Part shown: one piece after another, positions 1 through 34,341 of the stretch
Layout: each line of letters starts with the position of its first letter
How positions within the stretch are numbered: the stretch's first letter is position 1
NCBI GenBank assembly: GCA_022560875.1
Contig: JADFSH010000024.1
Coordinates: 1 to 34,341 of the forward strand
Direction: 5' to 3'
DNA length: 34,341 nt
From: Planctomycetota bacterium
Lineage (GTDB): Bacteria; Planctomycetota; Phycisphaerae; Phycisphaerales; SM1A02
The notes under the pieces: generated by a model
The model's input: only the letters and a program-made list of their open reading frames with translations
Databases searched by the model: none
What the model was told of the DNA's origin: nothing
Program-made: the position numbers and the translations under genes

Positions 1-1365
1 GCGTCGGGGCATGTGGGCGGGTTCAATGATCCGATGGTGGATTGCAAGGAAACGAAGAATCGCTATCGCGCCGATCAATTATGGACCCGTCAACTACAAC
101 TCAAAGACGGTGATCGTTACAGCCTCACTATTCAAGCAAATGACGAACGTGATGCAAACAGAATCCTGAGTGAATATGCATCAGCCGGTAAACCACCAAA
201 ACGTCTACGAAATGTGATCAATCATGAGATATGGAAGGCTTTTGGAGGCGATACCGACGCTATTACATATTCTGATAAACCTTTTCTTAATTTGACGGTT
301 GAGGAGCGGAATCAAACCATTGGCCCAGATTCTTCAGAACCTGGCACACTCACCGAACCCCGCATGTTCAACCTGATGTTCGAGACGTACATCGGGGCGA
401 TCCGGGATGAGGACAACAAGTCATACCTCCGCCCCGAAACCGCGCAGGGCATCTTCACCAACTACAAGAACATCCTCGACACCATGCGGGTCAAGGTTCC
501 CTTCGGCATCGCCCAGATCGGCAAGTCGTTTCGCAACGAGGTGACGCCGCGGAACTTCATTTTCCGCAGCCGCGAGTTCGAGCAGATGGAGATGGAGTTT
601 TTCTGTCACCCTGATGATTCTCAAGCGTGGTACGAGTTCTGGGTCGAGCAGCGTCACAACTGGTGGAAGTCCGTGGGCCTCACCGGGGGAAACCTCACCC
701 GCCGCGACCACGATGAGAAGGAACTCTCCCATTACTCCACCGCCTGCGCCGATGTCGAGTATCGCTATCCCTTCACCGCCCCCGGCTTCGGCGAGCTGGA
801 GGGCATCGCCCATCGGGGCTGCTTCGATCTCACCCAGCACCAGGAGCATTCCAAGACCAACCTCGAATACTTCGACCAGGAACTCCAGGTCAAGCTCCTA
901 AGCGAGGGCGTGGACAAGGATGAGATCAAGAAGAGATCAAAGTACATCCCCCACGTCATCGAGCCTGCGGCGGGGCTCACCCGGGGCGTCCTCGCCCTCC
1001 TCTGCGAAGCGTACACGCCGACCCCGGAGCGCAAGGGCAGTTCGGTGGTGATGAAGTTCCTGCCGCGCATGGCCCCCATCAAGGCGGGCATCTTCCCGCT
1101 CGTTAATAAGGATGGCATGCCCGAGGTCGCCCGGAAGCTCTACAACGACCTGCGGACAAAGTACGCCCTGCAATACGACGCCAAGCAGTCCATCGGCAAA
1201 CGCTACGCCCGCATGGATGAAGCCGGAGCCCCGTTCAGCTTCACCATCGACGGCGAAACCCTGACGGATCAGACCGTCACCGTCCGCGACCGCGACACGG
1301 CATCTCAGGAGCGCATCAACCTCGATCAGGTCGGCGCGTTTCTCGCCGACAAAATCGGCGGCTGA
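1..1365 (+). CDS. glyQS: Glycyl-tRNA synthetase, eukaryotic/archaeal dimeric type (5' end outside window)
   Basis: Charges tRNA-Gly with glycine in the cytoplasm. The reading frame is open from base 1, so the start lies upstream of the window; the in-frame GTG at 13 falls inside the conserved ASGHVGGFNDP segment and is not a real start. Class II motifs are clear, counting codons from base 1: motif 1 near RPETAQG (144-150), motif 2 with FRNEVTPRNFIFRSREF (from 177), motif 3 with GLTRGVLAL (325-333). The C-terminal part is the anticodon-binding domain, with PRMAPIKAGIFPL. Odd point: between VDCKETKNRYRAD and LTEPRMFNLMF, where many relatives carry a Cys-rich zinc knuckle, only one Cys remains, and the roughly 300-bp stretch encoding it is AT-richer than the rest of the gene. 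Family assignment is firm. Confidence 0.95.
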   Translation, partial: ASGHVGGFNDPMVDCKETKNRYRADQLWTRQLQLKDGDRYSLTIQANDERDANRILSEYASAGKPPKRLRNVINHEIWKAFGGDTDAITYSDKPFLNLTVEERNQTIGPDSSEPGTLTEPRMFNLMFETYIGAIRDEDNKSYLRPETAQGIFTNYKNILDTMRVKVPFGIAQIGKSFRNEVTPRNFIFRSREFEQMEMEFFCHPDDSQAWYEFWVEQRHNWWKSVGLTGGNLTRRDHDEKELSHYSTACADVEYRYPFTAPGFGELEGIAHRGCFDLTQHQEHSKTNLEYFDQELQVKLLSEGVDKDEIKKRSKYIPHVIEPAAGLTRGVLALLCEAYTPTPERKGSSVVMKFLPRMAPIKAGIFPLVNKDGMPEVARKLYNDLRTKYALQYDAKQSIGKRYARMDEAGAPFSFTIDGETLTDQTVTVRDRDTASQERINLDQVGAFLADKIGG

Positions 1366-1378
1366 GTAAAAACGATGG

Positions 1379-1436
1379 CCTGGAACCGGGAGGCATGGAC
1401 AAGCGGAGTCTGCGGAGCTTGCCCATGGTGTCCAGG
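1379..1436. repeat. Imperfect composite inverted repeat downstream of glyQS
   Basis: The 321-bp gap at 1366-1686 holds no convincing gene. It starts with nested inverted arms: CCTGGA (1379-1384) against TCCAGG (1431-1436), and inside these 1394-1404 against 1417-1427, 11 nt with one mismatch around a 12-nt centre. No T-run follows, so it is not a standard intrinsic terminator. It could be a transcript 3' end structure or a REP-like element. Confidence 0.45.
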
Positions 1437-1466
1437 AGTTGGTGCCGTGGTCTAAGGCGAAGCCGC

Positions 1467-1480
1467 AGGCCACGTGGCCT
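1467..1480. repeat. Perfect 14-bp palindrome
   Basis: AGGCCACGTGGCCT is self-complementary over its full length and contains a CACGTG core. It lies between the synthetase and dehydratase genes, just after the composite inverted repeat. It might be a site for a dimeric DNA-binding protein or part of the same repetitive element; nothing in the sequence decides between these. Confidence 0.4.
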
Positions 1481-1686
1481 TCCGCTACGCTCCAACCCGC
1501 GGCGGAATACACCCACTACGAAATGGTTTCGTTCATCGGCATCTGCACGGGCTCTCCCCTTTTACGGGATCTGTCAATGCTGTTATCGTTGATGCCGCCT
1601 CCTCGTTCTGCCTGATGATTGCGATGAGTTCGATCCAGGCGCCTTCATGTGTTGATGTCGATGTTGATATCCTGCCCCTCCTCAAG

Positions 1687-2661
1687 ATGAACCCATTGCC
1701 CAACCAACATGATTTTCTCGATGCCGAACTGCGGATTCATGACCATATCCGCGAGACGCCGGTCGAGCGGTCGGCGTGGCTGAGCGAGGCGTGTAGCGGC
1801 GATGTTTTCCTGAAACTCGAGAACTATCAGGTCACCGGCTCGTTCAAGATCCGCGGCGTGATGAACACCCTCCTGTCCATGAGCGATGATGAACGCAAAC
1901 GGGGCGTGGTGGCGGCCTCGACGGGCAATCACGGGGCGGCGGTCGCGTACGGGATGAAAACACTCCATTGTCCTGGCATTATCTTCGTGCCGGAGAATGC
2001 CGAGTCGGTCAAGCTCGATGCGATCCGTGCCCTCGGGGGTGAGGTTCGCATTCACGGCGAGGATTGCGTGATCGCCGAAACCTTCGCCCGTCAGTACGCC
2101 CAGCAAGAGCGGATGACCTACATCTCGCCGTATAACGATCCCGATGTGATCCTCGGACAGGGAACGATCGGGGTCGAGCTTCATCGTCAGCTCGACCGGA
2201 TTGATGTCATCTACATTGCAGTCGGGGGCGGCGGTCTGCTTTCCGGGATCGCGGGCTATCTCAAGCAGGTTCAACCCGATCTGGAAGTCGTCGGCTGCTC
2301 GCCGGAAAACTCCCCCGTACTCTGTCGCTCCCTCGAAGCGGGGCGCGTACTTGATATGGAATCGGCTCCCACGCTTTCCGATGGCACGGCCGGAGGAATG
2401 GAGAAAGACGCCATCACCTTCGAGCGATGCCAGACGCTGATCGACCGGTTCGTGCTGGTGACGGAAGATGAGATCGCCGCTGGCGTGCGACATACGCTCG
2501 AAAAACATCACATGCTGATCGAAGGCGCGGCGGGAGTCGCCATCGCAGCCTGCATCCAGGAGAAAGACAGACTCCGGGGCAAACGCATCGCCATTGTCCT
2601 CTGCGGGGCGAACATCAGCGCTGAGAAGCTACATCAGATACTATCCGCTCATGTCGATTGA
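1687..2661 (+). CDS. PLP-dependent threonine/serine dehydratase-like protein
   Basis: A fold-type II PLP enzyme of 324 residues that probably deaminates threonine or serine to the 2-oxo acid and ammonia. Visible marks are the Schiff-base lysine K54 in TGSFKIRG, the substrate loop STGNHGAAVAYG, the glycine-rich phosphate-binding GGGGLLSG, and LCGANIS near the C terminus. There is no C-terminal ACT regulatory domain, so it resembles the short catabolic TdcB-type or serine-racemase-type enzymes rather than long IlvA. The frame is open further upstream (possible starts at 1474, 1615, 1624). I chose ATG 1687 because it leaves about the usual number of residues before the RIxxxIxxTP segment; no good ribosome site is seen at any candidate. 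Exact substrate uncertain. Confidence 0.88.
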   Translation: MNPLPNQHDFLDAELRIHDHIRETPVERSAWLSEACSGDVFLKLENYQVTGSFKIRGVMNTLLSMSDDERKRGVVAASTGNHGAAVAYGMKTLHCPGIIFVPENAESVKLDAIRALGGEVRIHGEDCVIAETFARQYAQQERMTYISPYNDPDVILGQGTIGVELHRQLDRIDVIYIAVGGGGLLSGIAGYLKQVQPDLEVVGCSPENSPVLCRSLEAGRVLDMESAPTLSDGTAGGMEKDAITFERCQTLIDRFVLVTEDEIAAGVRHTLEKHHMLIEGAAGVAIAACIQEKDRLRGKRIAIVLCGANISAEKLHQILSAHVD

Positions 2662-2741
2662 TAGACACATGTTTGCTGCGAATATTCGTGAGACCGCCCG
2701 GTAAACATGGGTGAGAAGGTGTTTAATGCTGCGAAGCATCC

Positions 2742-2770
2742 TTGATTGCTCACACGTAATATGTTACATT
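2742..2770 (+). promoter_or_regulatory. Candidate sigma-70-type promoter for the M23 peptidase gene
   Basis: TTGATT (2742-2747) and TACATT (2765-2770) are separated by 17 bp in an AT-richer gap ahead of the gene starting at 2819. Each hexamer matches the consensus at four of six positions. Weak, based on spacing and position only. Confidence 0.25.
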
Positions 2771-2818
2771 CACCTGCATTGACGGGAATCTCTGTTTCCA
2801 GCGAAGCGAGGTAATCTG

Positions 2819-4507
2819 ATGGATCGTACATTATGTCTATTTCCGTGTGTGCAGCGATTGATATTTGTTACGCTGTCGGTGGCCAACATCTCCGGGCTCG
2901 TTGTCGCCCAGGATCCATCCAGTGATCCCGCGGCCGTTGGCGGATTGTCAGGTGGCGGGTCTCTGTCGTTGGAGGTGGAAGACTGCATCTCACCCCTCGA
3001 ACGCGAACAGGCAGAACAGATCGTTCGTCAATATCTGGATCGCAAAGCCCTTCTCTCTCAATTGAATAACCTCCCGCCGTCATTGTTCACCTTCTGGCCC
3101 ATGGGCGGCAGGCTGTACCATGACCTCTTCACAATGAATTATGTGGATCTCGGTCCCGGAACGAGTATCCTCGACTGGGATTGCACGAATCACTCATATG
3201 ATACGCATAAAGGCAACGACACGGATCTGATGAGCTTTGGGGAACAAGCCATCGGCGTGCCCGTCTTCGCAGCGTTGGACGGCGTGGTCATCAGCACGCA
3301 CGACGGGGAGCCGGACATGAATACGAGTTGCGCCGGGTTGGGAAACTCTGCGATCATCGATCACGGTAACGGTCGGATCGCATACTACTGGCACTTCAAG
3401 ACTCTAAGCGTAGCCATCTCGGCCGGGCAGACCGTCAAAGCAGGTCAGCAAATCGGATTGACCGGATCGAGTGGCTGCTCGACCGGCCCTCATCTGCACT
3501 ATGAGATTGTGGACTCCGGTATAGTAACTGAGCCTTACACAGGAACCTGCAACCCCGGGGCGAGCCAATGGACCGACCAGACTCCGATCCGGCGCGACCT
3601 CTACATTCGAGATTTCGGCATCACCCACCTGAACATGCACCTCGAGCCCTGGCTTCCTTTCGCCCTTCCCCGATCCGCCCAAATTGAGTTGTCCGATACG
3701 ATTTCCTACTACTGGGTGAGGATGCACAACGTACCGGCATTCAGCAGCTGGCAGTGGCATTTCATCAGACCGAACGGCACGATCGCTTTCATTGATTCTG
3801 GCATATTCAATATTTCGGTCTTGTTTCGCAGTGGATGGTGGTTCTTCGACTGGAACATCGCCGATATGCACACCATCCCCGGGACGTGGACGGGACGCTT
3901 CTGGGTGAACGGCACTCTGATGCTTGAGGCGCCGATCGAAGTCGTAGCCACCCGCGACCCAAGTTTCAATCGCCCGCCGAATCCTATATCTATCGCCCTC
4001 GAGCCCACAGCACCAACGACTGACGATGTCATTCAATGTCGCGTCAATTCCTCGCTGGTCATGGACGACCTGGATTGGGATATCGTCCGGTATCAATATA
4101 CCTGGAAGATCAACGGCAATGTGGTTCGGAGCGTGATCTCAGCGGGCAAGAGTGACGCGATTCCGCGCCAGCTCGCCCAGCCGTGCGATCTTGTGGAAGT
4201 CACCGTCACCGCATCAGATGGCAAGGAGAGCGCCGCGCCGGTGTTGGTTTCCGTGATCGTCGGCGCACCCGGCGACACCGATGATAACAACAATGGCATT
4301 CCGGATTCCTGCGAAATTTCGTGTGTCGGCGATTTTATCGGGGCCGGGGGTCTCCCGGACGGGCAGGTCAACGTCACTGATCTTCTGGCCCTGCTCGCGG
4401 CTTGGGGACCGTGCGCTGCGCCCTGCCCACCGGACATCAACACCGACGGCACCGTCAACGTCACCGACCTCCTCGCTCTCCTCGCCGCCTGGGGATCGTG
4501 TCCATAA
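2819..4507 (+). CDS. Exported M23 (LytM-type) metallopeptidase with dockerin-like C-terminal tag
   Basis: Predicted zinc endopeptidase acting outside the cytoplasm, probably on peptidoglycan peptides or other glycine-rich peptides. It is 562 residues long, with an N-terminal signal peptide (about 1-30, ending VVAQ). The M23 site is complete by inspection: H130 and D134 in HKGND, H192 in YYWHF, and H225/H227 in TGPHLHYEI. After the catalytic part come beta-rich segments, with an Ig-like stretch near 390-480. The tail, about 505-562, carries two copies of VNVTDLLALLAAWG, each after a D/N-rich calcium-loop-like segment, and ends SCP. The start is supported by GAGGT six bases upstream. The next gene has the same tail, so both probably share an anchoring or sorting route. 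The substrate is inferred. Confidence 0.88.
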   Translation: MDRTLCLFPCVQRLIFVTLSVANISGLVVAQDPSSDPAAVGGLSGGGSLSLEVEDCISPLEREQAEQIVRQYLDRKALLSQLNNLPPSLFTFWPMGGRLYHDLFTMNYVDLGPGTSILDWDCTNHSYDTHKGNDTDLMSFGEQAIGVPVFAALDGVVISTHDGEPDMNTSCAGLGNSAIIDHGNGRIAYYWHFKTLSVAISAGQTVKAGQQIGLTGSSGCSTGPHLHYEIVDSGIVTEPYTGTCNPGASQWTDQTPIRRDLYIRDFGITHLNMHLEPWLPFALPRSAQIELSDTISYYWVRMHNVPAFSSWQWHFIRPNGTIAFIDSGIFNISVLFRSGWWFFDWNIADMHTIPGTWTGRFWVNGTLMLEAPIEVVATRDPSFNRPPNPISIALEPTAPTTDDVIQCRVNSSLVMDDLDWDIVRYQYTWKINGNVVRSVISAGKSDAIPRQLAQPCDLVEVTVTASDGKESAAPVLVSVIVGAPGDTDDNNNGIPDSCEISCVGDFIGAGGLPDGQVNVTDLLALLAAWGPCAAPCPPDINTDGTVNVTDLLALLAAWGSCP

Positions 4508-4654
4508 CGCAAGCCGGTTCGTCAGTATGCCCGGAACAAGTCAAAATCTGAGCTTGAATATCGTGGCGTGCTGTTACACTGACATGTTTATGGCTGGGCG
4601 ATCTAGCCCTGACGAAGCAGTGTGGGATACGTTTATTAGAGGATAGGAGAAAAC

Positions 4655-7138
4655 ATGCGATTTCCAAAGTTGCCACTTCTTGTCGCTGCAGTAACAGTCT
4701 TCAGCACCCTGGCAGTCTACGCGGCCCTCGACGATCCGCTCTACAAACTCCTGCCGAAAGACAGCGCGGCGTCGGACCGGTTCGGCGAGTCGGTCGCGAC
4801 CAACGGCGCCATCGCCATAATCGGTGCCCGATCGAACGACGACAATGGCGACAACTCCGGATCCGCCTACATCTTCGACATCTCCACGGGTCAGCAACTC
4901 TTCAAACTCCTCCCGAACGACGGGGCGGCGTTCGACAACTTCGGCATCTCGGTCGCAATCAGTGGCACCACCGCAATCGTCGGGGCTTTCGGGGACGACG
5001 ACAACGGCGAGGCCTCCGGCTCTGCGTATCTGTTTGACACCACCACGGGTTTGCAGCTCGCCAAGCTCCTCCCCACCGACGGCGCGACGATCGCCTTCTT
5101 CGGCTGGTCCGTCGGGATCAGCGGCGACACTGCCATTGTCGGAGCCGACCGGGACAGCAACAACGGCTCGCAATCCGGATCCGCCTACCTCTTCGACACC
5201 CTCACGGGCCTGCAGATCGGGGCCAAGCTCCTGCCCAACGACGGCGCTTCGGGCGATATTTTCGGTTACTCCGTCGCGATCAGCAGCACGACCGCAATCG
5301 TGGGAGCCCAGGGGGACAACGACAACGGTAGCGTATCCGGCTCGGCCTACCTCTTCGACATCAGCACGGGACTTCAGATCGCCAAGCTCCTCGCCAACGA
5401 CGGCGCGGCGGACGACCGGTTCGGCTTCTCCGTCGCGATCAGCGGCACGATCGCTATTGTCGGGGCCAGCCTGAACGACGACAACGGCGACATCTCCGGT
5501 TCCGCCTATCTGTTTGACACCGATACCAACCTCCAGATCGCCAAGCTCCTACCCAACGATGGCGCGGCGGGCGACCAGTTCGGCCGCTCTGTAGCGATCA
5601 GCGGGGCCACCGCCATCGTCGGGGCCTGGCGGGACGACGACAACGGCAGCGACTCCGGTTCCGCCTACCTCTTCGACACTACGGGTACGCAGATATCCAA
5701 GCTTCTCCCCGACGACGGTGCAGCGGGCGACTGGTTCGGCCAATCCGTCGCGATCAGCGGCGCTATCGCCCTCGTCGGGGCCGAGCTGGATGACGATAAC
5801 GGCAGCGACTCCGGCTCCGTGTATCTCACAGCCGCCGACGCCGACCGCGACGGCTTGCTCGACTCCTGGGAGACCACCGGCATTCCCTACATCAATGGAT
5901 CAGGCCTAGACCTGCTTTACGTGCTGCCCGGCGCCGACCCCAACCACAAGAACCTTTATGTCGAGGTCGATCTGGACATATCGCAAGTCTTTCCACCCGC
6001 CTCACAGCAAATGGTGGTCGATGCGTTTGCCCAATCGCCGGTGTCCAATCCGGACGGCGTCAGCGGCGTGACTCTTCACATTCTCTACGATGAGGATCTT
6101 ATTGATGCCGCCTTCTTCACGACCTTTCCCGGGGGTCATCCCGATGCAGGTTGGGCGGTCGAGTTTGACGGCCTCAAGGCTGCTCACTTCGGTACGCCTG
6201 CCGAACGCCTTGTCAGTGACCCCGCTGCACTGCTCGAAGCCAAGGCCAAGGCGTACCGCTACTGCATATTCGCCGACAAGATCGATGACGGGAGCCTGGG
6301 CACGGCCGAGTTGCCCGGCAATGACATGTTCCTCACTCTCGGCGAGTTCAGTTCCCCCCCAATCAACACCAAGATCGCTTCGACCTTCATGCATGAATTC
6401 GGCCACACGCTCGGGCTCGGCCATGGTGGCGGTGACGGCATCAACGGCAAACCCAACTACATCAGCATCATGAACTACATGTTCACCTTTCCCTACAACT
6501 TTTCGACGTCATTCTGGACGCTCGACTATTCTCGCTTTCAACTTCCCACGCTGAATGAATCCAACCTGGATGAAACCGTCGGTGTCAACCCGTCCAATAT
6601 CTCCTACCTCAATTTCTGGGCAGCGCACGGCTACGAAAAACCCGACGGTGGCGGCGGATTTACGCGCGGTGGCATATTGATCTCGCTCGTACCGGGTTTA
6701 CCAATTGACTGGAACACCAACGGCACAAACACCGACCCCAGCGCCATTCAGGACCTCAATTACATGGGAAATGCGGCGCCCTTCGCCGGGGTCTCGAATC
6801 CATCCTATCCGCAGCTTCTCATTGGCCAAGATGACTGGGCCAACTTGGCTTACGCAATCGGAACCTCAGGCGATTTCGCCGACTTCACACACAATACGGT
6901 GCCGACAGACAAGCCCGACCAGGCCATGATTGACTGGATCAACGCCAACATCCCGTTGCCGCCGGTCGTGTGCCTTGCCGACACCAACGGCGATTCGATG
7001 GTTAACGTCACCGATCTGCTTACCTTGCTCGGAGGTTGGGGACCGAACGTGGGTCATCCCGCAGACTTTAATGACGACGGCAACGTCAACGTCACCGACC
7101 TGCTCGCCCTCCTCGCGGCGTGGGGGGTGTGCCCCTGA
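4655..7138 (+). CDS. Exported FG-GAP beta-propeller / metzincin-type protease with dockerin-like tag
   Basis: An 827-residue secreted protein with signal peptide 1-23 (ending AVYA). Seven FG-GAP repeats of about 53 residues (30-391) each contain F-G-x-S-V, AIVGA and a D/N-rich loop before GSAYLFD, enough for one closed seven-blade propeller. A short calcium-loop-like linker (DADRDGLLDSW) leads to a zincin domain with HEFGHTLGLGH at 580-590 (metal ligands H580, H584, H590; catalytic E581) and a Met-turn candidate at M606 in SIMNYM. The tail from about 773 has two dockerin-like units and ends VCP. Start is supported by AGGAGA just upstream of ATG 4655. Propeller and protease assignments are strong; the target is unknown. 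The propeller could bind a matrix or cell-surface ligand and position the protease. Confidence 0.88.
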   Translation: MRFPKLPLLVAAVTVFSTLAVYAALDDPLYKLLPKDSAASDRFGESVATNGAIAIIGARSNDDNGDNSGSAYIFDISTGQQLFKLLPNDGAAFDNFGISVAISGTTAIVGAFGDDDNGEASGSAYLFDTTTGLQLAKLLPTDGATIAFFGWSVGISGDTAIVGADRDSNNGSQSGSAYLFDTLTGLQIGAKLLPNDGASGDIFGYSVAISSTTAIVGAQGDNDNGSVSGSAYLFDISTGLQIAKLLANDGAADDRFGFSVAISGTIAIVGASLNDDNGDISGSAYLFDTDTNLQIAKLLPNDGAAGDQFGRSVAISGATAIVGAWRDDDNGSDSGSAYLFDTTGTQISKLLPDDGAAGDWFGQSVAISGAIALVGAELDDDNGSDSGSVYLTAADADRDGLLDSWETTGIPYINGSGLDLLYVLPGADPNHKNLYVEVDLDISQVFPPASQQMVVDAFAQSPVSNPDGVSGVTLHILYDEDLIDAAFFTTFPGGHPDAGWAVEFDGLKAAHFGTPAERLVSDPAALLEAKAKAYRYCIFADKIDDGSLGTAELPGNDMFLTLGEFSSPPINTKIASTFMHEFGHTLGLGHGGGDGINGKPNYISIMNYMFTFPYNFSTSFWTLDYSRFQLPTLNESNLDETVGVNPSNISYLNFWAAHGYEKPDGGGGFTRGGILISLVPGLPIDWNTNGTNTDPSAIQDLNYMGNAAPFAGVSNPSYPQLLIGQDDWANLAYAIGTSGDFADFTHNTVPTDKPDQAMIDWINANIPLPPVVCLADTNGDSMVNVTDLLTLLGGWGPNVGHPADFNDDGNVNVTDLLALLAAWGVCP
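4742..5829 (+). repeat. Seven in-frame tandem repeats of about 159 bp encoding FG-GAP blades
   Basis: Units begin at 4742, 4901, 5060, 5222, 5381, 5540 and 5696, so the spacing is 159, 159, 162, 159, 159 and 156 bp, always a multiple of three. The units are similar at DNA level, especially around AAGCTCCT and the GACGACAACGGC loop codons. This suggests spread by internal duplication, with scope for recombination that changes blade number. Confidence 0.9.
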
Positions 7139-7341
7139 GTCCTCTTACTCTGGGGAAAGGAATTGGGGATTGGAAGGCTGTTGAATACCGCAAGTACGTT
7201 TCATTACTTGAAGCTTGATGAGGTGCAATCGGTTGAGGATTCATGTGCCGGATTCTTCCTGATCGTGCCTATTCCCGAGTAAACTCTCCTTCAGAACATG
7301 AGGCACCGACTCCATAAATTCTGTCTACTGTCCAGTCTCCC

Positions 7342-8259
7342 ATGACCATCGCCGTCGTCTTCAATCCTATTGCCGGGGCCGGTCGCGCGGCGGGAGAAGG
7401 GCGGCGGGTGGCTGAGTCCTTGAAAGATGCCGGGCATTCGGTGGTGATCGTCGAGACGCGGATGGAACCGCCATCGCAATGGCTTGACCCGGCATTGAAA
7501 GACTGCCGCGTGATCGTGGTGGCCGGGGGGGATGGAACCGTTCGCCAGGTCAGCGAGTCGGCCATGAAGTTCTCGATTCCCATCTATCACTATCCCCTGG
7601 GGACGGAAAACCTGTTTTCCCGCGAGTTCGGGATGGATCGGGATGTGAACCGGCTGATTCAGGCCATCGAGAAGGGCAATGTGAGACGAGTGGATATTGG
7701 ACGAGCCAACGGCAGGCTCTTTCTCCTCATGGTCTCGGTGGGATTCGACGCCGAAGTCGTGCATGACCTGGCGGCACGACGATCGGGAGGGATTTCCCAT
7801 GCGAGTTACATTGGGCCAATGGTTCGGCAATTTTTGCGCTGGTCGGCTCCACGCCTTGAAGTGACATTGGATGGGCAACGTCTTGATAACGGCGAGACGG
7901 GATTTGTGGTGATCGCAAATTCCAGTCAGTATGGATGTCGTCTCAATCCGGCACCGGATGCCGACATGTCCGATGGCGAGTTGGATGTCGTTTTCTTCCC
8001 GACGGCTTCTCGACGCGCGCTCGTCGGTTGGATCTGGCGTTGTTGGCGGGGTCGCCACCGGGCCGATAAACGCCTGATTTTTCGGCGAGGACGGGAGGTG
8101 ACCGTGCTGAGTGAGTCGCCACAGGCCTTTCAGATCGACGGTGATCGTCCGGAAGCGCCCCCGGAAATGAACCCCGATTGCGCTGATGCGAACGGACAGG
8201 GTCTCACGCCGCTTCGGATTGAAATCCATGCGGGGATGCTTGGGGTGCTGCTGCCCTGA
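7342..8259 (+). CDS. Diacylglycerol kinase catalytic-domain lipid kinase (YegS/BmrU-like)
   Basis: Likely ATP-dependent kinase that phosphorylates a lipid such as diacylglycerol at the inner face of the membrane. The 305-residue length fits the bacterial family. The N terminus has the IAVVFNPIAGAGRA nucleotide-binding strand-loop, then GGDGT at 62-66, and PLGTENLFSREFG, which corresponds to the family's GTxNdfA segment. The C-terminal lobe includes the usual late QIDGD turn. It stands alone between the exported protease and the flagellar run and has no clear ribosome site before ATG 7342. The precise lipid substrate cannot be told; sphingosine-kinase-like use is also possible. Confidence 0.85.
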   Translation: MTIAVVFNPIAGAGRAAGEGRRVAESLKDAGHSVVIVETRMEPPSQWLDPALKDCRVIVVAGGDGTVRQVSESAMKFSIPIYHYPLGTENLFSREFGMDRDVNRLIQAIEKGNVRRVDIGRANGRLFLLMVSVGFDAEVVHDLAARRSGGISHASYIGPMVRQFLRWSAPRLEVTLDGQRLDNGETGFVVIANSSQYGCRLNPAPDADMSDGELDVVFFPTASRRALVGWIWRCWRGRHRADKRLIFRRGREVTVLSESPQAFQIDGDRPEAPPEMNPDCADANGQGLTPLRIEIHAGMLGVLLP

Positions 8260-8310
8260 TCCACTCCACCCGCCGGTGGTTTTCGGCTTTTTCATCGGTT
8301 GATCGGATCT

Positions 8311-8337
8311 TAAGTCAGGCTCATAACGTTCCGATGC
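8311..8337 (+). promoter_or_regulatory. Candidate sigma-28 (FliA-type) promoter upstream of motA
   Basis: TAAGTCAG (8311-8318) and TCCGATGC (8330-8337) are separated by 11 bp, the same geometry as the enterobacterial FliA consensus TAAAGTTT-N11-GCCGATAA. TAA in the -35 and CCGAT in the -10 are matched. It lies about 55 bp before the motA start, and a fliA gene is present in the same cluster. A weak match, not proven. Confidence 0.35.
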
Positions 8338-8392
8338 CCACTGTGAGCGTATTCGGCGGTCAACGTGCGCCGAGGCTTGACAGGAGTTTCAT

Positions 8393-9169
8393 GTGGATAT
8401 CGGCACCGTTGTCGGATTGCTTTTTGGTATGGCCTGCATTCTGTTCGCGCTCCTGCTGGGCGGATCGATTTTGGCCTATATTGACGTTCCATCGATGTTC
8501 ATCGTCATCGGGGGTGGAACCGCGGCGACCCTGACCTCCATGCCGATCATCATGTTCTTGAAATTTCCCAAGGTGATCGGCAAGGCGTTGTTTCACAAAA
8601 CAGTCGATCCGCTTGATCTCATTCGCCAACTCGTGGAACTGGCGGAAGTCGCCCGTCGTGACGGCATCCTGGCTCTGGAAAACAGTATCGAGCACATCGA
8701 GGACAGTTTTCTGGTTCGGGGTATTCAGATGGCGGTAGACGGATCGGATCCGGAAGTGATTGAGTCGATCATGGAAACCGAACTCGAAAACCTGATTGAC
8801 CGCCACGGGACGGGAAAAAGAATATTTGACTCACTCGGCAGGTTCGCACCCGCGTTCGGCATGATCGGAACCCTGATCGGCCTGGTGGCGATGCTCTCGA
8901 ACATGGATGATCCCTCCAAGATCGGTGCGGGCATGGCGGCGGCTCTGCTCACCACCCTCTACGGCGCGGTTCTGGCGAACATCGTGTTCCTCCCCATTGC
9001 CGACAAGCTCGGACAGCGATCCACGGAGGAAATTCTCCAGAAGACCATGATCATCCAGGGTGTCATGTCAATCCAGGCCGGTGACAATCCGCGCAATGTC
9101 GAGTCGAAGCTCATAACATTTGTCCCCCCGTCACAGCGCCCCACGGATCAGAATGAACAGGCGGCGTGA
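8393..9169 (+). CDS. motA: Flagellar motor stator protein MotA
   Basis: Inner-membrane stator subunit that with MotB forms the ion channel that turns the flagellar rotor. 258 residues, starting at GTG 8393 with AGGAG seven bases upstream. The N terminus has a hydrophobic pair of helices, followed by a cytoplasmic loop with the charged segment RDGILALENSIEHIEDSF. The second membrane pair contains the family motif APAFGMIGTLIGL, with the conserved proline, and LTTLYGAVLANIVFLPIADK. It is first in the flagellar run and is followed by motB after a 3-bp gap, fitting co-translation of the 5:2 complex. Ion type (proton or sodium) cannot be read safely from the sequence. Confidence 0.95.
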   Translation: MDIGTVVGLLFGMACILFALLLGGSILAYIDVPSMFIVIGGGTAATLTSMPIIMFLKFPKVIGKALFHKTVDPLDLIRQLVELAEVARRDGILALENSIEHIEDSFLVRGIQMAVDGSDPEVIESIMETELENLIDRHGTGKRIFDSLGRFAPAFGMIGTLIGLVAMLSNMDDPSKIGAGMAAALLTTLYGAVLANIVFLPIADKLGQRSTEEILQKTMIIQGVMSIQAGDNPRNVESKLITFVPPSQRPTDQNEQAA

Positions 9170-9172
9170 TCA

Positions 9173-9937
9173 ATGGCATTAAAGCGGAAAGCAAAGAATG
9201 AGGTTAAAGGAGTGCCTGAATGGGTTGTGACATTCGGGGACATGATGTCCTTGCTGCTGTGCTTCTTCATTCTCCTGCAGATGTTCTCCGAGCTTAAGAA
9301 GGATCACGAATACCAGCGGGTCATCACCGCGATCAAGGAAGCCTTCGGCTTTTCGGGTGGTGTCGGTGTCCTTCCCATCGATGACATTCCGCTGAAGTCC
9401 ATGATCGAAGTGATGGAAAGCATGGCGTTGAAAACCTACAACGATACTAAAATCAGTCAGAATGATGTCAGGGGGATGGATGGCCCGCATATGAGGGTGA
9501 AATCCGTTCGAGACGGCATTGCCTTCATCATCGGGGGGCCGAGTACGTTCGATGAATTTTCAGCGGAGGTCAAGGAGGGTGTCCGGGCCGAACTCGAGCA
9601 GCTTGCCGTGCTTCTGCGCGGGCGTCGGAACAAGATCGAGATCATCGGCCATGCCCAGGCGAAGTACATGAAGGCCGGCGTGCCCTGGGCGGATCTGGAT
9701 GAATTGAGTTTCGCAAGGGCCCGCAATGTCAAGGACGTGCTGGTTGAATTCGGGTTGGATGACGAGGTATTTCGGATTCAGGTGGCGGGTACCCGCGAGC
9801 CGGCCCATCCGCGAGCCTTGGATCCCATCGACGCCGCGGAAAATCGCCGGGTTGAGATCATCATGACTGAGCAGTTGGTCGAGGAATTGAATGCTGACGC
9901 AAAATACACCCAACCAAGCCTCGCCAGAGGAGGATAA
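9173..9937 (+). CDS. motB: Flagellar motor stator protein MotB
   Basis: Peptidoglycan-anchored stator partner of MotA, 254 residues. After a short basic cytoplasmic tail comes one membrane helix with the ion-carrying aspartate D23 in TFGDMMSLLLCFFILL. The periplasmic C-terminal half is an OmpA-like peptidoglycan-binding domain with IEIIGHAQAKY, LSFARARNVKDVLVEFG and the late DAAENRRVEIIM. The start follows the motA stop by 3 bp and the stop precedes fliL by 3 bp, so motA-motB-fliL is tightly linked. Confidence 0.94.
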   Translation: MALKRKAKNEVKGVPEWVVTFGDMMSLLLCFFILLQMFSELKKDHEYQRVITAIKEAFGFSGGVGVLPIDDIPLKSMIEVMESMALKTYNDTKISQNDVRGMDGPHMRVKSVRDGIAFIIGGPSTFDEFSAEVKEGVRAELEQLAVLLRGRRNKIEIIGHAQAKYMKAGVPWADLDELSFARARNVKDVLVEFGLDDEVFRIQVAGTREPAHPRALDPIDAAENRRVEIIMTEQLVEELNADAKYTQPSLARGG

Positions 9938-9940
9938 GCA

Positions 9941-10459
9941 ATGTCAGAAGAGAATCAGGGGAATCAACCCAAAGTATCCTCAAAGAAAAAAACCGTAATC
10001 ATGATGGCCATCATCCTTGTCATTGAGGCGGTGGTGATCGTTGGAGTGTTCTTCATCTTCGGAGGCCCACCGGAAGTCAGTGCCATGGGCCCGGACGGTA
10101 TCGAGGCCGCGGAGGATGAGATGATTGTTGAAATGCTGGTGCTGGATGACCGGCTTCCCAACAACAAGTCCGGCGTCACCTACATCTATGACTCCTCGAT
10201 CTATGTGCAAGTCAAGAAGAAATACGAACGGCGGGTGAAGTCGGAACTCGATCAATTTGAAAATGAAATCCGCTCCAAGATTTACGCCGTCTGGAAAACC
10301 AGCGAGCCTCAGGCTTTTCAGGAGCCGATGCTTGAAACTCTAACGCGCAAAATTGACGCGATGTTCAACGAGCGGTTCGGGTCAGATCAGGAAACCGGAG
10401 AGCGGATTATCACCAAGTGCGTCATCGTTATGGGCACCGGCATGCGAATTGACAGTTAA
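9941..10459 (+). CDS. fliL: Flagellar basal-body-associated protein FliL
   Basis: Single-pass inner-membrane protein of 172 residues that sits around the stator and supports torque. A short polar N terminus with KKK is followed by a membrane helix at about 18-40, then a periplasmic domain with YIYDSSIYVQVKKKYERRV and the C-terminal alpha/beta part typical of FliL (LTRKIDAMFNERFG). The ribosome site GAGGAGG lies before ATG 9941, overlapping the end of motB. In many flagellar operons fliM follows directly; here a 133-bp gap and fliN follow instead. Confidence 0.88.
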   Translation: MSEENQGNQPKVSSKKKTVIMMAIILVIEAVVIVGVFFIFGGPPEVSAMGPDGIEAAEDEMIVEMLVLDDRLPNNKSGVTYIYDSSIYVQVKKKYERRVKSELDQFENEIRSKIYAVWKTSEPQAFQEPMLETLTRKIDAMFNERFGSDQETGERIITKCVIVMGTGMRIDS

Positions 10460-10592
10460 GATCGATTTCGTCAGCATGCAGTAGAGAACGCGGGCTGACT
10501 TGGTCGATGGCTAGGGACTGCCATATGCCGATCGTAGCACGCGATATTTGCGCGGCAGCTGCTCGCGGAGTCGAGTACGCAAGGAGCCATGG

Positions 10593-11069
10593 ATGGCTGA
10601 TGAAGATCCTCAAGTGAATCCAACCGATCCGGAAGCGACATCGACCGAGGTGGTCGATCAGGCCGGGGAACCCGTCGCGGCCGAATCTATGGCGGAAGAG
10701 GCGTTACAAAACGTTGAGCAGGCCGTTCATACCCTGCAGAAGGAAACGAAGGACTCCGGACAGCCTGAATCCTTCGACCTGCCGGCGATGGCGGATTCTC
10801 CGTTATCCGAGCAGGATGAAGCCAGTCTCTCCATACTCAAGGATGTGGAGCTCCGGGTGAAGATCGAACTCGGGCGGACCCGCATGTACGTTGAGGATAT
10901 TCTCAAGCTCAACGAGGACTCGGTGATCGAGCTTGACAAAGCGGCGGGTGATCCTGTCGATATATTCGTGAATGAACGCCTGGTGGCGCGCGGCGAGGTT
11001 CTCGTGCTCAACGAAAATTTTTGCATCCGCATCTGCGAAATCATTAATCAGTCCCACTCGGAAGCCTAG
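10593..11069 (+). CDS. fliN: Flagellar motor switch protein FliN
   Basis: C-ring switch component of 158 residues. The C-terminal half, from about residue 85, is a SpoA/FliN domain: [20 protein letters not shown], then [21 protein letters not shown] and the closing FCIRICEI. The first 80 residues are acidic and of low complexity, as in many FliN/FliY N-terminal extensions. I chose ATG 10593 because AAGGAG lies six bases upstream; the in-frame start at 10548 lacks this. fliM is not adjacent. fliO follows with a 64-bp gap. Confidence 0.92.
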
Positions 11070-11133
11070 GAACGAAAACCCCGCCCGAATTCGGGCCCGT
11101 CGGAGGATCCGACGGTACTGCCAGGATGGCAAC

Positions 11134-11988
11134 ATGACTCTTCGATCTTTCTCTTCTCTCGGTGCGATCGTTATCTGCGCCGTTTTTCATTTTCCGGTCA
11201 CCACCCTGCACGCCGGCCAGCAGCAGCCTCTCGCCAACAACGCCGTCTCTCTTACGGATAGTGTCCCGGAGACCGAAGGTGGATCGGGGCGAGATCAATC
11301 AAACCCCGAGGATAACGAAGCCGCCCCGGAAGTCTTTCCGGGAGGCGGCATCTCCGACTCCAACGGCGTCGTGAATGAATCACGCTCGTTAGGCATCCCC
11401 AATGGGATGTTCAGCAACCAACCCAAAGACTCCGGGGAGGCATCCGACGAATCCTTTCTGGCTCGATTCGACCCACGGCAAAACGAGTTCCTGCGGATCA
11501 TTGTGGCGATGGTGGTGGTGATCGGCCTGCTCATTCTGCTCAGGTTCATCCTGCAGAAGACATCGTCCGGACTTGTCGGGGGAGGCAGGCCGTCGGGGGT
11601 GCTCGAAATTCTTGCCCGATATCCCGTCGCGCGCGGACAACAACTCATTCTCCTGAAGCTTGGACGCCGCATTATCCTGACTCATCAAACCTCGACCGGC
11701 ATGGCAACGATCAGCGAAGTGTCGGACTCGGATGAAGTCGCCGGGCTGCTCACCCGTATCGAGGCGGGCACGCGAGAGAAGGCCGGTTCAAAATTCAGAT
11801 CGATGCTCTCGGGCTTTGAAGAGGAGCATTCGCGACAGGGAGGGATTGATTTGCAGCATCACGCGCTGACGAGCCCGCGAGATGGCGAACTGATCGACCT
11901 GACGCGACGGAGAAGGGCGGGGCGGGGGAGTCGGGCGAGCCGGGGGGGGTGGGGCGGTTTTTTCAGTAGTCGGAGGGCTGCCTTATGA
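11134..11988 (+). CDS. fliO: Flagellar biosynthesis protein FliO
   Basis: Accessory protein for assembling the FliP export-gate ring. 284 residues. It has an N-terminal signal-like hydrophobic stretch, a long low-complexity periplasmic segment, one membrane helix (FLRIIVAMVVVIGLLILLRF) and a cytoplasmic FliO domain with GVLEILARYPVARGQQLILL and KLGRRIILTH. Start ATG 11134 has an AGGAT-type site; the frame is open further upstream but overlaps fliN. The tail is Arg/Gly-rich (RRRRAGRGSRASRGGWGGFF), encoded by a G8 tract at 11942-11949. The stop overlaps the fliP ATG as ATGA, which implies translational coupling. Confidence 0.85.
   Translation: MTLRSFSSLGAIVICAVFHFPVTTLHAGQQQPLANNAVSLTDSVPETEGGSGRDQSNPEDNEAAPEVFPGGGISDSNGVVNESRSLGIPNGMFSNQPKDSGEASDESFLARFDPRQNEFLRIIVAMVVVIGLLILLRFILQKTSSGLVGGGRPSGVLEILARYPVARGQQLILLKLGRRIILTHQTSTGMATISEVSDSDEVAGLLTRIEAGTREKAGSKFRSMLSGFEEEHSRQGGIDLQHHALTSPRDGELIDLTRRRRAGRGSRASRGGWGGFFSSRRAAL
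11942..11949 (+). repeat. G8 homopolymer tract near the 3' end of fliO
   Basis: Eight consecutive G, followed shortly by six T at 11958-11963, lie 36 bp before the fliP start. One extra G would end FliO at a TAG a few codons on. One fewer G would carry the reading frame past the fliP start to a TAG more than 100 bases later. It is therefore a possible slippage site that could alter fliO-fliP coupling. Confidence 0.6.
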
Positions 11989-12869
11989 ATTCTTGTCGCC
12001 CGAAGACATTTACCCAAGTCACGTGCTGGCTGACAATTGTGGTCGCGTCGGTGATGTCGCCTCGTCCGGCCTTGGCCCAGACTGCCGGTCCTAGTGAATT
12101 AGACTTGATCAATCCTATCCGCCTGCTCGAGGAGACCATGGAATCGGTACCCGGGTTGGAAGGGGGCCTGAGTACATCCATCAATATTCTGATTCTGCTG
12201 ACGGTACTCAGCCTCGCTCCATCGATTCTCATCTTGTGTACCTGCTTTATGCGGATCGTGATCGTACTCTCGATGCTTCGTCAGGCGTTGGGGACACAGG
12301 GTTTGCCGCCGAGCCAGATCATCATCGGCCTGAGTCTGTTCCTGACCTTTGTCATTATGACTCCGACCGCACAGCGGATGTACGTCGAGGGCATTCGTCC
12401 CTATACCACCGGTGTGGAAAAGGATTATATGGTGACCTGGGATCGCACCAAGCAGCCGCTGCGCGATTTCATGTTCACGCAGATCGAGGCCACGGGCAAC
12501 TGGTCGGGGGTGTACATGATGTTGAACTACCGGGGGATTGATACATCCGATCCGGGATCGCTCACGCGGAGTGATGTGGACATGCTTTCCCTGATTCCGG
12601 CGTTCATTCTCTGCGAATTGAAGGTGGCGTTTCTGATGGGGTTCCGTATTTATCTGCCGTTCCTGGTCATCGACATGGTGATCGCCAGCCTGTTGATTTC
12701 GATGGGCATGCTCATGCTCCCTCCGGTGCTCATATCCCTGCCCTTCAAGGTACTGCTGTTTGTTCTGGTTGACGGCTGGCAGTTGGTGACGGGTTCGGTG
12801 ATGACCAGCGTCGTACAACCGGAGCAGATCGTCTCGGCGGCAAGCGGGGTTCTTACCGGTGTTCCCTAG
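11985..12869 (+). CDS. fliP: Flagellar export gate protein FliP
   Basis: Core subunit of the flagellar type III export gate (the FliP5FliQ4FliR1 complex) in the inner membrane. 294 residues with a cleavable signal peptide (ending ALAQ), as usual for FliP. The first helix region has LSLAPSILILCTCFMRIVIV and LRQALGTQGLPPSQIIIGLS. The conserved C-terminal block contains LIPAFILCELKVAFLMGFRI, LPFLVIDMVIASLLISMGM and LPPVLISLPFKVLLFVLVDGW. Start overlaps the fliO stop (ATGA). fliQ follows after 48 bp. Confidence 0.96.
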   Translation: MNSCRPKTFTQVTCWLTIVVASVMSPRPALAQTAGPSELDLINPIRLLEETMESVPGLEGGLSTSINILILLTVLSLAPSILILCTCFMRIVIVLSMLRQALGTQGLPPSQIIIGLSLFLTFVIMTPTAQRMYVEGIRPYTTGVEKDYMVTWDRTKQPLRDFMFTQIEATGNWSGVYMMLNYRGIDTSDPGSLTRSDVDMLSLIPAFILCELKVAFLMGFRIYLPFLVIDMVIASLLISMGMLMLPPVLISLPFKVLLFVLVDGWQLVTGSVMTSVVQPEQIVSAASGVLTGVP

Positions 12870-12917
12870 CCATGCGGATTGTCCCGGCCTGAACACCGTG
12901 AGAGAAAGGAAAAAGTC

Positions 12918-13169
12918 ATGGAAGTCAATACCGTTGATATTGTTCGTACCGCTCTGCTGGAAGCGCTGCTGCTGGCCACGCCGATTCTCGGGTCGGGGCT
13001 GATCATCGGCCTGATCATCAGCCTGTTTCAGGCGGTCACGCAGATCCAGGAGCAGACCCTCACCTTTGTTCCCAAGATCATCGTGATGATTCTGGTCGCG
13101 GTGATGCTACTCAGTTGGATCACCATGCGCCTCAGCGAGTTCGCGGTGGAGATGTTCACGGGATTCTGA
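12918..13169 (+). CDS. fliQ: Flagellar export gate protein FliQ
   Basis: Small two-helix export gate subunit, 83 residues, close to the usual size. Conserved text includes ALLLATPILGSGLIIGLIIS, LFQAVTQIQEQTLTFVPKI and the second helix VMILVAVMLLSWITMRL. ATG 12918 has AAAGGA upstream; an in-frame start at 12879 would add 13 polar residues not typical of the family. Lies between fliP and fliR in the standard order. Confidence 0.96.
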   Translation: MEVNTVDIVRTALLEALLLATPILGSGLIIGLIISLFQAVTQIQEQTLTFVPKIIVMILVAVMLLSWITMRLSEFAVEMFTGF

Positions 13170-13209
13170 CAAGAGGCGGGTAATCCTTCCGACGCACCTC
13201 TGCCAGTGA

Positions 13210-14025
13210 ATGCCTTTTGTTATGAGTCAGGTACAGGCTATTCTCGATCACGTACCGCCCGCGCTGCTGGTGATCTTTCGCATTGGCGGCATCATGGTTT
13301 TCGGTCCTCTGTTCGGATCGAGCATCATCCCGGGGCGTATAAAGGTTATGCTGGCTTTCATCATCGGCCTGGCGGTCTATCCGATTCTGGCCGACAGCGT
13401 CCTGACGCCCCCGCCTCTCAAACTCGAACTCTTCTCACTCGCCCCGATCATTGCGATGGAACTGCTCATCGGGATGGTGATCGGTTACATCGCCAGCATT
13501 CCCCTCACTTCGATGCAGATGGGCGGCCTGATGATTGGCCAGCAGATGGGATTGGGTTTCGCACGATTCTTCAACCCCGCGGTGAATGACGAGGCCGACG
13601 TGATCGGGCAGGTGCTCTTTTTCATGGGGCTTGCCGCCTTCCTGATCATCGGTGGTCCGGAGATGATGTTGATAGCGCTGCTCAACACCTTCGAGTATGT
13701 GCCGCTGGGAGGTTTCGTTCCCGACCTGTCCCTGATCGACTTCATCGTGGGACTGTTGCTGGCATCGTTTGAACTGGGGATTCGCATCGCCGCTCCGGTC
13801 CTTGCGATCGTGTTTATGGAAAGCGTGGTCATGGGTTTCGTCGCCAAGACCGTCCCTCAGATCAATATTTTGAGCCTCGGTTTTCCCTTGCGGATCATAT
13901 CCGGATTCGCCCTCGTGGCGATCGGCTTGACCGTGATCAACGACGTGATGATGGATCACATCAACGAAATGTTGACGGAGATGTTCGAGTGGGTTGATTC
14001 ACTCGCTCATAAACAAGGAATGTAA
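13210..14025 (+). CDS. fliR: Flagellar export gate protein FliR
   Basis: Export gate subunit that caps the FliP-FliQ helical assembly, 271 residues with several membrane segments. Family text includes LVIFRIGGIMVFGPLFGSSI, IPGRIKVMLAFIIGLAVYPI, MQMGGLMIGQQMGLGFARFF and the late INILSLGFPLRIISGFALV. Either ATG 13210 or the in-frame ATG 13222 (MSQVQ) could be the start; neither has a strong ribosome site. flhB begins 9 bp after the stop. Confidence 0.95.
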   Translation: MPFVMSQVQAILDHVPPALLVIFRIGGIMVFGPLFGSSIIPGRIKVMLAFIIGLAVYPILADSVLTPPPLKLELFSLAPIIAMELLIGMVIGYIASIPLTSMQMGGLMIGQQMGLGFARFFNPAVNDEADVIGQVLFFMGLAAFLIIGGPEMMLIALLNTFEYVPLGGFVPDLSLIDFIVGLLLASFELGIRIAAPVLAIVFMESVVMGFVAKTVPQINILSLGFPLRIISGFALVAIGLTVINDVMMDHINEMLTEMFEWVDSLAHKQGM

Positions 14026-14034
14026 CCAGCACGC

Positions 14035-15105
14035 ATGGCCGACGATCTCGGTGAAAAAACGGAAGACGCCACCCCCCGACGCCTCCAGGAGGCGCGAGAA
14101 GAAGGCAACGTCGCCAAGAGCCAGGATCTGGCCGGCGCGTGCATTCTGCTCGTCATGACCCTCACCTTGTGGTGGGCGACCATGCACATGCTCGGGCTGG
14201 GCAAAATCATGCTCGGACAGGCTCTCGGGGGCAACAACCTGGGCAATCAGATCGATCAGAATACGATTCATGCCTTCGTCGCCTACATCGGCTCCATGTC
14301 GGTACGCATGATCTTGCCGGTACTGCTGATCGCCTGGGCCGTTGCCGCGCTCAGTCATCTCATTCAGGTTGGTTGGATTTTTTCCCCGAAGTCTCTCGTC
14401 CCCAAGCTCAGCAAGCTCAACCCGATCACCGGTTTCAAGAAGATCTTCGGCCTCTCGGGGCTGATCAAGGTCACTCTCGATTCTCTCAAGGTACTGATTC
14501 TGGTGATTGTCGCGGTGCTGACGCTCATCCAGCACAAAGAGCAGATTGTCCTGCTCCCGTACCTGACCGCATTTCAGGGACTCGGCATGATCGGAAGATT
14601 GATGTTCGATCTTGCCTTGCGGGCACTGGCGGTCCTGCTATTGCTCGGCCTCCTCGATTTGTTCTATCAGCGCTGGAAATATCGCAATGACATGAAGATG
14701 ACCAAGCAGCAGATCAAGGATGAGATGAAACAGACCGAAGGCGATCCGGACGTGAAACGCCGCCGACTTCGCATACAGCAGCAGATTTCCATGCAGCGGA
14801 TTTCCAGCGCGGTCCCCAAGGCGGATGTGGTGGTCACCAATCCGGAGCATATTTCCATCGCCATCCAATACGACCAGGAGAAGATGAATGCTCCCATCGT
14901 CGTGGCCAAGGGGGCGGATTTTCTGGCCTTGCGTATTCGTCAAATCGCGAAAAAGAACAACATCCCCGTGGTTGAGCGCAAGCCGCTGGCCCGGGCTCTC
15001 TATTACGGCGTAGAAGTGGGGCAGGAGGTGCCGCCGGAGTTTTATCACGTGATCGCGGAGATTCTGGCCTACGTTTTTCGGCTCAGTGGCAGAATGGCAG
15101 GATGA
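14035..15105 (+). CDS. flhB: Flagellar export switch protein FlhB
   Basis: Inner-membrane export component that switches substrate class from rod/hook to filament. 356 residues. The N terminus has the signature EKTEDATPRRLQEAREEGNV, followed by four membrane segments and the cytoplasmic linker DEMKQTEGDPDVKRRRLRIQ. The cytoplasmic domain normally self-cleaves at Asn-Pro in NPTH; here the tetrapeptide is NPEH at 269-272. Asn, Pro and His are kept but Thr is replaced by Glu. The C-terminal VVERKPLARALYYGVEVGQE and VPPEFYHVIAEILAYV are normal. Assignment is firm. Confidence 0.96.
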   Translation: MADDLGEKTEDATPRRLQEAREEGNVAKSQDLAGACILLVMTLTLWWATMHMLGLGKIMLGQALGGNNLGNQIDQNTIHAFVAYIGSMSVRMILPVLLIAWAVAALSHLIQVGWIFSPKSLVPKLSKLNPITGFKKIFGLSGLIKVTLDSLKVLILVIVAVLTLIQHKEQIVLLPYLTAFQGLGMIGRLMFDLALRALAVLLLLGLLDLFYQRWKYRNDMKMTKQQIKDEMKQTEGDPDVKRRRLRIQQQISMQRISSAVPKADVVVTNPEHISIAIQYDQEKMNAPIVVAKGADFLALRIRQIAKKNNIPVVERKPLARALYYGVEVGQEVPPEFYHVIAEILAYVFRLSGRMAG

Positions 15106-15165
15106 TGACATGATGCCCGGAATTGGACAATTACAATCAAACCGGCTGTCGAAGGAGGCGTGCTG

Positions 15166-17322
15166 ATGGCAGGGACATCCTCCGCGCCAGAAATGCCCGC
15201 CGTGTTTGTCTGGGTCGGCAAGCATCAGCATCTGCTGGTGCCGGTCTCATTTCTCAGTATGATCGTGGTTCTTGTCGTACCACTGCCCACCGCGGTGATG
15301 GACATCCTGCTCTCGGCAAATATCTCCCTGGCGGCGGTGATTCTTCTCACCACAATCTACATAGGCCGACCGCTCGACTTCAGTGTCTTTCCGGCCCTGT
15401 TGCTGGCGACAACGCTGTTTCGACTTGTGCTCAACGTGGCCACCACACGTTTGATTCTTTCCGCCGATGCGCAGACCCCCGCCGATGCCGTCGGAGTCGC
15501 GGGTCATGTGATCGAGGCATTTGCGGGATTTGTCGCCGGCGAATCGGTCATCGTGGGCGTCATCATCTTCATTATCCTGGTGGTCGTGCAGTTCGTGGTG
15601 ATCACCAAAGGCGCGACGCGGATGAGTGAGGTCGCGGCGAGATTCACCCTCGACGCCATGCCCGGCAAGCAGATGGCCATCGATGCCGATCTTTCCGCCG
15701 GACTGATCAACGAATCCGATGCCATGCAGCGCCGTCAGGACATCACCCGAGAGGCGGATTTCTACGGGGCCATGGATGGCGCCAGTAAATTCGTGCGCGG
15801 CGATGCGATCGCCGGCATCATTATCACCCTTATCAACATCGTGGGTGGATTCGCAACCGGGGCGCTGATCAAGGGATGGTCGCTCGGCGATTCACTCGAA
15901 GTCTTCACTCGATTGACGATCGGCGATGGACTTGTCAGCCAGATCCCGTCGTTCATCATCGCCATTGCTGCGGGTCTCATTGTCGCCCGCACGGATGAGA
16001 AGACCACGATCGGCGAGGAGATTCCCAAACAACTCGCCTCACAGCCGATGGCGCTGTATCTCGTCTCCGGATTTCTGTGTCTGCTCGCGTTTACCCCGCT
16101 GCCGTCCCTCCCGATGTTCGGCGCGGCGGCCCTGATCGGAGGCGTCGCGTGGTCCATGGGGTTCATGAAACGAAAACAAAAGATCCACCATGAAATCGAG
16201 GCCCGGACTGAGGCGGCACAGAAGGCTCGGAGCGATCAACCGTCTGTCGAGGATCTTCTCAGTGTTGATACGTTGGAAATCGAGATCGGGTACGGGCTTG
16301 TCCAGCTTGTGGACGCTTCGCGAGGCGGCGACCTGCTCGATCGCATTTCGATGATCCGCCGACAGCTCGCGGTGGAGATCGGGATCGTCGTTCCCCCCAT
16401 TCGCATTCGCGACAACATGCAACTCGAAGCCAACAGTTATCGTGTGAAACTGCGGGGAGCGGCCATTGGTGAAGGGATTGTGTATCCGGAACTGATGATG
16501 GCGATGGACTCCGGACTCGCCACGGAAAGCATTGAGGGTCTCGCGGGTAAGGAACCGGCTTTCGGACTCAACGCCACCTGGATTGAGCAGGATCTCAAGC
16601 AGCGGGCGGAAGCGCTCAACTACACCGTGGTGGATGCCACCAGCGTAATGGCAACTCATCTGACCGAATTGATCAAGACCCACGCCGACGAACTGCTCAG
16701 TCGGGAGGAAATCAATCATCTCCTTGAGCACCTCAAGAAGAGTGCACCGAAACTTGTTGAGGAAGCCATACCCACCATCATCAAGCCGGGTGAACTTCAG
16801 AAAGTGCTTCAGAATCTTCTCAGGGAGCGAGTGCCGATCCGCGATCTGGAAACCATCGTGGAAACCCTCAGTGATTGGGCGACTCATACGAAAGACATCG
16901 ACGTGTTGACTGAATATGTGAGAAACGCTCTAAGACGCACAATATCAAACAGTTACATGGAGCTGGATGAGAAAAAAATATCCAAGCTCTATTGCGTGAC
17001 CCTGGACCCGGTCGTGGAGGATGTGATTAACGGGTATATCGATCGCGGGCCGTCGGGAACCACCATGTCGATCCCACCCGGAATCGCCAATCGGATCGCC
17101 TCATCGGTCAGCCAAGCGGTGGAATCCCTTGTGGGGGCGGGGCATCAGCTGGTTCTGCTGACCTCGCCGAGTGTGCGGGCTCAGGTCAAGCAGATACTGG
17201 ACAACCACATTCCCGGAGCGGTGGTACTTTCGTATAACGAAATCGTTCGGGAACTCGACGTAGAATCATTTGGTCTGGTACAGTTGTCCGAAGAGGATAT
17301 TGCCCACGCAGGAGTGGCGTAG
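15166..17322 (+). CDS. flhA: Flagellar export apparatus protein FlhA
   Basis: Largest export gate component: eight membrane helices, and a cytoplasmic domain that docks chaperone-substrate complexes. 718 residues. The FHIPEP signature MDGASKFVRGDAIAGI starts at residue 203. The C-terminal half contains ELIKTHADELLSREEINHLL, IPTIIKPGELQKVLQNLLRE and the late SVRAQVKQILDNHIPGAVVL, all typical. I chose ATG 15166, seven bases after AGGAGG; a GTG at 15160 is in frame. It lies between flhB and flhF in a standard order. Confidence 0.97.
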   Translation: MAGTSSAPEMPAVFVWVGKHQHLLVPVSFLSMIVVLVVPLPTAVMDILLSANISLAAVILLTTIYIGRPLDFSVFPALLLATTLFRLVLNVATTRLILSADAQTPADAVGVAGHVIEAFAGFVAGESVIVGVIIFIILVVVQFVVITKGATRMSEVAARFTLDAMPGKQMAIDADLSAGLINESDAMQRRQDITREADFYGAMDGASKFVRGDAIAGIIITLINIVGGFATGALIKGWSLGDSLEVFTRLTIGDGLVSQIPSFIIAIAAGLIVARTDEKTTIGEEIPKQLASQPMALYLVSGFLCLLAFTPLPSLPMFGAAALIGGVAWSMGFMKRKQKIHHEIEARTEAAQKARSDQPSVEDLLSVDTLEIEIGYGLVQLVDASRGGDLLDRISMIRRQLAVEIGIVVPPIRIRDNMQLEANSYRVKLRGAAIGEGIVYPELMMAMDSGLATESIEGLAGKEPAFGLNATWIEQDLKQRAEALNYTVVDATSVMATHLTELIKTHADELLSREEINHLLEHLKKSAPKLVEEAIPTIIKPGELQKVLQNLLRERVPIRDLETIVETLSDWATHTKDIDVLTEYVRNALRRTISNSYMELDEKKISKLYCVTLDPVVEDVINGYIDRGPSGTTMSIPPGIANRIASSVSQAVESLVGAGHQLVLLTSPSVRAQVKQILDNHIPGAVVLSYNEIVRELDVESFGLVQLSEEDIAHAGVA

Positions 17323-17387
17323 GGCGCAAAGCACTGTCATCGTCGTAAGGATTGCGACGCATCACCTCTGCCATGGAGGGCAATACG

Positions 17388-17918
17388 GTGAACCTCAAGA
17401 CCTATCGCGCTTTTTCAATGGCCGAAGCCTTGGCTGCCGTAAAACAGCACTTGGGCCATGACGCAATCATTCTCAATACCCGTTCCTTCCGACGGGGCGG
17501 CCTGTTCGGTCTGGGGGGAAAGACAATCATAGAAGTCACGGCAACGCCTGCGGAAAAGCCCGCAAATGCTCCGCTATTGGATCGTGCGAACTGGAGGACG
17601 ACGGACTCACACATGAAGAATGCCGTGGCCCGTCGTGCGTATTCAGCCACGACCGGAAAGGCGATTGGCCTGAAACCGCCCACTCATCAGCTATCCGATG
17701 GAATTCCCACTTCCCATGACAAAGAGCGCACGCGGCGTCTGGCTCAGGCCATGGAGGAAGTCCACAATCGAATGCCGTCTGAATCAAGACCGGATTCGGG
17801 GTTGACTCCTCTCGCCCAACCCCCGGCCCAACCCCCGGCCCAACCCCGGCCCAAACCCCGGCCCAAACCCCGGCCAAACCCGAGATCGCACCACCGGAAA
17901 ATAAGCCCCCGCAATTGA
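17388..17918 (+). CDS. flhF: FlhF, N-terminal B-domain part, cut short by a frameshift
   Basis: First part of the SRP-like GTPase that places the flagellum at the pole. Start GTG 17388 gives MNLKTYRAFSMAEALAAVK, matching the usual FlhF start, with GGAGGG seven bases upstream. The B domain has LGHDAIILNTRSFRRGG and is followed by a long polar linker. Within the linker, at the 12-bp repeat array 17815-17873, the frame is lost: the remaining residues become Arg/Pro/Lys/His-rich and stop at 17916-17918. The third repeat unit is 11 bp instead of 12; restoring one C would continue the frame without a stop into the GTPase part at 17915-19006, giving a full FlhF of about 539 residues. Whether this is mutation, assembly error or switching cannot be told here. 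Confidence 0.8.
   Translation: MNLKTYRAFSMAEALAAVKQHLGHDAIILNTRSFRRGGLFGLGGKTIIEVTATPAEKPANAPLLDRANWRTTDSHMKNAVARRAYSATTGKAIGLKPPTHQLSDGIPTSHDKERTRRLAQAMEEVHNRMPSESRPDSGLTPLAQPPAQPPAQPRPKPRPKPRPNPRSHHRKISPRN
17815..17873 (+). repeat. C-rich tandem repeat (five units of 12, 12, 11, 12, 12 bp) at the flhF frameshift
   Basis: Units run 17815-17826, 17827-17838, 17839-17849, 17850-17861 and 17862-17873, of the form CCCAA(A)C4-5GG. Units 1 and 2 have a C5 run, and units 4 and 5 have AAA plus C4. Unit 3 has AA plus C4 and is one base short. A 12-bp unit keeps frame and encodes Ala-Gln-Pro/Thr-Pro repeats; the 11-bp unit shifts it. Confidence 0.92.
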
Positions 17919-19006
17919 TTCCGGCAATAACTGACGCCCGGAAAAGCAACCCCAACGTCATCAAGACTCAGGGTAAGCCGCAACGGTTCATACTGACTCC
18001 TGTGAAAGAGGTCAGCGCGGCAGCAAAGATCGTCTCAAGCAAAGATGATGATCCGGCTTCCAGTGTCATGCATGACCGCACTGTTTCCGCGACATCCGAC
18101 GATTCTGAAACGATGCAGGAGGAACTTGCCGCGATCCGCCAGCTCGTGGGTCAGGTTCTCAAGCACCAGACGCAAACGACAGGTTTTCCACAATCCGGGA
18201 TGCCGCAGATTCTCTTTGATCAGTACTTGAAACTGATCAGCCAGGATCTTTCGGAGGAACTGTCTGAGCAGGTGATCAATCGGGTTCGCAAAGATCTGAC
18301 GGTTCCCGATCTTGAGGATGTCGAGAAGGTCAGGGAAAAGACACTGGAGTATCTAGCCGCCTTCATTCCCACGCTGGATCATCCCTTGCCAGAAGAAAGC
18401 CCGGACGGACGACCGCTGACGATCGCCCTCATCGGACCGACGGGGGTGGGCAAGACCACCACCTTGGCGAAGATCGCGGCATCTTGCAAATTACGACAGG
18501 GCAAGTCCGTCGGCCTTATCACGGCCGACACCTATCGAATTGCCGCGGTCGATCAACTTCGCACCTACGCCAACATCATCGGGTTGCCGCTGGAGGTGGC
18601 GTTGACCCCGACGGATATGAAACAAGCGGTGCATGCCCTGAGTGGCTGCGACGTTATTCTCATCGACACGGCGGGGAGAAGTCAGAACGACGGAGGGCGT
18701 CTGAAGGAACTTGCCCGGTTCATCGAAGCCGCCGATCCGCATGAAGTGCATCTCGTGCTTTCGAGCACCGCCAGTGAGAAGGTGCTTCTGAACGAGGCGG
18801 AGGCTTTTTCTGAAGTGGGCGTAGACAAGCTCGTGCTTACGAAACTCGATGAAGCGGTGAGTTTCGGCGTTCTCGTGAATGTGTTGAGAAAAGTGGGCAA
18901 GAATCTGAGTTTCATTACCACCGGACAGGAAGTACCGGATCACATCGAATGCGGTCGCTCAACCCGGTTGGCGCAACTGGTGATGGGAGAAACAGTGCAT
19001 CCATGA
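17915..19006 (+). CDS. flhF: FlhF, C-terminal NG GTPase part (downstream of frameshift)
   Basis: Carries the N and G domains of the SRP-family GTPase. GTP-binding motifs are intact: G1 GPTGVGKTTT, then ITADTYRIAAVDQLRTYA, G3 DTAGRSQND and G4 TKLDEA. This frame is open upstream through the linker (AKPEIAPPENKPPQLIP) into the repeat array, showing it belongs to the same gene as 17388-17918. Position 17915 is only the first TTG in this frame, overlapping the upstream stop as TTGA, with no convincing ribosome site. Later in-frame ATGs at 18068 and 18113 could begin a free NG protein. The stop overlaps the flhG start. Confidence 0.82.
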   Translation: MIPAITDARKSNPNVIKTQGKPQRFILTPVKEVSAAAKIVSSKDDDPASSVMHDRTVSATSDDSETMQEELAAIRQLVGQVLKHQTQTTGFPQSGMPQILFDQYLKLISQDLSEELSEQVINRVRKDLTVPDLEDVEKVREKTLEYLAAFIPTLDHPLPEESPDGRPLTIALIGPTGVGKTTTLAKIAASCKLRQGKSVGLITADTYRIAAVDQLRTYANIIGLPLEVALTPTDMKQAVHALSGCDVILIDTAGRSQNDGGRLKELARFIEAADPHEVHLVLSSTASEKVLLNEAEAFSEVGVDKLVLTKLDEAVSFGVLVNVLRKVGKNLSFITTGQEVPDHIECGRSTRLAQLVMGETVHP

Positions 19007-20013
19007 TGGACCAGGCTTCCCAGTTGCGCGGCATGATCGAGGAGATCCGAAACGGCACTGTCGGCGCGGATGGGTTTTCGTGTGCCTCCAGTGTCCCTGC
19101 GGGAGTCGTGAGTTACGCCCCCAAGACGCATCATGATGCGATGTCGAACCGCCGAAGTGATCGCCCTTTACCTCAGAGTAGGGTGCGATTGGCCAACGCC
19201 ATTACAATCTGTTCAGGCAAGGGCGGCGTAGGCAAGAGCAACGTGGCGGTGAATCTTGCGGTCGTCCTGAGTCGTTTGGGAAACAAAGTCTGCCTGCTCG
19301 ATGCCGATCTCGGAATGGCCAATGCCGATGTGCTTTGCAATCTGTCCCCGAGGCGTACGCTTGAGCATGTCGTCAATGGCCAATGCGAACTGGCGGAAGT
19401 CGCGTTGCTTGCACCGGGTGGGTTTCGATTGATTCCCGGTGGCTCTGGCGTGGTGCGTTTGGCGAATATGCCGCAGGCTCGCCGTCTGGCATTGCTCAGA
19501 CAGTTGTCGATTATCGATCGGACGGCGGATTACATCATTATTGACACCAGTGCGGGACTCAATGCGAATGTACTCGGGTTTGCCGCATCGGCGAACCGCG
19601 TGCTTATGATAACCACCCCCGAACCGACGTCGGTGACAGATGCCTACGGCATGATCAAAGTTTTGTGGAGACAATTTCCGGAGATCAGGATCGAGATTGT
19701 GGTGAATCTCGTGGAATCGGAAGCTGAGGGGAGAGAAGTGTTCGCCCGGATTGATCGGGTTTGCCGGACATTTCTGCGATCATCGCCACGCTGGGGCGGA
19801 TATCTTCCGATTGACAGTCAGGTGGCGGAAGCGGTTCGGATGCGGGTTCCATTTACATTATTTTCACCCGATGGGGCGGCCACAAAATCACTGCAAATTA
19901 TCGCCAACCGGTTGACTGGCAATGAGTTAGAGCCATCGAGGACGGAGCGTGGGTTTTTTTCACGGCTCATGTCCCGTTTTTCGACCGATTCAAGACACTC
20001 TTGTTCGATATGA
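19003..20013 (+). CDS. flhG: Flagellar number regulator FlhG (MinD-like ATPase)
   Basis: MinD/ParA-family ATPase that limits flagellar number and stimulates the FlhF GTPase. 336 residues. The first residues, MMDQASQLRGMIEE, carry the DQAxxLR activator helix known from FlhG, which supports ATG 19003 (or 19006) over the longer frame from 18949. After a 45-residue linker comes the deviant Walker A SGKGGVGKSNVAVNLA (from 71), then LLDADLGMANADV and YIIIDTSAGLNANVL. The start overlaps the flhF stop. A Ser/Arg-rich C-terminal tail follows. Confidence 0.94.
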   Translation: MMDQASQLRGMIEEIRNGTVGADGFSCASSVPAGVVSYAPKTHHDAMSNRRSDRPLPQSRVRLANAITICSGKGGVGKSNVAVNLAVVLSRLGNKVCLLDADLGMANADVLCNLSPRRTLEHVVNGQCELAEVALLAPGGFRLIPGGSGVVRLANMPQARRLALLRQLSIIDRTADYIIIDTSAGLNANVLGFAASANRVLMITTPEPTSVTDAYGMIKVLWRQFPEIRIEIVVNLVESEAEGREVFARIDRVCRTFLRSSPRWGGYLPIDSQVAEAVRMRVPFTLFSPDGAATKSLQIIANRLTGNELEPSRTERGFFSRLMSRFSTDSRHSCSI

Positions 20014-20069
20014 AAGTAAACGATTGTGAATACACAGGTTAGCAATACGAAACAGGAAGCGCACGCTTG

Positions 20070-20474
20070 ATGGATGAGAATGTTGACAAGAATGCAGATA
20101 TGACCACCGACAGTACCCAATCGTCATCATCGGAGCCGTCGAAATCCGCGCAGGTTGCGTCTGACGGCGCTATATTTACTCACTTTACCGGGCGGGTTAT
20201 CGCGGGTTTATTCGCGCTTGCCTCTTTCGGTGTCGCCTTGATTTCCGGCCTGGCCAGCGACAATCCGGCGTCTTCGGTCCTCACTCGCGCGCTCATGGCG
20301 ATGTTTCTGAGTTACCCCGTGGGATGGATTGTGGGAATGATCTGCCAGCATGTCATTGACGATCATCTGAAGATTCACAAGGAGGCAAATCCTGCGCTAG
20401 ATTCAATGGAGGAGTTTCCGGTGAATCTGCAGCAACCGAAAGAAGAGAAAGAAGAAGAAATTCTCACTGTTTGA
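20070..20474 (+). CDS. Unknown small membrane protein between flhG and fliA
   Basis: I do not recognise this 134-residue protein. It has a Ser/Thr/Asp-rich N terminus (about 1-30), then two hydrophobic segments, VIAGLFALASFGVALISGLA and ALMAMFLSYPVGWIVGMICQ, and a charged C terminus ending PKEEKEEEILTV. ATG 20070 follows a possible AGGAAG site; the frame's TTG at 20067 is less likely. It lies 56 bp after flhG and 118 bp before fliA on the same strand, so a link to flagellar placement or assembly is possible, but that rests on position only. Confidence 0.65.
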   Translation: MDENVDKNADMTTDSTQSSSSEPSKSAQVASDGAIFTHFTGRVIAGLFALASFGVALISGLASDNPASSVLTRALMAMFLSYPVGWIVGMICQHVIDDHLKIHKEANPALDSMEEFPVNLQQPKEEKEEEILTV

Positions 20475-20489
20475 TAAAATTTGAAAAAT

Positions 20490-20519
20490 TTGTGCGAACC
20501 TCGAATCTGGTGTTATAGT
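20490..20519 (+). promoter_or_regulatory. Candidate sigma-70-type promoter upstream of fliA
   Basis: TTGTGC (20490-20495) and TATAGT (20514-20519) are 18 bp apart in an AT-rich stretch just after the upstream gene and about 75 bp before the fliA start. The -10 matches TATAAT at five of six positions. It would let fliA be transcribed apart from the flagellar run. Confidence 0.4.
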
Positions 20520-20592
20520 TCACGCGGTGCATCCACCATGGATGGTAGATGGGCGAAGTGGCTGAAAAAGCCGAAGGTCAAGGAGACGACCG

Positions 20593-21459
20593 ATGCCGAA
20601 AACAAAATCGAAGTCCGGGACCGTCAAAAAAACACAATCAAAGAGTTTGACGAAAAGTACGGCGATAAAGAAGAGCCGCAAAAAATCCGCGCTAACGCTG
20701 GCCGAGATGCCCATCGAGGATGTGTGGGTTAAATACAAGAAAGTGGGGACCGATGAGATCCGGAATTTTCTCATCGAGCGCTACCTTGACATCGTGAAAT
20801 ACACCGCCGAACGCATGCACATGCGTCTTCCCGCCGAAGTAGATGTGGAAGATCTCATGTCTGCGGGACTCTTCGGCTTGATGGATGCCATCGATGCCTT
20901 CGATCTGGAACGGGGTGTCAAGTTTGAAACGTATTGCGCGCAGCGGATTCGCGGCGCGATCTTCGATGAGCTGCGCGCCATGGACTGGGTGCCTCGCCTG
21001 GTGCGATCCCGAACCGCCAAGGTCGAGCGGGCCAGAAAATCCCTGGAGATGGAACTCGGTCGAAGACCCACAGACGTCGAAATCAGCAGCCGCCTCGATG
21101 TCGATAAGGCGGAATTTCAGAAACTATCCAAGGATTCCAAACCTGTCGGCGTGGTCTCACTCAACCGAAAGTGGTTTGAGACCGACTCCAGCAAGGATGT
21201 TCGGGAAATCGACGTCATAAGCGACAAGCGTCAGATCAATCCGCTCGGAGAAATCCAGCGCAAAGATCTGAAAGTGCTTATCACCAAGGGGCTTTCCCGG
21301 GCCGAGCGCCTGATCGTCGTCCTCTACTATTACGAGGAGATGACGATGAAGGAGATTGGCATGACGCTAGATCTCTCGGAATCGAGAGTCAGTCAGATGC
21401 ACAGTTCGATTCTGGCACGACTCAAAGCTCAGATGCAGCATCGGGAAAAGGAATTTTGA
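20593..21459 (+). CDS. fliA: Flagellar sigma factor FliA (sigma-28 / WhiG family)
   Basis: Alternative sigma factor that directs RNA polymerase to late flagellar promoters. 288 residues, with an unusually basic N-terminal leader of about 38 residues (many Lys, Ser, Thr). Region 2 has VDVEDLMSAGLFGLMDAIDA, FDLERGVKFETYCAQRIRGA and IFDELRAMDWVPRLVR, the FliA-type 2.3-2.4 signature. Region 3 has LGRRPTDVEISSRL. Region 4 has LSRAERLIVVLYYYEEMTMK and the helix-turn-helix LDLSESRVSQMHSSILARL. AAGGAGA lies just upstream of ATG 20593. No FlgM-type anti-sigma gene is seen in the window. Confidence 0.93.
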   Translation: MPKTKSKSGTVKKTQSKSLTKSTAIKKSRKKSALTLAEMPIEDVWVKYKKVGTDEIRNFLIERYLDIVKYTAERMHMRLPAEVDVEDLMSAGLFGLMDAIDAFDLERGVKFETYCAQRIRGAIFDELRAMDWVPRLVRSRTAKVERARKSLEMELGRRPTDVEISSRLDVDKAEFQKLSKDSKPVGVVSLNRKWFETDSSKDVREIDVISDKRQINPLGEIQRKDLKVLITKGLSRAERLIVVLYYYEEMTMKEIGMTLDLSESRVSQMHSSILARLKAQMQHREKEF

Positions 21460-21464
21460 CGATG

Positions 21465-21531
21465 AACGTCATGCCCACACCCGATAACATCACCTGAATC
21501 ACTATCGGCAGTCGCGTTCTTTGATGACGTT
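21465..21531. repeat. Nested inverted repeat downstream of fliA
   Basis: AACGTCAT (21465-21472) is the exact complement of ATGACGTT (21524-21531), and inside it CCGATA (21481-21486) pairs with TATCGG (21503-21508). The 239-bp gap after fliA holds no gene I can support. The structure could be a 3' end or a leader element of the next transcript; there is no T-run directly after it. Confidence 0.35.
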
Positions 21532-21698
21532 GGTTCAAATTGCCCCGAACCTCTGTAGGTAGTCGTGCTTGAGTGACTCCCCCATTAAGCCGATTTCAAG
21601 TTGTTCCGTGTGTATCAAGCGCGCGGTGTGCAGGCACATGTCAAGCAGCCAAGTAGCTGTGTGGTTTGTAAGTGCTGCATGGGAGGAGAGAAAACCAC

Positions 21699-22166
21699 AT
21701 GGCTACGAATATCGGACTTTCCGTCCGACAACACGAACGAGAAAAGATTCGGCTTCCGATTGAATTCATCGTTTGCGATGAACATCGGGAGCAGGTGCGC
21801 TTCAGTTCGTCCTCTTCCGCCGGCCGGCCTCATGTGATTAAAGGCATGGTCACCGATATCAGTCGCGGAGGACTTGGGTTTGATAGCTATCTTTTCCTGC
21901 CCAGGATGTGCGAAGGAAAGGTGAGAATCTTTGACAGGGCAACTACGGTTTCACAGATCGAACCCGTGCCCCCGTGCCAGCCGATTCTCGAAACACAAGT
22001 GAAAATAAAACGGGTCCTGCTTCAGGGTCAGGATCCGTCATACCAGATCGGCATAGCGTTTCTCAATCCTCCCGACAATATCGAGGAACTGATCCAGAAC
22101 GTGTTTAGTGCCTCGGATGAATCTCTGGAGCAAACCAGTCTTCAGGAAGGAGATATTGATGCGTGA
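21699..22166 (+). CDS. PilZ-domain c-di-GMP-binding protein
   Basis: Small cytoplasmic receptor for cyclic di-GMP, 155 residues. The two PilZ motifs are visible: RxxxR at R14-R18 (REKIR) and DxSxxG at D53-G58 (DISRGG), followed by LGF. GGAGGAGA lies about nine bases upstream of ATG 21699. The gene overlaps the next one, a PilB/GspE ATPase, by 8 bp, so the two are probably made together. Likely role: tuning pseudopilus assembly to the c-di-GMP level. The family call is firm; the partner is inferred from position. Confidence 0.88.
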   Translation: MATNIGLSVRQHEREKIRLPIEFIVCDEHREQVRFSSSSSAGRPHVIKGMVTDISRGGLGFDSYLFLPRMCEGKVRIFDRATTVSQIEPVPPCQPILETQVKIKRVLLQGQDPSYQIGIAFLNPPDNIEELIQNVFSASDESLEQTSLQEGDIDA

Positions 22167-23856
22167 TCAGGATCTCTTTCTCGAGCAGGCCCTCAAGGAG
22201 CAGGGGTTGGTGCAGGACGATCAACTGGAGACCGTTCATGCCTTTGCCTCGGAAAACGAGGTCGACCTGGTCGATGCCCTGACAGGATCGAAAACGCTCG
22301 ATGGTCGGATGGTTGCCCTCATTCGTGCCAATATCTGTGAAGTTCCCTTTGTCGATCTCAATGACTACGAGCCGAGTTTTACCAACACCAGGCTTCTGCC
22401 CAACTCATTCGTGGAGCGGTACCATTCCTATCCCCTCTTCATGATCGATGGCGTTCTCACGCTGGCGATGGATGATCCGCTCAATCTTGAGGCGACAGAC
22501 CAGGCCCGACAGTTATGTCGGTGTGAAGTTGATGCGGTGCAATGTGAACGTCAGCCTCTCCTCGCTCTGATCGCCCGGGCCTACAGCATGAGGCAGTATG
22601 AGCAGGAGGAACTGCAAACCGACGCTATCCTCGATCCGATTGCCGATGACGCTTCATTGACCCAACCCGCCGTGGCCGCCGTGAAGCAGTTGATGTCCGA
22701 CGCCATAGAGCAGGACGCCAGCGACATTCACATTAATCCGGACGAGAATGCCCTGCACCTTCGCTATCGGATTGACGGTGTCCTGCAGGTAAAGCAGGGG
22801 CCTCCGCTCTCACTCCATCCCGCCATCGTGCAGCGTCTCAAGGTCATGGGACGACTGGATCTCACCCAGACCAAGCGTCCGCAGGATGGAAAGTTCCGGT
22901 TTCAGCATGGCGACTCCCAGGTTGATGTGCGTCTGTCAATAGTCCCGACCGTCTGCGGCGAGAATGTCGTCATGCGCCTGCTCAAGAGTTCACATGTTAT
23001 TACTGAATTTCAGGAACTCGGCATCCCCGTCCCTATTGCGGTTCAGATCGAGTCTCTTCTTCAGCAGCCGTATGGAATGTTGCTGGTAACGGGACCGACG
23101 GGTTCGGGAAAGACCACCACCCTCTACACGGCTCTCAGTAAACTCAACGATCCCTCCCGCAACATCATGACCATCGAAAATCCGGTCGAGATTCGATTAC
23201 CCTACGTTCGTCAAATCCAGACTCACGAGGAGATCGGTCTGACGTTCGCCACCGCGTTGCGTTCAATTCTGAGACAGGATCCGGATGTCGTGCTCGTCGG
23301 TGAGATTCGTGATTCCGAGACGGCGAAAATCGCCATGCAGGCTTCATTGACCGGGCATCTTGTGCTCTCGACGTTGCATACGAATGATGCCTCGGGGGCT
23401 GTCGATCGCCTGCGCGATTTCGGGGTTCCGCCGTTCGTGATCAACTCGGCTCTGCTGGGCGTGGTCGCTCAACGTCTTATCAGGAAAATCTGCGACGCCT
23501 GCTCGCAACAGGAGAAGCCTGATGAGATGACGCGAAAGCGATTTTCGCTGAGCTCAAGAGAAGGCAAGTTCCAGAAAGGCAAAGGTTGTAGCCGCTGCGG
23601 CCAAACCGGATATCGGGGGCGGATCGGTATCTACGAGCTTATGACGATCTCGGCGGAGATTCGCGCCCTCATCGACGAAGGCAGTTCGATCGAGGATATC
23701 CGCCAGACCGCCGTCGCTCAGGGCATGCGTCTCATGTGGCAGGACGGTCTCGACAAAGCGCGGCTGGGTCAAACCACGCTGTTGGAAGTATCCAGGGCCG
23801 CCACCATCATTGACTTGCAGGATGCAAAGAAAGGTTTGAGCAGGGTGAGCGCATGA
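22159..23856 (+). CDS. Type IV pilus / type II secretion assembly ATPase (PilB/GspE family)
   Basis: Hexameric cytoplasmic ATPase that powers pseudopilus extension. 565 residues. The N-terminal part (about 1-150) looks like a T2SSE_N/MshEN-type domain, with LEQALKEQGLVQDDQL and later PLFMIDGVLTLAMDDPLN. The core has the IEQDASDIHINPDE Asp-rich segment, Walker A GPTGSGKTTT at 312-321, the Walker B region PDVVLVGEIRD from 375, and the His box STLHTNDASGAVDRLRD. A zinc site is formed by C445, C448, C477 and C480. ATG 22159 has AGGAAGGA upstream. The stop overlaps the next start as ATGA. Pilus versus secretion use cannot be settled from the ATPase alone. Confidence 0.94.
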   Translation: MRDQDLFLEQALKEQGLVQDDQLETVHAFASENEVDLVDALTGSKTLDGRMVALIRANICEVPFVDLNDYEPSFTNTRLLPNSFVERYHSYPLFMIDGVLTLAMDDPLNLEATDQARQLCRCEVDAVQCERQPLLALIARAYSMRQYEQEELQTDAILDPIADDASLTQPAVAAVKQLMSDAIEQDASDIHINPDENALHLRYRIDGVLQVKQGPPLSLHPAIVQRLKVMGRLDLTQTKRPQDGKFRFQHGDSQVDVRLSIVPTVCGENVVMRLLKSSHVITEFQELGIPVPIAVQIESLLQQPYGMLLVTGPTGSGKTTTLYTALSKLNDPSRNIMTIENPVEIRLPYVRQIQTHEEIGLTFATALRSILRQDPDVVLVGEIRDSETAKIAMQASLTGHLVLSTLHTNDASGAVDRLRDFGVPPFVINSALLGVVAQRLIRKICDACSQQEKPDEMTRKRFSLSSREGKFQKGKGCSRCGQTGYRGRIGIYELMTISAEIRALIDEGSSIEDIRQTAVAQGMRLMWQDGLDKARLGQTTLLEVSRAATIIDLQDAKKGLSRVSA

Positions 23857-25049
23857 CCCAGGCAACGTTCCGTTATCGAGCGATTGATCGGCATGGGAAG
23901 ACCACAAAGGGAACGCTCATCGCGGACAATCAGAATGATGCCTATCGCCAGATCAACGCATCAGGACTTCGCCCGGTGCAGATCCGCGCCACCCGCGCCC
24001 GGGGCGGAAAGCGCTCGGTCACGCTGAAGGACTTGTCGCAACTGACGTATCAGTTTGCGGTGCTCACGAAAGCCCGCATTCCGCTGGTGGACGGCCTGCG
24101 TTCGATCGGGGAGCAGGAAACCAATCAGCGTTTACGCGTCATTGTGCTGGATATGGCCCGGACGATCGAGGGGGGCAACACGATCACATCCTCATTGGAA
24201 GCCCACCGGGAAGTGTTCGGTGATGTGTACATCGAAACCATCCGGGCCGCCGAAGCGAGCGGAAGTCTCATTGAAGTGCTCGAGAACCTGTCGGACATGC
24301 TTGAGCGCGAGTACGAGATGAAGAAGAATACCAAAGGGGCGCTCATGTATCCGGCATGCGTGGTCATCGCGCTGATGCTCGCGATGAGTTTCCTGATGAT
24401 AGTCATCATTCCGAAGTTTTCCGTCATATTCTCCAGTCGCGGAGTCGAACTCCCGATGCCCACAAAAATGCTTCTTTGGGGCAGTGAATTCCTCAGGAGC
24501 TACTGGATTGTCATACTTCTGATTATCGGCGGGGCGATCTGGGGTGTGCGCAAGGCCTGGAAAAAACCTTCCAGCCGATACCGAATTGACAATTGGCTGC
24601 ATCGAATCCCGCTCATCAAGGACATCCTGCAGGGAGTCGCCATCAGTCGTTTTGCAAAAGTACTGAGCATTTCATTGCGCAGCGGTCTTGGATTGCTCGA
24701 AGCGCTGGAGATGTCCGGCAAGGCCTCGGGACGACCGCTGCTTCGGGAGGATGCGAAAAGAATGTGCGATCAGGTCAGGGGGGGAGGACGCCTGCGGGAT
24801 GTCATGATCTCCTGCACATATTTTCCGCCTTTCACGAGGCGAATGTTATCGGCCGGAGAGGAAGCCGCAGAATTGTCAAAGATGTGCGAGATCGTATCGA
24901 GGCATTACGATCGTGAGGTATCCCACCTTTCAAAAAATATTGCCACCGCGATCGAACCGATACTCATAGTAGGACTTGCCGCCGTTGTGCTTGTCGTTGC
25001 TTTGGCCATCTTTCTCCCTCTTTGGAATATGGGCGCACTGATGGCCTGA
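23853..25049 (+). CDS. Inner-membrane platform protein (PilC/GspF family)
   Basis: Platform through which the ATPase drives pseudopilin polymerisation. 398 residues, the normal length. The N terminus has FRYRAIDRHGKTTKGTLIAD, followed by two cytoplasmic GspF domains (LTYQFAVLTKARIPLVDGLR in the first, ISRFAKVLSISLRSGLGLLE in the second). Membrane helices are seen near ACVVIALMLAMSFLMIVIIP, SYWIVILLIIGGAIWGV and the C-terminal LIVGLAAVVLVVALAIFLPL. The start overlaps the ATPase stop (ATGA), so the pair is translationally coupled. Confidence 0.94.
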   Translation: MTQATFRYRAIDRHGKTTKGTLIADNQNDAYRQINASGLRPVQIRATRARGGKRSVTLKDLSQLTYQFAVLTKARIPLVDGLRSIGEQETNQRLRVIVLDMARTIEGGNTITSSLEAHREVFGDVYIETIRAAEASGSLIEVLENLSDMLEREYEMKKNTKGALMYPACVVIALMLAMSFLMIVIIPKFSVIFSSRGVELPMPTKMLLWGSEFLRSYWIVILLIIGGAIWGVRKAWKKPSSRYRIDNWLHRIPLIKDILQGVAISRFAKVLSISLRSGLGLLEALEMSGKASGRPLLREDAKRMCDQVRGGGRLRDVMISCTYFPPFTRRMLSAGEEAAELSKMCEIVSRHYDREVSHLSKNIATAIEPILIVGLAAVVLVVALAIFLPLWNMGALMA

Positions 25050-25097
25050 GGATTCCAGAAAGACGAAATGGGAAGTCCAGTGGCTAATGTCTGTTCG

Positions 25098-25127
25098 TTG
25101 ATCTTGTTTGAAACTGTTATTTACACT
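25098..25127 (+). promoter_or_regulatory. Candidate promoter upstream of the major pseudopilin gene
   Basis: TTGATC (25098-25103) and TACACT (25122-25127) are 18 bp apart in the AT-rich 92-bp gap before the major pseudopilin gene. A separate promoter here would fit the higher amount of this subunit needed. Weak match. Confidence 0.3.
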
Positions 25128-25141
25128 GAATTGAGGTAATC

Positions 25142-25564
25142 GTGAATCACAAAACACTCACTCATCGTGGTTTCACTCTGATCGAGCTTATCGCGGTCAT
25201 CGTCGTGCTGGCGATACTCGCCGGAGTGGCAATCCCCAAGTACTTTGATTACTCCGCCCAGGCCAAGGTATCAGCGGTGAAAGGCACGCTCGGCGGTATG
25301 AGAGCGGGCATTGCCAATTTCTACGCCAACAAAGCCATCGCCGGATCGGCTGGCTATCCGACCTATGCCGAATTCAACACACTGGGTACGGTCATGCAGG
25401 AACAGCTGCCGGAAAATCCCTACGCAACTGACAACACCGTTCGCGATGCGGTCGGCACATGGGTTGCCACCCCGCCGATCAGTGGCACAGAAGGCTGGGC
25501 CTACGATGGGACTAGCGGCAAGGTATGGGCGAACTCGACTGTGGTCGGGGAAAAGGACTGGTAA
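25142..25564 (+). CDS. Major pseudopilin, GspG-like
   Basis: Main subunit of the pseudopilus fibre, 140 residues. The prepilin signal is MNHKTLTHRG, then cleavage before F11 in FTLIELIAVIVVLAILAGVA, with Glu at +5. The C-terminal half ends with EGWAYDGTSGKVWANS, which resembles the GWxYdxxxGxxWaN ending of GspG-type pseudopilins. Start GTG 25142 has GAGGT close upstream. It is first in a row of five pilin-like genes, which matches the G-H-I-J-K order of type II secretion operons. Confidence 0.88.
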   Translation: MNHKTLTHRGFTLIELIAVIVVLAILAGVAIPKYFDYSAQAKVSAVKGTLGGMRAGIANFYANKAIAGSAGYPTYAEFNTLGTVMQEQLPENPYATDNTVRDAVGTWVATPPISGTEGWAYDGTSGKVWANSTVVGEKDW

Positions 25565-25573
25565 GCCGCGTTC

Positions 25574-26122
25574 ATGAATATGCAAATAGCTTATTCCAAT
25601 ACCCGTTATTCCGGGACGAATGGCGGGTTTACCTTAATTGAGCTGGTCGCAGTCATGACGATCACTGCGATTCTCGCTGTCGTGTCTATTCCGGCCCTCA
25701 ATTCCATGGGTCAAACGCGTGCGGCGGGGGCGGCCGTGGATTTGCAGAGAAGCATGACTTTCGCCCGCCAGAATGCCGTATCCACCGGAACTCGCTTCTG
25801 GGTGGTATTCAATGTTGGCGGAAACAGCTGGTCCGTGCTGAAGGAAGATCCGCTGGCCCCGGGTCGCGCCGGAGCCTCGCTGATTACCGATCCTGCCAGC
25901 GGGCAGGATTTTATTGCAACTCTCAACTCGGATGAGACCGCGGGAGTCAGTCTGGTCAGCGCAACATTCGACGCGGGAAGTGAAATCGGATTTGACTGGT
26001 TGGGGCGACCGCTGAATGCCTCGGAAAATGATCTTGCCGCCGCGGGCACGGTGACGCTGACCGGTAGTCATCAAGTCACGGTAGAAGTCGATACCGGACA
26101 TATTCGATATGTCGCACCTTGA
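25574..26122 (+). CDS. Minor pseudopilin, GspH-like
   Basis: 182 residues with a prepilin signal ending G18 before FTLIELVAVMTITAILAVVS. The body has GAAVDLQRSMTFARQNAVST, which resembles the GspH/FimT pattern of a helix followed by A-R-x-x-A, and a later GFDWLGRPLN stretch seen in GspH-type C domains. Starts 10 bp after the major pseudopilin. Role: tip or priming subunit. The family call is good, the exact letter less so. Confidence 0.8.
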   Translation: MNMQIAYSNTRYSGTNGGFTLIELVAVMTITAILAVVSIPALNSMGQTRAAGAAVDLQRSMTFARQNAVSTGTRFWVVFNVGGNSWSVLKEDPLAPGRAGASLITDPASGQDFIATLNSDETAGVSLVSATFDAGSEIGFDWLGRPLNASENDLAAAGTVTLTGSHQVTVEVDTGHIRYVAP

Positions 26123-26145
26123 GGAACCGGAGACGATATCCTCTC

Positions 26146-26568
26146 ATGACGAAATCGCGCCGACATGGATTCACGCTGATTGAGGCGATCGCCGTCATTA
26201 TTCTGATGAGCGTGGCGATACCGCCCATGATGTGGTCCATTCGGGAAGCCCATATCAGCCGCGCCAATCCGGTGCTGGCTTCTCGAGCGCGATGGCTCGC
26301 GGTGTCGAAACTGGAGGATATCATCGCGGACCGCAACAGCACCACGCGGGGATACAACTATCTCATAACCGGGAACTATCCGGCGGAGCCGACGATATCC
26401 GGGTATGCGGGTTTTTCCCGCACGGTCAGTTTCAATGAAACCCTGGCGGATCTCACCACAGCCGGCGACGGGTACATGAACGTGACGGTGGCGATCACAT
26501 GGACGGATGCCCAGGCGACGTCTCAGACGTTGAATATCTCGACCGTGCTGACGGAGTTTGTGCCGTGA
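26146..26568 (+). CDS. Minor pseudopilin, GspI-like
   Basis: 140 residues. The prepilin signal MTKSRRHG is cleaved before FTLIEAIAVIILMSVAIPPM, with Glu +5. The C-terminal part is small and beta-rich (VTVAITWTDAQATSQTLNIS), like GspI. The frame is open from 26119, but that would extend the leader; ATG 26146 gives a normal short leader. The stop overlaps the next start (GTGATG). Confidence 0.75.
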   Translation: MTKSRRHGFTLIEAIAVIILMSVAIPPMMWSIREAHISRANPVLASRARWLAVSKLEDIIADRNSTTRGYNYLITGNYPAEPTISGYAGFSRTVSFNETLADLTTAGDGYMNVTVAITWTDAQATSQTLNISTVLTEFVP

Positions 26569-27131
26569 TGAAGCGAGCACCATCCAACTCGGGATCACGT
26601 CGGGGATTCACCCTGATCGAAGCGATCGCCACCATTGTGCTGTTGTCGATTCTCGGCACGTTCGGATCGCTGGTCATCCTGAACAGCACCGAAGGCTACA
26701 TCGATGCCAGCACGGTAAGTCAGTTGCATGCCGAACTCTCGATTTCACTCGACCGGATCGTACGCGAATTGCGAAAAATCGAGCTCGACAGCGGGGCGGC
26801 GGGGGTGGCCCCGGACATCGACTCCGTGACCACAACGTCGATTGCCTGGCGCGATTCCGATGGAGATGCCTACAGCCTGTCGCTTTCCGGAGCGAATCTT
26901 CTGCTGGCCGTGAACGGAGGCGCATCGAACATTCTTCTTTCCGACGTAACCGGGTTTTCACTTGATACCTATGACGAGAGCAATGCCCAGCTTTCGTCTT
27001 CACTGAGTGGAGTCGCGTGTGATCCGATACGGCGGGTGGAGATATCCATCACGCTCACCCGTCAGAGCGTGAGTGAGACCCTCGGCACGAAATTGCTCAT
27101 CCGATCGACGATGTCGGGATTGAGCGGCTGA
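26568..27131 (+). CDS. Minor pseudopilin, GspJ-like
   Basis: 187 residues, prepilin signal cleaved after G13 before FTLIEAIATIVLLSILGTFG. A long helix continues into LHAELSISLDRIVRELRKIE, a pattern typical of GspJ/PilW-type minor pilins, and the C-terminal part is beta-rich. ATG 26568 shares a base with the preceding stop. Letter assignment rests on order and this helix. Confidence 0.75.
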   Translation: MKRAPSNSGSRRGFTLIEAIATIVLLSILGTFGSLVILNSTEGYIDASTVSQLHAELSISLDRIVRELRKIELDSGAAGVAPDIDSVTTTSIAWRDSDGDAYSLSLSGANLLLAVNGGASNILLSDVTGFSLDTYDESNAQLSSSLSGVACDPIRRVEISITLTRQSVSETLGTKLLIRSTMSGLSG

Positions 27132-27133
27132 TC

Positions 27134-27523
27134 ATGAAGCATGGACAGAAACAATCTCGGCGGGGTTCGGTGGCCGTGATTACGATCATCGTGTTGCTGC
27201 TGACCAGCCTGTTCATAATCGGGATCGTCAGCGGCAGCGCGAGGGATCTCGACTCCTCGGCGCGACGGCTGGAAACGGTGCAGGCCTTTTACGCCGCGGA
27301 AGCAGGGATGAATATGGCCCTCCGGGAGCTCATGATCAACAGTGATGAGGATTCTGACGGAACCATCGGCTCCATTTCTGATGATGCCACTGATGCGAAT
27401 GACCCGGCCATTGGCGTCGCACGGGTGGTGGTCAGCCTCACATCGACGCCGCCCAATCAGTCGATAGACAGTCAGGGGCGCAGCGGACAGGCGAAACGGA
27501 AGATTGTTGCCGTCGTGAACTAG
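27134..27523 (+). CDS. Minor pseudopilin, GspK/PilX-like, short form
   Basis: 129 residues. After SRRG comes SVAVITIIVLLLTSLFIIGI, with no Glu at +5; loss of that Glu is a known mark of GspK, the tip subunit. The following VQAFYAAEAGMNMALREL matches PilX/GspK N-terminal helices. The protein is far shorter than classical GspK (about 300 residues), so the large inserted domain is missing. Starts 2 bp after the GspJ-like stop. It completes the H-I-J-K set. Confidence 0.72.
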   Translation: MKHGQKQSRRGSVAVITIIVLLLTSLFIIGIVSGSARDLDSSARRLETVQAFYAAEAGMNMALRELMINSDEDSDGTIGSISDDATDANDPAIGVARVVVSLTSTPPNQSIDSQGRSGQAKRKIVAVVN

Positions 27524-27560
27524 CTTATAGGTCCGAGATGAGCGATCGCGTGCAGTCCAT

Positions 27561-27585
27561 CACCTGCCCACCTTGCGTGGGGGTG
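27561..27585 (+). other. Stem-loop in the gap before the PilM/PilN gene
   Basis: CACC-tg-CCCAC, loop CTTGC, GTGGG-GGTG: a nine-pair stem with a 2-nt bulge, in the 161-bp gap between the last minor pseudopilin and the PilM/PilN fusion. No T-run follows. It may lower expression of downstream genes relative to the pseudopilins or protect a processed end. Confidence 0.35.
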
Positions 27586-27684
27586 CATGAAAGGGCGAGT
27601 CTATCGGACCCAAGGCCCCTCAACAGCGGCAATTGGATCAAAGTGCCTATTCAATCAAGACGAAATATGACATGAAGGAAGTGG

Positions 27685-29367
27685 TTGAGATCGATCGTGA
27701 AATCCAAACAGGTCATTATTGAGCTGCAAGGAAGCCGCATGGACCTTGTCGTGTACCATGGCGGACGATGTACCCATGCGCGCCGAATTTCCGTCAATCT
27801 GAACCCGGAGCCATCGGGTTGGATCGCGTCTGTTCTGGAAGTCAGCGACAAGCTCGCCACCGCGGTGCAACAACTTGGCGTGACGGGCCACTCGACGGTT
27901 GTTCTTTACACCAGTCCCAGCCAGATCGTGGAACTGACCGGATTTGAAGTGAAGTCGGCGAAGGACGCATGCAATGCGGCCAGACTGCGCTGTTCCGGCT
28001 CCATGCCGGTCTCCGTTCACTCGACGATATGTGAATCCTTATGCGTGGGCGTGGACGCTCACGGATCGAATCGGAAGTTTCATACCGTGGCGGTCGCTGA
28101 GCGGGAGGATGTACTCAGAGCGATAGAGGAAATGGTCGAGCGTGCGGGCCTGAAATTTGATTATGCGACACCGATCGCCGCGGTCATCACGAAATACATG
28201 TCCGCTCGGGCAACGTCCGGGAAAGGTTCCTGTCGGGGCATGCTCTATATCGGCGAACGGACCTCCTGCTTTCTCATTGCTGAAAGGGGAACGATTGTCT
28301 TTTCCCGGCTTATCAACATCGGACTGGAGTCGTTGGTCCGCAGTCTGACCAGAACCTACCATGTCGATTCGAATATATTGAATGTTGATCTCGATGCCGA
28401 GCGGGCCCGGGAAATTCTTCATTCCTGCGGGGTTCCGTCTGACGACTTTGTCGTCCCCGAAGAGTTCGGAATCTCAGCCCAGCAGATCATCCCGATGATG
28501 CAGCCGGTTCTGCAGCGACTTGCGGTCGAGCTGCGACAGTCGCTGCGCTTCGGCCTCACGGAAAGGCAACGACAGGAAATCTCTTTGGTCGTGACCGGAC
28601 CGGGATCCTCGCTCAAAGGTCTCTCACAATGCCTCGGCCATGAGCTGGAATTGGATATCACGGCCGAAAGTGATTATGCGATGTACGATCACAAGACGCC
28701 GGGCGCCCCGGGCAGCGAACTGATTGACGCCATCGGCCAACTCAGGACGCTTAACGACTTGCGTCTTCTCACGGAATCCCGCGCTCAGGCACGCTTCTCC
28801 GGCCGACTCCGTCAATGGTTATGGGTGGGAGCCGCGGCCGCAGTGGCGATGATCGTTCTCGAGGGAGTTGGCTATGAAATACAACTCAAGGAGGCGCGCT
28901 GGCAACTTCAGACACTCGAAGTTTTAAGCGGGCAATTTGATAAACTGGAAAAGAGCAGCACTCGACTTCAGGAGACGATTGTCGCCCTGAAGGAACTTGA
29001 TCATTGTATTTTCGATGAAATGGGTACCGGCGTTGATTTTCAGGCCGGTATGAACGAGATCAGCCACATCACTCCTTCATCAATTCGCTTCAGCAAGATC
29101 TCATTACGGAATGGATACAATAACGCCGTCGGCTCCCTGACCGGCTATGCTTTCGTTGATGATTTGGGGGGCATTCAACTCGAGAAATTCATGGATCGAC
29201 TTCGCCGCAGTTCGCTGTTTGATCAGGTTCAATTGCTTAACGTGCAGACCGGCCGGTACGAAGGCAGGGAGGTGAAGAGATTTGACGTCAGCTTCGTGCA
29301 AATCGGGTCGCCGCAGAAGGATCTGTGGAACAAGCACGCCTTGGAGCTGGAAGGGAGCGAAAGATGA
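27685..29367 (+). CDS. PilM-PilN fusion (GspL-like assembly protein)
   Basis: 560 residues. The N-terminal part, about 1-370, looks like an actin-fold PilM/GspL cytoplasmic domain: VVIYTSP-like strands, MLYIGERTSCFLIAERG, FSRLINIGLESLVRSLTR and LVVTGPGSSLKGL. A single membrane helix at about 378-398 (LWVGAAAAVAMIVLEGVGYE) is followed by a coiled-coil stretch and a PilN-like periplasmic domain ending VKRFDVSFVQIG. One protein thus covers what type IV pilus systems encode as pilM plus pilN, the same layout as GspL. The start is ambiguous: TTG 27685 (AAGGAA 4 bp upstream) or GTG 27697. pilO follows with an overlap. Confidence 0.82.
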   Translation: MRSIVKSKQVIIELQGSRMDLVVYHGGRCTHARRISVNLNPEPSGWIASVLEVSDKLATAVQQLGVTGHSTVVLYTSPSQIVELTGFEVKSAKDACNAARLRCSGSMPVSVHSTICESLCVGVDAHGSNRKFHTVAVAEREDVLRAIEEMVERAGLKFDYATPIAAVITKYMSARATSGKGSCRGMLYIGERTSCFLIAERGTIVFSRLINIGLESLVRSLTRTYHVDSNILNVDLDAERAREILHSCGVPSDDFVVPEEFGISAQQIIPMMQPVLQRLAVELRQSLRFGLTERQRQEISLVVTGPGSSLKGLSQCLGHELELDITAESDYAMYDHKTPGAPGSELIDAIGQLRTLNDLRLLTESRAQARFSGRLRQWLWVGAAAAVAMIVLEGVGYEIQLKEARWQLQTLEVLSGQFDKLEKSSTRLQETIVALKELDHCIFDEMGTGVDFQAGMNEISHITPSSIRFSKISLRNGYNNAVGSLTGYAFVDDLGGIQLEKFMDRLRRSSLFDQVQLLNVQTGRYEGREVKRFDVSFVQIGSPQKDLWNKHALELEGSER

Positions 29368-29939
29368 AGGGTTTTCTGGATCGTGAATTTCTCTTGAAAA
29401 TCGTGATCATCCTGATCGTCAGTCTCGGGGGGTGGCTTCTGGTTGTTCATCCGAAGGTGAAAGAGCTTGACGACATTCATGTCTTGCTCACTACCGTTTC
29501 GCAACTGGGAAGCGAGTCCTCGAATGCTTCCGTTGCGAGCTTGATTGCACAGATGCGGGGTGGCCGGGAGATGATCGGCGAAGTTGAGAAACTCAACTCG
29601 TTTTCCCTCAACACGTCGAGTTTGTACGGCCTGATCTCCAGTATCGGTGCCAAGCATGACATTGTCGTGCAAAGTCTGAATCCCGGAAATGACAATCGAC
29701 ATACCACGAACAAGGATTATTCCTACACTCGTATCGATATGACGCTAGACGGAACCTACTCGAATATCGCATCGTTCATCCACGATATGAAGGATCTACC
29801 GGGATTTATCCGTCCCACCTCGCTCACCATTACACCAGGGGGCGATCACAGCCAAGCCATCGCCACCGCCAATTTTAGTTGTGAGGCGATCTTTTTCAAA
29901 TTGCCGGATGCCCTCAGGGATATCGGAGGTGCATCGTGA
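29364..29939 (+). CDS. PilO/GspM-like assembly protein
   Basis: 191 residues: a short cytoplasmic start, a membrane helix (FLLKIVIILIVSLGGWLLVV, about 9-28), a coiled segment, and a ferredoxin-like periplasmic domain with SLYGLISSIGAKHDIVVQSL and the late DLPGFIRPTSLTITPGG. This matches PilO, including the Y-x-x-I-x-x-F-I-x-D pattern in TYSNIASFIHDMKD. ATG 29364 overlaps the PilM/PilN stop; the frame open from 29325 adds no family-like residues. Expected to pair with the PilN part of the upstream protein in the inner-membrane alignment complex. Confidence 0.82.
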   Translation: MKGFLDREFLLKIVIILIVSLGGWLLVVHPKVKELDDIHVLLTTVSQLGSESSNASVASLIAQMRGGREMIGEVEKLNSFSLNTSSLYGLISSIGAKHDIVVQSLNPGNDNRHTTNKDYSYTRIDMTLDGTYSNIASFIHDMKDLPGFIRPTSLTITPGGDHSQAIATANFSCEAIFFKLPDALRDIGGAS

Positions 29940-30442
29940 TTCCGAAATGCTTCACTCATGTCAATTGCCATGGCATGGCCATGCTTCTGCTTCCTGTCAT
30001 TCTGATCAAGACACTTGCCGTCATATTTGGAATCAGTTCTCCGGATCAGGCTGCGGCCTCATCACATCAGCCCGGAGTCTCCCCCCTTCACCACCAGCAA
30101 TCCACTCAGCGCACCTGGACGGAGCTGCAATTGGCGGCAGGCGCACAGGTCGAGCATCTTCGACAGCTTCACTTCGGGAATGATCCACTCCTTCACGCAT
30201 TGGAAGACGGCGCCATCGAATCTGTGCCTGACATGCCGGGTGTGAAACTCGCGCTTCAGGTGATCATGTCCTTCCAGTCGGGAAGTGTCGCCCTCATCAG
30301 CGGTGAGCAATACCGCGAAGGTGACCTCATTAAAAGCAGCCCCTGGAAAGTCATCCTCATCAATGGCGATGTCCGCTCCGTTACGCTTCGAAATGAAGAC
30401 ACGGGTGAGGAGTGGATGCTCACCGTGGAGCGGAATCACTGA
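29936..30442 (+). CDS. PilP/GspC-like protein
   Basis: 168 residues, GTG start 29936 overlapping the pilO stop (GTGA), with GGAGGT five bases upstream. An N-terminal membrane helix (MLLLPVILIKTLAVIFGIS) is followed by a periplasmic linker and a small beta domain: GSVALISGEQYREGDLIKSS, then WKVILINGDVRSVTLRNEDT. This is the HR-type fold of GspC and PilP, which links the inner-membrane complex to the secretin. It is the last gene of the cluster in this window; no secretin gene follows. Confidence 0.72.
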   Translation: MIPKCFTHVNCHGMAMLLLPVILIKTLAVIFGISSPDQAAASSHQPGVSPLHHQQSTQRTWTELQLAAGAQVEHLRQLHFGNDPLLHALEDGAIESVPDMPGVKLALQVIMSFQSGSVALISGEQYREGDLIKSSPWKVILINGDVRSVTLRNEDTGEEWMLTVERNH

Positions 30443-30596
30443 GCGTGATCTGACCTCATCGCCACCGCTTCGTGAGAAGTTGCTCTTTGCAATTGTCGCT
30501 CCGGAATGATCATGTCTGAATGTCCCGAAAACGGCGTCTTCTCCCGATGGCGGGGACATGATGAAATAAAATCGGTCTATTGATACGCGCCGACGG

Positions 30597-30661
30597 GATT
30601 TCGAGGTATCCTCCGAAATCTGGAACTTGCCGGAGTCGTGACGGCGGCCTGTGCGACAGGC
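30597..30661. other. Two stem-loops upstream of the lipoprotein gene
   Basis: The 256-bp gap 30443-30698 has no gene I can support. It holds GATTTCGAGG pairing with CCT(C)CGAAATC around a TAT loop (30597-30620) and GCCTGT-gcg-ACAGGC (30647-30661). They may end the upstream operon or form part of the leader of the gene at 30699. Confidence 0.35.
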
Positions 30662-30698
30662 GGTCGGACAATCGCCGGTTGGGATCAGGAGTAAAGCC

Positions 30699-31424
30699 AT
30701 GTCAAACTGGAAGAAAACTCTCGCGTTGAATGTTGCCTTGATGGCGATGTCCTCGACCCTGTTCTCCTGTTCCAGGAAAGAGCATCCCGCGACCGGGCAC
30801 TGGCTGGGCAGCATTACGGATGACAGTGGCCGGGAGAGTTGGGGTACGCTGCTGGTGGAACCTGACAATGCCGGGTCACATACGGTTGCGCTTTCCTACC
30901 TCAGCATCGGCGCGTTCACGACTGAATGTGTCGATTTCAATTTGGGCGAATCTACCATCATGTTCCACTACAAGAAGGGCAAGTTTGATCTCATCTTTGA
31001 GGGCGAATTGTCGGAAGACGGTCGCATGATGAGCGGAACAATGTCTGTCCCCGATGGCTCGACCTCGGCGTTGGCGGGCGGCACGTTTTCGTTTGAGAAA
31101 ACACCACGACCGATCGATTTGCCGACACTAATGACCTTCTGGGGAGAAATCGAGACGCCGAATGGGTTTACTGAAATCACAATTCTCCTGGCGGAAACCC
31201 CCGATGGACGGATTGTCGGTGAATACAACGACCCGGAGCATAATCTCAATCACATGCCGTTTTACGATGTCAGCCGGGTTGACGGTGTCATTCATGCCTC
31301 CATCTCAGTCTTCGGACCTCCCATGATCTTTGAAATAACGCTTTCTGAAGACAGGAAACAACTGACCGGGGTGCTGAAGGGGAGAGGTGATGAAACCAAG
31401 CTCGACTTGATTCGGGATGAATGA
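30699..31424 (+). CDS. Predicted lipoprotein of unknown function
   Basis: 241 residues. A basic N terminus and hydrophobic core lead to the lipobox LFSC with C24 as the lipidated residue. The mature part is beta-rich with internal repetition: GHWLGSITDDSGRESWGTLL early and FWGEIETPNGFTEITILLAE later, each followed by a GxxxG(T/E) type turn, which suggests two similar beta-barrel-like halves. AGGAG lies seven bases upstream of ATG 30699. I do not recognise the family. Confidence 0.75.
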   Translation: MSNWKKTLALNVALMAMSSTLFSCSRKEHPATGHWLGSITDDSGRESWGTLLVEPDNAGSHTVALSYLSIGAFTTECVDFNLGESTIMFHYKKGKFDLIFEGELSEDGRMMSGTMSVPDGSTSALAGGTFSFEKTPRPIDLPTLMTFWGEIETPNGFTEITILLAETPDGRIVGEYNDPEHNLNHMPFYDVSRVDGVIHASISVFGPPMIFEITLSEDRKQLTGVLKGRGDETKLDLIRDE

Positions 31425-31643
31425 ACCGTGTTCTCAGGTTCGAGGAAGGGGGGATGTCAGTTTGCGCAATCAAACTCGTCAACGAAGCAATTGACACTCA
31501 CGTCATGTTCAAGGTGCATAACGAGTGGCATCGTCCCTCTGCCCAGGTTGTTTCCACGCATGGACATCGTTGCCCTCCTCTTCGACGAAGATGATCAGCC
31601 ATACTGCGATGAGGTCACCGACGACAACGTATCGGAGTAGTCA

Positions 31644-31742
31644 TTCCCCACGCCGGGCCTGAGGAGTCTTCGACGAAGGTCCGGGTTCTTGACGATCGCA
31701 ACCCGGACCTTCCGCCTTCGTCGTCAGGTCGGGCGTGGGAAG
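31644..31742. repeat. Large composite inverted repeat between convergent genes
   Basis: The 333-bp gap 31425-31757 has no supportable gene. It contains a perfect 13-bp stem, 31675-31687 against 31700-31712, with a 12-nt loop, and an outer pair, about 31644-31661 against 31724-31742, with few mismatches. A further arm, CGACGAAGG (31671-31679), also matches CCTTCGTCG (31715-31723). It lies between the ends of a + gene and a - gene, so a bidirectional terminator is likely; a REP/MITE-like repeat is the alternative. Confidence 0.6.
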
Positions 31743-31757
31743 CATCAGACATCGCAA

Positions 31758-33017
31758 TTATCCTGATGACGAGATCATCTCCGCCAACCGTTCCAGCCCG
31801 GATTCGACGTTTTCCCGGGGCGGGCCATAGCTGAAACGCACAAAGGCCATCAGAGGCGATAGTCCTGGGCGCTGGCGATTGGGGTTGACATCGAAATACT
31901 CTCCCGGCACGGTCAGCACCTTGTGCTTGAACGCTTCGTGCATGAATCCCTCGCCCGTATTGAGTGGTGAGGGCAAGTTCCCGACGCAACCGAACGCATA
32001 AAATGTCCCCTGGGGTTCACCGGGGAACGTCACCCCGAGTGCCTTCAGTCGATCGACAAGCAAGTCTCGCTTCTGTGTGAATGCGGCACGAACCGCGTTC
32101 GTCTCCTGGTCGGCGCGGTTTGGTTCCATCACCTTGATCGCCGCCCGCTGGATCGGCTTACTCGGTCCGCCATCGAGGAAGCTTCCCGCCGCCGTGAACG
32201 CGCGAATGATTGATTTCGGCGCGATGACCCATCCCACCCGCCAGCCGGGATACCGGAAGCACTTGGTCAGTCCGTCAAAGATCACCACCGGATCTTCATC
32301 CACATCCTCGACATATGCCGCAGAACTGACCGGGCCGGGGTTTCCGGGGTCGCCATATATGTAGTGCGAATAAAACTCGTCCATGAGCAAGGTACACGAG
32401 CGGCGTCGCGCCATGTCCACCCATGCCGCCAACTCCGTTCCCTGGATCACCGTTCCGGTCGGATTGCAGGGATTGGAAATCAGCAGCGCACCGATGTCGT
32501 CCTGCTCGATCCTCGCCTCCAGTTCCTCGGGATCAATGCGAAATCCATTCGATGCGGGCAACTCAATACACGTGGGATTGAGTCGATGGAACGTCGTCAT
32601 CAGATCTTCATACGCCGTATAGTCGGGGGTGAAGTAGCCCAGCTTGAGATTGTCCAGCGCCGCCCCGCAGCGTGACAGGGCAAGGCGTCCTCCGGCGGCG
32701 ATCGCGACATTCTCCGATGCGTATTGCGAGGATTTGCCTTGTCGGTACAACCGGTTGTAATGCGCCGCGACCACTTCGCGCATCTCGGGCAGCCCCTCGA
32801 CCGGACCGTAGGCATGGTCCTCGAGGCTGATATCAAGCCGGTCGAAGCGGGGGGGAGCCCCCGGTAAATCGCCCACCTCGGGTTGCCCCTGGCCCAGATT
32901 GGACCAGTCCGGGTCGCCCATGGTGTACCCGACCTTGAAGGCGGCTTCGTTGACTCTGATTACTCCCATAAAAGGAAGCTGGCGAAACGCGGGGCGGGGT
33001 GGGGTCTGAGTTGGCAT
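31758..33017 (-). CDS. Class I/II PLP-dependent aminotransferase
   Basis: Transfers an amino group from an amino acid to a 2-oxo acid in the cytoplasm. 419 residues from ATG at 33017. The frame is open far upstream, but the residues before MPTQTPP do not look like protein of this family and would overlap the opposite-strand dehydrogenase gene. Marks of the AAT-I fold are NLGQGQPEVGD near the start, AYGPVEGLPEMREVVAAHY, ISNPCNPTG, the DEFYSHYIYGD region, the Schiff-base lysine K252 in GLTKCFRYPGWRVGW, and the late VRFSYG with the carboxylate-binding Arg. It diverges from an ALDH7-type dehydrogenase, which hints at a shared amino acid catabolic route. Substrate unknown. Confidence 0.92.
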   Translation of the reverse strand: MPTQTPPRPAFRQLPFMGVIRVNEAAFKVGYTMGDPDWSNLGQGQPEVGDLPGAPPRFDRLDISLEDHAYGPVEGLPEMREVVAAHYNRLYRQGKSSQYASENVAIAAGGRLALSRCGAALDNLKLGYFTPDYTAYEDLMTTFHRLNPTCIELPASNGFRIDPEELEARIEQDDIGALLISNPCNPTGTVIQGTELAAWVDMARRRSCTLLMDEFYSHYIYGDPGNPGPVSSAAYVEDVDEDPVVIFDGLTKCFRYPGWRVGWVIAPKSIIRAFTAAGSFLDGGPSKPIQRAAIKVMEPNRADQETNAVRAAFTQKRDLLVDRLKALGVTFPGEPQGTFYAFGCVGNLPSPLNTGEGFMHEAFKHKVLTVPGEYFDVNPNRQRPGLSPLMAFVRFSYGPPRENVESGLERLAEMISSSG

Positions 33018-33204
33018 GAATGGCTCTTGAATGAAGTAATAGGAAGTCAAACGAGCGAATAGTAGCGACGTCATGGCCGCGCTGTCCGATGCCCTCGATT
33101 TCGTCGGGAGCACTGGTCGGAGCCATTGTGGTAGAATACACTCAGAACCCAAATAGTCGGCGGCCCGCCGGCTGATCCCGACATCCCCGAACATAGGTAA
33201 TCCC

Positions 33205-34341
33205 ATGACGACGACAGCCCCGGTCATGCATGAATTTCTCGCCACCCTCGGCATCCAGGACACGAATCCCGGTGGTTTTGCCGGCGAGTGGATCGGCTCC
33301 GGCCCCGAACTCGAGGTCATCACCCCCGTGGACGGCTCACGCATCGCGACCGTCCAACAGGTGACCGAGGATGAATACGACCAGATCGTCAACCGCGCCC
33401 ACGAGGCGTTTCTCGTCTGGCGGACGTTTCCCGCGCCCAAGCGAGGCGAGGTGGTGCGCCAACTCGGCAACAAGCTTCGCGAATTGAAGAGCGAACTCAG
33501 CCAGCTCGTCACCCTCGAAATGGGCAAGATCATCGCCGAAGGTGAGGGCGAAGTGCAGGAGATGATCGACATCTGTGATTTCGCGGTCGGGCTTTCCCGG
33601 CAGTTGTACGGCCTGACCATGCACTCCGAGCGACCCGAACACAGGATGTACGAGCAATGGCATCCGCTCGGGGTCGTGGGCGTGATCAGCGCCTTCAACT
33701 TCCCGGTTGCGGTCTGGAGCTGGAACACCGCGATCGCGGCGGTGTGCGGCGACAGTTCGCTGTGGAAGCCCTCGAGCCACACGCCGCTCACCGCCATCGC
33801 CTGCACGAAGATCGCCCAACAGGTGGCGATCGAAAATTCCATCGACCCCGCGGTCTTCTCGCTCGTGGTCGGCAAGGGCTCCACGGTCGGCGACCGGCTG
33901 CTGCACGACAGGAAGGTGCCGCTCGTGTCCGCCACGGGCAGTTGCACGATGGGTTATCGCGTGGCCCAGGTGGTCGGCAAGCGGTTGGGCCGGACCATTC
34001 TCGAACTGGGCGGCAACAACGCCATCATCGTCACCCCCCATGCGAATCTCGACATCGCGCTTCCCGGCATCCTCTTCGGGGCGGTCGGCACGGCGGGGCA
34101 GCGCTGCACCTCAACCCGACGCATCATTGTCCACGAGTCAATCAAGGATGAATTCGTCAGCCGTCTCGTGAAAGCCTACGAGGGGATCAACATCGGCGAC
34201 CCGCGCGAAGCCGACACCCTCATGGGGCCGCTCGTCACTCTCGGCGCCGTTGACGACATGATGAACGCCATCGAAATCATCAAGAAAGAGGGCGGCGAGA
34301 TCCTCTATGGCGGCGAAAAACTGGATGGACCCGACTACCCG
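33205..34341 (+). CDS. Aldehyde dehydrogenase, ALDH7/AASADH type (3' end outside window)
   Basis: NAD(P)-dependent oxidation of an aldehyde to a carboxylate. 379 residues are visible and the frame runs off the right edge. The cofactor segment ISAFNFPVAVWSWN, the general-base E267 in ELGGNNA and the catalytic C301 in GTAGQRCTSTRR are present; the ELGGNNA and GQRCTSTRR forms are typical of the alpha-aminoadipic semialdehyde dehydrogenase group (ALDH7). The start has AGGT about seven bases upstream. The divergent neighbour is an aminotransferase, which fits lysine or related amino acid breakdown. Family call strong; exact aldehyde inferred. Confidence 0.92.
   Translation, partial: MTTTAPVMHEFLATLGIQDTNPGGFAGEWIGSGPELEVITPVDGSRIATVQQVTEDEYDQIVNRAHEAFLVWRTFPAPKRGEVVRQLGNKLRELKSELSQLVTLEMGKIIAEGEGEVQEMIDICDFAVGLSRQLYGLTMHSERPEHRMYEQWHPLGVVGVISAFNFPVAVWSWNTAIAAVCGDSSLWKPSSHTPLTAIACTKIAQQVAIENSIDPAVFSLVVGKGSTVGDRLLHDRKVPLVSATGSCTMGYRVAQVVGKRLGRTILELGGNNAIIVTPHANLDIALPGILFGAVGTAGQRCTSTRRIIVHESIKDEFVSRLVKAYEGINIGDPREADTLMGPLVTLGAVDDMMNAIEIIKKEGGEILYGGEKLDGPDYP

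Follow-up and report, generated by a model that had tools for sequence, protein, structure and literature searches.

A single-base frame break within a 12-bp linker repeat of flhF in a draft Phycisphaerales genome

The flagellar positioning gene flhF of an uncultured planctomycete is split, in the sequence available, between two reading frames. This raises the question of whether the gene is broken in the cells, is rejoined or switched during expression, or is broken only in the draft. In other bacteria FlhF, together with FlhG, sets the place and number of flagella (PMC3930126). The window, which is the whole stretch of 34,341 nt that was analysed, is one contig (C30) of a 226-contig draft assembly of 3.66 Mb, 90.66% complete and with 3.67% contamination, whose closest named relatives are draft genomes of Phycisphaerales (Planctomycetota). 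An earlier note on this DNA had offered four options, of which recent mutation and assembly error both emerged as likely, while ribosomal frameshifting and phase variation went unsupported. The explanation favoured here, at a probability of roughly one in two, is a recent one-base slip in a linker repeat array, carried by the sequenced population.

The two halves of flhF and their neighbourhood

The first piece of the gene matches positions 1–124 of the NCBIfam FlhF model TIGR03499 (56 bits), and its B domain is mostly 50–76% identical to the B domains of relatives. The second piece matches positions 94–286 of the same model (176 bits, the cut-off being 174) and the Pfam SRP54 GTPase (148 bits), and its NG core is 85% identical to that of a congener (L033). 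It contains the SRP-type GTPase motifs GPTGVGKTTT, DTAGR and TKLDE, and the earlier reading of these downstream motifs as intact is borne out. The NG frame (the −1 frame) is open from 17801 to its stop at 19004–19006, with 407 codons open. As had been described, then, a B domain and an NG GTPase that both match TIGR03499 stand in different frames within 17388–19006; the two frames are one base apart, and no single ORF spans both. The features of the locus are listed in Table 1.

Table 1. Features of the flhF locus, with positions in the window
Feature	Position	Strand	Basis or remark
flhA, intact, directly upstream of flhF	15160..17322	+	TIGR01398, 826 bits; homology
flhF 5' part: FlhF B domain (~17388–17550) and first half of linker with conserved ERTRRLAQAM motif	17388..17813	+	TIGR03499 match
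12-bp tandem array in linker	17814..17881	+	TRF: period 12, 5.8 copies, score 108
Out-of-frame tail of first frame (RPKPRPKPRPNPRSHHRKISPRN), ending at TGA 17916–17918	17849..17918	+	Coding score below that of the NG frame from 17846
flhF 3' part: remaining linker (AQTPAQTPAKPE..., conserved KPQRFILTP motif) and complete NG SRP-type GTPase	17849..19006	+	Homology, profiles
flhG-like MinD/ParA ATPase gene	19003..20013	+	Homology begins at 19009, residue 3

The gene has the neighbourhood characteristic of FlhF, with flhA upstream and flhG downstream. The surrounding flagellar cluster comprises motB, a fliN-like gene, fliO/fliP, fliR, flhB, flhA, the flhG-like ATPase gene and fliA, and is followed by type IV pilus genes; motB, the fliN-like gene, fliP, fliR, flhB, flhA, flhG and fliA are intact. 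The flhF stop codon overlaps the flhG start (ATGA at 19003–19006), so flhG may be translationally coupled to flhF. The genome has a single flhF, the remaining SRP-GTPase matches resembling ftsY and ffh apart from a weak fragment, and a search of viral contigs for a second copy found no relative. A promoter and terminator scan of 17300–18100 returned nothing.

Repeats of another kind occur elsewhere in the window. Within an ORF at 4655–7138, six copies of a 159-bp repeat (4836–5819) code for units that match Pfam FG-GAP_2 (PF14312) with 420 bits. This FG-GAP protein and a peptidase M23 protein (2819–4507) have a dockerin-like C-terminal tail in common (6893–7138 and 4358–4507, respectively; VNVTDLLALLAAWG twice), which is present too on proteins of relative L180 and is perhaps a sorting or anchoring tail.

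The linker array and the position of the frame break

The array is well beyond chance repetition: its repeat score of 115 compares with maxima of 44 when the 540-bp surroundings were shuffled and 78 when only 17790–17919 was shuffled (300 shuffles for each scope). Units 1, 2, 4 and 5 are 12 bp long, against 11 bp for unit 3 (17838–17848); a sixth unit, the last, is degenerate. There are two unit types, GCCCAACCCCCG in units 1–2 and GCCCAAACCCCG in units 4–5; the short unit lies at the boundary between them and can be read as either type lacking a single base in a short run of C or A. The five 12-bp units with only the third one short had been described correctly, although the first base of the array is 17814 and the degenerate sixth copy had gone unmentioned. 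C-runs within it are 4–5 bases long, the longest being 5. The linker translates as Ala-Gln-Pro-Pro in the first frame and as Ala-Gln-Thr-Pro in the second, in agreement with the Ala-Gln-Pro/Thr-Pro linker proposed earlier. No other occurrence of the array was found in the genome, and folding of its DNA revealed nothing unusual in structure.

Alignments to relatives can be followed in the B frame as far as 17786 (L036) and resume in the NG frame at 17852 (L037). A codon model trained on the window's own genome prefers the B frame until about 17846 and the NG frame thereafter, the change falling between 17814–17846 and 17846–17881. The homology bounds and the coding scores agree in putting the frame switch within the array, which confirms what the earlier note had described. 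The chance that a random indel would fall in the 68-bp array is about 4% (68/1617).

Relatives, isolation and age of the break

The search for relatives covered 60 related genomes and 80 named loci. Some genomes are represented in both sets, and the repeat analysis was made on 92 distinct flhF genes. Where both domains were found they share one frame in 102 of 104 loci. The exceptions are the window and L076 (CP053450.1, isolate PNC22), whose shift is of the opposite register: the domains lie 946 versus 1025 bases apart, leaving remainders of 1 and 2. The PNC22 record, titled chromosome, has breaks in flhF (~3570–4030) and in the neighbouring flhG (~5170), within 2 kb. Since the adjoining flhG is frame-broken too, L076 looks indel-prone rather than the bearer of a conserved feature, and its flhF break is probably an assembly error.

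In the one congener compared (G001, L033), flhF is intact and its linker is proline-rich, with the array absent. Tandem repeats, often of 12 bp, were found in 16 of the 92 distinct genes, the window's included, and every repeat-bearing flhF other than the window's keeps its frame. Those of L028, L097, L107, L098 and L072 contain their own, unrelated in-frame linker repeats of 12 bp or longer; TNTA ×5, PDRA ×4 and ASVA ×4 are examples from planctomycete linkers. Repeat-bearing FlhF linkers with the frame kept are common in Planctomycetota, and repeats seem to have arisen in this linker over and over, since other members of the phylum carry their own unrelated ones.

The break is isolated within its genome. 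When 754 kb of the window genome was compared with 813 proteins of a single-contig relative (G032), flhF alone changed frame among 61 well-aligned genes (66 kb); the other 60 genes (~65 kb) had no frame breaks, which makes general indel noise unlikely. A frameshift HMM run over the 754 kb gave 55 calls, mostly gene boundaries, and was discarded. A stricter version gave nine weak candidates, again seemingly gene boundaries; the homology comparison was preferred because this HMM is insensitive to short pieces, and flhF itself went unflagged.

Amino-acid replacements specific to the window or the congener branch were counted against five outgroups. The NG domain has 23–27 unique replacements in the window and 21–29 in the congener, and the B domain 3–4 and 4–9, respectively. 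From these counts both domains look conserved, and neither half of flhF appears decayed. With no excess of replacements on the window branch, the break would be either recent or absent from the cells.

A recent slip would account for these observations as follows. The flhF would be ordinary for Phycisphaerales, with a B domain, a long and variable proline/alanine-rich linker and an NG GTPase, and would have lost one base, as an isolated event, within a 12-bp linker repeat that is young and lineage-specific. The base would most likely have been removed recently, by polymerase slippage in a short run of C or of A or by misalignment between the two unit types. We infer both that the cells themselves lack the base, as the assembly does, and what the break would do to the protein: as written, the gene would yield hardly any GTPase, or none, but a B-domain protein of ~177–182 residues whose tail is basic and proline-rich. 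The possibly coupled flhG might be affected in turn, and the overlap of the flhF stop with the flhG start means that the break could lower flhG too.

A tentative alternative is an assembly or consensus error, in which case flhF would be unbroken in the cells and the short unit would exist only in the draft sequence. The draft is fragmented and incomplete, and the short unit lies exactly where two near-identical unit types meet, in the kind of repeat at which short-read assemblers can fail. A local consensus fault fits the same data as a real deletion. The intact flhF of relatives and the lack of decay in either half point the same way, as does the second frame break that adjoins the only other broken copy, that of PNC22. 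However, the ~65 kb of unbroken aligned genes speaks against a general indel problem, and the array is shorter than an ordinary short read. Its runs are of only 4–5 bases, a length at which one-base indels are rare in Illumina data, though the sequencing platform here may differ.

Switching, frameshifting and comparison with known systems

Phase variation, in which slippage in the linker array would reversibly switch the GTPase part on and off, is very unlikely. Slippage switches are known in the flagellar genes flgR and flgS of Campylobacter jejuni, flhA of Campylobacter coli and fliP of Helicobacter pylori, and work through tract-length changes that shift the frame (PMC3930126). The flhF array resembles them in being a repeat inside a flagellar coding sequence, but gain or loss of its 12-bp units is frame-neutral and its homopolymers are of just 4–5 C; it offers no repeat or homopolymer tract of the frame-shifting kind, and a single allele is seen in the one sequence of the species analysed. 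Nor is the tract conserved even within the genus, the congener being without it, and 12-bp linker repeats elsewhere stay in frame. The suggestion of a phase-variable flhF is therefore not upheld.

Loss of the 11-bp unit would restore the frame, so the array could raise the reversion rate, perhaps above that of an ordinary indel; the opposite switch, however, requires a fresh one-base slip every time. A one-sided switch of this kind, which we regard as very doubtful, would turn the GTPase off when a slip creates the 11-bp unit and on again, at raised frequency, when that unit is lost, so that motile and non-motile cells would coexist in the planctomycete population. Among the papers searched, none links FlhF with tandem repeats and frameshifts; those on FlhF and slipped-strand phase variation concern other genes.

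Joining of the two frames by programmed −1 frameshifting, whether ribosomal or transcriptional, is extremely improbable. The frames overlap over at least 17801–17918, and one X XXY YYZ heptamer, AAACCCG at 17876, is in the right frame. However, this A/C-rich stretch holds five heptamers of that kind, and chance alone would place one of them in frame. Heptamers with Y=C are not known to be efficient frameshift sites, and the site at 17876 is a weak one. The RNA after it folds no more than shuffled sequences do (z = 0.21), and long A or T runs on which transcription could slip are absent. The flhF of relatives is read without any frameshift, and the broken PNC22 copy is shifted the other way. 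A stable split into a B-domain protein and a separate NG GTPase starting near 17915, where a TTG overlapping the TGA stop makes a restart conceivable, is just as improbable, for a comparable split occurs in no relative but the error-prone PNC22 record, and conserved linker is coded in the NG frame upstream of 17915 (homology from 17852/17885).

The locus serves mainly as a caution that, in draft genomes, repeat-rich linkers split genes on paper; without reads, a gene divided at such a linker should not be taken as lost or phase-variable. It also puts on record that FlhF linkers of Planctomycetota often contain 12-bp repeats that keep the frame. Were the array a true switch, flhF and the Planctomycetota would join the few flagellar genes, and their hosts, in which slippage is known to exert control.

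Compared with known systems, the window's gene shares with FlhF (TIGR03499), the third SRP-type GTPase paralogue, its B domain, variable linker, NG GTPase and position between flhA and flhG, but a single break in the linker interrupts its reading frame. The FlhF linkers of L028, L097 and L107 likewise have 12-bp tandem units between the B and NG domains; all those inspected keep one open frame, whereas the window's does not. The likeness to slippage phase variation in flgR, flgS, flhA and fliP is that an indel in a repeat within a flagellar coding sequence truncates the product. The tracts of those genes, however, are short-sequence or homopolymer repeats whose number shifts the frame (PMC3930126), in contrast to the frame-neutral 12-bp units and 4–5-base homopolymers of the window.
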